Source: Christensenellaceae bacterium
GTDB taxonomy: Bacteria > Bacillota > Clostridia > Christensenellales > Aristaeellaceae
NCBI GenBank assembly: GCA_022510815.1
Contig: JAFLST010000001.1
Location: forward strand, 111,035 to 175,034
DNA length: 64,000 bases
Direction of reading: 5' to 3'
Shown: positions 1-64,000 of the stretch, one piece after another
Numbering within the stretch: position 1 is the first letter of the stretch
Layout: the number at the start of each line of letters is the position of its first letter
Notes under the pieces: model-generated
What the model was told of the DNA's origin: nothing
Database searches by the model: none
The model's input: only the letters and a program-made list of their open reading frames with translations
Translations under genes and position numbers: made by a program

Positions 1-161
1 AAAAGTACAGCCCTCAGAGAAAATTTTTACGCGTTTAGGCGCGCGGCGCACAAATTTTTGAAGAATGCTTCTATTCGTAGGGTTAATTCTTACAGACAGT
101 GTTCCGGCAGAATTATTTCCATTAGAATGATAGCGACAATGAGAACAATTATATCAGAGGT

Positions 162-482
162 ATGACGATGGATTATAAGGATTTTGGTTCCCGAATTCGA
201 TCTGTACGGCGTCATCAGTCCCTCACGCAGGAGACTCTTGCGGAGAGGGTTGGAATTTCTGCTTCCTTCCTCGGGCACATCGAGCGCGGCACTCGGGTGG
301 CAAGTCTTGAGACCCTCGTCGCGCTTTGCAATGAGCTCAATGTTGCACCCGAATATCTGCTCCGCGCAAGCCTGACCGGCTACAACCAGTACATGCCCGA
401 AGGGCTTTCCGATCAGACGAAGACCAAGCTCCGCGAGCTTCTTCGCCTCGCTCAGGAGACTGTCACCAACTGGGACGAGTAA
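162..482 (+). CDS. XRE-family helix-turn-helix transcriptional regulator
   Basis: 106-aa ORF with HTH_3 pattern (RIRSVRRHQSLTQETLAERVGISASFLGHIERGTRVASLETLVALCNELNV). Confidence 0.9.
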   Translation: MTMDYKDFGSRIRSVRRHQSLTQETLAERVGISASFLGHIERGTRVASLETLVALCNELNVAPEYLLRASLTGYNQYMPEGLSDQTKTKLRELLRLAQETVTNWDE

Positions 483-509
483 CTCCCCTCACCTGCAAGT
501 TCACATGAA

Positions 510-547
510 AAAGCGAGCGCCTCGCTATCCGCGAAGCGCCCGTTTTT
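510..547 (+). terminator. putative rho-independent terminator (imperfect GC-rich hairpin plus T tract)
   Basis: gcgagcgcctcgc tatcc gcgaagcgcccg followed by ttttt, downstream of the HTH gene. Confidence 0.5.
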
Positions 548-558
548 GATTGATCTGA

Positions 559-1740
559 TTACTGCGCAGACTCCGAATAAGTGATCGCGCTGCCATTCTG
601 GCCATCATTGGGGAACAGCAGAATCAGCGTCTTGCCGCGCTGGAGGCTGATCTCCTCGCCGTCGGGGCCATAGAACACAGTGCGGGAGGTCACGCTGTCA
701 TGCTTCCAGTAGCCGACAATGTGCTTGCCGCACATGAAGAAGTCCGCATTGCCTTCAACAGGCACATAATTCTTGCCGCTCTTGCCGATGACCTCAACCA
801 CAGGCGCGTCAACGCCATTGTGATAGCTGACATTCGTGAACTGCACGATCACGTTGGCAAAGGCGATCTGCTCCTTGGTGTCCTCATCAACCCAAGGCTC
901 CAGCGCATCGTTATCACGGCGCATGTAGCGCAGATAGGTGTTGGAATCAACATCATAGATCAGCTTGGAGCCATAGGTGGAGTCGCTGCCGCCGCTGTGC
1001 CACGAGACCTTGATGCTCTGCGCGGTGTCGCCCTCAGCCGGAACATCATCCGTAAACTTGAAAGCGTGGTTAGACGGCGCATAGTCCTCAGGAATCAGCG
1101 CATACATGGCCGCAACGTTCGCATTGACATGGTACGGACGAACCTTGCCGCTGCGAGAAGTGTAATACTTCTTCCAAGGCTTGCCTTCACCGACGATGCC
1201 GCTGAAGAAATAACCGTCCGCCAGATACTGATGGCCCATATTCTTGAACTCATCAAGAACGTTGGTGCCTTCATATTCCTGCTGACCATAGAACAGGAAA
1301 CCGGCGCCCCACTCCTCGCGCAGCCACGCATGGGCCACACGCGCCGAGCGGATATAGCCGACAGAATCGGGAACCAGGTCGTTGTAAATGAAGCTCAGAC
1401 GGGTCGCGCCGTTCTTGTGCAGCGGCATTTCGTAGACCACGTCCACATAGCTGGCGCCCCAAGGAGCGCGGCTGCCAACACCGCCGTTGTCATTGCCGAT
1501 CTGCACCATCATGGGCAGATAACGGCCCGTGGCGGCCATACCGGTGAAGCCTTCGGGCACATTCAGCGTGGAGAGCGTCAGGCCCGTGGTAGGGCTGATG
1601 CCTTCTTCAACCTCGTTTTCCGCAGCAGCCTGAGGCGTAATGCCGCGGTTTTCCTGCGGGTTAATCTGCGTATCGGCCAGCGCGACCGCAGAGGTCAGCA
1701 GCATTGCCGCAATAAGCATGAGACAGAGCAGCTTCTTCAT
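559..1740 (-). CDS. DUF3048 (YerB-like) secreted protein
   Basis: Signal peptide MKKLLCLMLIAAMLLTSAVALA; DUF3048-like core (PMMVQIGNDNGGVGSRAPWGASYVDVVYEMP...TRLSFIYND..PDSVGYIRSAR). Start chosen at internal ATG 1740 of the 1821 ORF. Confidence 0.85.
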   Translation of the reverse strand: MKKLLCLMLIAAMLLTSAVALADTQINPQENRGITPQAAAENEVEEGISPTTGLTLSTLNVPEGFTGMAATGRYLPMMVQIGNDNGGVGSRAPWGASYVDVVYEMPLHKNGATRLSFIYNDLVPDSVGYIRSARVAHAWLREEWGAGFLFYGQQEYEGTNVLDEFKNMGHQYLADGYFFSGIVGEGKPWKKYYTSRSGKVRPYHVNANVAAMYALIPEDYAPSNHAFKFTDDVPAEGDTAQSIKVSWHSGGSDSTYGSKLIYDVDSNTYLRYMRRDNDALEPWVDEDTKEQIAFANVIVQFTNVSYHNGVDAPVVEVIGKSGKNYVPVEGNADFFMCGKHIVGYWKHDSVTSRTVFYGPDGEEISLQRGKTLILLFPNDGQNGSAITYSESAQ

Positions 1741-1848
1741 GGTAAACCAACCTCCAAAGGTATAGTTGCTTAGTACAATGCCATTATAGCATTCCTTACG
1801 GTTTCCTGTCAACTCATCCAAAATGATTTAAGAATTGTTACACCGCCG

Positions 1849-3189
1849 TTATTCCCGAGACTTGATGGTGGTTACGCCATCCTCGCAGCGGAAGTATACC
1901 GTATCCGGCTCCAGCGTGACGCCATCCTTGGCAAAGAGCTCATCAATGGTCAGCATCATGTACCCCTGCTCCTGCAGCCACTGGATCAGCGTGGTCGTCA
2001 GGTTAGGCGTATTATCCTTGATATCGTGCATCAGCACGATATCCCCATCGGTGAACTGACTGCGGATGTTGTTCATGATGGTCGTGACGGAGCGCCCGCG
2101 CCAGTCATAGGTATCCACGGACCACTGGATCAGCGGCCAGCCGACCTTCGCGGAGATCATATCGGGATACAGGCCGTAGGGCACGCGGTCATAACGGGTA
2201 GGAATGCCGATGGCCGCGACCATCTGCTTGTTCACCTTGTCGACCATGGCGCGCATGGTGCTGGCCGACATCTTGGCTACCGAATTATGCGTCCAGTTAT
2301 GGGACGCGACCGCATGGCCCTCGTCATTCTCCCGCTGCACCAGATCAGCATATTCGCTGATGCGGTTGCCGATGACGAAGAATGTCCCCCGCTCGCCGCA
2401 TTCCAGCAGGCTATTGAGCACCTTGGTCGTGTTGGTGCGGTGCGGGCCGTCGTCAAAAGTCAGCGCCACCGTCTTGTAGTAGGTCAGGTTGTCCGTCTGC
2501 TCCTGCGCTTCCAGCGTCATGTAAGGACGGATTTCCGGGTACATCAGCGTGACCTCGATCAGCGTCTGCTTGCCCGGATACACCTCGCCCGCCGGAATAT
2601 GCAGCACCATCGAGAACCCGTGAAGCGTGAAGTCAAGATTGCGCATTCCTTCATCCGACGTCAGTCTGGCCAGTGCCTCCGCGTCAGGTTCAGCATCCGG
2701 GAAGCTCTCCGTGACCCCGCGCGTCACAGCGTCGCGAAGGATGCTCCACGCCTGCTCATTCCGCTCGGCGAAGATATCCGTCATCTGAATGCGGTAGCCG
2801 GAGATCATGTCGTAGGTGCGGCTGGTAATCTCCTGCCCGATCAGATCGCGGTGGTAGGTTGTTCTCGCCTGCACCAGAAAGGACATCCAGCGAAGCCCCG
2901 TGCGGCTGGCGCGAATGGCCACATCCAGACGGGAATTCTGCGAGGTCGAGTTCTTCGCCTTTTTTAGCGTCGGGCCGATGCGCTCGGCATAGGCGTACGC
3001 GATGCCCATCAGCTCCGCATTGACGCTCTGGTTGTAGGTGTCGATCTGCCACATCCGGATGACGCTCTTGTTGGATTGCGTCGTATCCTCCCGGGTGAGC
3101 GTGAAGCGATGGCAATCCTGCAGTGTCTCCGCCAAAGCCGTCGGCGCGCACAGCAGAAGGCATAGAATCAGTGCGCACAGCTTTTTCAC
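1849..3189 (-). CDS. secreted polysaccharide deacetylase family protein
   Basis: NodB-type motifs (TVALTFDDGPHRTNTTKVL; SHNWTHNSVAKMS); GTG start gives signal peptide VKKLCALILCLLLCAPTALA. Confidence 0.85.
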   Translation of the reverse strand: MKKLCALILCLLLCAPTALAETLQDCHRFTLTREDTTQSNKSVIRMWQIDTYNQSVNAELMGIAYAYAERIGPTLKKAKNSTSQNSRLDVAIRASRTGLRWMSFLVQARTTYHRDLIGQEITSRTYDMISGYRIQMTDIFAERNEQAWSILRDAVTRGVTESFPDAEPDAEALARLTSDEGMRNLDFTLHGFSMVLHIPAGEVYPGKQTLIEVTLMYPEIRPYMTLEAQEQTDNLTYYKTVALTFDDGPHRTNTTKVLNSLLECGERGTFFVIGNRISEYADLVQRENDEGHAVASHNWTHNSVAKMSASTMRAMVDKVNKQMVAAIGIPTRYDRVPYGLYPDMISAKVGWPLIQWSVDTYDWRGRSVTTIMNNIRSQFTDGDIVLMHDIKDNTPNLTTTLIQWLQEQGYMMLTIDELFAKDGVTLEPDTVYFRCEDGVTTIKSRE

Positions 3190-3268
3190 CTCGTACCTCC
3201 TCCTTCCGTCCTTCGCGTATAAAACGAAACACAAACGCCGATGCCGTCAGGGAATTGCTGGCATCCTG

Positions 3269-3559
3269 TTATTCCGCGTCCTGCAGATTCCCGAGGGCGT
3301 CCTGTGTCGTCATCTGAACATACTTGTCAAAGACATGCTCGATGATGTCCCCTTCCTCCACGACCTCAAAGGACATGCTTTCGCCATCCTCATGAAAACG
3401 CGTGACGAGAATCTGCTCCTCGCCGTCCGGGGTGTTTTCCATTTCCAGAAGCACCACATAGGGCTGCTCAGCATAGAGGATGGTCGCGCCGTAGCGGAAC
3501 AGCAGTTCCGTGCCGTCGGGAGCCGTCAGCGTGACCACCGCGTCATTCAGATCAGGCAT
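3269..3559 (-). CDS. DUF1292 family protein
   Basis: Small acidic protein (VTLTAPDGTELLFRYGATILYAEQPYVVLLEME...EEQILVTRF) resembling DUF1292; adjacent to a second DUF1292-like domain. Confidence 0.65.
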   Translation of the reverse strand: MPDLNDAVVTLTAPDGTELLFRYGATILYAEQPYVVLLEMENTPDGEEQILVTRFHEDGESMSFEVVEEGDIIEHVFDKYVQMTTQDALGNLQDAE

Positions 3560-3560
3560 G

Positions 3561-4298
3561 TCACTCGTCCACTTCCTCGTCCATCAGCTCGACAAACTTG
3601 TCGAATACGGCCTGCTGCTCGTCCTCATCATCGACCTGAACGTAGCACTCGTTGCCGTCTTCGTCCTGATCGATCTTCATGATGATGACCTCGCACTCCT
3701 CCGCCTCATCCTCCGAGACCTCGGTCAGCGCGATGTAATACGCGCCCTCATGCTCAATGGTCGCCAGATGCTCGAAAGAGACAGACTCGCCCGTTTCGTC
3801 GTCGATCAGTTCAATGATGTTGCTTTCCTCCATGGTCGTTTCCTCCTTCATGTAGTTCAAATAATAACGTCCGGTTCTCTGGACGCTTTTCTGACTGTCC
3901 AGCCACTGCTGCAGGATGACCGCCGCAGCCACCTTATCCACCGTCTGGCGGCGTTCCCGGCGGTGCATGTCGTCCTCCAGCAGCGCGTGCTCCGCGGTGA
4001 CGGTGGTCAGCCGCTCGTCCTGATAAAACACGGTCAATCCGGCCTTCTCGAGCTGCTCGCAGAACTGCCGCACCTTCTCCGACTGAAAGCCCGAGGTGCC
4101 GTCCATATTCAGCGGCCAGCCGGAGAGCACCAGCGTAGTCTCGTACTGGTCGCACAGCTCACAGACGCGCCGCACATCCGGCCCCCAGCCGACCCGGTGA
4201 ATGACTTCCACCGGCGATGCGATGATCCGCGCAGGGTCGCTGACCGCCACACCGATTCGCGCGTCGCCGATATCCAGCGCCAGTATTCTTTCGTTCAT
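3561..4298 (-). CDS. ruvX: RuvX/YqgF Holliday-junction resolvase-like protein fused in frame to a DUF1292 domain
   Basis: MNERILALDIGDARIGVAVSD...VVLSGWPLNMDGTSG-like...DERLTTVTAEHALLE...KVAAAVILQQWLD, then MEESNIIELIDDETGESVSFEHLATIEHEGAYYIAL with no intervening stop; internal ATG at 3833. Confidence 0.85.
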   Translation of the reverse strand: MNERILALDIGDARIGVAVSDPARIIASPVEVIHRVGWGPDVRRVCELCDQYETTLVLSGWPLNMDGTSGFQSEKVRQFCEQLEKAGLTVFYQDERLTTVTAEHALLEDDMHRRERRQTVDKVAAAVILQQWLDSQKSVQRTGRYYLNYMKEETTMEESNIIELIDDETGESVSFEHLATIEHEGAYYIALTEVSEDEAEECEVIIMKIDQDEDGNECYVQVDDEDEQQAVFDKFVELMDEEVDE

Positions 4299-4305
4299 AC
4301 CAGCC

Positions 4306-5592
4306 TCACAGACGCAGCGTCTCGGCGCCGCGGCCCACAATCGCGATGCATGGTGCTTCGGTCAGGACACGGCGGGCGCAGTCCATCACCTTGTTCATGG
4401 TCACCGCTTCGATCTTCTCGATGGTCTCCTGCGGCTCGCTGGGCCGACCCAGCAGCAGCGTCATCCGCCCCATGGCTTGCATGCGGCTTCCGGGGCTTTC
4501 AAGGCCCATCAGATAGCCGCACCGGAGCTGCTGCTTGGCGTCGCGGTATTCCTTCTCGAGAATGCCGTCCTTCAGCAGCTTGTCCAGTTCCCGGCGGACT
4601 TCCTCCATCACCCGCTCGGCGTTCTTCGGGGATACGCCCGCATACACGGCGAAGGTGCCGCACCCCTGATAGGTGTTCGGATAAGTGTAGATGGAGTACG
4701 CCATGCCCAAATCCTCGCGGATCCGCTGGAACAGCCTCGACGACATCGCTCCGCCCAGCAGGTTGTTCAGCGCCGCCTGCGGATAGATGTCCTCGCTGCC
4801 GTAGCTCGCTCCGGGAAAACCCAGACAGATGTGCATCTGCTCAGTGTCCTTCTCCCGAAGGCAGTGCTGTCCCGTCAGCGGCCTTTCCTGCGGCACGATA
4901 AGCTGCCCGATCTCCGCCTTCCAGCCGCCGAACACCTGCTCCAGCAGCGCCTTGACGCGCTCCGGGTCGTAATTGCCCGCCAGAGCAATGACGGTCCGTT
5001 CCGGCGAATAGTGCTTGGCCCGGTAATCAACCAGATTCTGCCGCGTATACCCGGAGATCAGCTCCGCCGGGCCGAGAATCGGCATGCCGAGGCTCTGATC
5101 ACCGAACATAGCCTTGCTCAGCAGATCATGCACAAGGTCTTCCGGTGAGTCTTCGTCCATGGCGATCTCTTCCAGAATGACTCCGCGCTCTTTCTCCAGT
5201 TCAGTCTCATCCAGCGTGGCGTTCGTCACCAGATCCGCGAGAATATCCGCGGCCAGCGCCACGTCCTCGTCGATAACCTTGGCGTAGAAGCAGGTGCAGT
5301 CCTTGCCCGTAAAGGCGTTGAGCTGCCCGCCAACCGCGTCCATCTCCTCGGCAATCTGCCGTGCCGTGCGCTTGCCGGTGCCCTTGAACACCATGTGCTC
5401 CATAAAATGGCTCAATCCGTTCTCCTCGGGCAGTTCAAACATCGACCCGACGTGCAGCCACACGCCCATCGACACCGTCCGCAGATACGGCAGCCGCTCA
5501 CCGACCACCCGCAGGCCATTGCTCAAGGTCCATTCGTCGTGCATAGATCCATCCATCCCTATGATGTTTTCCACTATGCTTCCCATGTTCAT
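4306..5592 (-). CDS. M16 family zinc peptidase (MlpA/YmxG-like)
   Basis: HxxEH motif (GLSHFMEHMVFKGT) and M16 context; downstream of pnp, resembling rpsO-pnpA-ylxY-mlpA order in Bacillus. Confidence 0.9.
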   Translation of the reverse strand: MNMGSIVENIIGMDGSMHDEWTLSNGLRVVGERLPYLRTVSMGVWLHVGSMFELPEENGLSHFMEHMVFKGTGKRTARQIAEEMDAVGGQLNAFTGKDCTCFYAKVIDEDVALAADILADLVTNATLDETELEKERGVILEEIAMDEDSPEDLVHDLLSKAMFGDQSLGMPILGPAELISGYTRQNLVDYRAKHYSPERTVIALAGNYDPERVKALLEQVFGGWKAEIGQLIVPQERPLTGQHCLREKDTEQMHICLGFPGASYGSEDIYPQAALNNLLGGAMSSRLFQRIREDLGMAYSIYTYPNTYQGCGTFAVYAGVSPKNAERVMEEVRRELDKLLKDGILEKEYRDAKQQLRCGYLMGLESPGSRMQAMGRMTLLLGRPSEPQETIEKIEAVTMNKVMDCARRVLTEAPCIAIVGRGAETLRL

Positions 5593-5602
5593 CCTTTCTT
5601 AT

Positions 5603-5865
5603 GTCATGGGCTTCGCTCCCGATACCCCTGACAGGAGCCTTGCCCCTGTACCTCACGAAGGGCTATCGCCCTCTCGGCTCCCTTCACGCGATGCAGTCGC
5701 CAGCCTTCGGCCAGACAATATGCGCGTGAATATGCTCACGGAATCAAGCATGACCGAAGGCACTCGACTTGATCGTGAGATGGGTGCAGAGAGGGCGACA
5801 GCCCTTCGCTGAATGCAAGGAAAAGCCCTTGCCGAGGGGCGTCGGGGAGCAGCGCTCCCCGACAC
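5603..5865. repeat. ~260-nt near-symmetric inverted repeat made of two convergent copies of a multi-hairpin module
   Basis: Left arm ...cacgaagggctatcgccctctcgg...ccttcgg...gcgcgtgaatat and right arm (reverse complement) ...gcgaagggctgtcgccctctctg...ccttcgg...gagcatattcacgcgc align about a centre near 5733. Confidence 0.75.
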
Positions 5866-5870
5866 TCGCG

Positions 5871-8027
5871 TCAATTCCGGCCGTCGCGGCGCGGGGGACG
5901 GCTGCGGAATCCACCCTCAGCAGGCTTGCGAGGCGCGGTATTCTCGTAAACAATGTCGTTGCGGATGAGGTTCACGCGGCCCTGCGCGTCGATTTCGCTG
6001 ACCTTGACTTCCAGCTCGTCGCCGATCTTGACCACGTCCTCAACCTTCTCCACGCGGTGGTTAGCCAGCTTGGAGATGTGAATCATGCCGTCCTTGCCAG
6101 GCAGCAGCTCGACGAACGCGCCGAAGTTCATGATGCGCACGACCTTGCCGCTGTAAACCTCGCCGACCTCAATGTCCTTGGCGATGCCCTCAATGATCTT
6201 GCGGGCCTTCGCGGCGGCATCGGCGTCGGGCGTGGAAATGAACACACGACCGTCGTCCTCGATATCAATCTTGACGCCGGTTTCGGCAATGATCTTGTTG
6301 ATCATCTTGCCGCCGGGTCCGATAACCTCGCGAATCTTCTCGGGGTTGATGGTAAAGCGGACGATCTTGGGCGCCCACTTGGAGAGCTCCTCGCGCGGCT
6401 GGCCGAGGCACTCGAGCATGATGCCCAGAATGTGCAGACGGCCCTGCAGAGCCTGCGCCAGCGCCTGCTTCAGGATGTCGCGGTCGATGCCCGCGATCTT
6501 AATATCCATCTGGATGGCGGTGATGCCGTTCATGGAGCCAGCGACCTTGAAGTCCATGTCGCCGAGGAAGTCCTCGAGGCCCTGAATGTCGGTCAGCACG
6601 CAGACCTTGCCGGTCTCGGCGTCCTTGATCAGGCCCATAGCCACGCCCGCAACAGGCGCGTGAATCGGCACGCCAGCGTCCATCAGGGACAGGGTCGAGC
6701 CGCAGACGGAAGCCATCGAAGAGGAGCCGTTAGAGGAGAGAATCTCGCTGACCAGACGCAGCGCATAGGGGAATTCTTCCTCAGAGGGCACCACGGGCTC
6801 GAGGGCACGCTCAGCCAGCGCGCCGTGACCGATCTCGCGGCGACCGGGGCTCTTCATGCGGCCAGCCTCGCCAGTCGCATAGGGCGGCATGTTGTAATGA
6901 TGGATATAGCGCTTGAAGTCCTCATTGGACAGGCCATCGAGGATCTGACCCTCGCTGGTGGAGCCCAGCGTGGTGACAGTCAGGGCCTGCGTCTGGCCGC
7001 GGGTGAACACGGCAGAACCATGGGTGCGCGGCAGAACGCCGACCTCACACCAGATCGGGCGGACCTCGGTGACCTTTCGGCCGTCGGGACGGACACCCTG
7101 CTCGAGAATCTTCTTGCGCATGATTTCCTTGTTCAGGTAGTACAGCGCGTCGCCGATTTCGCTCTCGCGGCCCTCAAACTGCGCGCCCAGCGCCTCGAGG
7201 GTCTCCTGCTTGACCTGCGCCTCACGGCTCTGACGCTCCTCGCGATCGAAGGTGTCGAACACCCAGACGCACTTGTCATAAGCGAATTCGCGGACAGCCG
7301 CCTTCACGTCGTCGCCGGTCACGACCAGCGGCACTTCGAGCTTCTGCTTGCCGATCTCGGCGATGATCTGGTCCTCGAAGGCGATGATCTTCTTGATCTC
7401 CTCGTGCGCGAACATGATCGCGTCGAGCATGACCTCCTCGGAGACTTCCTTCGCGCCAGCCTCGACCATCAGCACCGCGTCGCGGGTGCCGGAGACGGTC
7501 AGATGCAGGTCGGAAGCCTGACGCTGCTCCTCATTGGGCAGCAGCACGAACTCGCCGTTCACGCGGCCCACAACCACGGAACCGGTGGGGCCGTTCCACG
7601 GAATCTCGCTGACGGACAACGCGATGGAGGAGCCGATCATGGCCGGGATTTCCGGCGGGATGTCCTTATCCACGGACAGGATGGTCGCAACCACCTGCAC
7701 GTCGTTGCGCATGCCCTTGGGGAAGAGCGGGCGCAGGGGCCGGTCGATCAGGCGGCAGGTCAGGGTCGCCTTCTCGGTGGGACGGCCTTCACGCTTGATG
7801 AAGCCGCCGGGAATCTTGCCCACGGAATACTGCTTCTCCTCCACGTCAACCGCCAGAGGGAAGAAGTCCACGCCGGGACGGGGCGTCGGGGCCATGGTGG
7901 CATTGACCATGACGACGGTGTCGCCAAGGTGCACCCAGACACTGCCAGCAGCCTGCTCGCAGTACTTGCCGAATTCGAGCGTCAGCGGAAGACCCGCCAG
8001 CTCCATTGAATACTTCTTGGATTCCAT
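5871..8027 (-). CDS. pnp: polyribonucleotide nucleotidyltransferase (PNPase)
   Basis: 718 aa with two RNase PH domains, KH ([20 protein letters not shown]) and S1 ([33 protein letters not shown]). Confidence 0.98.
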
Positions 8028-8170
8028 GTTGTCTCTCCTTTGAATCGTCGCGGGAACCTCGTGTTCCCTTTGGGTTCGCCGGAGATGCTATCATATGAAA
8101 ACCCCCGATGGGATTTTCAAGGGATAACATCCCCGACTGCTGCACTTCCGCGCCTCCGTCAGGCCTTCGA

Positions 8171-8210
8171 GAAAAGCCGCCGAGAAGGAGCTTGTCCTGT
8201 CCCGGCGGCT
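8171..8210 (-). terminator. putative terminator/attenuator hairpin between rpsO and pnp
   Basis: On the minus strand AGCCGCCG...CGGCGGCT followed by TTTTCT. Confidence 0.55.
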
Positions 8211-8275
8211 CATCTTGCTGTACCTGAGCGGAAAGCCGCCGAATCATCTGCGGGACTGCCCGCGAAGACCAGCTC

Positions 8276-8530
8276 TTACTTACGCAGGTTGAGCTTGGCA
8301 ATCAGCGCACGATAGCGCATGATGTCGGTCTTCTTGAGATACTCCAGCAGGCCGCGGCGACGGCCGACCATCAGCAGCAGACCACGGTTGGAGTGATGGT
8401 CGTTCTTGTTGCTCTTGAGGTGCTCGTTCAGGTGGTTGATGCGCTCGGTGAGCAGCGCAACCTGCACCTCAGGGGAGCCGGTGTCGCCCTCGTGCTGGGC
8501 ATAGGCAGCGATGATCTCGGACTTGGTCAT
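8276..8530 (-). CDS. rpsO: 30S ribosomal protein S15
   Basis: [67 protein letters not shown]; start at internal ATG 8530. Confidence 0.98.
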
Positions 8531-8737
8531 GGTGGTTTCCTCCTCAAATCTTTCTGGGGTAATCGCCGTCCCACGCAGCGCGCCGTCGGAGTGATCGGTC
8601 GCCCGCGCAGGCGGTTCACAGACCCACACGATATTGTACCAGAAAAAGCTGCGTTTGTAAACGGGTATTTTCGGAAAACTTGCTCATTCCTTGAAAAATC
8701 CACCATCAAACTTGACCGTATTTTTACATGCAACGCA

Positions 8738-8766
8738 TTGCAGAGAAGGAAAAAGTGCGCTATAAT
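8738..8766 (+). promoter_or_regulatory. sigma-A-type promoter for the GH127-like gene
   Basis: ttgcag, 17-nt spacer, tataat, upstream of ATG 8799. Confidence 0.65.
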
Positions 8767-8798
8767 AGATGCTGGTATGATATGTACATTGTTTAGCA

Positions 8799-10499
8799 AT
8801 GGAGGAAGTCAACTTGGCGCTGAAACCAATCTTCGATAAATCCCCTCTCCTGTCCCTGAACGCGCTGGCTTTGCGCCCCGGACAGGCTCGCGTCTCTCTG
8901 CCCAGACTGTCGGCGCTTTACGCCATGACGGGCGACGCCGTTGGTCATCCCGCGCTGTGGGAGGGCGTGTTCCGTCTGGCCTGCATTGTAGAAGCGCACC
9001 CCATGGAGGAGCCCGTTGTCCGCTGGATCAGCGACGCGCTGGCCCATCAGGCGGAGGACGGTTCGCTGCCGGGTTCTGTCACCGAACAGGTGGCTTTGCT
9101 GCGCGCCGCGTGGGCCATGTATGAGCATGAGGCCAAGCGTCCGCTGCTGGAAAAGCTGGCGCTCTGGTGCGGCTGGGCCTGCGAGCACTGGGATATCGTG
9201 CTGGCGGATCAGGCTGTTCGCGTCTCCCCTGCCGACCTGATGGAGCTGCTGCTGGGGCTCTACCGCGTCACTGGCAAGAAGCCGCTGCTGCATCTCTGCG
9301 AGCGTCTGCGGGCCGAGGCCATGGACTGGAGCGGCGCGCTGCATACCTTCTCCGTTCAGCGGCCCATGAAGCGCATTATCGCGTGGGATGAGCTGGCGCA
9401 GGGCATGCGATCCGAGGAAGACCGCGAGTCCGGCTTCTACACGCGGCAGTATCTGACCTGTCACGGCGAGACCCTTGGCGACGGACTTCGCTGCTCCCTG
9501 ATGAGCGGCCAGTTCAGCGGCAGCGGCACGGAGCTCTCCGCGCCGAAGGCTGGCTGGGAGAAGATCAGCCGCTATCACGGCGCTGTCTGCGGCGGCATCA
9601 CGGCGGACGAGACCCTCGGCGGCGCGTCTCCCTCCTGCGCGGTGGACGCGGCTTCCCTCGGCGCGTGGGCGGAGGCCTTTGCGGCGCTGCGGGAGAACTG
9701 GGCCTTTGACGCGCTGGACACGCTGCTGCACAACGGCCTGCCCGCTTGCGTTGCCGACGGCAATCCTGTTGCATTCCAGCGGGTGAATGGCCTGGACGCG
9801 GACTGCGGAACCGCCGACTGCTACCATATCAGCGAGGGCGCGCAGCTGCGCGCCCTGAACCGCCTGTGCCGCGGGTATGCCGCCGCCATCAGCAGCGCCG
9901 TCACCATGAAGCCAGACGGACTGTCCGTAAACCTCTACGTTCCGGGACGCTATACCGTGCCGACGGAGCAGGGCGTGATCCGCCTGAATGTCGCGGGCCG
10001 GGATGGCAGCTGGGCCGTAACCGTGCATGCCCGCCAGCCCGTCAAGGCTGTGATTCGTCTGCGTGTTCCCGGATGGACGGATGAAGCCGCCGTCACGGTG
10101 AACGGCCTCGACATCGGCGATGACTGCGTTGGCATGAGCATCTCTCTTGACCGGACATGGCAGGACGGCGACCTCATCGCCGTTCGGTTTGGCTGCGGAC
10201 TGCGGGTGGTCGAGGGCTATCATCAGTCCGCCTGCGTCATGCACGGCAACAAGCTCATGGCCATGCCCGCCACCGCTGAAAGCGCATGGAACGCCGCGCT
10301 CTGCGGGGAACCGTCGCTCGAGGACGGCCATGTGACCGTGCCGCTTCGCCGCGTACCCGTATGGAACCGAAAGGACGCTGTGCCCGTCGATCTCCCGGTT
10401 TTGCCGGAGACCGAAGGCGAAACCTTTACCGCTGAGCTGCAGCCCTATGCGGACACGCCCAGCCGCATCGCGGTCTTCCCCCGGGGGAAGCAGGCATGA
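8799..10499 (+). CDS. diverged glycoside hydrolase family 127 (DUF1680)-like protein
   Basis: C-terminal half resembles GH127 (DGLSVNLYVPGRY...VKAVIRLRVPGWTDEAAVTVNG); canonical CCxxN motif not present. Confidence 0.6.
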   Translation: MEEVNLALKPIFDKSPLLSLNALALRPGQARVSLPRLSALYAMTGDAVGHPALWEGVFRLACIVEAHPMEEPVVRWISDALAHQAEDGSLPGSVTEQVALLRAAWAMYEHEAKRPLLEKLALWCGWACEHWDIVLADQAVRVSPADLMELLLGLYRVTGKKPLLHLCERLRAEAMDWSGALHTFSVQRPMKRIIAWDELAQGMRSEEDRESGFYTRQYLTCHGETLGDGLRCSLMSGQFSGSGTELSAPKAGWEKISRYHGAVCGGITADETLGGASPSCAVDAASLGAWAEAFAALRENWAFDALDTLLHNGLPACVADGNPVAFQRVNGLDADCGTADCYHISEGAQLRALNRLCRGYAAAISSAVTMKPDGLSVNLYVPGRYTVPTEQGVIRLNVAGRDGSWAVTVHARQPVKAVIRLRVPGWTDEAAVTVNGLDIGDDCVGMSISLDRTWQDGDLIAVRFGCGLRVVEGYHQSACVMHGNKLMAMPATAESAWNAALCGEPSLEDGHVTVPLRRVPVWNRKDAVPVDLPVLPETEGETFTAELQPYADTPSRIAVFPRGKQA

Positions 10500-11455
10500 C
10501 GACCATCCGTCTGGCCCCAATGGCCGGCATTACCGACTGGCCCTTCCGTCTCCTGTGCTTTGAGCAGGGCTGCGATGTGGCCTATACGGAGATGGTCAGC
10601 GCCATGGGTTACCTCTACGCGCCGCGAAACCATCCCGCGACCGTTTCCCTGCTGGAACGCCGTCCCGGCGAACCGAAGCTGATACTTCAGATTTTCGGCA
10701 AGGAAGCCGATCTGATGGCCCGCGCCGCTGAAGAGCTGTCAAGCCTTGGCCGCTACGACGGCATTGACATCAACATGGGCTGTCCGGCCCACAAGGTCGC
10801 CTCATCCGGCGAGGGCAGCGGCATGATGCGCAACCCCGAAAACGCGGAAAAGATCGTCCGCGCGGTGGTTAAGGCCAGCCATCTTCCCGTGTCGGTCAAG
10901 ATGCGGCTTGGCTGGGACGACCAGCACAAAAACGTCGTCGAGCTGGCGAAGATGTGCGAGGACGCTGGCGTTACGGAGCTGGCGGTTCATGGCAGAACAC
11001 GGATGCAGCAGTATTCCGGCTCCGCCGATTGGGGCATGATCGCCGAGGTCAAGCAGGCTGTGAGTATCCCGGTCTATGGCAACGGCGATATCTTCACCGC
11101 GGAGGACGGCGTACGGAAGCTGCGTGACAGCGGTGTGGACGGTCTGCTGATCGGTCGCGGTGCGCTGGGCAATCCGTGGCTGTTCCGACAGATCAAGGCC
11201 GTGCTGGACGGAGAAACGGTCTGCGAACCGACCATTCAGGAGCGCATTGATACCGCCCTGCGGCACTACGACATGCTGCTCTCATGGAAGCCGGAGCGCG
11301 TCGCCGTCAACGAGATGCGCAAGCATGTCGGATGGTATATCCACGGTCTGCGCGGCGCGGCACAGATGCGCAACCGAATCAACGCCATCCTTGACCCTAA
11401 TGAAGCGAAGGAAACGCTGCAATTATATATGAAGGAAACAATGTCGAATCCCTGA
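10496..11455 (+). CDS. dus: tRNA-dihydrouridine synthase
   Basis: LAPMAGITDWPFRLLC...GIDINMGCPAHKV...ELAVHGRTRMQQYSGSADW...DGLLIGRGALGNPWLF. Confidence 0.95.
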   Translation: MTTIRLAPMAGITDWPFRLLCFEQGCDVAYTEMVSAMGYLYAPRNHPATVSLLERRPGEPKLILQIFGKEADLMARAAEELSSLGRYDGIDINMGCPAHKVASSGEGSGMMRNPENAEKIVRAVVKASHLPVSVKMRLGWDDQHKNVVELAKMCEDAGVTELAVHGRTRMQQYSGSADWGMIAEVKQAVSIPVYGNGDIFTAEDGVRKLRDSGVDGLLIGRGALGNPWLFRQIKAVLDGETVCEPTIQERIDTALRHYDMLLSWKPERVAVNEMRKHVGWYIHGLRGAAQMRNRINAILDPNEAKETLQLYMKETMSNP

Positions 11456-11470
11456 AAGAAGGTATGTCTT

Positions 11471-12892
11471 ATGCGCCGCATTCTGCTGGGCCTGCTGGCG
11501 ATGGTCTGCTGCCTGACGCTGGCCGCGCCAGCACTGGCTGAGGTAGCCTTCCTGCCCATGATCTCGCTCCGGGATCTGGAAACCATGCCGCTGGAGCTGA
11601 CGCTGTCGGCAGAGGTCACGGCATACGCGCCCTTTGGCGAGGACAGACTGCCACAGCTCACCAATCTGATGAAGCATCTGGCCCTGCACATCACTTGGCA
11701 GCCGCTCATCGACGAGACGCAGAGCACCGTCGCCGTGCTGGTGGACGGCGAGGAAGCACTGAGTCTGGGCCTGCAGGAGACCGCACAGGGCGGCATGGCG
11801 CAATTCTCTGTCCTGCCGAACACCACCTACGCGGGTGCCGACCCGCTTTCCCTGCTGCTTGGCATGTCTCCGGAGCCCCTGAGCATCTTCGGCATCGACG
11901 GCTCTGAATCCGCGTGGCTGGAGGAAGGATACGAGCTTCTGAACGCCATCGGCGAGGGACTCGCATCCTACCGCACCGGCGAAAGCAAGATCAAAACTGA
12001 GATCAAAAACATGGGCACGGCCCGACTCAAGCAGGACTACACGATTCCCAAGAGCGAGACAGAAGGCTTGTCTGCTCTTCTGGCTGGTCTGTGTCCCGAG
12101 GGGCGGCTCAAGGAGCTGATCTCCGGGCTCGTCTTCTCAGGCAAGCAGACCCTGCGCGTGTACCGTGACGCAGACGACGCCCCTCTGCGCATTGAGTGGA
12201 CAGGAAACTGCGGCGTCGACGAGGATCATCTGCGCGACGTGACGTTCACATGGCGGCTCCGGCGCGATGACACGGCCTACCGTGATGAGGTGACCCTGAC
12301 CTCTCCTGCCCTGCGCGGCAGCGACAACAACCGGCTGACTTGGAACTGCGCCATCGCGCCCAACAAGAGCGGCCAAATGGTGCTGAGCGGCAATCTCAGC
12401 TATACCCGCACCGAGAATAAGCAGAAGACCATCCTGACCGGCGAGTACAAGCTGACCTCCGAGGACGAAGGCTCCGGCACCCGCGTGACCGGCTCGGCGA
12501 CCATCTCTCAGCAGCTCCCCGGCGCGGACAAGGCGACCGGCTACACCTTTGAGCCCAATCTGCTGTTCACCGGCGACAGCAATATCCCTGCCATGGAGGG
12601 CACGCTGACCGTCTCGAGCCTGTTGGGGAAAACAACGCTCGATCAGGCCATCATCACGCTGGATATGCGGCGCACCGGCTACACAAGCTGGCAGATGCGT
12701 CAGGAAACCGTCAACCTCTCCCTGCTGGACGCCGCTTCGCAGGAAGCAGCCCGCGATCAGGTGACGAGCGCCATCTCCTCCGCCTTTATCCGGCGGCTGG
12801 CGCTTCTGCCCCGGGAGGATCTGGATTATCTGTTTATGGATTTGCCGGAGGAAACCGTTCAGGCCATCATCTCCGCAGCCCAATCCGATTAA
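11471..12892 (+). CDS. secreted protein of unknown function (1 of 3 tandem)
   Basis: Signal peptide MRRILLGLLAMVCCLTLAAPALA; 473 aa, no recognised domain; followed closely by two similar-sized secreted ORFs. Confidence 0.8.
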   Translation: MRRILLGLLAMVCCLTLAAPALAEVAFLPMISLRDLETMPLELTLSAEVTAYAPFGEDRLPQLTNLMKHLALHITWQPLIDETQSTVAVLVDGEEALSLGLQETAQGGMAQFSVLPNTTYAGADPLSLLLGMSPEPLSIFGIDGSESAWLEEGYELLNAIGEGLASYRTGESKIKTEIKNMGTARLKQDYTIPKSETEGLSALLAGLCPEGRLKELISGLVFSGKQTLRVYRDADDAPLRIEWTGNCGVDEDHLRDVTFTWRLRRDDTAYRDEVTLTSPALRGSDNNRLTWNCAIAPNKSGQMVLSGNLSYTRTENKQKTILTGEYKLTSEDEGSGTRVTGSATISQQLPGADKATGYTFEPNLLFTGDSNIPAMEGTLTVSSLLGKTTLDQAIITLDMRRTGYTSWQMRQETVNLSLLDAASQEAARDQVTSAISSAFIRRLALLPREDLDYLFMDLPEETVQAIISAAQSD

Positions 12893-12907
12893 GGAGGTGC
12901 TTCCATC

Positions 12908-14422
12908 ATGAGGAAGTCGATTCGTATCCTTTGCCTGCTTCTTTGCCTGCTTCTGACCTGCTCCACGGCGCTGGCGGCAAGCTACACGCTGCCCGAAAAG
13001 ATCAACCGGCAGATTTCGTCCGGCAGCGGCGTCAAGGGAGCCGTTACGCTGGCTGTCGCAGGCGGTTCCGAATGGCTGGATCTGCTGCTGCCCTTCACCG
13101 GCTCTGATCTGCAGATTCGCTACATTGTCAAGGACAATCAGTTTCAGGGCCAGCTCTATGCCCTTGACGATCAGGATCAGCAGCGCGCCCTGACGCAGGT
13201 GTACGGCGATGGCGAGCACATTTATCTGCGCTCTGATCTGCTTCCCGACACCATGCTTTCCCTGCCTGCCGGCAGCGGCCTTATGGACGCGCTCTTTGGC
13301 AGCGAGGACGGAAACCCGACCTACTACTCCGTTGTTCGGGCGCTGCTGAGCGTTCCTGACGAGAAATGGGAATCCGATTGGGCGCCTGTGCTGGAGCCCT
13401 ATGAAGCCGCCCTTGAGCAGTGGCTGACCGATTTCGCGTCGGAGCCCAGCATCACGCAGACGGACAACGGCACCTCCAGCATGACCCTGCGCTACACCAT
13501 TCCCGCCGATGCGCTCAAGTCTGCCATGAAGGACCTGATGCGCCAGTTCCTGCAGGACAGTGCGCTGATGGACCTCGTTCTTCCGCTTCTCTCCGAGGCG
13601 CAGCAGGCCGCTTACATGAACCCCGCTATCAGCTATTTCTACGACGCGGTGATCGACGCTCTTCCCCTGCAGGGCGAGCTGACCATGACGCGGGTGCTGT
13701 CCACCCGCGGCGATGTGCTGGAATCCACGCTTGTCATGCCCCTGCCGGATAATCAAAACGGCTGGTCGACCCTGACCTGCGCAATGACTGACCGCGAGAC
13801 CACGCTGACGCTCACGGGCCCTGAACAGTCCGTCACGCTGATCACGAAGGAAACCGCCGTCATGAGCGACCGCACCACTTGGGACGGCATCTTCCGCTAC
13901 CTGCCCGCAGAGGGCACGCCCATTTCGGCTTCCTTCTCGCTGATCAAGCAGTTCTCATCCTACACGGATGAGGCGGAAGGCCGCGCCCATGAGATCACCA
14001 ACTGGAGCCTGACCGCCAAACCCGACCTGTCCCATCTGGCTCAGAACGATCCGGCCCGCGCGACCTATGCCGAGTTTGAGGATATCGTAATCTCGCTCAG
14101 CACCCACTTCTACAGCCGCGAGCACCTCAATGACCCCACCACGCTGGAAGCGACGCTCTCCGCGCAGCTCCCGTCCCTGTCGCTGGACATGGCCATGGCG
14201 CTGCGGACGACAAGTCCTTGGGTGCTCAGCGACCTGCCCACCACTGACGGCGAACTGCTGCTGGAGCTGACGCCGGAGCGCGTGGCGGAGCTGCTTGCCG
14301 GATTCTCCCGCAACGCGGCGCTGACCATGACCTCCTTGACGGAACAGACCACCGCAGAGCCTGAAACCGAAACGGAGACGGAATCTTCTGCCGAACCAAC
14401 CCTCGTGCCGCCGGCACAGTAA
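12908..14422 (+). CDS. secreted protein of unknown function (2 of 3 tandem)
   Basis: Signal peptide MRKSIRILCLLLCLLLTCSTALA; 504 aa; Thr/Glu-rich C-terminus. Confidence 0.8.
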   Translation: MRKSIRILCLLLCLLLTCSTALAASYTLPEKINRQISSGSGVKGAVTLAVAGGSEWLDLLLPFTGSDLQIRYIVKDNQFQGQLYALDDQDQQRALTQVYGDGEHIYLRSDLLPDTMLSLPAGSGLMDALFGSEDGNPTYYSVVRALLSVPDEKWESDWAPVLEPYEAALEQWLTDFASEPSITQTDNGTSSMTLRYTIPADALKSAMKDLMRQFLQDSALMDLVLPLLSEAQQAAYMNPAISYFYDAVIDALPLQGELTMTRVLSTRGDVLESTLVMPLPDNQNGWSTLTCAMTDRETTLTLTGPEQSVTLITKETAVMSDRTTWDGIFRYLPAEGTPISASFSLIKQFSSYTDEAEGRAHEITNWSLTAKPDLSHLAQNDPARATYAEFEDIVISLSTHFYSREHLNDPTTLEATLSAQLPSLSLDMAMALRTTSPWVLSDLPTTDGELLLELTPERVAELLAGFSRNAALTMTSLTEQTTAEPETETETESSAEPTLVPPAQ

Positions 14423-14435
14423 GGAGCGCTACTAT

Positions 14436-15818
14436 ATGAGACGACTGCTCGCCTGTCTGCTGGCGCTGATGCTCCCCTGCTGCGCTCTGGCGGAAACCTA
14501 TGCCATAAACTGGACGGCAGACGTATCGGCAGACGGCCTGTCCATGCTGCTTGATCTGTCGGAAGAATCTCTCGGCAGCGATACGCCGTTCCTCTCCGCC
14601 AGACAGATCGCCGCGCTTGCTGAGATGCTGAGCGGGTTATCCGCAACGTTTTATGTCAACGAATCCGGAGATCGGCTCAAGCTCGTCATGTCCTATCAGG
14701 ATGAGGAATTGATCGAATTCGACGGTCAGTCCACGGAAGACGCTGCGCTATGCGCCACCAACATCCTCAAGGATATGCTGCTGACCATGCCCATTGACCC
14801 GGCGCTGAACGATGCGCAGGCAGCTGCTGAACAGGCATGGGAAAACCAGCCGTGGATAGATTTATGTAAGCGGTACACCCTCTTCGCTGACGTCTGGGAG
14901 GCTTCAATCGACGCGTCGATTGAATACGGTGCCTTTGCGGGCGACGCCTATTCGGGGGGAAAGAGGAGCTGGACATACCGCTTTGACGAGCGGGATATCG
15001 CCGTTCTTCTTGAATCCATCGTCACGGCTGAGCTGTCCGACAATCTTGCCGCGCTGCTGACCTACTACGGACTGACGCAGTTTGACGACCCCGACGGTCT
15101 GACCGATTTTCTCTACAAGCGCGTGCATGACGCCTCCCTGCGCAACCAGTACCGTTATGTGCTCCGTATCGTGGACGACGGCAGCGATGATCCGGAGCTC
15201 GTGGGCATCTCCCTGCTGATCTATGAAAAGGACCGACTGATCGCTACCATATCCATGGGCGGCGATGAGAATGTCACGAACATGGTACTGGGCTATGGCA
15301 TCCATGGCATCAACTGCTATCTGGCGCTGACCCAGACGGACGATCCCACCGATGGGCCGAACCTGCTCGCGAAGTTCTGGCGCGACACAAACAAAGCCGG
15401 TTACTATGCCGCTTCCAGCAACGAAGACAATCTGCTTCTGTCAACCGAGCTGTATGTGGAAGCGAGCGACAGCGCCCTGTCCCTGCGGACCAAAGCCATC
15501 GGCGCCGCAACGCAGAACACACCCGTCGAGGCAGTGCTGACCGTCGTGGATACCCCGGACTTCGGCGACATTACGCTGTCCGTCAAACTCGCCGATCAGC
15601 AGCTGATGACTTCCAGCCTGACGTTCTCCTACGCCGAGGATATGCCGGACATGGAGAGAGACGGCCTTCTGGTCATTGACATTACGGATACCTCTGCGGA
15701 GGACGAGCGGACAATTGCTGATGCGCTGAACGAATCGGCCGGCGAACTGGCCGTGAAGCTGTTCCGCCTCCTGCCGCCGGAGATACTGACCATTTTCATG
15801 ATGCTCCCGCTGTTCTGA
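14436..15818 (+). CDS. secreted protein of unknown function (3 of 3 tandem)
   Basis: Signal peptide MRRLLACLLALMLPCCALA; 460 aa; C-terminus FRLLPPEILTIFMMLPLF. Confidence 0.8.
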   Translation: MRRLLACLLALMLPCCALAETYAINWTADVSADGLSMLLDLSEESLGSDTPFLSARQIAALAEMLSGLSATFYVNESGDRLKLVMSYQDEELIEFDGQSTEDAALCATNILKDMLLTMPIDPALNDAQAAAEQAWENQPWIDLCKRYTLFADVWEASIDASIEYGAFAGDAYSGGKRSWTYRFDERDIAVLLESIVTAELSDNLAALLTYYGLTQFDDPDGLTDFLYKRVHDASLRNQYRYVLRIVDDGSDDPELVGISLLIYEKDRLIATISMGGDENVTNMVLGYGIHGINCYLALTQTDDPTDGPNLLAKFWRDTNKAGYYAASSNEDNLLLSTELYVEASDSALSLRTKAIGAATQNTPVEAVLTVVDTPDFGDITLSVKLADQQLMTSSLTFSYAEDMPDMERDGLLVIDITDTSAEDERTIADALNESAGELAVKLFRLLPPEILTIFMMLPLF

Positions 15819-15836
15819 CGCGCACCCAACAAAAAA

Positions 15837-15867
15837 ACGCCCGGATGACAATCCTCCGGGTGTTTTT
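15837..15867 (+). terminator. intrinsic terminator (possibly bidirectional)
   Basis: aaaaaaacgcccggatgacaatcctccgggtgttttt between convergent genes. Confidence 0.8.
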
Positions 15868-15879
15868 CTGTGCACTGTT

Positions 15880-16839
15880 TTACATCTCGTAAGAATAGCG
15901 GAAGTCCATCTGCCTGCGGCACTCGTCCATCAGCTTCATCACGTCGATGGTGCTCTGGGCCGTGATATTCCCGCCGCTCGTCAGGCCGCCGCGAATCTCC
16001 TCGCCCACCCGCTCGAACTGCACGGCGTAATGCAGCGACGGATCCTCGAAGTGCTCGGGACGGTCGCTCTCCAGCACCGCGGCGCTGGCCATGTGGAAGT
16101 CCGGCACGCGGATGACGCCCTTCGTTCCTTCGATTTCACAGGTTTCCGGCAGGCCGACGTCAATGCCGATGTCCAGCTTTGCCGTAAAGCCCGGATAGCG
16201 CATATACACCGTCTCGTGGGAATCCACGCCGCCCCTCATCAGGCTGTCCGTGCACTCGATGCTCTCCGGCATGCCAAAGAGCTCATAGCAATAACGGATG
16301 TTGTATACGCCGATATCCAGCAGCGCGCCGCCAATCATCTCCGGGTCGCGAAGTCGCGGATGAGTGTCGTAGAGGTTCGGGGAAAAGCTGCAATAAACCC
16401 GCTTCACCTCGCCGATCCTGCCGCTCTGCAGCCAACCGCGGACAGTCTGCGCCACCTTGTTGTGCCATGTCCACATAGCCTCGGAAACATAGACCCCTTC
16501 CGTACGCGCAAAGGCCAGCACATCCTCCGCTTCCTGCACGTTGACCGTAAAAGGCTTCTCGCACAGCACAGGCTTATGATGCCGGACGCACAGCCGGATC
16601 AGCTCCGCGTGCATGTTGGGATTAACGGCGATGTACACGCCCTCGACCTCCGGCGCGAGAATCGCTTCTCTCGCCGTGGCGTAGGCCTTTCCGCCAAACT
16701 CCGCCACAAAAGCATCCGCCTTTTCCGGCGTGCGGTTCCATGCCGCGACGATGCGCCCCGCGCCCGCCTTGACCAGCTCCCGCGCCGTGGTGTGGGCAAT
16801 GCCGCCGCAGCCCAAATAGGCCCAGCCGAATGGTTTCAT
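15880..16839 (-). CDS. Gfo/Idh/MocA family oxidoreductase
   Basis: N-terminal Rossmann (WAYLGCGGIAHTTARELVKAG) and LCEKPFTVNVQEAEDVL. Confidence 0.93.
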   Translation of the reverse strand: MKPFGWAYLGCGGIAHTTARELVKAGAGRIVAAWNRTPEKADAFVAEFGGKAYATAREAILAPEVEGVYIAVNPNMHAELIRLCVRHHKPVLCEKPFTVNVQEAEDVLAFARTEGVYVSEAMWTWHNKVAQTVRGWLQSGRIGEVKRVYCSFSPNLYDTHPRLRDPEMIGGALLDIGVYNIRYCYELFGMPESIECTDSLMRGGVDSHETVYMRYPGFTAKLDIGIDVGLPETCEIEGTKGVIRVPDFHMASAAVLESDRPEHFEDPSLHYAVQFERVGEEIRGGLTSGGNITAQSTIDVMKLMDECRRQMDFRYSYEM

Positions 16840-16898
16840 GCTTCATACTCCTTTCAAAAAATCCCGCGGACGACAGGGCCCGCGGGAGGATGGTTCCG

Positions 16899-18290
16899 TT
16901 ACTTAGCCGCCTTGAGGAACTCGCAGTAGCAGCGGTATTCCTGCCACAGGTCGGCCTTGCTGACGATCTCATAGGGCGCGTGCATGCTCAGCACCGGCAC
17001 GCCGCAGTCGATGACGTTCATGCCATACTTGGCGCAGGTGAAAGCGATGGTTCCGCCGCCGCCCGCGTCAACCTTGCCGATCTCACTGGTCTGCCACGCC
17101 ACGCCCGCGTCGTCGAGGATGCGCCGGAGCTGAGCGATGAACTCAGGATTCGCGTCGCTGGCGCCAGACTTGCCGCCCCGGCCAGTGTACTTGTTGAAGC
17201 ACACGCCCTTGCCGAGGAACGCAGCGTTCTTGCGCTCAAACACACCAGCAAAGTTGGGGTCAAAGCCCGCGGAGACGTCGCTGGAGAGCATCAGGCTGTT
17301 CTGCAACGCGCGGCGCAGAGCCAGCGGATCATTCACGCCCAGCGCGGCAATCAGCTCGGCAACAGTATTCTCAAAATACAGGCTGTTCATGCCCGTTGCG
17401 CCGACGCTGCCGATCTCCTCCTTGTCGGTCAGCACCGCGCACAGCGTGCGCTCCGGGGTGCCTTCATAATCCAGCACCGCCGCCATGGAAGGATACGCGC
17501 AGACGCGGTCGTCATGGCCGTAGCCCAGCAGCATGCTGCGGTCGAAGCCCAGCTCGCGGCACTTGCCCGCCGGGACGATCTCCAGCTCCGCGGACAGGAA
17601 ATCCTCTTCCTCGATGCCGTACTTGTCCTTGAGGAGGTTCAGCAGGCCCGTCTTGACCGCGTCCTTCTCCTCGCCGGTGGTCGGCCGATGACCGATGATG
17701 AGGTTCAGCGCCTCGCCGTCGATCACCTTGTTCGCGGGCTGGGACATCTGATCCTGCGAGAGATGGATCAGCAGGTCAGAGAAGCAGAACACCGGATCGT
17801 CCGCGTCCTCGCCGACAGCGACCTCCACCTTGGTGCCATCCTTCTTCACCCACACGCCGTGGAGCGCCATGGGCTGGGTCACCCACTGATACTTTTTGAT
17901 GCCGCCGTAATAGTGCGTGTCCAGATAGCCGAAGCCCTCGTCCTCATAAACGGGATTCTGCTTGACGTCCACCCGGGGCGAGTCGATGTGCGCGCCGAGG
18001 ATGTTCATGCCCGCCGTGATATCCCCGCTGCCGATCACGAACAGCAGGATCGACTTGCCCATCCAGTCGCGGTACACCCGGTCGCCCGGCTTGAGGCCGC
18101 CACCCTGCGCGATGAGCGTCATCATATCGGTGAAGCCCTTCGCCTTCGCCAACCGGACGGACTCGGTCACGCACTCGCGCTCCGTCTTGCCCTTGTCGAG
18201 GAAGTCCCGATAAGCCGCGGCAAAGGCCTCCATGCGGGCGGTTTCTTCCTCACCGAGAATGTTCCACGCGTTTGTACGATACATGGTCAT
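16899..18290 (-). CDS. M18 family aminopeptidase
   Basis: NILGAHIDSPRVDVKQNPVYEDEGFGYLDTHYYGGIKKYQW; VLTDKEEIGSVGATGM; C-terminal HAPYEIVSKAD. Confidence 0.92.
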   Translation of the reverse strand: MTMYRTNAWNILGEEETARMEAFAAAYRDFLDKGKTERECVTESVRLAKAKGFTDMMTLIAQGGGLKPGDRVYRDWMGKSILLFVIGSGDITAGMNILGAHIDSPRVDVKQNPVYEDEGFGYLDTHYYGGIKKYQWVTQPMALHGVWVKKDGTKVEVAVGEDADDPVFCFSDLLIHLSQDQMSQPANKVIDGEALNLIIGHRPTTGEEKDAVKTGLLNLLKDKYGIEEEDFLSAELEIVPAGKCRELGFDRSMLLGYGHDDRVCAYPSMAAVLDYEGTPERTLCAVLTDKEEIGSVGATGMNSLYFENTVAELIAALGVNDPLALRRALQNSLMLSSDVSAGFDPNFAGVFERKNAAFLGKGVCFNKYTGRGGKSGASDANPEFIAQLRRILDDAGVAWQTSEIGKVDAGGGGTIAFTCAKYGMNVIDCGVPVLSMHAPYEIVSKADLWQEYRCYCEFLKAAK

Positions 18291-18493
18291 TCGTCTCCTT
18301 TATGTTGGATTCTTGATGTCTCCATTATACCGCCTTTGGCAGGAATTGCAAGCCCTCCCGTCCGGCAGGACATGAAAAGCACAGAAAATCCCCCCCATAA
18401 TGCGAAATTTTCCCTTTTCTCCCGGGCGAACCTGTGCTATACTAAGGAATGGAATGCACCTATGATTCTTGGCTATAAAGGAGAGACCTCATC

Positions 18494-19543
18494 ATGAGAA
18501 AGATCGGCGTACTCACCTCCGGCGGCGACGCGCCCGGCATGAATGCCGCTGTCATGTCCATTGCCCGGAGCGCCGCGAAGTATGGCATGCCTCTGGTGGG
18601 CATCAAGCGTGGCTATAACGGCCTGCTGCGCAAATCGACCAGCCTTGGCGACGACCTGCAGGAGCTGCAGCTCGACACCGTGCTGGATATCGCTGACCAG
18701 CCCGGCACCTATCTGCGTACCGCTCGCTGCCTTGAGTTCCTCGACCCCATGTGGCGCGAGGTGGCCGTCTCCACCCTGCGGGCCATGGAGATTGACGGTC
18801 TGGTCGTCATCGGCGGCGACGGTTCCTTCCAAGGCGCAAGGCTCCTGTGTGAGATGGGCATCCCCTGCATCGGCATCCCCGGCACCATCGACAATGACCT
18901 TGCTTATACCGAGATGACCCTCGGCTATGAGACCGCCGTGCAGGTCTGCACTGAGGCCATCCGTTCTATCCGCGCCACTTCCCGCTCCCATGACAGGCCC
19001 CATGTGGTCGAGTGCATGGGCCGCCACTGCGGCGATATCGCCTTGAAGGCCGCCTGCGCCACCGGCTCTGAGATTGTCGTGGTGCCCGAGGTGCCGTGGA
19101 GCGTCGAGGAAGTCGCTGCCAAGCTCAACCGTCAGATAGCCAAGGGCAACACCCGCGCCACCATCGTGCTGGCTGAGGGCTGCTGGGAATCCATGGCGCC
19201 CTTCGACATGTATCACTTCCTGACCAGCCACGGCAAGGAGTGCTTCGAGGGCGAGCCCATGAGCGCCAACCGTTTCGCCTCCACCATGAAGCGCATGTGC
19301 GGCATGGTCGAGGTGCGCTCCACCGTCGTCGGCTATACCCAGCGCGGCGCGCTCCCCGTGGCCAAGGACAGCGCCTTCGCCTTTGAGGCTGGCAATCTGG
19401 CCGTGCGACTCCTGCGGGACGGCGTCAGCAATCAGGTCATTGGCGTCAAGGAGGGCAAGGTCTTCTACACGCCCATCGAGGATGCGCTCAAGGCCAAGAA
19501 GAACTTCCGCCGTGATCTCTACGATCTGGTCAACGAGATGTAA
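18494..19543 (+). CDS. pfkA: 6-phosphofructokinase
   Basis: KIGVLTSGGDAPGMNAA...VVIGGDGSFQGARLL...GIPGTIDNDLAYTEMTLGYETA. Confidence 0.96.
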   Translation: MRKIGVLTSGGDAPGMNAAVMSIARSAAKYGMPLVGIKRGYNGLLRKSTSLGDDLQELQLDTVLDIADQPGTYLRTARCLEFLDPMWREVAVSTLRAMEIDGLVVIGGDGSFQGARLLCEMGIPCIGIPGTIDNDLAYTEMTLGYETAVQVCTEAIRSIRATSRSHDRPHVVECMGRHCGDIALKAACATGSEIVVVPEVPWSVEEVAAKLNRQIAKGNTRATIVLAEGCWESMAPFDMYHFLTSHGKECFEGEPMSANRFASTMKRMCGMVEVRSTVVGYTQRGALPVAKDSAFAFEAGNLAVRLLRDGVSNQVIGVKEGKVFYTPIEDALKAKKNFRRDLYDLVNEM

Positions 19544-19563
19544 GCTATCTATGTATCCGACCC

Positions 19564-19593
19564 AAGGGGATGCCTGTGCGCATCCCCTTTCCT
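19564..19593 (+). terminator. terminator-like hairpin after pfkA
   Basis: aaggggatgc ctgtgc gcatcccctt t. Confidence 0.65.
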
Positions 19594-19611
19594 TTTCAAG
19601 AAAGGCGCCGC

Positions 19612-20298
19612 ATGAAACGAACAGACTATGCGCAGATCGAGCGCTTCATGCTCGACTGTATGAAGGACAGCGCTCACGACCGGGAGCATGTTTATCGGGT
19701 GCTCTACGGCGCGCTGGAGATCGCGAAGACAGAACCTGACGCCAACCTCGACGTGCTCGTTGCCGCCTGCCTGCTGCACGATATCGGGCGAAAGGAGCAG
19801 TTTGAAACCCCTGCCCTCGACCATGCGCTGGTCGGCGGAGAAAAAGCCTGCCGTTTCCTGATCTCGCAGGGCTATGACGAGGCTTTTGCCGCCCATGTCC
19901 GTGGCTGCATCGAGACTCACCGCTTCCGCAAAAGCCGTCCGCCGGAGAGCATCGAGGCGAAGATTCTCTTTGATGCCGATAAGCTGGACGCCACGGGAGC
20001 TGTCGGCATCGCGCGGACCATGATGTATTCCGGCGCCACCGGCAGACCCATCTACACGCGGCTTGCGGATGGGTGCATCTCCGACGGCGCCCTGAGCGAC
20101 GAGCCTTCCTTCTTCCATGAGTATCGCTTCAAGCTGGCGAAGCTCTACGACCGCTTCTACACGGCGGAGGGCGCACGGCTGGCACAGGAGCGCAGAGCCA
20201 TCGCCATGGCCTACTATGACGCGCTGCTGCGGGAGGTTCGCGACCCGGATACTCACGGCAAGGCGCTGCTGGAAAACATGCTGACACCCGATGAATGA
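19612..20298 (+). CDS. HD-domain phosphohydrolase
   Basis: HD motifs (DREHVYRVLYGA...VAACLLHDIGR...LFDADKLDATGAVGIART); start at internal ATG 19612. Confidence 0.9.
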   Translation: MKRTDYAQIERFMLDCMKDSAHDREHVYRVLYGALEIAKTEPDANLDVLVAACLLHDIGRKEQFETPALDHALVGGEKACRFLISQGYDEAFAAHVRGCIETHRFRKSRPPESIEAKILFDADKLDATGAVGIARTMMYSGATGRPIYTRLADGCISDGALSDEPSFFHEYRFKLAKLYDRFYTAEGARLAQERRAIAMAYYDALLREVRDPDTHGKALLENMLTPDE

Positions 20299-20302
20299 GA
20301 CG

Positions 20303-20326
20303 CGTGCCCTCCGGGGCACGTTTTTT
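20303..20326 (+). terminator. intrinsic terminator
   Basis: cgtgccctccggggcacgtttttt. Confidence 0.85.
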
Positions 20327-20343
20327 CATGCACAAAAATACTA

Positions 20344-20372
20344 TTGACACGCCGTCTCTATCTGTGTATACT
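20344..20372 (+). promoter_or_regulatory. sigma-A-type promoter of the GntR/ABC operon
   Basis: ttgaca, 17-nt spacer, tatact. Confidence 0.8.
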
Positions 20373-20407
20373 GTATATGTCATATATGAACAGTTGGAGG
20401 TCCTCCC

Positions 20408-20788
20408 ATGAATCTCATCATCAGCAACGCTGACGGCAGGCCGATCTACGAGCAGATCGCCGCGCAGATCAGGGACAGCATTCTCGCCGGTGAACTGCAG
20501 CCCGGCGACATGCTCCCTTCCATCCGTGCGCTGGCTAAAGACCTGCGCATCAGCGTCATCACCACCAAGCGCGCCTATGACGAGCTGGAAGCTCAGGGCT
20601 GCGTTCACACCGTCGCCGGAAAGGGCTGTTTTGTCGCGGAGCAGAACGGGAATTTGCTGCGGGAAGCGCATCTCAAGGAGATCGAAGCCCATATGCAGGA
20701 GATTCTCCGCCTCGCCGCGCCATGCCGCCTGACTGTCGGCGAGCTGACCGACATGCTTCGACTGCTGGAGGAGGAATCCAGACCATGA
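20408..20788 (+). CDS. GntR family (YtrA-like) transcriptional regulator
   Basis: PIYEQIAAQIRDSILAGELQPGDMLPSIRALAKDLRISVITTKRAYDELEAQG; short protein without large effector domain. Confidence 0.93.
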   Translation: MNLIISNADGRPIYEQIAAQIRDSILAGELQPGDMLPSIRALAKDLRISVITTKRAYDELEAQGCVHTVAGKGCFVAEQNGNLLREAHLKEIEAHMQEILRLAAPCRLTVGELTDMLRLLEEESRP

Positions 20789-21630
20789 ATGCCATTGAAG
20801 TGAAGAATGTCACCAAGGCATATCCCAAATTCACCGTTGACCGCGTTTCCCTGACCCTGCCCGCCGGGTGCATCATGGGCCTTGTCGGCGAGAACGGCGC
20901 AGGCAAAACCACCCTGATCCGGCTCATCATGGGCGCGGCCAGACCAGACAGCGGCTCCGTGACAGTGCTGAACGTCGACAATCGCGACGTCGCCTTCCAT
21001 GATCTGAAAGAGCATATCGGCGTCGTGCTTGACGAGGCCTTCTTCCCAGAGGTACTCACGCCCCGGGATATCGGGCGCGTCATGGCGGCGACCTATCGCC
21101 AATGGGACGACGCTGCCTATCAGCGCTGGCTGACAGCTTTCAGTCTGCCGGAGAAGCAGCGCTTCCACGAGTTCTCCCGTGGCATGAAGATGAAGCTCTC
21201 CATTGCCGTGGCGCTCTCCCACGCACCTCGGCTGCTCGTTCTCGATGAGCCCACCGGCGGCCTCGACCCTGTCGTCCGGGATGAAATTCTCACCGTCTTC
21301 AACGACTTTGCCCGCGAGGACGACCACGCGGTGCTGATCTCCTCGCACATTGTCAGCGACCTTGAGAAGATCTGCGACTACATCGCCTGCCTCCACCGCG
21401 GTAAGCTGCTGCTCTGCGAGGAGAAGGACCGTCTGCTGGAGGAGTACGCCATTGTCAAGCTGTCGCAGGAGGAGTTTGCGGCGCTGCCCCAAACCGCCAT
21501 CCATGGCAGGCGTGAAACACCCTACTGTGTCGAAGCGCTGGTCGAGCGGAGCATGCTACCCGCCAGCATCCGAACCGAACACGCCTCGCTGGAGGATATT
21601 CTGCTGTTTCTGGTCAAGGAGGGCAAGTAA
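20785..21630 (+). CDS. ABC transporter ATP-binding protein
   Basis: Walker A GENGAGKTT, Walker B LLVLDEPTGGLDP; 4-nt ATGA overlap with GntR gene. Confidence 0.95.
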   Translation: MNAIEVKNVTKAYPKFTVDRVSLTLPAGCIMGLVGENGAGKTTLIRLIMGAARPDSGSVTVLNVDNRDVAFHDLKEHIGVVLDEAFFPEVLTPRDIGRVMAATYRQWDDAAYQRWLTAFSLPEKQRFHEFSRGMKMKLSIAVALSHAPRLLVLDEPTGGLDPVVRDEILTVFNDFAREDDHAVLISSHIVSDLEKICDYIACLHRGKLLLCEEKDRLLEEYAIVKLSQEEFAALPQTAIHGRRETPYCVEALVERSMLPASIRTEHASLEDILLFLVKEGK

Positions 21631-22245
21631 ATGAAAGCGCTGCTGATCAAGGATCTCATGACCCTCTCCAAGACGATCCGTTTCCTTCTGTTCTTCATGC
21701 TGATTTTCGCCTGCATACCGGGCCTCAACATGGGCACCTTCGTGATGGTCTACTGCGCGATGCTGCCTGTCACCGCCGTCGCCTATGACGAGCGCTCCAA
21801 ATGGGATGCCTACGCCGCCATGATGCCCTACCAGCCCCGGCAGATTGTGCTGAGCAAGTATGTGCTGGGGTATGTCGCTGTCGCGCTGGCCATGGTGCTG
21901 TCCATGCTGGCCCGCGCAGCCATCGGCGTCTTCGGCGGAGAGTCGCTGCAGGCGCAGGATTACCTCCTGATGCTGCTCTACGCCATGGTCACGACGGTAT
22001 TCATGGCTGTCACCCTGCCGCTGATCTTCCGCTTCGGTGCGGAAAAGGGACGGCTTGTACTGCTCGTCGGCGTCGCGATCGGAATCTCTGCCTTTTCAGT
22101 GCTGGCTGCTCCGCTGGCAAGGAGCCTTGAAAACATGACGTTCACGCCCCTGCAGCTTTTCCTCCTTGTGACCGTCTCCGTCGTCCTGCTCAACAGCCTG
22201 TCCATGCTGCTGTCCTGCCGCTTTTATGGAAGGAAGTACGCATGA
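21631..22245 (+). CDS. ABC-2 type permease
   Basis: Hydrophobic multi-span protein directly downstream of the ATPase gene. Confidence 0.85.
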   Translation: MKALLIKDLMTLSKTIRFLLFFMLIFACIPGLNMGTFVMVYCAMLPVTAVAYDERSKWDAYAAMMPYQPRQIVLSKYVLGYVAVALAMVLSMLARAAIGVFGGESLQAQDYLLMLLYAMVTTVFMAVTLPLIFRFGAEKGRLVLLVGVAIGISAFSVLAAPLARSLENMTFTPLQLFLLVTVSVVLLNSLSMLLSCRFYGRKYA

Positions 22246-22460
22246 AAAACACGAATCGCTGCCCCAAATGCGGCTCTGACGATATCGTCCGCGTGCCCGA
22301 CACCGCCCACCGCTATCTGGCCAACAGCATCTGCATCACGAAATGCGCATGGGTGAAGCGCGTCCCTGTAGCGCGCTACGTCTGCTGCGGCTGCGGATAT
22401 GTGGAGAATTGGGTCGAAGACTGTCGGGGCGTCACCGAAATCCGGCAAGCCTTCGGCTGA
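22242..22460 (+). CDS. small zinc-ribbon-like protein
   Basis: CPKCGSDDI...CCGCGY cysteine pairs; ATGA overlap with the permease gene. Confidence 0.7.
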   Translation: MKNTNRCPKCGSDDIVRVPDTAHRYLANSICITKCAWVKRVPVARYVCCGCGYVENWVEDCRGVTEIRQAFG

Positions 22461-22505
22461 TGCTCAAAAATGCGGAATACCTCTGTACATTTCCTGCAAA
22501 ATAGT

Positions 22506-22538
22506 GTATGATATGGGTAACTATTCCCCATATGATAC
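22506..22538. promoter_or_regulatory. inverted repeat upstream of pyk (candidate operator)
   Basis: gtatgatatggg taactattc cccatatgatac. Confidence 0.5.
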
Positions 22539-22561
22539 AACATTCGGGAGGATGAGCCGCA

Positions 22562-24313
22562 ATGAGCAAGATTATCCGCAAAACGAAGATCGTCTGCACG
22601 ATGGGCCCGAATCTGTTTGAAAAGGGACTGGTCGAGCCGCTGATGCAGGCCGGCATGAACGTGGCCCGCTTTAACTTCTCCCACGGCTCTCACGAGTCCC
22701 ATCTGGCGTATTTTAAGGAAGTCTGCCGTATCCGCGACGAGCTGGGCCTGCCCGTGGCGACCATGCTGGACACGAAGGGGCCTGAAATCCGCGTCAAGTC
22801 CTTCAAGGACGGCAAGGTGACCCTCACGGAGGGTCAGATCTTCACCCTCACCACCAAGGACGTAGACGGCGACGAGAAGCAGGTTTCCGTCACCTACGCC
22901 GACCTGCCCAAGGACGTGTCCGTCGGCGGGCGCGTGCTGATCGACGACGGTCTGATCGGCATGGTGGTCGAGAGCATCACCGATACCGACGTCGTCTGCA
23001 AGGTGCTCAACGGCGGCCCCGTCTCCGACAACAAGGGCGTCAACCTGCCCAATGTCCATCTGTCCATGCCCTTCATCTCTGAGAAGGATCGCAGTGACAT
23101 CATCTTCGCCGCAGAAAACGGCTACGACTTTATTGCCGCGTCCTTCACCCGCTGCGCTGATGATATCGTGCAGATTCGCCATATCCTCGAGGAGCATGGC
23201 GGTGAAGCCATCAATATCATCGCGAAGATCGAGAACATGGAAGGCGTCGAGAACATCGAGGAGATTCTCCGCGTAGCCGACGGCATCATGGTCGCCCGCG
23301 GCGATCTGGGCGTTGAGGTGCCGCTGGAGGAAGTGCCCTCTCTGCAGAAGAAACTCATTCAGAAGGCCGTGTTTGCCGGCAAGCCCGTCATCACTGCCAC
23401 GCAGATGCTGGAATCCATGATCAAGAATCCCCGCCCGACCCGCGCTGAATCCACCGACGTAGCCAACGCGATCTACGACGGCACCAGCGCCATCATGCTC
23501 TCCGGCGAGACCGCTGTGGGCGCGTATCCGGTGGAGGCCGTCAAGACCATGGTCAGGATCGCCCTGCGCGCCGAGCAGGACATCGACTACATCCGCCGCT
23601 TTACCCGGCCCGAGGGCGCGATTTCCTCCGACGTCACCAGCGCGATCAGCCACTCTACCGTGACCTCTGCTCACGACCTGAACGCCAGCGCCATCATCAC
23701 CGTGACCATGTCCGGCTCCACGGCGCGTATTCTCTCCCGCTATCGTCCTGCCTGCACCATCGTCTGCTGCACCACGCGGCCCGTTGTCTGGCGGCAGATG
23801 TCCCTCTCCTGGGGCACTGTCCCGCTGATGATCGGCACTGAAAGCAACACCGACGAGCTGTTCGAGCATGCCGTTGACGCGGCGGTCAAGGAGGGCATCG
23901 TGCGCGACGGCGAGCTGGTCGTGCTGACGGCCGGCGTGCCGCTGGGCTTCTCCGGCACCACCAACCTGATGAAGGTGCACGTCGTGGGCCACCTGCTGGT
24001 CAGCGGCAAGGGCATGCACGGCAAGTCCACCGTCGCGCCTCTGTGCGTCATCAACGACTATGCCGCCGACGCTCATGATTTCGACGAGGGCGACATCATC
24101 GTCTGCAAGCAGACCACCAAGGATATGTTCCCGATCCTGCGCAAGGCCGCGGGTCTGATTCTGGAAGACCCCGATCCTAACGGTCACGGCGTGATTGCGG
24201 CGATGAGCCTCGACATTCCGGTCATCGTCGGCGCGTCCCATGCCACGGGCATCCTCAAATCCGGCGCGGTGGTCACGCTGAACGCCGAGAAAGGCACGGT
24301 CAGCGCGAACTGA
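22562..24313 (+). CDS. pyk: pyruvate kinase with C-terminal PEP-utilising-like domain
   Basis: RKTKIVCTMGPN, MVARGDLGVEVPLEEVP, KPVITATQMLESMIKNPRPTRAE; extra C-terminal domain (DIPVIVGASHATGILKSGAVVTLNAEKGTV). Confidence 0.97.
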   Translation: MSKIIRKTKIVCTMGPNLFEKGLVEPLMQAGMNVARFNFSHGSHESHLAYFKEVCRIRDELGLPVATMLDTKGPEIRVKSFKDGKVTLTEGQIFTLTTKDVDGDEKQVSVTYADLPKDVSVGGRVLIDDGLIGMVVESITDTDVVCKVLNGGPVSDNKGVNLPNVHLSMPFISEKDRSDIIFAAENGYDFIAASFTRCADDIVQIRHILEEHGGEAINIIAKIENMEGVENIEEILRVADGIMVARGDLGVEVPLEEVPSLQKKLIQKAVFAGKPVITATQMLESMIKNPRPTRAESTDVANAIYDGTSAIMLSGETAVGAYPVEAVKTMVRIALRAEQDIDYIRRFTRPEGAISSDVTSAISHSTVTSAHDLNASAIITVTMSGSTARILSRYRPACTIVCCTTRPVVWRQMSLSWGTVPLMIGTESNTDELFEHAVDAAVKEGIVRDGELVVLTAGVPLGFSGTTNLMKVHVVGHLLVSGKGMHGKSTVAPLCVINDYAADAHDFDEGDIIVCKQTTKDMFPILRKAAGLILEDPDPNGHGVIAAMSLDIPVIVGASHATGILKSGAVVTLNAEKGTVSAN

Positions 24314-24561
24314 TGAATACGCTGTTCCTTTTCCCGTCCGATTATGAATCGCCTCTTGACCTGCACCAGGCTCTGAAACGGCTGCTGACTCTCCCCGATC
24401 ATTACGGCTGCAACGCGGACGCGCTTTACGACTGCCTCAGCGGCCGCAGGGAGACCGTGAACCTTATCGTTGCCGGTACTGGAAATGATGAGGTTGAGGC
24501 ATCTCTGAACAAATGTTCGGCTGTTATCCGTGATCTGGGCGGTACGGTCATTCGCCGGTAA
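24313..24561 (+). CDS. barstar-family (RNase-inhibitor-like) protein
   Basis: DLHQALKRLLTLPDHYGCNADALYDCLSG closely resembles the barstar signature ([29 protein letters not shown]); TGATG overlap with pyk. Confidence 0.8.
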   Translation: MNTLFLFPSDYESPLDLHQALKRLLTLPDHYGCNADALYDCLSGRRETVNLIVAGTGNDEVEASLNKCSAVIRDLGGTVIRR

Positions 24562-24577
24562 AAAAAGCAACAAACGC

Positions 24578-24613
24578 AGCGGGAGAGCGCATACAGGTGC
24601 TTTCCCGCTTTTT
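24578..24613 (+). terminator. intrinsic terminator after barstar-like gene
   Basis: agcgggagagcgcatacaggtgctttcccgctttttt. Confidence 0.8.
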
Positions 24614-24640
24614 GACAATCCTGCTATTCTGTGGTATAAT
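24612..24640 (+). promoter_or_regulatory. sigma-A-type promoter of the nitroreductase gene
   Basis: ttgaca, 17-nt spacer, tataat. Confidence 0.8.
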
Positions 24641-24670
24641 GCGAACATCATATCGCCTAAGGAGATCGAC

Positions 24671-25396
24671 ATGAACGAAATTATCGCCTCGCTGCACGCC
24701 AGAAAATCCGTGCGGGCCTATCTGGACAAGCCTGTCTCCCCGGAGGAAAAGCGGGCCATTCTGGAGTCCGCCTGTCAAGCGCCCACCGCGGGCAATCAGC
24801 AGCTCTATACGATTATCGACGTGACAGATCAGCAGCTCAAGGATCAGCTGGCCGTCTCCTGCGACAATCAGCCCTTTATCGCCGCTGCACCGCTGGTGCT
24901 GATCTTCTGCGCCGACTGCCGCAAGTGGATGTCCGCTTATCTCGAGGCCGGGCAGTCGCCCCGCAGGCCCGGCGCCGGCGACTTACTGCTGGCGACCACC
25001 GACGCTGCGATCGCTGCCCAGAACGCCGTCGTCGCGGCGGAGAGCCTCGGCATCGGCTCCTGCTACATCGGCGATATCCTTGAGCAGCGCGAAACGCATC
25101 AGGCCCTGCTGAATCTTCCGAAGTATGTTGTTCCTGTGGTCATGCTGGTGTTCGGCTACCCCACGGAGCAGCAGCAAAGCCGCCGCAAGCCCGACCGCTG
25201 CGCCATGGAGCACATCGTTCACGAGAACGCATACCGGGACATGGACGGTCAGGAGCTGCGGGAGATGTTCGCCGCCCGCGCAGGCGACAAGGGCTTTGAC
25301 GACTACATGGCGGCCTTCTGCCAGCGGAAATACACGTCCGATTTCGCGGTGGAAATGAGCCGCTCTGTGGCCGCTTACCTGAAGGATTTTGAATGA
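24671..25396 (+). CDS. nitroreductase family protein
   Basis: ARKSVRAYLDKPVSPEEKRAILESACQAPTAGNQQ; start at ATG 24671. Confidence 0.92.
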   Translation: MNEIIASLHARKSVRAYLDKPVSPEEKRAILESACQAPTAGNQQLYTIIDVTDQQLKDQLAVSCDNQPFIAAAPLVLIFCADCRKWMSAYLEAGQSPRRPGAGDLLLATTDAAIAAQNAVVAAESLGIGSCYIGDILEQRETHQALLNLPKYVVPVVMLVFGYPTEQQQSRRKPDRCAMEHIVHENAYRDMDGQELREMFAARAGDKGFDDYMAAFCQRKYTSDFAVEMSRSVAAYLKDFE

Positions 25397-25423
25397 TTTT
25401 CCATTGAAAGGAGGCGCTGTGCC

Positions 25424-25645
25424 ATGCGTTGTTCCTGCAAGGAATGCGGCGTCTACATGACCCAGACCGAAAGCGAGCGGCTGGGCTGCGTCTGCCCGGA
25501 GTGCGGTTACCGCTGCTCGGACTGTCTGGGCACGAACACTGTCGTCAGCCGGGAAGCCCTGCGCAGTCTGGCCTTCGATCCGCGCTTTGATCCGGCGAAC
25601 ATAGCCGCTTCCTTTGAGCGCCGCGATGAGGACGACGATGGCTGA
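25424..25645 (+). CDS. small Cys-rich (zinc-ribbon-like) protein
   Basis: CSCKECGVYM...CVCPECGYRCSDC; overlaps dinB start. Confidence 0.6.
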   Translation: MRCSCKECGVYMTQTESERLGCVCPECGYRCSDCLGTNTVVSREALRSLAFDPRFDPANIAASFERRDEDDDG

Positions 25646-26831
25646 CCGCACCATCCTGCACTGCGACTGCAACAACTTCTACGCCTCGGTGGAGCTGCTG
25701 GAACGCCCTGACCTCATGGACAAGCCTGTCGCGGTGGCAGGCGACCCGGAAGGACGGCATGGCATCATTCTGGCGAAGAACCAGATCGCCAAGGGCTACG
25801 GCGTCAAAACAGCGGAGACCATCTGGCAGGCCCGGAAAAAGTGTCCGGGCCTTGTTTTGCTGCCGCCGCATCGGGAGAAGTACAGCGCCATGTCGGCGCG
25901 CGTCAACGCCATCTATCTGGATGTGACCGATCAGGTAGAGCCCTTCTCCGTGGACGAGAGCTGGCTGGACGTGACGGGTTCGCGCGCGCTGTTCGGAGAC
26001 GGCGCCGCCATCGCGGACATGCTGCGCAGGCGTGTGCGCGAGGAGCTGGGCATCACAATCTCCGTGGGCGTAAGCGATAACAAGTCATGGGCCAAGATGG
26101 GCAGCGACTACAAGAAGCCTGACGCCACCACCCTCGTCACCCGGGAGAATGCCAGCAGTTTGCTCTATCCCCTGCCCGTGTCCGATCTGCTGTTCGTGGG
26201 CCATGCGGCGGCGGAAACGCTGCGGCGGCACGGCATCGGCACCATCGGCGCACTGGCGGATTGCTCGCCTGAGCTGCTCGTCCAGTATCTCGGCAAGCAA
26301 GGCGAATCTCTGTGGCGGATGGCCCGGGGCCTCGACGACAGCCCGGTGAGGCGCTGGGGTGAATCGGAGCCTATCAAGTCCATCGGCAACAGCACGACCT
26401 TCTCCCATGATCTGATCGGCCGGGAGGCCTGCCACGCAGGACTGAAGCCCCTGTGTGAATCGGTCGGGACGCGGCTGCGTCAGCAAGGACTCAAGTGCCA
26501 CACGGTGACCATCCAGATCAAAGACCCGCAGTTCAAGGTGATCTCCCGGCAGAAGACGCTGCCCCTGCCGACCAATCTGACCCGCCAGCTCTACCGGGAG
26601 GCTTGTGCGCTGCTGGACGCGAGCTGGCCCGAGAGAGCTCCCGTGCGGCTTCTGAGCGTCACAGCGGGCAGCCTGTGCCCGGAGAACGACGCGGTTCCGG
26701 CACAGCTTTCCTTCCTTGAGGAGGTCGCCCCCGACGACCCGCGCCAGCTCCGACTGGAAAAGGCCATTGATCGCGTCCGGGAACGCTATGGTCAGGGTAT
26801 TGTCGGCACCGGACCGAATGAAAAGGCGTAA
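25638..26831 (+). CDS. dinB: Y-family DNA polymerase IV
   Basis: ILHCDCNNFYASVELLERPDLMDKPVAVAGD...PFSVDESWLDVTGS...GVSDNKSWAKMGSDYKKPDA. Confidence 0.96.
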   Translation: MADRTILHCDCNNFYASVELLERPDLMDKPVAVAGDPEGRHGIILAKNQIAKGYGVKTAETIWQARKKCPGLVLLPPHREKYSAMSARVNAIYLDVTDQVEPFSVDESWLDVTGSRALFGDGAAIADMLRRRVREELGITISVGVSDNKSWAKMGSDYKKPDATTLVTRENASSLLYPLPVSDLLFVGHAAAETLRRHGIGTIGALADCSPELLVQYLGKQGESLWRMARGLDDSPVRRWGESEPIKSIGNSTTFSHDLIGREACHAGLKPLCESVGTRLRQQGLKCHTVTIQIKDPQFKVISRQKTLPLPTNLTRQLYREACALLDASWPERAPVRLLSVTAGSLCPENDAVPAQLSFLEEVAPDDPRQLRLEKAIDRVRERYGQGIVGTGPNEKA

Positions 26832-26834
26832 ATG

Positions 26835-26865
26835 AAAGAGCCTGCTTGTGGAACAGGCTCTTTTA
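26835..26865 (+). terminator. intrinsic terminator (likely bidirectional)
   Basis: aaagagcctg cttgtggaa caggctctttt. Confidence 0.85.
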
Positions 26866-26873
26866 TCTTGCGC

Positions 26874-27122
26874 TCACAATTGCCTGAAATAGGCTTTCAA
26901 TTCCGCTTTGCACGCGTCGTTCAGCCGGCTGATCTCAACACCCTGAATCGCGGCTTCCAGATAATACAGAATAACGACGCAGGTGTTGGGATATTGCTCC
27001 TTAAGGCGAAAAGCCGCCTGTCTGCTGCCCATCTGCCTCAATTCCTCCGCCGAGCGAATTCCGACCGACAGGAGCTTCCTTTCCATCGTCTTTCCAAATC
27101 CCATAGATGCGAGCGAGGACAT
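26874..27122 (-). CDS. stand-alone TfoX C-terminal-domain-like protein
   Basis: MGFGKTMERKLLSVGIRSAEELRQMGSRQAAFRLKEQYP..CVVILYYLEAAIQGVEISRLND matches the TfoX_C pattern. Confidence 0.75.
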   Translation of the reverse strand: MSSLASMGFGKTMERKLLSVGIRSAEELRQMGSRQAAFRLKEQYPNTCVVILYYLEAAIQGVEISRLNDACKAELKAYFRQL

Positions 27123-27356
27123 ACCATTCTCCTTTGCGTTTCAGCGATGGAGCAAGTATACCACAAGCCTCCGCAGTATTCAAGCGGCCTGTGAAGCGGC
27201 AGGTTTTCCTGCCGATGTAAAATTTCCGCTTGTCATAAAGGCAAAAGTGTCGTATACTATACCATGTCTGACTATGTCAGGCCGCGTTTTCGCGGAAACG
27301 TTTTCGCTCCACCGGAGCGGAACTCTCATAGCCGTATCACAGAAGGAGGAATCCCC

Positions 27357-29816
27357 ATGCCTACGACCTCGTTTGACAAGGAATCCATCAAAGCTTCCAT
27401 TGTCGGCAAGCTGCAGCGCTACAACGGCCGCACCATTCAGGAGGCCTCCAGTGCGCAGATCTACCGTGCGCTGGCATCCACCGTCCGCGACCAGATCATG
27501 CAGAAGTGGATGATCTCCCGGGAGGAGCGCAAGACCTCGAAGTCCAAGCGCCTGTATTACCTCTCCGTGGAGTTCCTGATGGGCCGCAGCCTCTACTGCA
27601 ACATCCTGAACCTCGTCTCCACCAAGGAATATCAGGAAGCCCTTGACGAGCTGGGCATCAATATTGACGATGTGCTGCAGGAGGAGCCGGAACCCGCGCT
27701 GGGCAACGGCGGTCTGGGCCGTCTCGCGGCGTGCTTTATGGACTCCCTCGCCTCTCTCGACCTGCCCACCATGGGCTGCTCCATCCGCTATGAATACGGT
27801 CTGTTCCGGCAGAAGATCATTGACGGCCAGCAGGTCGAGCTGCCCGACTATTGGCTGGGCAACGGCAACGTCTGGGAAATGGCCGTGATGGAGGACGCCT
27901 GCGAGGTGCACTTCAACGGCTACATCGAGACCGTCGAGGAAAACGGCCGTCTCTCCTTCGTTCACAAGGACTATAATACCGTCGAGGCTGTCCCCTATGA
28001 CATGCCCATCGTCGGCTATGACACCTCCACGGTCAACAGCCTGCGCCTATGGTCTGCCCGCAGCCCCAAGCGCGTCGATCTTGGTGCCTTCGGTCAGGGC
28101 CAGTACATTCAGGCGGCTGCCGAGCGTGAGCTGGTGGAGGCCATCTCGAACATCCTCTATCCCGAGGACAACCACTATGAGGGCAAGCTCCTGCGGCTCA
28201 AGCAGCAGTATTTCTTCACCAGCGCGACGCTGCAGTACGCCCTGAAGGACTTCCGCAAGCTCCACGGCAACAACTGGCAGAAACTGCCGGATCAGGTCGT
28301 CATCCACATCAACGATACGCATCCCGGCCTTGCCATACCCGAGCTCATGCGCCTGCTGATGGATGAGTATGGCCTTGGCTGGGATGAGGCGCAGGCCATC
28401 GTCAGCAAGACGGTCGCCTATACCAACCACACCATCATGGCCGAGGCCCTCGAAAAGTGGCCCGAGGACATGGTGCGCACGCTGCTGCCCCGCATCTATC
28501 AGATTCTCGTCGAGATGAACCGCCGCCTCTGCGCGCGCCTGTGGAACTACTTCCCCGGCGAGGCCGAGCGCGTGGGCAAGATGGCCATCATCAGCTACGG
28601 CTACATCCACATGGCCAATCTCTGCGTGGCTATGAGCTCTTCCACCAACGGCGTCAGCCAGCTCCATGGCGATATCCTCAAGGCCGAGACCTTCCATGAC
28701 TTCTATCTTGTCATGCCCGAGAAGTTCTCCGCCATCACCAACGGCATCACGCACCGCCGCTGGCTCATGGCGTGCAATCCGAAGCTGAGCGATCTGATCT
28801 GCGAAGCCATCGGCGACAAGTGGATCAAGAACACCGAGCTGCTCTCCGAGCTGGCTCCCTTCGCTGATGACAAGGCCTTCCGCGAGAAGTTCGCCAAGAT
28901 CAAGTTAGCGAACAAGCAGCGTCTGGCCAACTACCTCAAGAACAAGCAGGACATCGACGTGGACACCAGCTTCATGTTCGACGCCCAGTCCAAGCGCTTG
29001 CATGAGTACAAGCGGCAGATGCTCAACGCTCTGCACATTCTGGTGCTCTACAACCGCATTGTCAACGACCCGACCTACACCATGGAGCCCCGCTGCTTCA
29101 TCTTCGGCTCCAAGGCCGCGCCCGGCTACAATCGCGCGAAGTCCATCATCCGCTTCATCAACGCGCTTGCCCGCCTGATCGACAAGCATCCCCGGGCCCG
29201 GACGATGCTGCAGGTCGTCTTCCTCGAGAACTACGACGTCTCCAGCGCGCAGGTGCTGATCCCCGCCACCGAGCTGTCTGAGCAGCTCTCCACCGCCTCC
29301 AAGGAGGCCAGCGGCACCGGCAACATGAAGTACATGATGAACGGCGCGGTGACCATCGGCACCATGGACGGCGCGAACGTCGAGATTTCCGAGCAGGTCG
29401 GCATGGACAACATCTATATCTTCGGCATGCGCTCTGACACCGTGCTGGACATGTACCGCGAGAACAACTACAACCCCATGTCCATCTATGAGACCAATCA
29501 GGAGATTCGTCAGGCGCTGACCCAGATGATCGACGGCACGCTCCTGCCCGAAGCGCCCAGCGCCCTGCAGGATCTCTATCACTCCCTGCTCATGGGCGAC
29601 TGGAACTCCATGGCTGACCCGTACTTCGTGCTCAAGGACTTCGGCTCCTACTCCATGGCCCAGCGCCGTGTGGACGCCGACTATGCCGACAAGGACAAGT
29701 GGAACAAGATGGCCGTCATCAACACCGCCATGTCCGGCATCTTCTCCTCTGACCGCACCATCCGCGAGTACAACGACACCATCTGGCACCTCCAGCCCCT
29801 CGAGCGGAAAGACTGA
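27357..29816 (+). CDS. glgP: glycogen/starch phosphorylase
   Basis: LGNGGLGRLAACFMDSLASL; PLP site EASGTGNMKYMMNGAVTIGTMDGANVEI. Confidence 0.97.
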   Translation: MPTTSFDKESIKASIVGKLQRYNGRTIQEASSAQIYRALASTVRDQIMQKWMISREERKTSKSKRLYYLSVEFLMGRSLYCNILNLVSTKEYQEALDELGINIDDVLQEEPEPALGNGGLGRLAACFMDSLASLDLPTMGCSIRYEYGLFRQKIIDGQQVELPDYWLGNGNVWEMAVMEDACEVHFNGYIETVEENGRLSFVHKDYNTVEAVPYDMPIVGYDTSTVNSLRLWSARSPKRVDLGAFGQGQYIQAAAERELVEAISNILYPEDNHYEGKLLRLKQQYFFTSATLQYALKDFRKLHGNNWQKLPDQVVIHINDTHPGLAIPELMRLLMDEYGLGWDEAQAIVSKTVAYTNHTIMAEALEKWPEDMVRTLLPRIYQILVEMNRRLCARLWNYFPGEAERVGKMAIISYGYIHMANLCVAMSSSTNGVSQLHGDILKAETFHDFYLVMPEKFSAITNGITHRRWLMACNPKLSDLICEAIGDKWIKNTELLSELAPFADDKAFREKFAKIKLANKQRLANYLKNKQDIDVDTSFMFDAQSKRLHEYKRQMLNALHILVLYNRIVNDPTYTMEPRCFIFGSKAAPGYNRAKSIIRFINALARLIDKHPRARTMLQVVFLENYDVSSAQVLIPATELSEQLSTASKEASGTGNMKYMMNGAVTIGTMDGANVEISEQVGMDNIYIFGMRSDTVLDMYRENNYNPMSIYETNQEIRQALTQMIDGTLLPEAPSALQDLYHSLLMGDWNSMADPYFVLKDFGSYSMAQRRVDADYADKDKWNKMAVINTAMSGIFSSDRTIREYNDTIWHLQPLERKD

Positions 29817-29896
29817 AAGGCGCTTCGCGACCCCTCGGATTGCGGCTTGGGACAGTAAGTTGCGTTTTCTCAACATATATACAGCGATTCAACAAG

Positions 29897-29926
29897 CCCG
29901 GACGATACCAGCGCCCGGGCTTTCCT
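29897..29926 (+). terminator. intrinsic terminator after glgP
   Basis: aagcccgg acgataccagcg cccgggcttt. Confidence 0.65.
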
Positions 29927-29972
29927 GAAAACATGGAATCCCATATTTTCGCATGACAGGACTGATACACCG

Positions 29973-31733
29973 ATGCTTCTCCACGATTCGCACAAGCTCT
30001 TCTTCCGTGAGCCTGCCGGTCCTCTGCCGGAGGGCAGCGAGGTCACCATCCGACTGATCTGCGACGAGGCTACGAGCGTCGTCCTGCGCACATGGATGGA
30101 TGAGGAACTCTGCTATACCATGATGCTGACCGAGGAGAACGTCTGGGAGCTGGGGCTTCGTCTGCCCCGGCACTCCGGGCTGTTCTGGTACTCCTTTATC
30201 GTCTATCGCCGGGACGGACGCACCATCCGCTATGGCAACGCTTACGACAAGCTGGGCGGCGAAGGCGCGATATATGAGCAGGGCGATCCCGAGTCCTTCC
30301 AGATCACCGTCTATCAGGAGAGCTATCGCACGCCGTCCTACATGCACGGAGCGAACATCTATCAGATTTTCCCTGACCGCTTCCGGCGTGCTGCGACGGC
30401 TTCGGTCGACAAGCGCACGAACCGGCTGATGCACAAGAGCTGGAACGAGGACGTGATGCTGTACACCAATCCTCGCAGCGGCTCCTATGAGCCCATCGAC
30501 TTTTTCGGTGGTACTCTCACGGGCATTCAGGAGAAGCTCCCCTATCTCAAGAGCCTCGGCATTGACATTCTCTACCTGAATCCCATCTTTCAGGCGAACT
30601 CCAACCATCGCTATGACACGGGCGATTACACCAAGATCGACCCGCTGCTGGGTACGGAGGAGGAGTTCAAGGCCCTCTGCGCCGAGGCGGAGAAGCTGGG
30701 CATGCGCGTCATGCTGGACGGCGTGTTCTCTCACACCGGCGACGACAGCGTCTACTTCAACCGCTATGGCAATTACAACAGCGTCGGCGCGTATCAGGGG
30801 GCCAATTCGCCCTATTACACTTGGTACACCTTCCGGCAATTCCCGGATGATTACCGCTGCTGGTGGAACTTTACCACCCTGCCCGAATGCCGCAAGGATA
30901 ACCCGGATTACCAGCATTTCATTTTCAAGGCCAAGGACGGCGTCGTGCCCCGCTGGATTCATGCGGGCGCCTGCGGATGGCGACTGGATGTAGCCGACGA
31001 GCTGTCGATGGATTTCCTGCGCAAGCTGCGCGTGGCAGCCAAGAAGGCCAAGCCGGATGCAGTGGTGCTCGGCGAGGTCTGGGAAGACGCAAGCAACAAG
31101 GTCGCCTACGGAGAGACGCGCTGCTACTGCACAGGCGACACCCTTGACAGCGTCATGAACTATCCCCTGCGCGAGGCTATTCTGAGCTTCATCACCGGCC
31201 AAACCACAGCCCATGCGCTGGCCCGGCTGGTCAGGCATCAGGAAGAGGTCTATCCGGCACAATTCCGTTATGCCCTGATGAACCTGATCGGCAGTCATGA
31301 CCGTTCCCGCGTGCTGAACGTGCTCTGCGGCCGGGATGGCGCGAATCTCACCAGAGCAGAACAGAGCACCATTCGCCTGACCCCGGATGAGTACAGTCTT
31401 GCTGTCAATCGCCTGCGCAAGTGCGTCGACATTCTCTGCGCGCTGCCCGGCTGCCCGACCATCTATTATGGCGACGAGGCCGGTCTCACCGGATGCGCCG
31501 ACCCGTTCTGTCGCCGTCCCTTCCCGTGGGGACATGAGGACAAAGAGCTGCAGAGCTATATCGCGGCAAAGCTCAGCCACCGCCGGGATTCGGAGGTGCT
31601 CAAATACGGTCACTGCGCCATCGAGGCCAAGGACGACGATACCATCGTCATCACCCGCACCCTTGGCGCCGTCGACGCGCTGGGCAATCCCGCCCTCAGC
31701 CGCGGCAAAGAAGTCGTCACGGTCAAACGGTAA
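29973..31733 (+). CDS. GH13 alpha-amylase/neopullulanase-like glycosidase
   Basis: GH13 regions (DIYLNP-like ILYLNPIFQANSNHRYDTGDY; MLDGVFSHTG; GWRLDVADELS; VVLGEVWEDA; LIGSHDRSR). Confidence 0.93.
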   Translation: MLLHDSHKLFFREPAGPLPEGSEVTIRLICDEATSVVLRTWMDEELCYTMMLTEENVWELGLRLPRHSGLFWYSFIVYRRDGRTIRYGNAYDKLGGEGAIYEQGDPESFQITVYQESYRTPSYMHGANIYQIFPDRFRRAATASVDKRTNRLMHKSWNEDVMLYTNPRSGSYEPIDFFGGTLTGIQEKLPYLKSLGIDILYLNPIFQANSNHRYDTGDYTKIDPLLGTEEEFKALCAEAEKLGMRVMLDGVFSHTGDDSVYFNRYGNYNSVGAYQGANSPYYTWYTFRQFPDDYRCWWNFTTLPECRKDNPDYQHFIFKAKDGVVPRWIHAGACGWRLDVADELSMDFLRKLRVAAKKAKPDAVVLGEVWEDASNKVAYGETRCYCTGDTLDSVMNYPLREAILSFITGQTTAHALARLVRHQEEVYPAQFRYALMNLIGSHDRSRVLNVLCGRDGANLTRAEQSTIRLTPDEYSLAVNRLRKCVDILCALPGCPTIYYGDEAGLTGCADPFCRRPFPWGHEDKELQSYIAAKLSHRRDSEVLKYGHCAIEAKDDDTIVITRTLGAVDALGNPALSRGKEVVTVKR

Positions 31734-31753
31734 AACTGTAAAGGAGAGTCTCT

Positions 31754-32221
31754 GTGGACATCAGGCTCGATCCTGTAAAACCCCATGAAAAGGACACGCT
31801 GTTCCGGTTGCTTCAGTATTCGCTTTTTGAGGAAAGCGCCACGGATCTCAACGAGATGAACGGTGAAGCAATCTTTGACTATCCGTGGTTTGAGCTGTAT
31901 TTCACAGACGCCGACCGCTGGGCTTATATCATCCGTGAGCAGGAGACGGACAAGCTGCTGGGCTTCGTCATGGTCAAAACCCGCGAGGGATATCCGGGCT
32001 ATATGATCGCCGAATTCATGGTCATTCCCAAGTATCGCCGAAACGGCATCGGGAGGAGAGCCGCCACGGCATGCTTTGATCGCTTCCGCGGCGAGTGGGA
32101 GGTTTCCCCCGCATTCGGCAGCGAGACGGCCTATCAGTTCTGGAAAGGCGTCATAGATAGCTATACAGACGGCAACAACCGCTTTGAGGACAGAAAGTTT
32201 CTGTTTTGCAATGCAAAGTAG
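31754..32221 (+). CDS. GNAT family N-acetyltransferase
   Basis: LLGFVMVKTREGYPGYMIAEFMVIPKYRRNGIGRRAATACFD. Confidence 0.88.
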   Translation: MDIRLDPVKPHEKDTLFRLLQYSLFEESATDLNEMNGEAIFDYPWFELYFTDADRWAYIIREQETDKLLGFVMVKTREGYPGYMIAEFMVIPKYRRNGIGRRAATACFDRFRGEWEVSPAFGSETAYQFWKGVIDSYTDGNNRFEDRKFLFCNAK

Positions 32222-32293
32222 TTCATGTCAAACCGCATGGCGGCTTGGGCGCCTGTTCTGGCGACCGCCCCATACACTGCCCGACCAACGGCA

Positions 32294-32329
32294 GCCTTAT
32301 CTGAAGTGGTTTTAGATAAGGCTCTTTTT
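32294..32329 (+). terminator. intrinsic terminator
   Basis: gccttatct gaagtggttt tagataaggc tcttttt (9-bp stem). Confidence 0.75.
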
Positions 32330-32451
32330 GAGCCTCCATTACCAGCTGAATCCTCTTTCAAACAGCCTTCATCGCTGTTTACTGTTTGTTCCTTAGGAAA
32401 TGCTCCTGCTGAATGACTTCTGACTCACATTTGAGAAGAATCACCCTAAGC

Positions 32452-32488
32452 AAAGGACGGTATGACCATACAGGTCATACCGTCCTTT
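32452..32488. terminator. bidirectional intrinsic terminator (16-bp perfect stem)
   Basis: aaaggacggtatgacc ataca ggtcataccgtccttt between convergent genes. Confidence 0.9.
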
Positions 32489-32537
32489 CTGATATACTGT
32501 TTCGGCGCATTATCCGCGAGTCGGATTACCGACCAGC

Positions 32538-34535
32538 TCATTCAGCAGCCTCTGCATCCTCCTGAGACTCTGTCGTATCAAGCAAGTACGAGCCGATGAT
32601 CGCGTCGCCCCAAGTGAGGCCAGCTTTGACCTGATAGTCCTTCAGTCTGCTCGTATAGAAGTCGTGATACATGTTCGAGTACACCGGAATCGCAGGCAGC
32701 ACCTCCGACCAGCGAATCTGGAAAGCAATCCACTTCTGCAGATAGGTCAGCACATCGCCGGGCTCCGTCATGCGCATATTCACCGTGCACTGATACAACG
32801 CTTCATCAGCGATGGCCGAGCGGTTCGCAGAGCCCTGATAGGCGTCTGCCGGGTTGAATGTGTAGGACGGATCGAACACCGTCGCAAAGTTGGTTGCCAG
32901 ATAGATCATGTCGCAGTCGCGCTCGACATTGCGATAGTAGACATCCAGCAGCGCCGTCATGGGACGGGCTTCCAGCGTCACCTTGATGCCTGCCTGCTCC
33001 AGATTGGACAGGAAGGTCTTCTCAAACATGTCGCCGATCTTGTTGCCCTCAGGATAGATCATCTTCAGATCCAGAGCCAGCAGCTCGCCGTCTTCCAGCT
33101 TGCAGCGCACGACATCCGTTTCGGGATCAAACGCCTCGCCGCTCCGGTTCAGCGTCCAGCCGTCGCCCTCCAGCAGCTCAATGGCCTTCGACACATTCAG
33201 CGCATAGGTCTTCACGCCAGACAGGCTCAGATTCTGCCAAGCCTCCAGCACCTCATGGTAAGCCTGAATCTCTTCCTCATTCGCGTCAGACGGCGGCACC
33301 GGAACCGGCGGTTCCTGCTCGCCCGAGATCAGCGGATACATCCACTGGCCGATGCCGTAGTAGCCGATGACGTGCACGCCGTAGTCCTCAACGTACTCCT
33401 GTACCAGCTCCTCCTCATCCATGCAATACGCAATGGCCTGACGCACTGTCTGATTGTTCACGACGGGCTTTTCGCAGTTGAAGCTCACAAAGCTGTAGCC
33501 GCTGCGAGGATAGACCAGATAGTTCAGATCGTTCTCCTGCAGCGCCGCGAAGCCCTGGTCGATCGTCTCCGCCGAAGTGCACTTGTTCAGCAGGCCCACC
33601 TCGCCGCTCACCAGCAGGTCGACCATCGTGTCCGGCGTGACCAGCCGGTATACCAGATGCTCAATGACAGGCCGGCGGCCAAGGAAGTCGCCGTTAAAGT
33701 ACGGGTTGATCGAGAATTCCGCGACATGGGTTTCCGGATCATAGCTGTCCAGCATGTACGCGCCGCTCACCGCCGCAGGATGGGACAGATAGCCCGTCTC
33801 CGGATCGAGAATCGTCTCCCTCAGCAGCTCCGCCGTGAAAATCGGCTCCTCGATCGTCTTGTCAATATTCTGAATCTGGATGCCCTCTCCGTTGTCGACC
33901 ACCTCGCACCCGGGCGCGATGATATGGATCGGGAACGGATTGTAGTCCAGCAGCGCCAGCTCGTAGAAGAAAGGCTTATAGGACGCCTTGGTCTTGAACG
34001 CCAGCGTCGTGCTGTTGAGAAGGCGCAGGCCCGTCAGCACATTCGTCTCGCCAGTGACATACTCGTCAGCGCCGACCATGTAGTCCGAATAGACCGTCTG
34101 CGCACCGATTTCCTTCATTTCCGGCGCCATGCTCAGCAGCATGGTGAACGCGTAGTCCTCCGCCGTGATCGGCGTGCCGTCGGAATATTTCAGGTCCGAG
34201 TACAGCGTCACTGTATAGGTGCGGCTGCCATCCGGCTCATCCATGGCGATGACGCCGCTCACCACGGAGCGGTTGATGCCGTAGGAACCAAGTTCACCCT
34301 GCCACTGCATCAGGTTGTAGCCGTGCAGCAGCGTGCGCACATCCAGGTCGGAAGCGTTGTTGCCGAACATCTCCGAGAAGAAATTCCCGCTCAGGGCCGT
34401 TGTGCTGCCCACGACCAGCGTGTTGGACGCCTCGGCCTGCGCGGGTACTCCCGCTTCATCAGCCATGGCCGTCACGCAGCCGAGTGTCATGCACATCACA
34501 AGGAGGATCGACAGTATCCTCTTCACGTTCATCAT
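32538..34535 (-). CDS. ABC transporter substrate-binding protein, family 5 (OppA/DppA-like)
   Basis: Signal peptide MMNVKRILSILLVMCMTLGCVTAMA; SBP_bac_5 pattern (YTVTLYSDLKYSDGTPITAEDYAFTMLL...VRQAIAYCMDEEELV); start chosen at 34535. Confidence 0.9.
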   Translation of the reverse strand: MMNVKRILSILLVMCMTLGCVTAMADEAGVPAQAEASNTLVVGSTTALSGNFFSEMFGNNASDLDVRTLLHGYNLMQWQGELGSYGINRSVVSGVIAMDEPDGSRTYTVTLYSDLKYSDGTPITAEDYAFTMLLSMAPEMKEIGAQTVYSDYMVGADEYVTGETNVLTGLRLLNSTTLAFKTKASYKPFFYELALLDYNPFPIHIIAPGCEVVDNGEGIQIQNIDKTIEEPIFTAELLRETILDPETGYLSHPAAVSGAYMLDSYDPETHVAEFSINPYFNGDFLGRRPVIEHLVYRLVTPDTMVDLLVSGEVGLLNKCTSAETIDQGFAALQENDLNYLVYPRSGYSFVSFNCEKPVVNNQTVRQAIAYCMDEEELVQEYVEDYGVHVIGYYGIGQWMYPLISGEQEPPVPVPPSDANEEEIQAYHEVLEAWQNLSLSGVKTYALNVSKAIELLEGDGWTLNRSGEAFDPETDVVRCKLEDGELLALDLKMIYPEGNKIGDMFEKTFLSNLEQAGIKVTLEARPMTALLDVYYRNVERDCDMIYLATNFATVFDPSYTFNPADAYQGSANRSAIADEALYQCTVNMRMTEPGDVLTYLQKWIAFQIRWSEVLPAIPVYSNMYHDFYTSRLKDYQVKAGLTWGDAIIGSYLLDTTESQEDAEAAE

Positions 34536-34603
34536 CCTTTCCAGCCCACAGGGAGGGAGGCTGCCAGCTGTGAACCCGGCAGCCGTCTCCCCCTGCCCGG
34601 CGA

Positions 34604-37600
34604 TTACTCGAAGCAATCGCCCACGTTCCTTGTCGAACCACCCACGCTCAGCGGCGTGCCATACTCGTTGACCACCACGAGCGTCGGGTGCACCATGCCG
34701 TCCTCTTCCACTACGTCATCCGGACGCATGATGTCAGTGCCAATATAGAAAACCGTGATCTCCACATTGTGCGCAGGCATCGTACCCGACACAATCTCGG
34801 TCAGCGTCCAGAAGCCCTCGATGTCCGGGCTGAAGAACTCGTAGAACTCACCGGGATGCAGGCCAGTCATGCTCTGATCCGGCGCTGCCGTGGAGCCGTC
34901 CGAGAGGTAGTAGTAATGCACCACGACGGTGTATACCGTGTCGTCGGTCGGGACCGTTACCTCTGCCACATTGCCCTCAGCCGGTGTGCCGTCGGGCGCG
35001 GCGCCTATGCCGGTCACAACGTTCCGCACGCTGCCGCGCTTCACATCCACATCCTTGATGGTGTAGATCAGATGCACGTTCACGCTCGCCCCGGGGGCCA
35101 GACGCGTGATCAGCGCCTCCCGCTCCGACTTCACCGAGTAACCTGCACCGGGCACAACGGTCGTACCCTCCAGCTGATCCGTCAGCACGAAGCTGATGAT
35201 CTCCACGTTGCCGGTGTTCTTCACCTTCACGGTGAACTCCACTTGCTCGCCCTTCAGGTAGTAGCCGCGATCCGGGATATTCGTCGCCGTCTTCGTCAGC
35301 TCATAGGTCGGCTTGCCGCTGGACTCTGTCAGGTTCTTGACCGTTGAGGAATCGAAGGGGCCTTCAGGCTCGTTCGGGTCAGGACTGTTGCCCTTCGCCG
35401 TTGCCACGTTCAGTACACTGCCAGCCTTGACGTCCGCCGCGGTGACCACATACTTGGTCGTGAAGGTCTCGCTCTGGCCGGGTTCAAGAATCGGCACTGT
35501 CCATGTATCGCCCGTCAGCCTGTCTTTCACCACGACATCCGTCAGGGTCAGGTTGCCGTCGTTGGTCACCGTGATCTGATAGACGATTGTATCGCCAAGG
35601 CGATACTTGCCGCTGGCCGGAACGTTGACAGCCTTCTTCTCCAGCTTCAGGTGGGACCTGCTGCTATCCGTCGGCACTTCAACCTCGCCCGGTTCAGTCG
35701 GCACATCGGGGTTCTCAGGATCGGGACTCTTGCCCTTCGCCGTCGCAACATTCAGCACGCTGCCAGCGATAACGTCCGCCTCCGTCACCGTGTAGGTGGT
35801 CTCGAAGGTCTTGCTCTCGCCCGGAGCCAGAGAAGCAATCTTCCACTGGTCACCCGTCAGCTTGTCCGTCACCACAATGTCGGTGATCGTCAGGTTGCCG
35901 TCGTTGGTCACCGTGATCTGATACGCGACCGTCTCGCCCAGCGCGTAGCCTTCGCTATCGGCAGGCTGGTTGGTGACGATCTTCGTGAGCATCAGATGCG
36001 GCTCCCTCTCCACCGTGTCCGTTTCGACCTCGCTGGGATCAGCAGGTACCTCGGGGGTCTCAGGATCGGAGCTCTTGCCCTTCGCCGTCGCCACGTTCAG
36101 CACGCTGCCGGCAAGGACGTCCGCCTCCGTCACCACATAGGAAGCCTCGAAGGTCTTGCTTTCACCCGGCGCCAGCGACGGAATCGTCCACTTGTCGCCC
36201 GTTTTCTCGTCCACGACTTCGACGTCTGTCAGGGGCAGGTTGCCATCGTTGGTCACCGTGATGCTGTACTGGATTTCCTCACCCAGCGCATAGCCTTCGT
36301 TGTCCGCAGGCTTGTTGGTGATGAGCTTCAGGATCGTCAGATGCGGATTCTTCTTCGCCGTGTCCGTTTCGACCTCGCTGGGATCAGCAGGCACCTCGGG
36401 GTTCTCGGGATCAGGGCTCTTGCCCTTCGCCGTTGCCACGTTCAGCACGCTGCCGGCAAGGACGTCCGCCTCCGTCACCGTATAGGTGGTCTCGAAGGTC
36501 TTGCTCTCGCCCGGAGCCAGCGACGGAATCGTCCACTTGTCGCCCGTCTTCTCGTCCACAACTTCGACGTCCGTCAGGGTCAGGTTGCCGTCGTTGGTCG
36601 CCGTGATGCTGTACTGGATTTCCTCACCCAGCGCATAGCCTTCGTTGTCCGCAGGCTTGTTGGTGATGAGCTTCAGGATCGTCAGATGCGGATTCTTCTT
36701 CGCCGTGTCCGTTTCGACCTCGCTGGGATCAGCAGGCACCTCGGGGTTCTCGGGATCAGGGCTCTTGCCCTTCGCCGTTGCCACGTTCAGCACGCTGCCG
36801 GCAAGGACGTCCGCCTCCGTCACCGTATAGGTGGTCTCGAAGGTCTTGCTCTCGCCCGGAGCCAACGACGGAATCGTCCATGTATCGCCTGTCTTCTCGT
36901 CCACGACTTCGACGTCTGTCAGGGTCAGGTTGCCCGTGTTGGTCACCGTGATGCTGTACTGGATTTCCTCGCCCAGCGCATAGCCTTCCGCGTCGGCAGG
37001 CTCGCTCACAACGGTCTTGATCACAGCCAGACTGGGGTTCTTGTCCTCGGTATCGTTGTCGTCATCGTCATCGCCCGGCGTCACAGGAACCGTCGGCACA
37101 GGCGTCGTGCCGGGTTCAAGCGTCGCGGTAGGCGCAGGGGTCTCGCCATTCGGGCCGGGCGTCGGGGTCGGCGTGTTAGCCGTGCCGTTAGCCATCGCAT
37201 CGTTGTGCACCGTGCCGTTCAGGATGTCAGCCTCCGTGACCTTGTACTCCGCGTACACCGTCACGCTCTTCGACTCCTTGCTGCCGTGGCGCTCAAGCAT
37301 CGGGATGACCGCATTGCCGTCCTTGTTCAGGCTGTAGCCGTCTCCCTCCACGAAGTAAGCGCCCTCCAGCACATCCGTGATGATCACGTCGTACACGTCG
37401 ACGTTACCCTCGTTCCAGACGGTGATCGCATAGCGGATCACATCACCCAGCGCATAGCCCTCAGGCTTGGTTTCATACTCGCCGGTCTTCTCGTTCAGCA
37501 CGCCGATGGCCTTCTTGTCCACGACCAGATTGCCATGAGGCAGCGCCGGGGTAACCTTCGCGTTTGCCGTGGGCAAAGGCGTCGCGGTCTCACCCGGGCC

Positions 37601-40600
37601 GGGCGTCGGCACAGGCGTGGGAGGATTCGAGTGATCGGGGTCCGGGGCCGGCGTCGAACCGGGCTGACTGGCCATCACGACGTTCCACACGACGCGATGG
37701 ATCAGATCCTCCTGCGTAACCATGTACTCGGCGTACAGTTCGACCTTTTCATCCGGATTCAGCACGTCGATGATCGCGACCGTATTGTCGCCTTCCTTCA
37801 GCTGATATCCGTCGCCCTCCACGAAGTATGCGCCATGCAGGTCCTCCGTGATCTCGATATGCTTGCGAGCAACGTTGCCATCGTTCCAGACCGTGATCTT
37901 GAAGGTGATGATATCGCCTTCCTCATAGCCCGGTTCATCAGGCGTGGAGACCTCTTCCTTGATGAGGATCAGCTCGCTGTGCATCTTAACGGTGGGAACC
38001 TCTTCATCGTCCGTGACTTCCTCCAGCGGATCATACGAGCCTTCCTTGGAGGACTCTTTGCGCGGATCGTCCGAGATGGCCGTCGCCGTGTTCGGGATGA
38101 CGCCCACCAGAATGTCAGATTCGACCACCGTGTAGGTGTAGGTGATGACAGCCGCGCTCTGATAAGGCAGTTTGTCGATGACAAGCGTCTTGTCAGCCCA
38201 TGTGAACTCAGCTTCCTCACCGTCGATGGTCAGCCGGATGCTCTCCTGCTCCGCCTTGCCATCGGCAAACATGTCGTCAGTCACACGCACGTTCTCGAGG
38301 TCCACATTGCCCTCATTGGCGACGGTGATCGTGTAGATCAGCACGTCACCGATGAGCGCCATCGGCTGGCCGCTTTCGTCCGTGCCCGTCATGCCCTCGG
38401 CGCTCTTTTCGATCACCAGTTCAGGCCGCGGGTCAGCAGGATACTGAACCTTGTCCTCATGCTCGTTGGTATCCGTGGGGGTCATGGGACCATCGCCATC
38501 CGGATCATACTTGCCCTTGGCATTCGCCGTATTCACCAGCTTGTTCGGGGAAAGCAGATCCTCCTTCTTGATCTCATACCGGTAGGTGATGGTGATCGCC
38601 GCGCCCACCGGGAGCTCCTCGATGGTGATCGTATCGGTGCCATTGTAGCCATACGCCACTGCCTTGCCATCAGCATCGGTGACGGTGAAGATGACATTCT
38701 CTTCCTCGTCGCGTACCGCTTCGATGAACTTTTCGTCGGTGATCACCACATCGGTCAGCGTGATGTTGCCGACGTTTTCCACTGTGATGGTGTATGTGAT
38801 GATGCTGCCGGGATCGTATTCGTCGCAGTAATCGCTGTCCACAATGGTCTTGCCCTGATACGCCGCAGCCTTGTCAATGGTCAGGTCGGCCACATCGGTC
38901 CGCTCGCTGTCGGTGTAAGGATCGTCGCCGTCCTCCGGGTCGGGATCAATCGGTTTGCCCTTTTCATCCTTGGGCATGCCGTCCGTGATCGCCGCCGCAT
39001 TGAGAATGGACTTGACGTACTCGTCACCGTTCATCAGGAACCCATTCTGCTTATCCACCGGCTTGAGCGTCACTTTGAAGGACAGCGTTACCGTGGTTGC
39101 GGGGTTGCCCGCGGCAATCTCCTGGATCTTCCATGTGATCTTGCCTGTTTTCGCGTCGTACGACACATTGGCGGACGATGGATTGTAGCTGGTCACATCC
39201 AGCACCACTTCCGCAGGCAGCGTGTCCACAACAATCACGTCCACAGCCTTGCCTTCGCCGCTGTTGGTTACCGTCAGGGTGTAGATGATATCGCTGCCCG
39301 GCTTGGCCGCTGTCACATCCGCGGTCTTCTCGATGGCCAGCTTGGGCTGCTTGATCGGCACCGTCGACGTCGCCGGATCAAAGCCGCCATTGGCATCGTT
39401 GTTAAAGCTGATCTCAACGGAGTTGTCCAGCTTCGGCACCTCGCGATTGATCGCGGCAGCAGTGACCAGCGTCTGGTAGGTGATTGTCACCGTCGCCATC
39501 GGCGGGACATCTTCCACCGTCCAAGTCAGGGTCTGACCGCTGATCGTCGGATTGGCAAAGGGCTTCACCTGCTTGAGGACAGTCTCTCCGATCTTGATGG
39601 TCAGCGCTGCGCTTCCGGGCTCATAGGTCAGCCCCTTGGGCAGCGTGTCAGTGAAGGTCGCTGTGCTCTTCACGCTGAGGTGGCTCGTGCGGGTGATCGT
39701 GTACTCGATCTTGTCGCCGATCTGCACCTTTTCGTCGTTCGTTTCAGTCTTGCCGTCCGGCTTCAGCGCAGTCGCGTCCTTGGCAGGCGCGTTCGGATTC
39801 TTATCGTTCTGGAGCGTGTTCGTGATGGTGAAGCTATACGCGTTATTCGTCCCGTTGCTGATCTCGACCTTGAAGACATGGCCCTTCACCGTGATGTAGC
39901 CATCTTCGCTGACATTCTTCTCCTTCACCGTGTAGGTGTAGAGATTGTCGCCGGTGTTATCGCTCAGCGGCAGATCGGCAAAGGTCGCCGTCCAGTCGTC
40001 ATCCTTGTTGAGGGTCTGATCGTTGCCCGTCTGATACTGCGCTTCTCCGCCATTGACGCTCTTGTACAGCTCGGCGGTGATCGCGTCCGTCAGCAGCTCG
40101 ATCAGGTCAGCGGACATCACGCCGTCGCCGTCCTTCCAAGCCTTGGTGACAACGATATCCGTATAGATGATCGTGTCCACCTTTTCGGAGGTTTCGGTGT
40201 GCGGGCCGTTCGGATCATTCGGATTGTTCGGGTTGTCCTGCTCGTCCGGGTTCCTGTCCTTGGAGACCGTCGCCACATTGGTGAGGTGCTTGTCAGCCGC
40301 CTGAACCTCGTAGGTATAGGTCAGGTACAGCGTAATGCCCTTGGGCAGAAGCGTCAGTGTCGTGCCATTCAGCTCGATACCATACTGGTCAGCAACGTTC
40401 TTGCTGTCCGCAGAGATCGCCAATTTGCTGGCATCAGTGCCCATTTCATTGGCCTTATTGGTATACACGAGGAGCTTGTCACCGATCTCTAGATTCTTCA
40501 GGTCCGCCTCGCCGGTGTTGGTCACCGTGATGGTGTAAGTGAGCATATTGCCGGCTTTCACCTTGGTTTGGCCGGTGATTGCGGCACCATCGACCAGCGT

Positions 40601-43600
40601 CAGGCTCTTCTCGACGCTCCAGTGTCCAATCTTCTTGGTCACCTCGCTGGACGGCGGGGGCAGATCAGGATTCTCGTTGCCGTCACTGACCGTGACAGCG
40701 TTGGTGATCTGCATGGCCTCCGTGCTCACCGACACCGTGTACTGGTACTCGATGATGACGGACTTCCCTGCCGCGAGGTTGCCGGACAGCGTCCATACGC
40801 CGTTCTCCTTCGCAAGGGTGAAGGAATTGGGCGAAAGCTTCAAGTTCGCGCCATCCGAGAAATCGAAGGATACGCCATCAAGCTTGTCCGTCAGCACAAG
40901 CTTGTCGATGGGCGTGTCGCCGATGTTCTCAATCTTGATCTGATAGGTCAGCTTGGAGCCGGGCAACGCAATGCCGTCACCCTGTTCCGTCACGTCCACC
41001 AGACCTTCCGTCACCGTCTTCTCAACCGTCCACGCCTTGCGCGGGATGGTCTCCGTGACTTCCTGCACATTTTCAGGGTTCTCGGGATCATCAGGCACAC
41101 TGGGATCCTCAGCATCGGTGACGATCGCCACGTTCTCGAGCTTGCTCTTGCCGATATCCTTTTTCTGAACCACATAGGAGGCCTTCACAATCGCGTTTTC
41201 GCCGGGGTGGATGGCGGCGATGGTCGCCACCATGACCGACGTGCCGTCGCTCTTGGTGATCGTTTTGACCGTGTAAAGGGTTTCGCCGTCGCTGTTCTTT
41301 TCCTCGGTGTCAAGGATGGTCACACCCGGCATTTCCTCGACCGTCACGTTGTTCAGCGTGATCTTGCCGGTGTTCGTGACGGTGATGTCGAAGTAAACCG
41401 TCTCGCCCACCTTGTAGCCGGGGAAATCGGTTTTCAGCGCGCCGTGCTCGTCATACTGCGCAGGATCCTTCTTCTCTGCGGAGAAGCTGCGCTCGTAATT
41501 TGCCGTGATGACAGCATCGTCCGTGTCCGAGACCTCAGTACCGTTATACTTGCCCGTCACCTTGACGATGTTCGTCAGCCTGTGATGCTTCGTGGTTTCG
41601 CTCAGGTTGATATCGTCCTGCGTGATGGTATACGCCACCGTGAGCGTTCGGAACTCACCCGGCTGAAGCGTGCCAATCGTACCATTGACATCGCTGAGGA
41701 TGGTCAGTTCCTTCCCCTCGAACACGTCCGTAACGTTCACGTCAGTCAAGGCCACATTGCCAGTGTTGGTCACCGTGATCGTGTAGGTAACCACGTCGCC
41801 CACATGCACCTTGTAAGCGGCGATCTCCGCAGGGTTATCAATCGTCTCCTGCTCTGCCGTGACGATCTTGCTGACACTCTTCTCGACATCAATAGCAGGC
41901 GTGTCTTCGACAGGCGTTTTAACTTGTTCGCTCGGCACAGACTTGTCGCCCTTAGCGGCCGTGGCGATATTGGTCAGGAGCTTATCATACTGCTGAACCG
42001 TGTACGTCGCCGTGAACGAGATGGTCGCGCCCTTCTTGAGCCCGAATTGATCGCCTTCTTCATACGTTTGACCGACCTTCTCGCCGCTCGCGTAGACGAT
42101 CACGAGCTTAACGGGCGAAGCGCCGGCGATTGAGCTCGTCAAGGTGAAGTCGTCCGCAAGGGTCAAGCCTTCCAGATCGGTGTTGCCGGTGTTGGTCACC
42201 GTAATGGTGTAGGTGAGCGTATCGCCGACATGGGCAATGGTGTTTCCATCGTCATCCGGATCGTGCTTGCCGCCGTTATGCCCCTTTGCGGGCAGGGGAT
42301 CCGGGCAAGTGACGTTCACAGACTTGGTGATGCCCCAGTTGTCATACGCTTCGACGGTGTTCTCTTCGTCGTCCTGATGATCCGGGTCGGTGTCTTCAGA
42401 GTTATCGGGAGCAAACGCCTTGATCACGTTATACAGCGCGTTGTCATCCTTCTCAACGGTGTACTCCGCCTTCAGCGTGGCTGTCTTGCCCTTCGGCAGC
42501 GTCAGCGTGGTTTTATTGAGCTGCACGCCATCGCCCGAGTTCTGCAGCGCGAGGGACAGCGGAGCAGCTTCCACGCCGTCCACCATAAAGGTATCCGTCA
42601 GGTTCAGGGTCAAATCCGTGTTGCCAAGGTTCTGCACCGTGATCGTGTAGATGACCTTGTCATCCACATGCGCGATGTCCTTGCCATTCTCGTCCTTCTC
42701 ATGCGCGCCGTGCGAGGACCCGGCCGGGCATTCCAGCGCAGAGTTCTTCTGCACCTTCCACTTGGGCGCTCCCTTGACCTCAGTCGTATCGGTGCCTTTT
42801 TCAGGCTCCACGCCCTCCGGGGTCACAGTGGCGATGTTCACGATCTGATCGTCGGTCTCCTTCACCTCGTAGGTATAGGTGATCGTCACCGTCACACCGA
42901 CGCCGATGGCGTCAAGAAGCAGCGTGCCGTCATCCTTCACGGTCACGACGGGCGCCGCCACGCTCTCCGCACCCTTCTGAGCCGAAATCCTGTAATCGTC
43001 AGAGGTCTCGAAATCAACGAGCGAGTCGTCCACGACAACATTCTTGAGCGTGGTGTTGCCCGTGTTCTCGATCGTGACTGTATAGGTGATGATATCGTCT
43101 ACATGCGCGATATTCTTGCCACCGGTTGTCGTGTCGTGACTGCCTCCGTCGTGACCCTTTTCAGGCACCGGAACAGGACACGCAACGCTGGATGTCTTCG
43201 TGACGTGCAGCGCATTATTGTCCTCAATGTTCGTCTCCACTTCGGCGTAGTGATTCTCGTCGATGTCCTGATCCTCGGGGGAATCGCCAGAATCCTTCTC
43301 ATAGCTTTCATCGACGACGACCATGTTGTACAGCTTCTTGACATACTGTCCGACCGAATAGTTCACCTTGAAAGTAGCCGTCTTGCCCACAGGCAGGGTC
43401 AGCACGCCGTCAGTGAACGTCACGCCCGCGTCTGTGCCGACAAGCGACAGCGTCAGCTCCTCCGTGGTGGACACGCCATCGACCGTCACGGTCAGCATAT
43501 CCACGAGCGGCTGCGTAACCGTCGCCTCGCCGGTATTCTGGACCGTCACGGTGTAGGTGACCGTGTCATTGACGTGGACATGGTTATTGTCTTTCTGCGT

Positions 43601-46048
43601 ATTCGGGCAGTTCGTCGTATGCGTCACGGCCGAGATGCCCTTCGTGACCTTCCACTCAGGCTCAATGATGGTCAGCTTGCCGGGGATGACGACAAACGCA
43701 TAGTTGTTCTTCGTACCCGGGCTTAACTCGATTTCGTCCGAATCAACGGTAACGTTATATACGCCCGCTTTTTCCTGACCATCATTCGAGGCGGCTTCCG
43801 GATTTTCCGTCTTCGTATCCGTATAAGTGACAGTCAAAGCGTTCGCATTGCTGATCGCATCGCTCTCATGGAGGTAGACATGTTCCGACCCGTATGTAAT
43901 ACCAGAGGGAAGCTCAGAGATGCCGACTTTTTTCAGCACGGCGTCAAGAACGTCAGCCTTCAGGCTCCCATTCTCAAAATAGGCCGATGAATCGTCGTAG
44001 ATCGTATACTCGCCCGTGAAATCCTTAAGCGGATCATCCGAGACCTTCCACTTCGTGCCCGTGATCCTTCCGTGCGTCGAGGAATTGACCTCAATGATCA
44101 CCGGGCGCGGCAGGATGGTCAGCGTTGCTTTGGCAGTGATATCCGTCGAATCATTGTTGGGCATCGTCAGCGTTGCCGTGATTTCATAGTGGTACACGCC
44201 GACATCTGTTTTGCCTGGCAGGTCAGCAAGAGAAGTCAGCGAACCGGATTCAATCTCGTTCCCCTGAGCATCCTTGATGACATACTTAAAGGTCGTATCA
44301 CCAAGGAATTGCTTGATGACCTTGTCAACATCGTATTTGTCGAGGTTCAGCTCACCTTCAAGGGTCAGCTTGCTCACCGACACCTTGTCCTTGATGCCAT
44401 CGTAAATCTTCGAAACGTCCTTAGCGTCCATATGGGCCCAAAGCGCATCAACGGTATGCTGGGATCTGGAATCCTTAAAGAGTGTATCGCCCGGGCTGTA
44501 GAACGTATCCGCGTTTTTATCATACCACACAAGGAATTTGTAGCTGGTATCCCCTTCCACCTCGGGCGGTATACTGCAAATCGTCACCTGTTCATCAATG
44601 GCTACGGGGCCATAGTGCAGATACTTGTTCGCGCCTGCACCGGACGTCGTACCATTTTCAATCATGGTTATGCCGCCGATTGTATACTCCGCGCGCTGCA
44701 AGTTTGGATCCGTTTCATGCTTATTATCCTTCGGGCCATCGCGGAACTCGCCAGTCGGCTGTTTTCCGGGGAAATCGGCGCCCTTAATGGCCATGCTGTA
44801 GCCGAACCACCTTTCTTTCGGCGGATCGGTGACAACTGTCAGCACGATAGAGCTCGTGACGGTTTTGCCAGTATCCTGTCTTGTAACGGTTATTTCGTTG
44901 GAAATCTTTTCATCTTTCTGCGGCCATGTGCTCGAGTCAGCATCCGCCGGATTGGGCGTGTATGTATTCTTGCTGACAAACACTGCCAATCCGTCGCTTT
45001 CAATCGTCAAAACACCGCCCTCAATGGACGCGCCAACGCTTTCAGACGCTGATAATTCGAGTTCAGCATACGTCGGATTCGTAACGTTATTCACTTTAAA
45101 CGTATCGCTATAAGTGAATTTGAGCGTGTTTACGCTCGAATTTGTAATCGTAACTTTATAGACAATGTGCTTTTCGAGCTCAGATGAAAACACGATCTCA
45201 TCGTTGCTTGTCCTATACTTGGTGTCATTCACTGAATAGGACTTGACAACAGAAAAGCCTACGCCGGTCGATTCCACCGTTCTGCGGTCAGAGGCCGTAT
45301 ATTCGTGATCATTGTAGCTGTACGTTACAACAACATCATAGACAATGCTATGGGTCCGTTCATCAGTAAAAGACACCGTGTAGTCGCTATTGCTTCTCGC
45401 GTTAACTTCTTCACCGGGATCAAGCGTCAGCGTTTTGGGTGCCTCGTTGGAGCCCCATTTCGATACATCATACGCCGTACCGGGTTCGCTTCCATCTGGC
45501 CATCGATTGCTCGGTCTGGTGCCAGTCTTGAGAAGTGCCGCGCCACCGGTCAGCGGCTCCTTATCATCAATGGTCAGCGTACTAGTAATGGTGATTTCGA
45601 TAGGTTCTTCGCTGGTATTCTTCACTCGGATCCAATATCGAAGGCCATTGCCATACTCAGCACCGCTGTCCCCAGTAAAATCCTGATACACGAAGTTGCC
45701 CAAATTGTCATTGCTGGTTTTCTCTCCAGGTTTAACAACATAGGCCACCACCTTTATCGGATCATCCGACGCCATCGGCATAATCCCCACGTTTGCAAAA
45801 GGCTGCGCCCCCGGGGCTACGTCAACGACAACCGAGCCATCGCCCAGCAGCGTGCTCACGCCGCCCTCTATAGGCTCCTCGGGCTCCTGCGGGGCGTCCA
45901 GCGAGTCCGTGTCGGCTACGGGCAGACCTGTATCATCACCGGGCAGTGCCGCGATCCCCTCGGCGATTGCAGTGATCGGCAGACTGCTGAAAAGCATCAT
46001 GAAGCTCAGCAGATATGCGAGCAGCTTTTGCAGAGTGTCCTTCATCAT
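34604..46048 (-). CDS. giant (3814 aa) secreted DUF11/DUF7507-type repeat surface protein
   Basis: Signal peptide MMKDTLQKLLAYLLSFMMLFSSLPITAIA; roughly 20 Ig-like repeats with xVTNTGNxxLTDVxVxD...LxPGExxTxxxxYxVTxxD; one Cna_B-like domain (VTKAWKDGDG...YTYTVKEKNVSEDGY); MucBP-like segment near C-terminus; RBS AGGAGG before ATG. Confidence 0.92.
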   Translation of the reverse strand: MMKDTLQKLLAYLLSFMMLFSSLPITAIAEGIAALPGDDTGLPVADTDSLDAPQEPEEPIEGGVSTLLGDGSVVVDVAPGAQPFANVGIMPMASDDPIKVVAYVVKPGEKTSNDNLGNFVYQDFTGDSGAEYGNGLRYWIRVKNTSEEPIEITITSTLTIDDKEPLTGGAALLKTGTRPSNRWPDGSEPGTAYDVSKWGSNEAPKTLTLDPGEEVNARSNSDYTVSFTDERTHSIVYDVVVTYSYNDHEYTASDRRTVESTGVGFSVVKSYSVNDTKYRTSNDEIVFSSELEKHIVYKVTITNSSVNTLKFTYSDTFKVNNVTNPTYAELELSASESVGASIEGGVLTIESDGLAVFVSKNTYTPNPADADSSTWPQKDEKISNEITVTRQDTGKTVTSSIVLTVVTDPPKERWFGYSMAIKGADFPGKQPTGEFRDGPKDNKHETDPNLQRAEYTIGGITMIENGTTSGAGANKYLHYGPVAIDEQVTICSIPPEVEGDTSYKFLVWYDKNADTFYSPGDTLFKDSRSQHTVDALWAHMDAKDVSKIYDGIKDKVSVSKLTLEGELNLDKYDVDKVIKQFLGDTTFKYVIKDAQGNEIESGSLTSLADLPGKTDVGVYHYEITATLTMPNNDSTDITAKATLTILPRPVIIEVNSSTHGRITGTKWKVSDDPLKDFTGEYTIYDDSSAYFENGSLKADVLDAVLKKVGISELPSGITYGSEHVYLHESDAISNANALTVTYTDTKTENPEAASNDGQEKAGVYNVTVDSDEIELSPGTKNNYAFVVIPGKLTIIEPEWKVTKGISAVTHTTNCPNTQKDNNHVHVNDTVTYTVTVQNTGEATVTQPLVDMLTVTVDGVSTTEELTLSLVGTDAGVTFTDGVLTLPVGKTATFKVNYSVGQYVKKLYNMVVVDESYEKDSGDSPEDQDIDENHYAEVETNIEDNNALHVTKTSSVACPVPVPEKGHDGGSHDTTTGGKNIAHVDDIITYTVTIENTGNTTLKNVVVDDSLVDFETSDDYRISAQKGAESVAAPVVTVKDDGTLLLDAIGVGVTVTITYTYEVKETDDQIVNIATVTPEGVEPEKGTDTTEVKGAPKWKVQKNSALECPAGSSHGAHEKDENGKDIAHVDDKVIYTITVQNLGNTDLTLNLTDTFMVDGVEAAPLSLALQNSGDGVQLNKTTLTLPKGKTATLKAEYTVEKDDNALYNVIKAFAPDNSEDTDPDHQDDEENTVEAYDNWGITKSVNVTCPDPLPAKGHNGGKHDPDDDGNTIAHVGDTLTYTITVTNTGNTDLEGLTLADDFTLTSSIAGASPVKLVIVYASGEKVGQTYEEGDQFGLKKGATISFTATYTVQQYDKLLTNIATAAKGDKSVPSEQVKTPVEDTPAIDVEKSVSKIVTAEQETIDNPAEIAAYKVHVGDVVTYTITVTNTGNVALTDVNVTDVFEGKELTILSDVNGTIGTLQPGEFRTLTVAYTITQDDINLSETTKHHRLTNIVKVTGKYNGTEVSDTDDAVITANYERSFSAEKKDPAQYDEHGALKTDFPGYKVGETVYFDITVTNTGKITLNNVTVEEMPGVTILDTEEKNSDGETLYTVKTITKSDGTSVMVATIAAIHPGENAIVKASYVVQKKDIGKSKLENVAIVTDAEDPSVPDDPENPENVQEVTETIPRKAWTVEKTVTEGLVDVTEQGDGIALPGSKLTYQIKIENIGDTPIDKLVLTDKLDGVSFDFSDGANLKLSPNSFTLAKENGVWTLSGNLAAGKSVIIEYQYTVSVSTEAMQITNAVTVSDGNENPDLPPPSSEVTKKIGHWSVEKSLTLVDGAAITGQTKVKAGNMLTYTITVTNTGEADLKNLEIGDKLLVYTNKANEMGTDASKLAISADSKNVADQYGIELNGTTLTLLPKGITLYLTYTYEVQAADKHLTNVATVSKDRNPDEQDNPNNPNDPNGPHTETSEKVDTIIYTDIVVTKAWKDGDGVMSADLIELLTDAITAELYKSVNGGEAQYQTGNDQTLNKDDDWTATFADLPLSDNTGDNLYTYTVKEKNVSEDGYITVKGHVFKVEISNGTNNAYSFTITNTLQNDKNPNAPAKDATALKPDGKTETNDEKVQIGDKIEYTITRTSHLSVKSTATFTDTLPKGLTYEPGSAALTIKIGETVLKQVKPFANPTISGQTLTWTVEDVPPMATVTITYQTLVTAAAINREVPKLDNSVEISFNNDANGGFDPATSTVPIKQPKLAIEKTADVTAAKPGSDIIYTLTVTNSGEGKAVDVIVVDTLPAEVVLDVTSYNPSSANVSYDAKTGKITWKIQEIAAGNPATTVTLSFKVTLKPVDKQNGFLMNGDEYVKSILNAAAITDGMPKDEKGKPIDPDPEDGDDPYTDSERTDVADLTIDKAAAYQGKTIVDSDYCDEYDPGSIITYTITVENVGNITLTDVVITDEKFIEAVRDEEENVIFTVTDADGKAVAYGYNGTDTITIEELPVGAAITITYRYEIKKEDLLSPNKLVNTANAKGKYDPDGDGPMTPTDTNEHEDKVQYPADPRPELVIEKSAEGMTGTDESGQPMALIGDVLIYTITVANEGNVDLENVRVTDDMFADGKAEQESIRLTIDGEEAEFTWADKTLVIDKLPYQSAAVITYTYTVVESDILVGVIPNTATAISDDPRKESSKEGSYDPLEEVTDDEEVPTVKMHSELILIKEEVSTPDEPGYEEGDIITFKITVWNDGNVARKHIEITEDLHGAYFVEGDGYQLKEGDNTVAIIDVLNPDEKVELYAEYMVTQEDLIHRVVWNVVMASQPGSTPAPDPDHSNPPTPVPTPGPGETATPLPTANAKVTPALPHGNLVVDKKAIGVLNEKTGEYETKPEGYALGDVIRYAITVWNEGNVDVYDVIITDVLEGAYFVEGDGYSLNKDGNAVIPMLERHGSKESKSVTVYAEYKVTEADILNGTVHNDAMANGTANTPTPTPGPNGETPAPTATLEPGTTPVPTVPVTPGDDDDDNDTEDKNPSLAVIKTVVSEPADAEGYALGEEIQYSITVTNTGNLTLTDVEVVDEKTGDTWTIPSLAPGESKTFETTYTVTEADVLAGSVLNVATAKGKSPDPENPEVPADPSEVETDTAKKNPHLTILKLITNKPADNEGYALGEEIQYSITATNDGNLTLTDVEVVDEKTGDKWTIPSLAPGESKTFETTYTVTEADVLAGSVLNVATAKGKSPDPENPEVPADPSEVETDTAKKNPHLTILKLITNKPADNEGYALGEEIQYSITVTNDGNLPLTDVEVVDEKTGDKWTIPSLAPGESKTFEASYVVTEADVLAGSVLNVATAKGKSSDPETPEVPADPSEVETDTVEREPHLMLTKIVTNQPADSEGYALGETVAYQITVTNDGNLTITDIVVTDKLTGDQWKIASLAPGESKTFETTYTVTEADVIAGSVLNVATAKGKSPDPENPDVPTEPGEVEVPTDSSRSHLKLEKKAVNVPASGKYRLGDTIVYQITVTNDGNLTLTDVVVKDRLTGDTWTVPILEPGQSETFTTKYVVTAADVKAGSVLNVATAKGNSPDPNEPEGPFDSSTVKNLTESSGKPTYELTKTATNIPDRGYYLKGEQVEFTVKVKNTGNVEIISFVLTDQLEGTTVVPGAGYSVKSEREALITRLAPGASVNVHLIYTIKDVDVKRGSVRNVVTGIGAAPDGTPAEGNVAEVTVPTDDTVYTVVVHYYYLSDGSTAAPDQSMTGLHPGEFYEFFSPDIEGFWTLTEIVSGTMPAHNVEITVFYIGTDIMRPDDVVEEDGMVHPTLVVVNEYGTPLSVGGSTRNVGDCFE
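36000..37045. repeat. tandem ~345-bp near-identical repeats within the giant surface gene
   Basis: 115-aa unit (...NPHLTILKLITNKPADNEGYALGEEIQYSIT...); the same antisense 61-aa ORF occurs at 36300 and 36645, exactly 345 nt apart. Confidence 0.9.
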
Positions 46049-46136
46049 TCTCGTCCTCCTACGTTCTGTGACGTCCGGTCAATCATTGGCGGTCCGCTTT
46101 GACCGGACTCGCCGGGCATCGGCTCATGCGCCGCGC

Positions 46137-47639
46137 TTATTCCTCCGCCGCGCTGTCGATCACATCGGTGACCGTCACAACCACGCGCCAATAATGGAGG
46201 TAATTGTCCTCGGTGACAATCATCGTATAACGAGTGTCCGTCGCGCCGTCCACATCAACCCAATCAGCGCCGTTCTCGCTGCTCTGCCACTGGACGGAAT
46301 ATACCGCGTTGTCGTAGCCATTCAGCACGGCAATCAGCGTGCTCTCGTCGCCAAAGCAGAGCACATCGCCGCCCCAATCCGCATAAATATCGATGCTGCG
46401 GTCAGAGTTGAGCTCGTCCGCAATGCTCCCCACCTTCTGCGCGCTGTCATCTACGAGCTGGGCGGGTTCTTCTGCCGGTTCCTCGGCGGCTTCCTCCGCC
46501 GGCTCCTCCGCGGGTTCTTCCACAGCTCCCTCATCGGATTCTTCGGTCGGTTCCTCGACCGTCTCCTCCATCGGCTCCTCAGTGGGTTCTTCCGTCGGTT
46601 CCTCAGCAGGTTCCTCTATCTCGGGGCGGGCAAGCACCTCGGGCAGCGTGTAGGATTTCGATACCGTCTCGCCCACCGCCACGCGGTAGGTCAGGAAGGC
46701 GTTGTGCTCATCCAGCACAAAAACATATTTTTCGCCTTTGGCGCACGGCACCCATACATCCTCGCCTTGCTCGAGGCTGGCTTCCTCATCATAATACGCC
46801 CAAATAATCACATCATCCGTTTGCGCGCCTTCGATGACAGCCTGAAGGGTTACCTGATCGCCAAAGTACAGCTGATCCTGATTCTGCATCCGAATGCGCA
46901 CGCGCACCGCAGTCACAGGCTCCTCAGTCTCAACGGGAAGCTCCGTGCTTTCCTCAGCATCTGGCTCCTGCGTTTCAGGAACCGGAGAAGCCTCGGGCAA
47001 TTCGGGCATCTCATCGGGAGCTTCCGTTTCCTCGGCAGGCGCTTCTGTCTCTTCGACAGGTTCTTCCGTCTCCTCGGCAGGCGCTTCTGTCTCTTCGACA
47101 GGTTCTTCTGTCGCCTCGGCAGGCACTTCTGTCTCTTCGACAGGTTCTTCTGTCGCCTCGACAGGCTCGTCCGTCGCCTCAACGGGTGCTTCCGTCTCAT
47201 CAGCAGGCTCGTCCGTCGCCTCGACAGGTTCGGGCGTCACCACCGGCTCAGGGGTAATCTCCTGAGTATTCACATCCTGCGCAGGCGTCTCTGTCTCGCT
47301 TTCGGGGATTGCCGTGGGATCAGCAGCTTCTGGCGCCGACGTCTCCACCTCGGAATCAGGTTCCTGCGTCTCGTCAACGAGCTCATCCGTCGGTTCTGCC
47401 GTTACGTCATCCTCGAGGCTCTCGTCGTCCTGCTCGGGCCCGAAGAGTTCATCATCTTCTTCGCCAAGCATAACGTCGCCATTCTCCTCGCCGTGTTCAT
47501 CAGAAGCGACCTCAGTCTGTTCTTGCTGAACTTCGGTCGGTAATTCCTCGCTGACATCGTAATTGTCGGCAAGGGCCATGGCGCCCAGAGCCATAACAGC
47601 CGCCAGAAGAATGGCCAGCCTCTTCATCATCTTGTTCAC
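46137..47639 (-). CDS. secreted acidic Pro/Glu/Thr-rich repeat protein with C-terminal Ig-like segment
   Basis: GTG start preceded by AAAGGAGG; signal peptide NKMMKRLAILLAAVMALGAMALA; heptad-like EEPVEET/EAPAEET repeats; C-terminal SVQWQSSENGADWVDVDGATDTRYTMIVTEDNYLHYWRVVVT. Confidence 0.85.
   Translation of the reverse strand: MNKMMKRLAILLAAVMALGAMALADNYDVSEELPTEVQQEQTEVASDEHGEENGDVMLGEEDDELFGPEQDDESLEDDVTAEPTDELVDETQEPDSEVETSAPEAADPTAIPESETETPAQDVNTQEITPEPVVTPEPVEATDEPADETEAPVEATDEPVEATEEPVEETEVPAEATEEPVEETEAPAEETEEPVEETEAPAEETEAPDEMPELPEASPVPETQEPDAEESTELPVETEEPVTAVRVRIRMQNQDQLYFGDQVTLQAVIEGAQTDDVIIWAYYDEEASLEQGEDVWVPCAKGEKYVFVLDEHNAFLTYRVAVGETVSKSYTLPEVLARPEIEEPAEEPTEEPTEEPMEETVEEPTEESDEGAVEEPAEEPAEEAAEEPAEEPAQLVDDSAQKVGSIADELNSDRSIDIYADWGGDVLCFGDESTLIAVLNGYDNAVYSVQWQSSENGADWVDVDGATDTRYTMIVTEDNYLHYWRVVVTVTDVIDSAAEE
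47010..47230. repeat. 21/42-bp tandem coding repeat
   Basis: ggcaggcgcttctgtctcttcgacaggttcttccgtctcctc (42 nt) repeated with few changes. Confidence 0.85.
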
Positions 47640-48088
47640 CCGCGTAACCTCCTTTGATAACCACATATGTCAAAAACCCGTTTCCATGGGTCGACAAAAA
47701 AGGGGTTTCTTTCCTAACATATTATGACATACTTTCATGTGCAATGCAAGATATAATAACGTGAAATATTTGATTCTTGAACAATATGCCGCCTCTATGT
47801 GCAGAATCTTGTTGCTTTTTTATCTCAAATGAAATAAATAACGTATTTCGTCTGTTTTTCATCGGCGTCTATGCAGCTTCTTCTGCTGCGCCGCGTGTGA
47901 ACGCAGCAGGCATGAACGCGCAGGAGCTCTCGAACCCGCTATTCGTCCAAAGCTGCATCCATGCTTGTGTGCAAAGGCTCGCACGGATTCATTTCATTCA
48001 TGGTGCCTTGGGATATGGCAGGGTCAATATGCCGGTGATCATCAAGCAAGGCTTATAGCAAACCATTCCGACAGTTACGGCCTGACGC

Positions 48089-48832
48089 TCATTTGTACTG
48101 AACAGGCAGATAGGCATAACCCGTCTGATGGCTGGGTGTATCGAACACCTCCATCTCCTGCGCGCCGTTTGAAGCCTCACGGAATCCATGAGCGGGCATC
48201 ACATAGCTGCGAAGATAGGCGAACAGCTCCCAGACTTCACACCGTTCCTTAACAAGCAGATTAGCTGTCGCGGCATCCGTGTAAGCCCGAAGAAAGACAG
48301 ATGCTGGCACCTTGTATACGTCAATCCCATCCGGCTGGTCAGCGCTTGTCGTTTCCCGCATAAATCCATAGGCCCGCATATCCTCCGGGAGCCAGAAATT
48401 CACGCTCAGATGAATATCCCGAACCGGCAGCACAGGGGCTTTGACCTGCCCGAGGACAAGCTTCTCTGCCTCCCCTGTCATATCGCCAATCGCCGCGTCG
48501 AAGGCCTGATAGGTGTCATAGTCCCCAGCATGAAGAATTTTACCAGCGAGAATGATCGCCGGCCTCTGGACGACGTCGATCACCGCGCCGCAGACCTGAA
48601 TACGGTCTATGATCTGTTCGCTGCAGTTCACGTCCAGCAATTCATCAACGGACACCCTCAGCAGGCGCGCCAATAGCACCAGATTGTTCAAGTCCGGCAG
48701 GCTGTCGCCTTTTTCCCATTTGGAAACGGCCTGCTCCGTCACCAGAATGCCCGCCGCGACGTCGCTCTGCCGCAGTCCCATGGCCTTTCTGCGTTCTCTG
48801 AGCCGCTGCCCGAAAAGCTTTTGATCCAGCAT
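48089..48832 (-). CDS. XRE-family regulator with C-terminal GyrI-like effector-binding domain
   Basis: LRERRKAMGLRQSDVAAGILVTEQAVSKWEKGDSLPDLNNLVLLARLLRVSVDELL; C-term GIDVYKVPASVFLRAYTD...AQEMEVFDTPSHQTGYAYLPVQ. Confidence 0.85.
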   Translation of the reverse strand: MLDQKLFGQRLRERRKAMGLRQSDVAAGILVTEQAVSKWEKGDSLPDLNNLVLLARLLRVSVDELLDVNCSEQIIDRIQVCGAVIDVVQRPAIILAGKILHAGDYDTYQAFDAAIGDMTGEAEKLVLGQVKAPVLPVRDIHLSVNFWLPEDMRAYGFMRETTSADQPDGIDVYKVPASVFLRAYTDAATANLLVKERCEVWELFAYLRSYVMPAHGFREASNGAQEMEVFDTPSHQTGYAYLPVQYK

Positions 48833-49021
48833 CATGATTTCCTCCTTGTCTCCCATCATAGCAGCGCGCCCCTTGACCGTCAACCATCATGTACCACCGC
48901 CTTTTTTGCATGCGTTCAACCAGCGGTTGAGCTGCTATTTTCTGCGGGATACCCTTGCGCAAATTTTTTATTGCTGATACAATAGAAAGGAAAATCCGCA
49001 AGCAAGGAGACACCTTCACTG

Positions 49022-50428
49022 ATGAGTACCATCGCGCGAATCAAGGCATTTTTCGGCGTTCAGGACATGACCATCGGCAAGCCCATCACGGGCCTGCTGA
49101 AGTTCTCCATCCCGCTGCTGATCGGCAATCTGGCCCAGCAGCTGTATAACACCGTCGACTCCATCGTCGTGGGCCGCTACATTGGCGATACGGCACTGGC
49201 AGCGGTCGGAACAGCGGGCCCGATTCTCAACCTGCTGCTCGTCCTTTTCATGGGCGTTGCCACTGGCGCAAGCATCCTGTCCGCCCAGTACTTCGGCGCA
49301 AAGGACCGCGCGACCCTCAACAAGGTCGTGGGCTGCGCGATCGTGCTGACCTTTGCCTCCGGTATCCTGATGATGATCATCGGCTATTTTGCGTCCCCGA
49401 CGCTGATCGCCATGGTTGATCCGCCGGAAAATGTCGCCATCGGCGCGGTGACCTATCTGCAAATCATCTTTATCGGCATTCTCGGCGGCGCGATGTACAA
49501 TATTCTTTCCGGCGTGCTGCGCGGATTGGGCGACAGCGTTTTCCCGCTGTTCTACCTGATCCTCGCCAGCCTGCTGAACATCGTGCTGGACATCCTGTTC
49601 GTCAGCCGGTTCAACATGGGCATCGCAGGTGTGGCATGGGCGACCATCATCGCGCAGGGCATCTCCGGCGCGCTGTGCCTGATCCGCCTGTGCACCATGC
49701 GCAGCGTCTGCGACGTCAACTGGAAGACGCTGCACCCCGACAAGCGCCTGACCATTCAGCTCTGCCGCCTCGGTCTGCCCGCGGGCATCACGCAGGCTAT
49801 CTTCTCCATGTCCGCCATCGTGGTGCAGGGCCTGACCAACTCCATGGGCGAGGCCATGATCGCCGCGAACACGGCCATCATGCGCGTGGACGGCTTTGCC
49901 ATGATGCCGAACTTCACCTTCGGCACGGCGGCGACCACCTTCGTGGGCCAGAACATCGGCGCGCGTCGGGCAGACCGCATCCGTCAGGGCAACAAGAGTC
50001 TGCTGGCGCTGGCGCTGTCCTGCTCCACGGTGCTGGTCGCGTGCATCCTGCTCTTTGGGCATCAGCTCATGGGCATGTTCACATCCACGCCGGAGACCCT
50101 CGCGATCGGCACCAGCGGCCTGCGCTGGCTGGCGCTGGGCTATATCTGCTTCTCCGTGTCGCAGGTGCTTCAGGGCAACATGCGCGGCGCAGGCGAAACG
50201 ATGATTCCCATGTGGATTTCGATCATCACCACGGTCGTGCTCCGCATGCCCCTTGCCTACGCCCTTGCCTGGCTCACCCGTTCGGAGCTCCATCCCAACG
50301 GCGCGCCTGTCGCCATCTTTGCCAGCCTGCTGATTTCGTGGATTTTCGGCATGATCCTGTCCGTCATCGCCTACTGGATGGGCCTGTGGCGCAGGAAGCT
50401 GCCCGAAGACATGAGAAACGCCATCTAA
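49022..50428 (+). CDS. MATE family efflux transporter
   Basis: PLLIGNLAQQLYNTVDSIVVGRYIGDTALAAVGTAGPI; 12 hydrophobic segments. Confidence 0.95.
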   Translation: MSTIARIKAFFGVQDMTIGKPITGLLKFSIPLLIGNLAQQLYNTVDSIVVGRYIGDTALAAVGTAGPILNLLLVLFMGVATGASILSAQYFGAKDRATLNKVVGCAIVLTFASGILMMIIGYFASPTLIAMVDPPENVAIGAVTYLQIIFIGILGGAMYNILSGVLRGLGDSVFPLFYLILASLLNIVLDILFVSRFNMGIAGVAWATIIAQGISGALCLIRLCTMRSVCDVNWKTLHPDKRLTIQLCRLGLPAGITQAIFSMSAIVVQGLTNSMGEAMIAANTAIMRVDGFAMMPNFTFGTAATTFVGQNIGARRADRIRQGNKSLLALALSCSTVLVACILLFGHQLMGMFTSTPETLAIGTSGLRWLALGYICFSVSQVLQGNMRGAGETMIPMWISIITTVVLRMPLAYALAWLTRSELHPNGAPVAIFASLLISWIFGMILSVIAYWMGLWRRKLPEDMRNAI

Positions 50429-50458
50429 CAGCATCAAAGCATACAGGAGGTAACAGCC

Positions 50459-51958
50459 ATGACCATTGAACAGGCCCTTGCCCGGATGAACGAGCTGGAG
50501 GAAGCCCAGAGCGCCTACTTCCATGCCATGGGCACCCTTTCCGTCGACGGCGACACCGTCGCGCCCAAGCAGTCCGTCATCGGACGCAGCAAGACCCTCG
50601 GCTATCTTTCCGGCATCACTTATCAGCTGCTGATCAACGATGAGGTCAAGGAAGCGCTGCAGAGCATTCTGGACAGCGCCGGCAAGGTTACTCCCGCGCA
50701 GTTTCGCCGGGCGGAGCTGCTCAAGGAGGACTACAATGAGATGACCCGCATCCCCATGGACGAGTACATCGCCTTCAACGCTCTCTCCAGCGAGGCCAGC
50801 GCCGTCTGGCATGAGGCCAAGGAGAAGAGTGATTATCCCATGTTCGCGCCCTATCTGGCGAAGCTTATCGACTATCGCCGCCGCTTTGCCGCCTACAAGG
50901 ACGATACGAGACCCGCTTATGACGTGCTGCTGGACGGCTTTGAGAAGGGCACCTCCATGGCGGTGCTGGATCCCTTCTTCGCCACCCTGCGCGAGCGCCT
51001 CACGCCCGTCATCCTTGCCATCAAGGAGAAGCCCGCGCCCCGCACCGACTTCCTGCACGGCGATTTCCCCATCTGGAAGCAGCGCCTGCTCTCCGACAAG
51101 GTTATGGCGATGATGGGCATCGACCGGGAACGCTGCAGCATTGCCGAGACGGAGCACCCCTTCACCTCCGGCTTCAACAAGTGGGATGTGCGCCTGACCA
51201 CTCACTATTACGTTGACGACGTCTCTGACAACCTCTACTCTGTGCTCCATGAGGGCGGTCACGCGCTCTATGAGCTGGGCGTGGCGGACGAGCTGCAGTT
51301 CACCTGTCTGGGCAGCGGTTCCTCCATGAGCATCCATGAGAGCCAGAGCCGCTTCTATGAGAATTATATCGGCCGCAGTCTCCCCTTCTGCCGCGCGCTG
51401 CTGCCCGTTCTGGCGGAGCTGTTCCCTGCGGAGATGGAGGGCGTGACGCCGGACATGCTCTATGCCGCTGTCAACCGTGCCCAGCCCTCGCTGATCCGCA
51501 TTCAGGCCGATGAGCTGACCTACTCCATGCACGTCATGATCCGCTATGAGCTGGAGAAGCTGATGCTCGCCGGCGAGGTCACGGTGGATGAGCTGCCGAA
51601 GCTGTGGAACGACATGTACAAGCAATACCTTGGCGTAACCGTGCCGAACGACCGTGAGGGCATCCTTCAGGACAGCCACTGGAGCGGCGTTTCCTTCGGC
51701 TATTTCCCGAGCTACTCGCTGGGCAGCGCGTACGGCGCGCAGATGCTCCGGGCCATGGAGAAGGAGTTCAGCCCGTGGCCTTCCGTGGAGAAGGGCGACT
51801 TCTCCCCTGTCACCGCTTGGCTGGGCAAGCACATCCACCAGCACGGCAAGCTGCTCACCCCCGCGCAGCTCCTTGAAAACGCCATCGGCGAGTCCTTCGA
51901 CCCGACCTGCTACACCGACTATCTGACGGATAAGTTCTCGAAGCTGTACCATCTATAA
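50459..51958 (+). CDS. M32 family carboxypeptidase
   Basis: HEGGHALYELG (HExxH) and HESQSRFYEN motifs. Confidence 0.95.
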   Translation: MTIEQALARMNELEEAQSAYFHAMGTLSVDGDTVAPKQSVIGRSKTLGYLSGITYQLLINDEVKEALQSILDSAGKVTPAQFRRAELLKEDYNEMTRIPMDEYIAFNALSSEASAVWHEAKEKSDYPMFAPYLAKLIDYRRRFAAYKDDTRPAYDVLLDGFEKGTSMAVLDPFFATLRERLTPVILAIKEKPAPRTDFLHGDFPIWKQRLLSDKVMAMMGIDRERCSIAETEHPFTSGFNKWDVRLTTHYYVDDVSDNLYSVLHEGGHALYELGVADELQFTCLGSGSSMSIHESQSRFYENYIGRSLPFCRALLPVLAELFPAEMEGVTPDMLYAAVNRAQPSLIRIQADELTYSMHVMIRYELEKLMLAGEVTVDELPKLWNDMYKQYLGVTVPNDREGILQDSHWSGVSFGYFPSYSLGSAYGAQMLRAMEKEFSPWPSVEKGDFSPVTAWLGKHIHQHGKLLTPAQLLENAIGESFDPTCYTDYLTDKFSKLYHL

Positions 51959-51972
51959 TGGGAGGAATTACC

Positions 51973-52701
51973 GTGGAGCTCCAGCAAATCATCGACCAGA
52001 GCCGCCGCATCGTCTTTTTCGGCGGGGCGGGCGTGTCGACGGAGAGCGGCATCCCGGACTTTCGGAGCGTGGACGGACTGTATCACCAGAAATACGACTG
52101 GCCGCCGGAAGAGATTCTTTCCCATACCTTCCTGATGAACCGGCCGGAGGAATTCTACCGCTTCTACCGGGACAAGATGCTGCCTCTTGAAGCGCAGCCC
52201 AATGCCGCGCACCGGAAGCTGGCCGAGCTGGAGCAGGCAGGCCGCCTGAGCGCTATCGTGACGCAGAACATCGACGGACTGCATCAAAAGGCCGGCTCGA
52301 AAACCGTGCTGGAGCTCCATGGCAGCATTCACCGCAACCGCTGCATGACCTGCGGCAAGGCTTATGCGCCCGAGCTTATTCGGGACAGCGAGGGCGTTCC
52401 TGCCTGCACCTGCGGCGGGCGGATCCGGCCTGACGTGGTGCTCTATGAGGAAGGGCTCGACGATGACGTGGTTGCCTCGGCGCTACATCACATCCGCAGG
52501 GCTGATACCCTGATCGTCGCCGGTACCAGCCTGACTGTCTACCCTGCTGCCGGGCTGGTGCGCTATTTCCGTGGACAGCATCTGGTGCTCATCAACCGCG
52601 ACGCAACCCCGCTGGACAGCCAAGCTGACCTTGTGCTGCATGAGAAGGTCGGCGAGGTGCTGTCCCGCATCACTGTGACCCCCGTGGAGGACACGCCATG
52701 A
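51973..52701 (+). CDS. SIR2 family NAD-dependent protein deacylase
   Basis: VFFGGAGVSTESGIPDFRS, TQNIDGLHQKAG, CxxC zinc pairs; GTG start 51973 preceded by GGGAGG. Confidence 0.95.
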   Translation: MELQQIIDQSRRIVFFGGAGVSTESGIPDFRSVDGLYHQKYDWPPEEILSHTFLMNRPEEFYRFYRDKMLPLEAQPNAAHRKLAELEQAGRLSAIVTQNIDGLHQKAGSKTVLELHGSIHRNRCMTCGKAYAPELIRDSEGVPACTCGGRIRPDVVLYEEGLDDDVVASALHHIRRADTLIVAGTSLTVYPAAGLVRYFRGQHLVLINRDATPLDSQADLVLHEKVGEVLSRITVTPVEDTP

Positions 52702-53447
52702 GCGCTCTGGACAAGCTCTTCAATCCCGCGCAGCGCAAGCGACTGACGGCCGCCATTCCTATCAGGGTCTCCTGCCGGGCCTATACGGGTGCGCCATCCA
52801 CCGCCGATTGGGCCAGCCTTTCCTATGCCGCCGAACGGTATCGCCTGCCGGGCGCGCGCCTGGCACTGTGCCGGGTGGAGGAAGCGCTGTTCACAGGCAC
52901 GATTCTGGGCATGGGGCGCATTACGGGCTGCACGGCTGCCGCGGCGGTCATTGTATCGTCGTCGGAGCCTCTGAGCCGCCTGCACGCTGGCATTCTGGGC
53001 GAGGCTTTCGCGCTGGAAGCTACTTCTCTTGGGCTTGGGACCTGCTGGGTTTCCGGCACCTACCGCAAACGGATGCTCACCCCGGCGCTCAAGGACAACG
53101 AAGCCGTACTGTGCATTATTGCTGTGGGCATCCCTGCGCCCGACAGTATGAATCCCTCTGACCGCAAGCGGAAGCCCGTGGAGCGGATCGTCAAGGGCTA
53201 CGACCGCTGGCCCGCCACCTTCCGCGATGTGGCAAAAGCTGTTCAGGTTGCTCCCTCCGCGATGAACATGCAGCCATGGCAGCTCGCGCTGGACGGACGG
53301 CGCTTCATCCTTGACGGCAGCGACCGCTCTCAGCTCGACCTTGGCATCGCGCTGTGTCACGCGGAGCTCGCCCTGCCGCCTCACGGCCCATGGCAATTCG
53401 GTTCTTCCCGCGGCGAACCCCTCTGCTGGACGGAGGTCAGGACATGA
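52698..53447 (+). CDS. nitroreductase-fold protein (putative TM nitroreductase type)
   Basis: RVSCRAYTGAPS...ALEATSLGLGTCWVSGTY...VAKAVQVAPSAMNMQPWQL. Confidence 0.8.
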   Translation: MSALDKLFNPAQRKRLTAAIPIRVSCRAYTGAPSTADWASLSYAAERYRLPGARLALCRVEEALFTGTILGMGRITGCTAAAAVIVSSSEPLSRLHAGILGEAFALEATSLGLGTCWVSGTYRKRMLTPALKDNEAVLCIIAVGIPAPDSMNPSDRKRKPVERIVKGYDRWPATFRDVAKAVQVAPSAMNMQPWQLALDGRRFILDGSDRSQLDLGIALCHAELALPPHGPWQFGSSRGEPLCWTEVRT

Positions 53448-53953
53448 ACCTCACCTTTGCTACATCAGAAGGAACCTTCAACTACCGCGCCTGCGCCGTT
53501 ATCGTCCATCAGAACCGGCTGCTGGCCATGCGCGATGAGCGTTCGCCGTACTATTACCTGCCCGGCGGACGCGTTTTTCTGCACGAGACCGCGGAGGCTG
53601 CCGTTCTTCGCGAGCTGCGGGAGGAGCTGGCGATTGACGCGGTCATTGAGCGTCCCCTGTGGCTCTGCCAGAGCTTCTTCACCGAAGAAGTGAGCGATGA
53701 ACGTTATCATGAGCTGTGCCTGTACTATCTGATTGACGTTTCTCAAACGGATCTGCTCTCCCGCGGCGAGCGCTTTACCATGCGGGAGAATCGTCATCGG
53801 CACACCTTTGAATGGCTTCCGTTTGATCAGGTCAAAACGGCTTATCTTTATCCCCTGTTCATCAAGGAGCGCATCACCCACCTGCCCCGCGAGCTGGAAA
53901 TCATCGTCGCTGATGAGAACGCGCAAACGGCTTCCGAAGGAGAAACGAACTGA
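53444..53953 (+). CDS. NUDIX hydrolase
   Basis: YYLPGGRVFLHETAEAAVLRELREELAI Nudix box; ATGA overlap with upstream gene. Confidence 0.92.
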   Translation: MNLTFATSEGTFNYRACAVIVHQNRLLAMRDERSPYYYLPGGRVFLHETAEAAVLRELREELAIDAVIERPLWLCQSFFTEEVSDERYHELCLYYLIDVSQTDLLSRGERFTMRENRHRHTFEWLPFDQVKTAYLYPLFIKERITHLPRELEIIVADENAQTASEGETN

Positions 53954-54453
53954 TGGCAACACTCATCCTTCTGCGCGGCAATTCCGGCAGCGGCAAGTCA
54001 ACCGTGGCTCGGGCGCTGCAGCAGCATTTTGGAAGAAATACGCTGCTCATCCCGCAGGACACGGTGCGCCGGGAAATGCTCTATTCCCGCGACCTGCCGG
54101 ACGGCCCCACGGCGCCGCTGATAGAGGTCATCGCCCGTTATGGCGCGGAGCACTGCCCCGTCACGATCGTCGAGGGCATCCTGTATACCGACCGATATGA
54201 CAGCTTGTTTCGCGCCATGGCCGCCATGTTCGATCACATCCATGCCTACTACTTTGACATTTCCTTTGAGGAGACCCTTCGCCGCCATGAGACCCGCCCT
54301 CAGCGGACGCAGTTCGGCCCCGAGCACATGCGCAGTTGGTGGCTCGATCACGACTTGACGAGCGTATTCACAGAAGCTATCATTCCTGAACCCTCAAGCC
54401 TTGAGGAGACCGTCGCGCGGATCATCGCTGACGTTGAGCGTTCACAGGCATAA
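53953..54453 (+). CDS. P-loop kinase (AAA_33/zeta-toxin-like fold)
   Basis: ILLRGNSGSGKSTVARALQQHF Walker A; TGATG overlap with NUDIX gene. Confidence 0.85.
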   Translation: MATLILLRGNSGSGKSTVARALQQHFGRNTLLIPQDTVRREMLYSRDLPDGPTAPLIEVIARYGAEHCPVTIVEGILYTDRYDSLFRAMAAMFDHIHAYYFDISFEETLRRHETRPQRTQFGPEHMRSWWLDHDLTSVFTEAIIPEPSSLEETVARIIADVERSQA

Positions 54454-54456
54454 AGC

Positions 54457-54487
54457 AACCCCGCCGGATGCGCATCCGACGGGGTTT
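54457..54487. terminator. intrinsic terminator between convergent genes
   Basis: aaccccgccggatgcgcatccgacggggtttt. Confidence 0.85.
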
Positions 54488-54493
54488 TGCATG

Positions 54494-56350
<1,857 letters not shown>

Positions 56351-56358
<8 letters not shown>

Positions 56359-57214
56359 GATACCACCTTCCGCTCGCGCCGCAGGGCAGCACGCCGCCGC
56401 TGGTCACAGGCAGGCACAGCTCCTGACTGTCCACGACGCCGCCGTGCCTCGAGGCAACGCACCGCTCCAGCATGTTGCTCAGCACGCTGGCCTGAAAGCC
56501 CGTGGTGTAGCTGTTGATGAGGTAGAACAGCGGCCTGTCCGACAGCACCTGCGCGCAGGTATCAACAAGGCCAAACAGCTCGTTTTCCAGCTTCCAGACC
56601 TCGCCGGAAGGTCCGCGTCCATAGCTGGGCGGGTCCATCAGCACGCCGTCATAGCGGTTGCCGCGACGGATTTCCCGCTGCACGAACCGCAGCGCGTCCT
56701 CGACGATCCAGCGGAAGCTGGTCTCCGGCAGCCCTGACAGCTCCCGGTTCTCCTTGGCCCACTGAACCATGCCCTTGGCCGCGTCCACATGGGTGACATG
56801 CGCCCCAGCCGCCGCACAGGCCAGCGTCGCGCCGCCCGTGTAGCCAAACAGGTTCAGCACTTTCACATCCCTGCGGCCTGACTTGCGGATCAGCTCGCTC
56901 ATCCAGACCCAGTTTGCCGCCTGCTCCGGAAACAGTCCCGTATGCTTGAACCCTGTGGGACGCACATAGAACTGAAGTCCCCGATGGCTGATCGTCCAGC
57001 GCTCCGGCAGCTTTGCGAGGAATTCCCATTCTCCGCCGCCACGCTCCGAGCGGTGATAGTGCGCCTGCGCCTGCTTCCACAGCTTCGCATCCGCCTTTGG
57101 CCAGATGGTCTGCGGGTCAGGCCTGCGCAGGATGATCTCGCCCCAGCGCTCCAGCTTCTCGCCGTCGCCGGTATCCAGCACCTCGTAATCCATCCAACTA
57201 TCTGCTAAAAACAT
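56351..57214 (-). CDS. class I SAM-dependent methyltransferase (RlmI/RlmK-like)
   Basis: KVLNLFGYTGGATLACAAAGAHVTHVDAAKGMVQWAKEN...VLMDPPSYGRGPSGEVWKLE. Confidence 0.9.
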
Positions 57215-57222
57215 ACTCCTCC

Positions 57223-57357
57223 TGCCAGAGGGTTCCGCCCTCTGGACTCCTGACAGGGGCTCCGCCCCTGTACCCCGCGAAGGGCTTTCAGCCCTCTCGA
57301 CACCCTTCTCGCAAATCAGTTATATTCCTTCGGTCTTACGTCATGCGCGTGCTTATT
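57223..57357. repeat. second genomic copy (single arm) of the multi-hairpin intergenic repeat at 5603-5865
   Basis: ccagagggttccgccctctgg, acaggggctccgcccctgt, gaagggctttcagccctctc, then ccttcggtc...catgcgcgtgcttat matching 5628-5734 with a 1-nt indel and substitutions. Confidence 0.8.
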
Positions 57358-58674
57358 TCAGTCAAACTGGGTCAGCACGTCGCTATGCAACTCAATAAGC
57401 TTCTCTACCAAATCCTGACAATAGAGCCTGTCCAGTCCCGCAAGCGCCGGATCCAGCTCAACGCACTCACGCAGAGCTGAGCGATCGCCTTCCGCCGCCA
57501 TGGCGGCAAGGCGGTTGGTCTCGTCGATCTCACCGCATACGTCCGCCAATCCATCGGGCAGGATGGTTCCGTGGGGTGCAGGCTGACCCGCTCGCAAGGA
57601 AAGTTCGGCTTCAATGACAGCTTCCCGCGGCAGTTGCGGCAGTTCGCCTTCATTACGCCTTGTGACCGCCGGGACGTCGATGTCGTCGCCCCGGAGCAGG
57701 GCCAGCGCCAATTGCATGGGACGGATTGGCGGTGCCTTTGACAGCAGCAGCCACTGGGCCATCATGCCCTCGCCGTCCGCCGCGCCCAGCTCACCGACCT
57801 TATTCATGTGCAGGATGCGTTCCTTCCGCCGCTCAACACTCTCTCCGAACTCCGGCTCCTCCTCGGGAATGAAGTCCTCCTGCGCGGGCAGAAATTCAGC
57901 GTGATCGGTCACGTCGCCAATGGGCAGCGCGCCGTACCAATCCAGCCAGCGCTTTGTCAGGCGCCCCAGATCGCCAAGGTCGGCCATGTCGAGGAGATAC
58001 GGCAGCAGGTTCTCGCCCGTTGCGCGGTCGGCGATGCCCAAGAGGAACGCGAATCCCGGAAGTCCGGCAATGGTCGCATGCACATCCTGCGGCTTGCGGT
58101 CGAGCTTCTTGGTGAGCATGTCAAGGCCGTTCGCGCCGCGCATGGGGGTACGGCCCAGACCATAGCACCGGAAGCCCTGCCGCAGGAACATAGCAGTGGT
58201 GCGGGCCACCGGCTGGCCTAAGGTGATGACCAGCGCTTCGGGACAATTCTCCCGCATTGCCTCGCAGAGGGCCAGCACATTCTCGCCCTGCCGCAGGGTG
58301 TGCATCAGCCCGCCGATGCCGCCGTTCACCCGCGCCTGATCAGTCAGGCCCGGATTGTCCTCGTCCGTGCCGCCGAGGGCTTCCCTGTCCTGCCGGAAGC
58401 GGCTTGCGGCCATGCAGTCGCCCGCGTAGATCACGCAATCCGCATTGGTCAGCGCGGCCTTGCGGCTGTCCGTGACCAGCAGGGTTGCTGGCAGCTTGCT
58501 GTGAGCGATGACTGCGTCGCCATAGCGCTGCAGCACGTCCCGCATGGCGCTGTTCTTCTCCTCGACAGCTACCTCAGCGGCTTGCTTGCCCGCGAACAGC
58601 AGGTCTGCCAGCAGCGCCGGCAGCAGCATCGGAATGTCCTGCCCGATGAGCGCAAACTTCATGCCTGCCTCCAT
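57358..58674 (-). CDS. glycoside hydrolase family 4-like protein, probably catalytically degenerate
   Basis: Overall GH4 layout (YGALPIGDVTDHAEF; DIDVPAVTRRNEGELPQLP...) but GLGRTP and GLPGFAFL in place of the Cys-His and Asn-His metal motifs. Confidence 0.7.
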   Translation of the reverse strand: MEAGMKFALIGQDIPMLLPALLADLLFAGKQAAEVAVEEKNSAMRDVLQRYGDAVIAHSKLPATLLVTDSRKAALTNADCVIYAGDCMAASRFRQDREALGGTDEDNPGLTDQARVNGGIGGLMHTLRQGENVLALCEAMRENCPEALVITLGQPVARTTAMFLRQGFRCYGLGRTPMRGANGLDMLTKKLDRKPQDVHATIAGLPGFAFLLGIADRATGENLLPYLLDMADLGDLGRLTKRWLDWYGALPIGDVTDHAEFLPAQEDFIPEEEPEFGESVERRKERILHMNKVGELGAADGEGMMAQWLLLSKAPPIRPMQLALALLRGDDIDVPAVTRRNEGELPQLPREAVIEAELSLRAGQPAPHGTILPDGLADVCGEIDETNRLAAMAAEGDRSALRECVELDPALAGLDRLYCQDLVEKLIELHSDVLTQFD

Positions 58675-60320
58675 TATCCCTTGTCGATGGTGCAGCCGCC
58701 GATGAACTCCCGCAGCAGCGACAGCGGCGGAATCTCATCGAGCACCTCGGCATCAATGTCCGGGAAATAGTTCAGCACCTTGCGCAGCCGCCTCGCGATG
58801 ATCGCCTGCGGATGCTCCGGCGACACAGCCATCAGCATATCATAGGCAATATGCTTGAGCACCGGCAGCTCGTAGTGCAGCGCCGTGTTGAAGACGCTGT
58901 CCGCCTGCTCCTGATGCGGGAATATCCATGTTTCCTCTCCGGCCCGGACGCTGTCCCACATGGCGAGGGTGTCCTCCGGCGGCGTTCCGCGGAACTGCAT
59001 ATCCCGCACGATGCGCCGCAGCAGCCGCACGTCCGTGGTGCGGATGCGATTGTGGTCGTCGAGGTTCAGGCAAGTCAACGCGCTGACGAACACGCGGTGA
59101 ATCAGCTCCTGCGGCAGATGGTCGGACAGCTCCGGGTTCAGGCCATGAATGCCCTCCATCAGCACGGGCTGGTCAGGCAGCAGCGTCAGCGGCACACCCT
59201 TATCCGTGCGTTTGCCACTGGTGAAATCAAACCGCGGCACCTCGACCGTCTCGCCCGCCAGCAAGCGCATGAGCTGCTCCTGCAAAAGGTCAACGTCAAG
59301 GGTGTCCAGCGCCTCCAAGTCAATGGTTCCGTCCTCCCGCACCGGCAGCTCGTCCCGGTTGCGGTAGTAGTTGTCCATGCTGATGACCACGGGCTTCTTG
59401 CCCAGCGCCTGCAGATGCACCGCCAGCCGTCCGGTGAAGGTCGTCTTGCCGCTGGAGGAAGGGCCCGCCACCAGCACGATGCGCCGCCCGCGATTGACGA
59501 TCAGCTCCGCAATGTCCGCGATGGCCTTGTCGTGCAGCGCCTCGTTGACGCGGATGAAGGAGCGAAGCCGCTTTTCCTCGACCATGCGGGTCACGTCCGG
59601 CGCGTTGACCACACCGAGGATCTCACACCACTTTGCCGACTGGCTGAACACCGCCAGATGCTTCGGCCTGTCAATATAGGGCGCGGGTGCGTCGAGATGG
59701 TTCTGAGTCGGCAGCCGGAGCACGAATCCGGCCTCGTGATGCGTCAGCGCAAAGACGGGCACATAGCCGGTGGAAGGCGTCATCGCGCCATAGAAGTACG
59801 CCCACATGCCGCCGCAACCGTACATGGCAATCCTCGGAAAGCGCCGCGTTCTGAGCAGCGCCGCCTTGTCCTTCTGACCGTCCCTCTCGGAATGGGCAAT
59901 CGCTTCTTCCAGCGTCCAGACGGCCTTCTCAAAAGGCAGATCATCCGCGACAATGCCGCGCATCTCCGCCTCGACAGCCGCCACATCCTCCGCTGTGAGC
60001 ACCCTGCCCGGCAGCCGCACCAGCACGCCGCCGCCCACAGAGAACTCGATGCGCACCTGCTGGCCCGGATACAGCCGCCGGATCGCCAGCAGCATCACAA
60101 AGCGGACAGACCGCTCATAGATGCGCCTGCCCTCCTCATCGCGCAGCGTCAGCGGGAACAGCTCGCAATCCTGATTGACGATCGAAGTCAGTTCAAGCGC
60201 TTCGTCCCCACGGCGCGCCGCCAGCACACCCTCCATGCCGGCGCCCAGCAGCTCGAGGCACCGCATTACGGTCTCACCCTTCTCGATCTCAATCGTCTTG
60301 TTGTTCCAAGAAACCCTCAT
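58674..60320 (-). CDS. uridine kinase-like nucleoside kinase with N-terminal TGS/ThrRS-like domain
   Basis: N-term TGS-like; GPSSSGKTTFTGRLAVHLQALGKKPVVISMDNYYRNRDELP. Confidence 0.88.
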   Translation of the reverse strand: MRVSWNNKTIEIEKGETVMRCLELLGAGMEGVLAARRGDEALELTSIVNQDCELFPLTLRDEEGRRIYERSVRFVMLLAIRRLYPGQQVRIEFSVGGGVLVRLPGRVLTAEDVAAVEAEMRGIVADDLPFEKAVWTLEEAIAHSERDGQKDKAALLRTRRFPRIAMYGCGGMWAYFYGAMTPSTGYVPVFALTHHEAGFVLRLPTQNHLDAPAPYIDRPKHLAVFSQSAKWCEILGVVNAPDVTRMVEEKRLRSFIRVNEALHDKAIADIAELIVNRGRRIVLVAGPSSSGKTTFTGRLAVHLQALGKKPVVISMDNYYRNRDELPVREDGTIDLEALDTLDVDLLQEQLMRLLAGETVEVPRFDFTSGKRTDKGVPLTLLPDQPVLMEGIHGLNPELSDHLPQELIHRVFVSALTCLNLDDHNRIRTTDVRLLRRIVRDMQFRGTPPEDTLAMWDSVRAGEETWIFPHQEQADSVFNTALHYELPVLKHIAYDMLMAVSPEHPQAIIARRLRKVLNYFPDIDAEVLDEIPPLSLLREFIGGCTIDKG

Positions 60321-60394
60321 GCAATGCCTCCTTTGCTGTACTACCAGCTATACATTGAGTTCCGCTTGATTACAGACAATCGCCGCTTTTCCCA

Positions 60395-61387
60395 TCACTC
60401 CTCGAACGGCATGCTTGTGCGCTCGGCGTTGAGGAGCTCCTCTTCGGGATCGGGAAGCTGTCCGTGCTCGGCGAGATAGCGCGCCTGCTTCTCGGCCATC
60501 TGAATGCGCTTAGTGTTCACATAGGCGCGGTTGACCGCAGTCGCCTTGGCGACATTCATGGTCATGAGGCGCTTCCCGTCCGGCATGGCCCGGAAGCGCA
60601 GGCGAATCATCAGGCTGCCGTGGTGCGGACACTTCGACAGGCCAATATACTTATCCGCGCACTGCTTGACATAGCCGTTTTCCACTTCGGTCTGCTTGCC
60701 GCAGACAGGACAGCGGGGCTTCTGCGCTTTTTCGCTCTCCAGCGCCTCCATGAGGGAATCAAAGGCCTCGCCCTTCGACTTCTCATGCCGCTGATGAATC
60801 AGGGAGCGCGGCTCCTGCGGATACTTCAGCACTGCCGCAGGATCAGGGAGCTTGGCAAAGACCAGCGCCGTGTAGTAAGCGTCATGCAAAGCGTTGTGGA
60901 AATAGCGGGCCGCGTCGGGCTCGATCTCCAGCATCTCCATCGCGGCCTTGAGGCCCTTGCGATCCTTGCACTTGTACACATCGGAGAACAGCCGCTGAAT
61001 ATCGCACAGCGGCGGAAGCTGCACCTTGCACTGGAAGAAGTCCATGTTCTGCTTGAGGACGCTCACATCGTCGCAGCCCCATGTCAGCAGGGTATAATCC
61101 TCCCCACACCACGCCGCGAACTGATCCATCGCCTCAAGGAACTGCGGCGCTCCGGCCAGCTCCTCAGGCCCGAGCTGCGTCATCCGTCGGATGCGCGGAT
61201 GAATCTTGATATAGTGCGTCGGCTGGATCGGGATGCTGATGCTGTCCACGATCTCAAAGCGCTCGTTGAGCTTCACCGCGCCAATCTGGATCATCTCGAA
61301 GATCAGCCTGTCGCCGACCTCCCGATATACCTTCGTCTCATAGGATACGGGCTGGTTCCACTCCAAATCTACCACAATATACTGCAA
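60395..61387 (-). CDS. 3'-5' exonuclease domain (DnaQ/KapD-like) protein with zinc-binding C-terminal part
   Basis: YIVVDLEWNQPVSYETKVYREVGDRLIFEMIQIGAVKLNE; HNALHDAYYTALVF; CPVCGKQTE. Confidence 0.85.
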   Translation of the reverse strand: MQYIVVDLEWNQPVSYETKVYREVGDRLIFEMIQIGAVKLNERFEIVDSISIPIQPTHYIKIHPRIRRMTQLGPEELAGAPQFLEAMDQFAAWCGEDYTLLTWGCDDVSVLKQNMDFFQCKVQLPPLCDIQRLFSDVYKCKDRKGLKAAMEMLEIEPDAARYFHNALHDAYYTALVFAKLPDPAAVLKYPQEPRSLIHQRHEKSKGEAFDSLMEALESEKAQKPRCPVCGKQTEVENGYVKQCADKYIGLSKCPHHGSLMIRLRFRAMPDGKRLMTMNVAKATAVNRAYVNTKRIQMAEKQARYLAEHGQLPDPEEELLNAERTSMPFEE

Positions 61388-61403
61388 AAGAATTTCTCTC
61401 CAA

Positions 61404-62654
61404 TCATGTTTCGTCCGTCTGCGCGGCGCTGTGACCGGCCAGAGCGCCGGTTGCCCATGCGATGTGCAGATTATAGCCGCCGGTATGCGCGTCCACGTCG
61501 ATGACTTCGCCCGCGAAGTACAGCCCGGAGACGTGCTTGCTCTCCATGGTCGCCGGAGCGATCTCCTTCACCGACACGCCGCCGCGGGTCACAATGGCCT
61601 CCTCCAGCGGGGCCAGCTTCTTCAGCCGGATCGGCAGCGACTGCATGGTCGCAACAAGCTGCTCCCGCTCCTGCCGCGTGATCTGGTCACAGGTCTTGCC
61701 GCCATCCACGCCGCACAGCCGCGGGAAAAGCTCCGCGAGCTTGCCGGGCAGCAAGGAAGGCATCACGTTGCGAAGCTGCTTCCGGCTCTGGGAAGCAAAC
61801 TCCCGCTGCATCCGTGCGTCAAGCTGCTCTCGCGTGAGGCCCGGCTTGAGGTTCAGCGTCACCTGCGCCTGCGAAAGCTCCTCCGGCAAATGGCAGGACA
61901 TGGTCAGCGTCAATGGTCCGGAAATGCCGAAGTGCGTGAACAGCATCTCGCCCAGCTCGGTATAGAGCGTCTTTTTGCCGCGCGTCATGGTCAGCGTGAC
62001 GTTTCGCAGGGACAGCCCCTGCAGCTCGCAGGGCCATGCGTCGACCGTCTCGATAGCCGAGAGCACGCCTGTCTGCGGAAGAATGGTATGCTCCAATGCC
62101 GCTGCCATGGCATATCCGTCGCCTGTTGAGCCTGTTGCCGGATAGCTTCTGCCGCCCGTCGCAAGGATCACACGGTCAGCAGAAAGGCGCGTGCCGTTCT
62201 CCAGCAGGACACCTGTAACGTGGCCATCCGCAGCGTCAATGCTCCTGACCCGGGCATTGGTGATGGTGCGCACGCCCGCTTCCGTCATCAGCTTCTGCAG
62301 GGTTCGGGTCACGTCGCTGGCCTTTTCCGTCGCCGGGTACACGCGCCGTCCCCTCTGCACCACCACGGGGCAGCCGCCGTCCTCCAGCAGACGCATCATG
62401 TCCTGCGGCGAGAAGAACGACAGCGCGCTGTAGAGGAATCGCGGATTGCGCGGTGTTTCCCGGAGGAACTCGTCCAGCGTGCAGTCGTTGGTCACGTTGC
62501 AGCGGCCCTTGCCGGTGATGTACACCTTGCGCCCAAGGCGATCATTGCGCTCCAGCAGCGTCACCTGCGTGCCTTCCCTTGCCGCGAACAGCGCCGCCAT
62601 CATGCCGCCCGCGCCGCCGCCAATGACGACGATCTTATTGCTGCTTGCCGCCAT
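61404..62654 (-). CDS. HI0933/BaiN-like NAD(P)/FAD-dependent oxidoreductase
   Basis: IVVIGGGAGGMMAALFAAREGTQVTLLERNDRLGRKVYITGKGRCNVTND. Confidence 0.95.
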   Translation of the reverse strand: MAASSNKIVVIGGGAGGMMAALFAAREGTQVTLLERNDRLGRKVYITGKGRCNVTNDCTLDEFLRETPRNPRFLYSALSFFSPQDMMRLLEDGGCPVVVQRGRRVYPATEKASDVTRTLQKLMTEAGVRTITNARVRSIDAADGHVTGVLLENGTRLSADRVILATGGRSYPATGSTGDGYAMAAALEHTILPQTGVLSAIETVDAWPCELQGLSLRNVTLTMTRGKKTLYTELGEMLFTHFGISGPLTLTMSCHLPEELSQAQVTLNLKPGLTREQLDARMQREFASQSRKQLRNVMPSLLPGKLAELFPRLCGVDGGKTCDQITRQEREQLVATMQSLPIRLKKLAPLEEAIVTRGGVSVKEIAPATMESKHVSGLYFAGEVIDVDAHTGGYNLHIAWATGALAGHSAAQTDET

Positions 62655-63516
62655 GGGCCTCCTCCTCCAGATAGACCTCGTAGGTCTGCCAGATGGCCTC
62701 GAGCTGATGGAAGTGCTGCGACAGCGCGTCCCGGCGCTTGAGGCCCAGCGCCACCAGCAGCGCGTTGATAACCGACAGCGGCGCCGCCAGAGAATCCACG
62801 AAGGAGGCCATATCCGTCTGGGCCGTCAGGGTCGCGTCGGCAATCTCGCTCAGCGGGGACATGGGCCCGTCCGTCAGCGCGACCACCTGTGCCCCGCAGC
62901 GCTTGGCAAACCGCATGGCCTCCAGCGTCCGCGAAGAATAGCGCGGGAACGAAATGCCGAAGAGCACGTCGTTCTCCTTGAGCTTGCTGATCTCTTCGAA
63001 TACGTCGGTCGAACCGACGGAGACCAGGTGCACGTCGTCGAAGATATAGTTGAGATAGTAGCCCATGAACTGGGCCAGCGGCGCCGCAGAGCGCAGCCCC
63101 ATCACATAGATGGCCCTGGCCGACAGGAGGCGGTTGACCACATCCTCGAAGACGTCGCCGTTCACCTGCTCAAGCGTCGCGCGGAGATTGAGCATGTCGC
63201 GCTTGAGCACCGATTGAAAGGCCTCCATGGGCTGGGCCTCCGCGGCCATCTCGAACCGCTGATTGGCCGTCAGCCGGTGCCGGACGAGCTCCTGCAGCGA
63301 GCGTTGAAGCTGCGGATAACCTTCATATCCCATGGCCGCCGCAAAGCGCACCACTGTCGACTCGCTCACGCCCACATGCTCGCCGAGCTTGCTGGCCGTC
63401 ATGAACACCGCTTTATCGTAGTGATCGACGATGTACTGAGCGATGCGCCGATGCCCTTTGCTCAGCTTCCTGCCCGACTGGTTCAGCCGTTCGATCATGT
63501 CCTGCATTTCCTGCAT
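62635..63516 (-). CDS. MurR/RpiR family transcriptional regulator (HTH plus SIS)
   Basis: AVFMTASKLGEHVGVSESTVVRFAAAMGYEGYPQLQRSLQEL; SIS domain YVMGLRSAAPLAQFMGYYLNY; start at ATG 63516. Confidence 0.94.
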   Translation of the reverse strand: MQEMQDMIERLNQSGRKLSKGHRRIAQYIVDHYDKAVFMTASKLGEHVGVSESTVVRFAAAMGYEGYPQLQRSLQELVRHRLTANQRFEMAAEAQPMEAFQSVLKRDMLNLRATLEQVNGDVFEDVVNRLLSARAIYVMGLRSAAPLAQFMGYYLNYIFDDVHLVSVGSTDVFEEISKLKENDVLFGISFPRYSSRTLEAMRFAKRCGAQVVALTDGPMSPLSEIADATLTAQTDMASFVDSLAAPLSVINALLVALGLKRRDALSQHFHQLEAIWQTYEVYLEEEAHGGKQQ

Positions 63517-63641
63517 GGCGTACCATCTCCATCGACCTTTTAAACCTTGTCCATTATACGAAAGAATGGCGCAATTTGCAAGCCAAAGCATCAAAGAAAG
63601 CCGCCGATTTGCCGAGTTGGCGAATTTTTTTGAAAAACCTA

Positions 63642-63669
63642 TTGACAACGCCGAAAAACAGAGTATAAT
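63642..63669 (+). promoter_or_regulatory. sigma-A-type promoter of tRNA-Lys
   Basis: ttgaca, 16-nt spacer, tataat. Confidence 0.85.
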
Positions 63670-63703
63670 AACGACCGTTGGCTGTTTGATGCCAACGTCA
63701 TAT

Positions 63704-63779
63704 GCACCATTAGCTCAGTTGGTAGAGCACCTGACTCTTAATCAGGGTGTCCAGGGTTCGAGTCCCTGATGGTGTACCA
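63704..63779 (+). tRNA. tRNA-Lys(CTT)
   Basis: 76-nt cloverleaf gcaccat tagctcagttggtagagc acctgactcttaatcagggt gtccagggttcgagtccctgatggtgtacca; anticodon loop ctCTTaa; CCA encoded. Confidence 0.97.
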
Positions 63780-63790
63780 AACGCTTTGAA

Positions 63791-63830
63791 ATCCGAACCG
63801 CTTTCTGATTTGTGAGCGGTTCGGATTTTT
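63791..63830 (+). terminator. intrinsic terminator after tRNA-Lys
   Basis: atccgaaccgct ttctgatttgtg agcggttcggat tttt. Confidence 0.85.
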
Positions 63831-64000
63831 GATTTCATCTTATACACCTACTTCCCTATGTCGATCCAGTTGCTAAAATTATGTACAGGCTAAGCTCCCG
63901 CTCCTGCCATAGCAAAACAACTACAGCATTCGCAGCTAAAGCATCGGCCCATCACCAGTTTTTGGTGTTGTGCTTTCCGGATTCTTCGTCATTCCGGGGG

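Follow-up and report, generated by a model that had tools for sequence, protein, structure and literature searches.

The question raised by this locus is what kind of element fills almost the whole of an intergenic gap with one near-symmetric sequence, and whether the symmetry calls for a special explanation. In the window (the whole 64,000-nucleotide stretch that was analyzed), the open reading frame list places pnp, encoding PNPase (5871-8027, minus strand), upstream of an M16 peptidase gene (4306-5592, minus strand) whose orthologues in the genus are 68-73% identical. The gap between the two genes is 278 nt long, and an inverted repeat occupies 5603-5866. An inverted-repeat search of the window found nothing longer than its arms at 5656-5713 and 5751-5808, which pair over 58 nt without gaps at 79% complementarity. 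When the arms are aligned with gaps allowed, the score is 59; 2000 dinucleotide shuffles average 16.5 and never exceed 31, and the near symmetry that a first, sequence-only reading had reported between pnp and the M16 gene is therefore well founded. The fold proposed for the minus-strand RNA was borne out over 5590-5875, with -161.4 kcal/mol against a shuffled mean of -110.6 (z -8.9), and in a sliding 270-nt fold scan no other part of the window is as stable as this repeat. The palindromic center is also present, at 5726-5740 (CGTGA-ATATGC-TCACG). The further claim that elements match on both arms holds with one qualification: the outermost hairpins, at 5608-5622 and 5841-5863, are only loosely alike. 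An Rfam scan of the window gave nothing above the gathering score at the repeat, the sole match in the window being a tRNA.

The symmetric sequence is a pair drawn from a genus-level repeat family, which is unnamed and is an ordinary kind of genome repeat. Its description as two convergent copies of the same module was right in kind, and both units match a covariance model (CM) of the family. Unit A (5603-5728, plus strand) has its hairpin end towards the start of the M16 gene and consists of the hairpins H3, H2, and H1, followed by a tail ending in CGCGTG. The CM match covers 5629-5728 (96.1 bits, E 1.7e-20), with the third hairpin (5608-5622) just beyond the edge of the model. H2 (GACAGGAGCCTTGCCCCTGT, 5630-5649) corresponds to consensus helix 1 and H1 (CGAAGGGCTATCGCCCTCTCG, 5656-5676), which has the one-base bulge of the family, to consensus helix 2; the tail motif CCTTCGG, conserved in the family, lies at 5704-5710, all on the plus strand. 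Unit B (5735-5866, minus strand) is inverted, with its hairpin end towards the pnp stop codon and a CM match at 5735-5834 (85.8 bits, E 4.3e-18). Sequence and alignment place its CCTTCGG motif at 5754-5760 (CCGAAGG on the plus strand), H1 at 5789-5808, and H2 at 5814-5833, again on the minus strand, while the inverted-repeat search identified H3 (5841-5863) as a perfect 10-bp stem adjoining the pnp stop codon. The palindromic center is the meeting point of the two tail ends, where that of unit B (CGTGAG) joins unit A.

The family unit, defined by aligning the two window arms with two further monomer copies, is ~100-140 nt long and is made up of two or three short GC hairpins and a ~50-nt tail ending in CGCGTG. 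The consensus order is at least one GC hairpin (e.g., ACAGGGGC..GCCCCTGT), then the hairpin GCGAAGGGCTTTCAGCCCTYTCG with a conserved one-base bulge, and then the tail ACCC..TCGCGAT..CCTTCGG..CGCGTG. At the BLASTN level, the own genome yielded only two further partial copies, both monomers, at window positions 57246-57351 and upstream of valS. A covariance model was needed and was built from eight units. With it, at least 29 copies were found in the own genome at E<0.1 and at least 11-149 in each of 12 congeners, counts that are lower bounds because 150 of ~390 candidates were scored per genome; the genomes compared are draft MAGs. The sequence-only reading had held that a lack of copies elsewhere would refute it, and this condition decidedly does not apply. 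The third copy in the window (57251-57351, plus strand; CM 102.3 bits) is a monomer immediately preceded by an additional hairpin; its 143-nt gap has a gene start on one side and a stop codon on the other. In other families of the order, six of eight genomes had no CM match at E<=0.1, and weak matches numbered 2 and 19 in the two others; of 80 genomes from within the taxonomic family, 61 lacked any match at E<=1e-4. All matches in other genera stayed below 47 bits, and the part they have in common seems to be mainly the hairpins. Literature searches turned up no relevant named repeat family for Christensenellales or Faecalibacterium. To the known repeats, the present work adds an unnamed family of hairpin repeats from uncultured Clostridia of herbivore guts.

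The repeat varies in presence at fixed loci. The pnp–M16 gap was readable in 15 congeners. In five of them it has no insert, measures 87-128 nt, and contains an intrinsic terminator (GCAAAAGTCC..GGGCTTTTGC, then Ts; in G004, a shorter-tailed hairpin). The other 10 have gaps of 246-679 nt with a repeat-like insert directly after the pnp stop codon. For six of these 10, the gap contains a CM match with E<=2e-6 (L166, L167, L168, L170, L171, and L172), and the insert of G007 (L179) has a CM match too; the remaining three were recognized by eye or from weak matches. Many insert-bearing congeners still keep the old terminator. It has been lost from the window's own gap, where no terminator pattern was found and no U-run follows the hairpins. 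Because the intrinsic terminator present in most congeners is absent from 5593-5870, pnp and the M16 gene may be co-transcribed.

A second fixed locus is valS. In four congeners, the stop codon of a homologous upstream gene is followed by 12 nt and then the ATG, while in the own genome ~130 nt of repeat lies between that same stop codon and the SD; a copy is also found at this site in G002 and G007. No target-site duplication is obvious at the empty and filled valS sites, whose flanks have diverged. Empty and filled versions at pnp–M16 and valS mean that the repeat is gained and lost, as are REP/BIME, BOX, or MITE elements, and these natural pairs allow a direct comparison of the effect of the repeat on operon expression. 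Immediately ahead of valS, several congeners (L226, L227, L229, L230, L231, and L236) also share a conserved mini-ORF (MNC.A.R...AVA.M) that has a ribosome-binding site of its own and is possibly a leader peptide.

Nearly all own-genome copies are intergenic, as judged with a simple gene caller and by eye; the home-made caller gave overlapping, probably spurious calls at L060 and L063 and partial overlaps at L068 and L069. The hairpin end lies against the stop codon of the preceding gene in 11 copies and against the start or ribosome-binding site of a gene reading away in about 12. Several gaps with a single copy are ~145 nt long, the tail end lying 1-6 nt from the stop codon of the other gene. 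We think it probable that the pnp–M16 sequence is a BIME-like head-to-head pair of small mobile repeats that are non-autonomous and intergenic and belong to a family at the genus level. Units would insert into intergenic gaps, close up to a stop codon or ribosome-binding site, presumably moved by an enzyme acting in trans. Two copies would have landed independently, tail to tail, in a gap where most sister species keep an intrinsic terminator that is absent here.

The sequence-only reading had named a REP/BIME-like or MITE-like element as a possibility. That suggestion holds for a multicopy intergenic family of variable presence but not for the strict definitions, i.e., GTAG-tagged REPs with a RAYT and MITEs with terminal inverted repeats (TIRs). 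REP and BIME elements are GTAG- and CGTC-tagged palindromes (PMC3733652, PMC2817692). The family resembles them in being intergenic, multicopy, and palindromic, often beside stop codons, with palindromes kept by complementary changes (PMC3733652, PMC2817692), and like REPs it offers short imperfect palindromes in many extragenic copies. In REPs, dimers joined head to head have been documented to fold either separately or into a single large stem-loop, and the alternating orientation within clusters that marks BIMEs is seen in the window pair, the C14 pair, L172, and L213. However, the family unit has 2-4 hairpins and several times the length; among 20 aligned copies, neither a GTAG nor a CGTC tag is conserved, the consensus ending in CGCGTG on one side and in a variable G/C stem on the hairpin side; and the own genome lacks a RAYT, nor is there a cognate RAYT flanked by copies. 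A 2013 survey does not have Firmicutes among the phyla listed with GTAG repeats (PMC3733652).

Streptococcal BOX elements have been proposed to be non-autonomous mobile elements affecting co-transcribed genes (PMC3049150). The likeness to them is one of layout only, both being small, modular stem-loop repeats that lie between genes in Firmicutes and contain internal modules in varying number (PMC3049150), but the family monomer lacks terminal inverted repeats of the BOX kind. MITE-type elements (ERIC, Correia, and QMITE) are similar in size, intergenic placement, copy number, and variable presence (PMC10969869), and empty and filled orthologous sites are found as for MITEs. In contrast to MITEs, the ends of the monomer are unlike and have no terminal inverted repeats, inverted ends arise only in the dimer, and no related IS was seen. 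The family is outside the GTAG/CGTC REP superfamilies because tag and RAYT are both missing, and it is not a TIR MITE because the monomer ends differ. It appears to work like REP/BIME and BOX elements, and we would class it as a new family, as yet without a name, of a kind already known.

The enzymes known to move REPs are RAYTs. A search for a mobilizing enzyme found none: the own genome has no Y1_Tnp or REP_Tyr_transpos match, the RAYT-like loci of congeners have no family copies alongside, and their Y1 loci have none except for one weak match (L021, E 0.0019). Because RAYTs can be lost, this absence is compatible with a past role. It seems unlikely that a novel non-RAYT mechanism moves the family to stop codon or ribosome-binding-site junctions, swapping native terminators for multi-hairpin spacers across the genus. 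Three RAYT-like genes in congeners carry a different, GTAG-tagged repeat beginning GTAGGGGCGA. RAYT-like genes below the family cut-off at L218, L219, and L220 (G017, G007, and G006; ~1500-1850) have GTAG-tagged repeats of the type GTAGGGGCGACCnnnGGTCGCCC, some of which lie inside the matched RAYT-like reading frame.

The structure of the family is conserved through paired changes. Across 64 distinct copies, in an alignment (A3) that was fitted to the model structure, 93% of model-pair cells hold and 25 of the 27 pairs have changed on both sides, with compensatory changes in all eight pairs of consensus helix 1 (H2) and seven of nine in consensus helix 2 (H1). An independent MAFFT alignment of 20 own-genome copies has 7 of 14 pairs covarying, and two paired changes separate the orthologous hairpins of two congeners (CTCAAGGGC..GCCCTTGAG in G009 vs CCAAAGGGC..GCCCTTTGG in G013). 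Such changes are no proof of selection, because template switching during replication can itself produce them (PMC8794818), and they may reflect template-switch mutation instead.

This bears on an unlikely alternative, in which the repeat is a terminator or mRNA stabilizer that is kept by selection and spread by gene conversion or recombination, not by transposition. Its position directly after stop codons, its place here in lieu of the ancestral terminator, and the in-situ compensatory changes of the G009 and G013 hairpin would all fit. However, the hairpins have no following U-run, both orientations occur and about half of the copies are reversed with their hairpins at a start codon, congeners with an insert often retain the old terminator, and template switching can explain the paired changes.

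As for the RNA, repeats of this kind are known to act by attenuation, RNase III or RNase E cleavage, and 3'-end protection (PMC3049150, PMC10969869), and 3'-end protection or processing is the effect we judge likeliest between pnp and the M16 gene. RNA made from the pnp side would fold either into a single long hairpin with interruptions, for which 98 pairs are predicted, or into several local hairpins in a row, and the mobile-repeat pair, if active at all, would most likely act as an mRNA 3' end and operon spacer. The predictions are that 3' exonucleases would be slowed behind pnp, that the hairpin could be cleaved by double-strand RNases, and that M16 expression would be uncoupled; a putative RNase III site in the gap, as the sequence-only reading suggested, is possible. 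A locus-specific element for processing or autoregulation of pnp, such as an RNase III site controlling the PNPase level, would go further, and the adjoining gene, the long duplex potential on the transcribed strand, and the gap without a terminator would suit it. It is nevertheless very unlikely: the repeat lies 3' of pnp, outside its leader; many unrelated genes have the same repeat beside them; and in five congeners it is missing from pnp–M16. An insertion that alters processing as a side effect is possible.

The symmetry itself is best understood from the relationships among copies. The window arms are 68% identical to each other and each is 75% identical to another own-genome copy, and a recent inverted duplication was rejected on this ground. 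Head-to-head joins of other copies made at random average -120 kcal/mol vs -108 for the window pair, with 102 of 153 at least as stable, so a specially tuned long hairpin was rejected as well. The long symmetry and hairpin arise because any two homologous copies joined head to head give them, and the striking 260-nt symmetry thus needs no special explanation. Nor did the ~260-nt symmetric whole survive as the unit, since most own-genome copies are single ~100-140 nt monomers and only two head-to-head pairs (the window and C14:30556-30791) occur among ~29 copies. A single ~264-bp long-palindrome MITE that has long terminal inverted repeats and entered the pnp–M16 gap once could draw on the complementary window arms and on the further pairs at C14, in G014 at pnp–M16 (L172), and in G012 (L213), but that reading, highly improbable now, is largely refuted by the arm relationships and the monomers, which fill whole ~145-nt gaps as self-contained units, and 102 of 153 random joins fold equally well or better.

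Longer forms of the repeat are found in two congeners. In G007 and G012 (L198-L217), it runs beyond CGCGTG into longer, species-specific shared modules, for example, GTTGCGCGTCGCACG in G007 and GTGAACAAGTTCACGGAGTCCTCGCGTCGCC in G012. At L208 of G007, near-identical copies at 1240-1346 and 1396-1502 lie in direct tandem with the same spacer, which suggests a recent tandem duplication.
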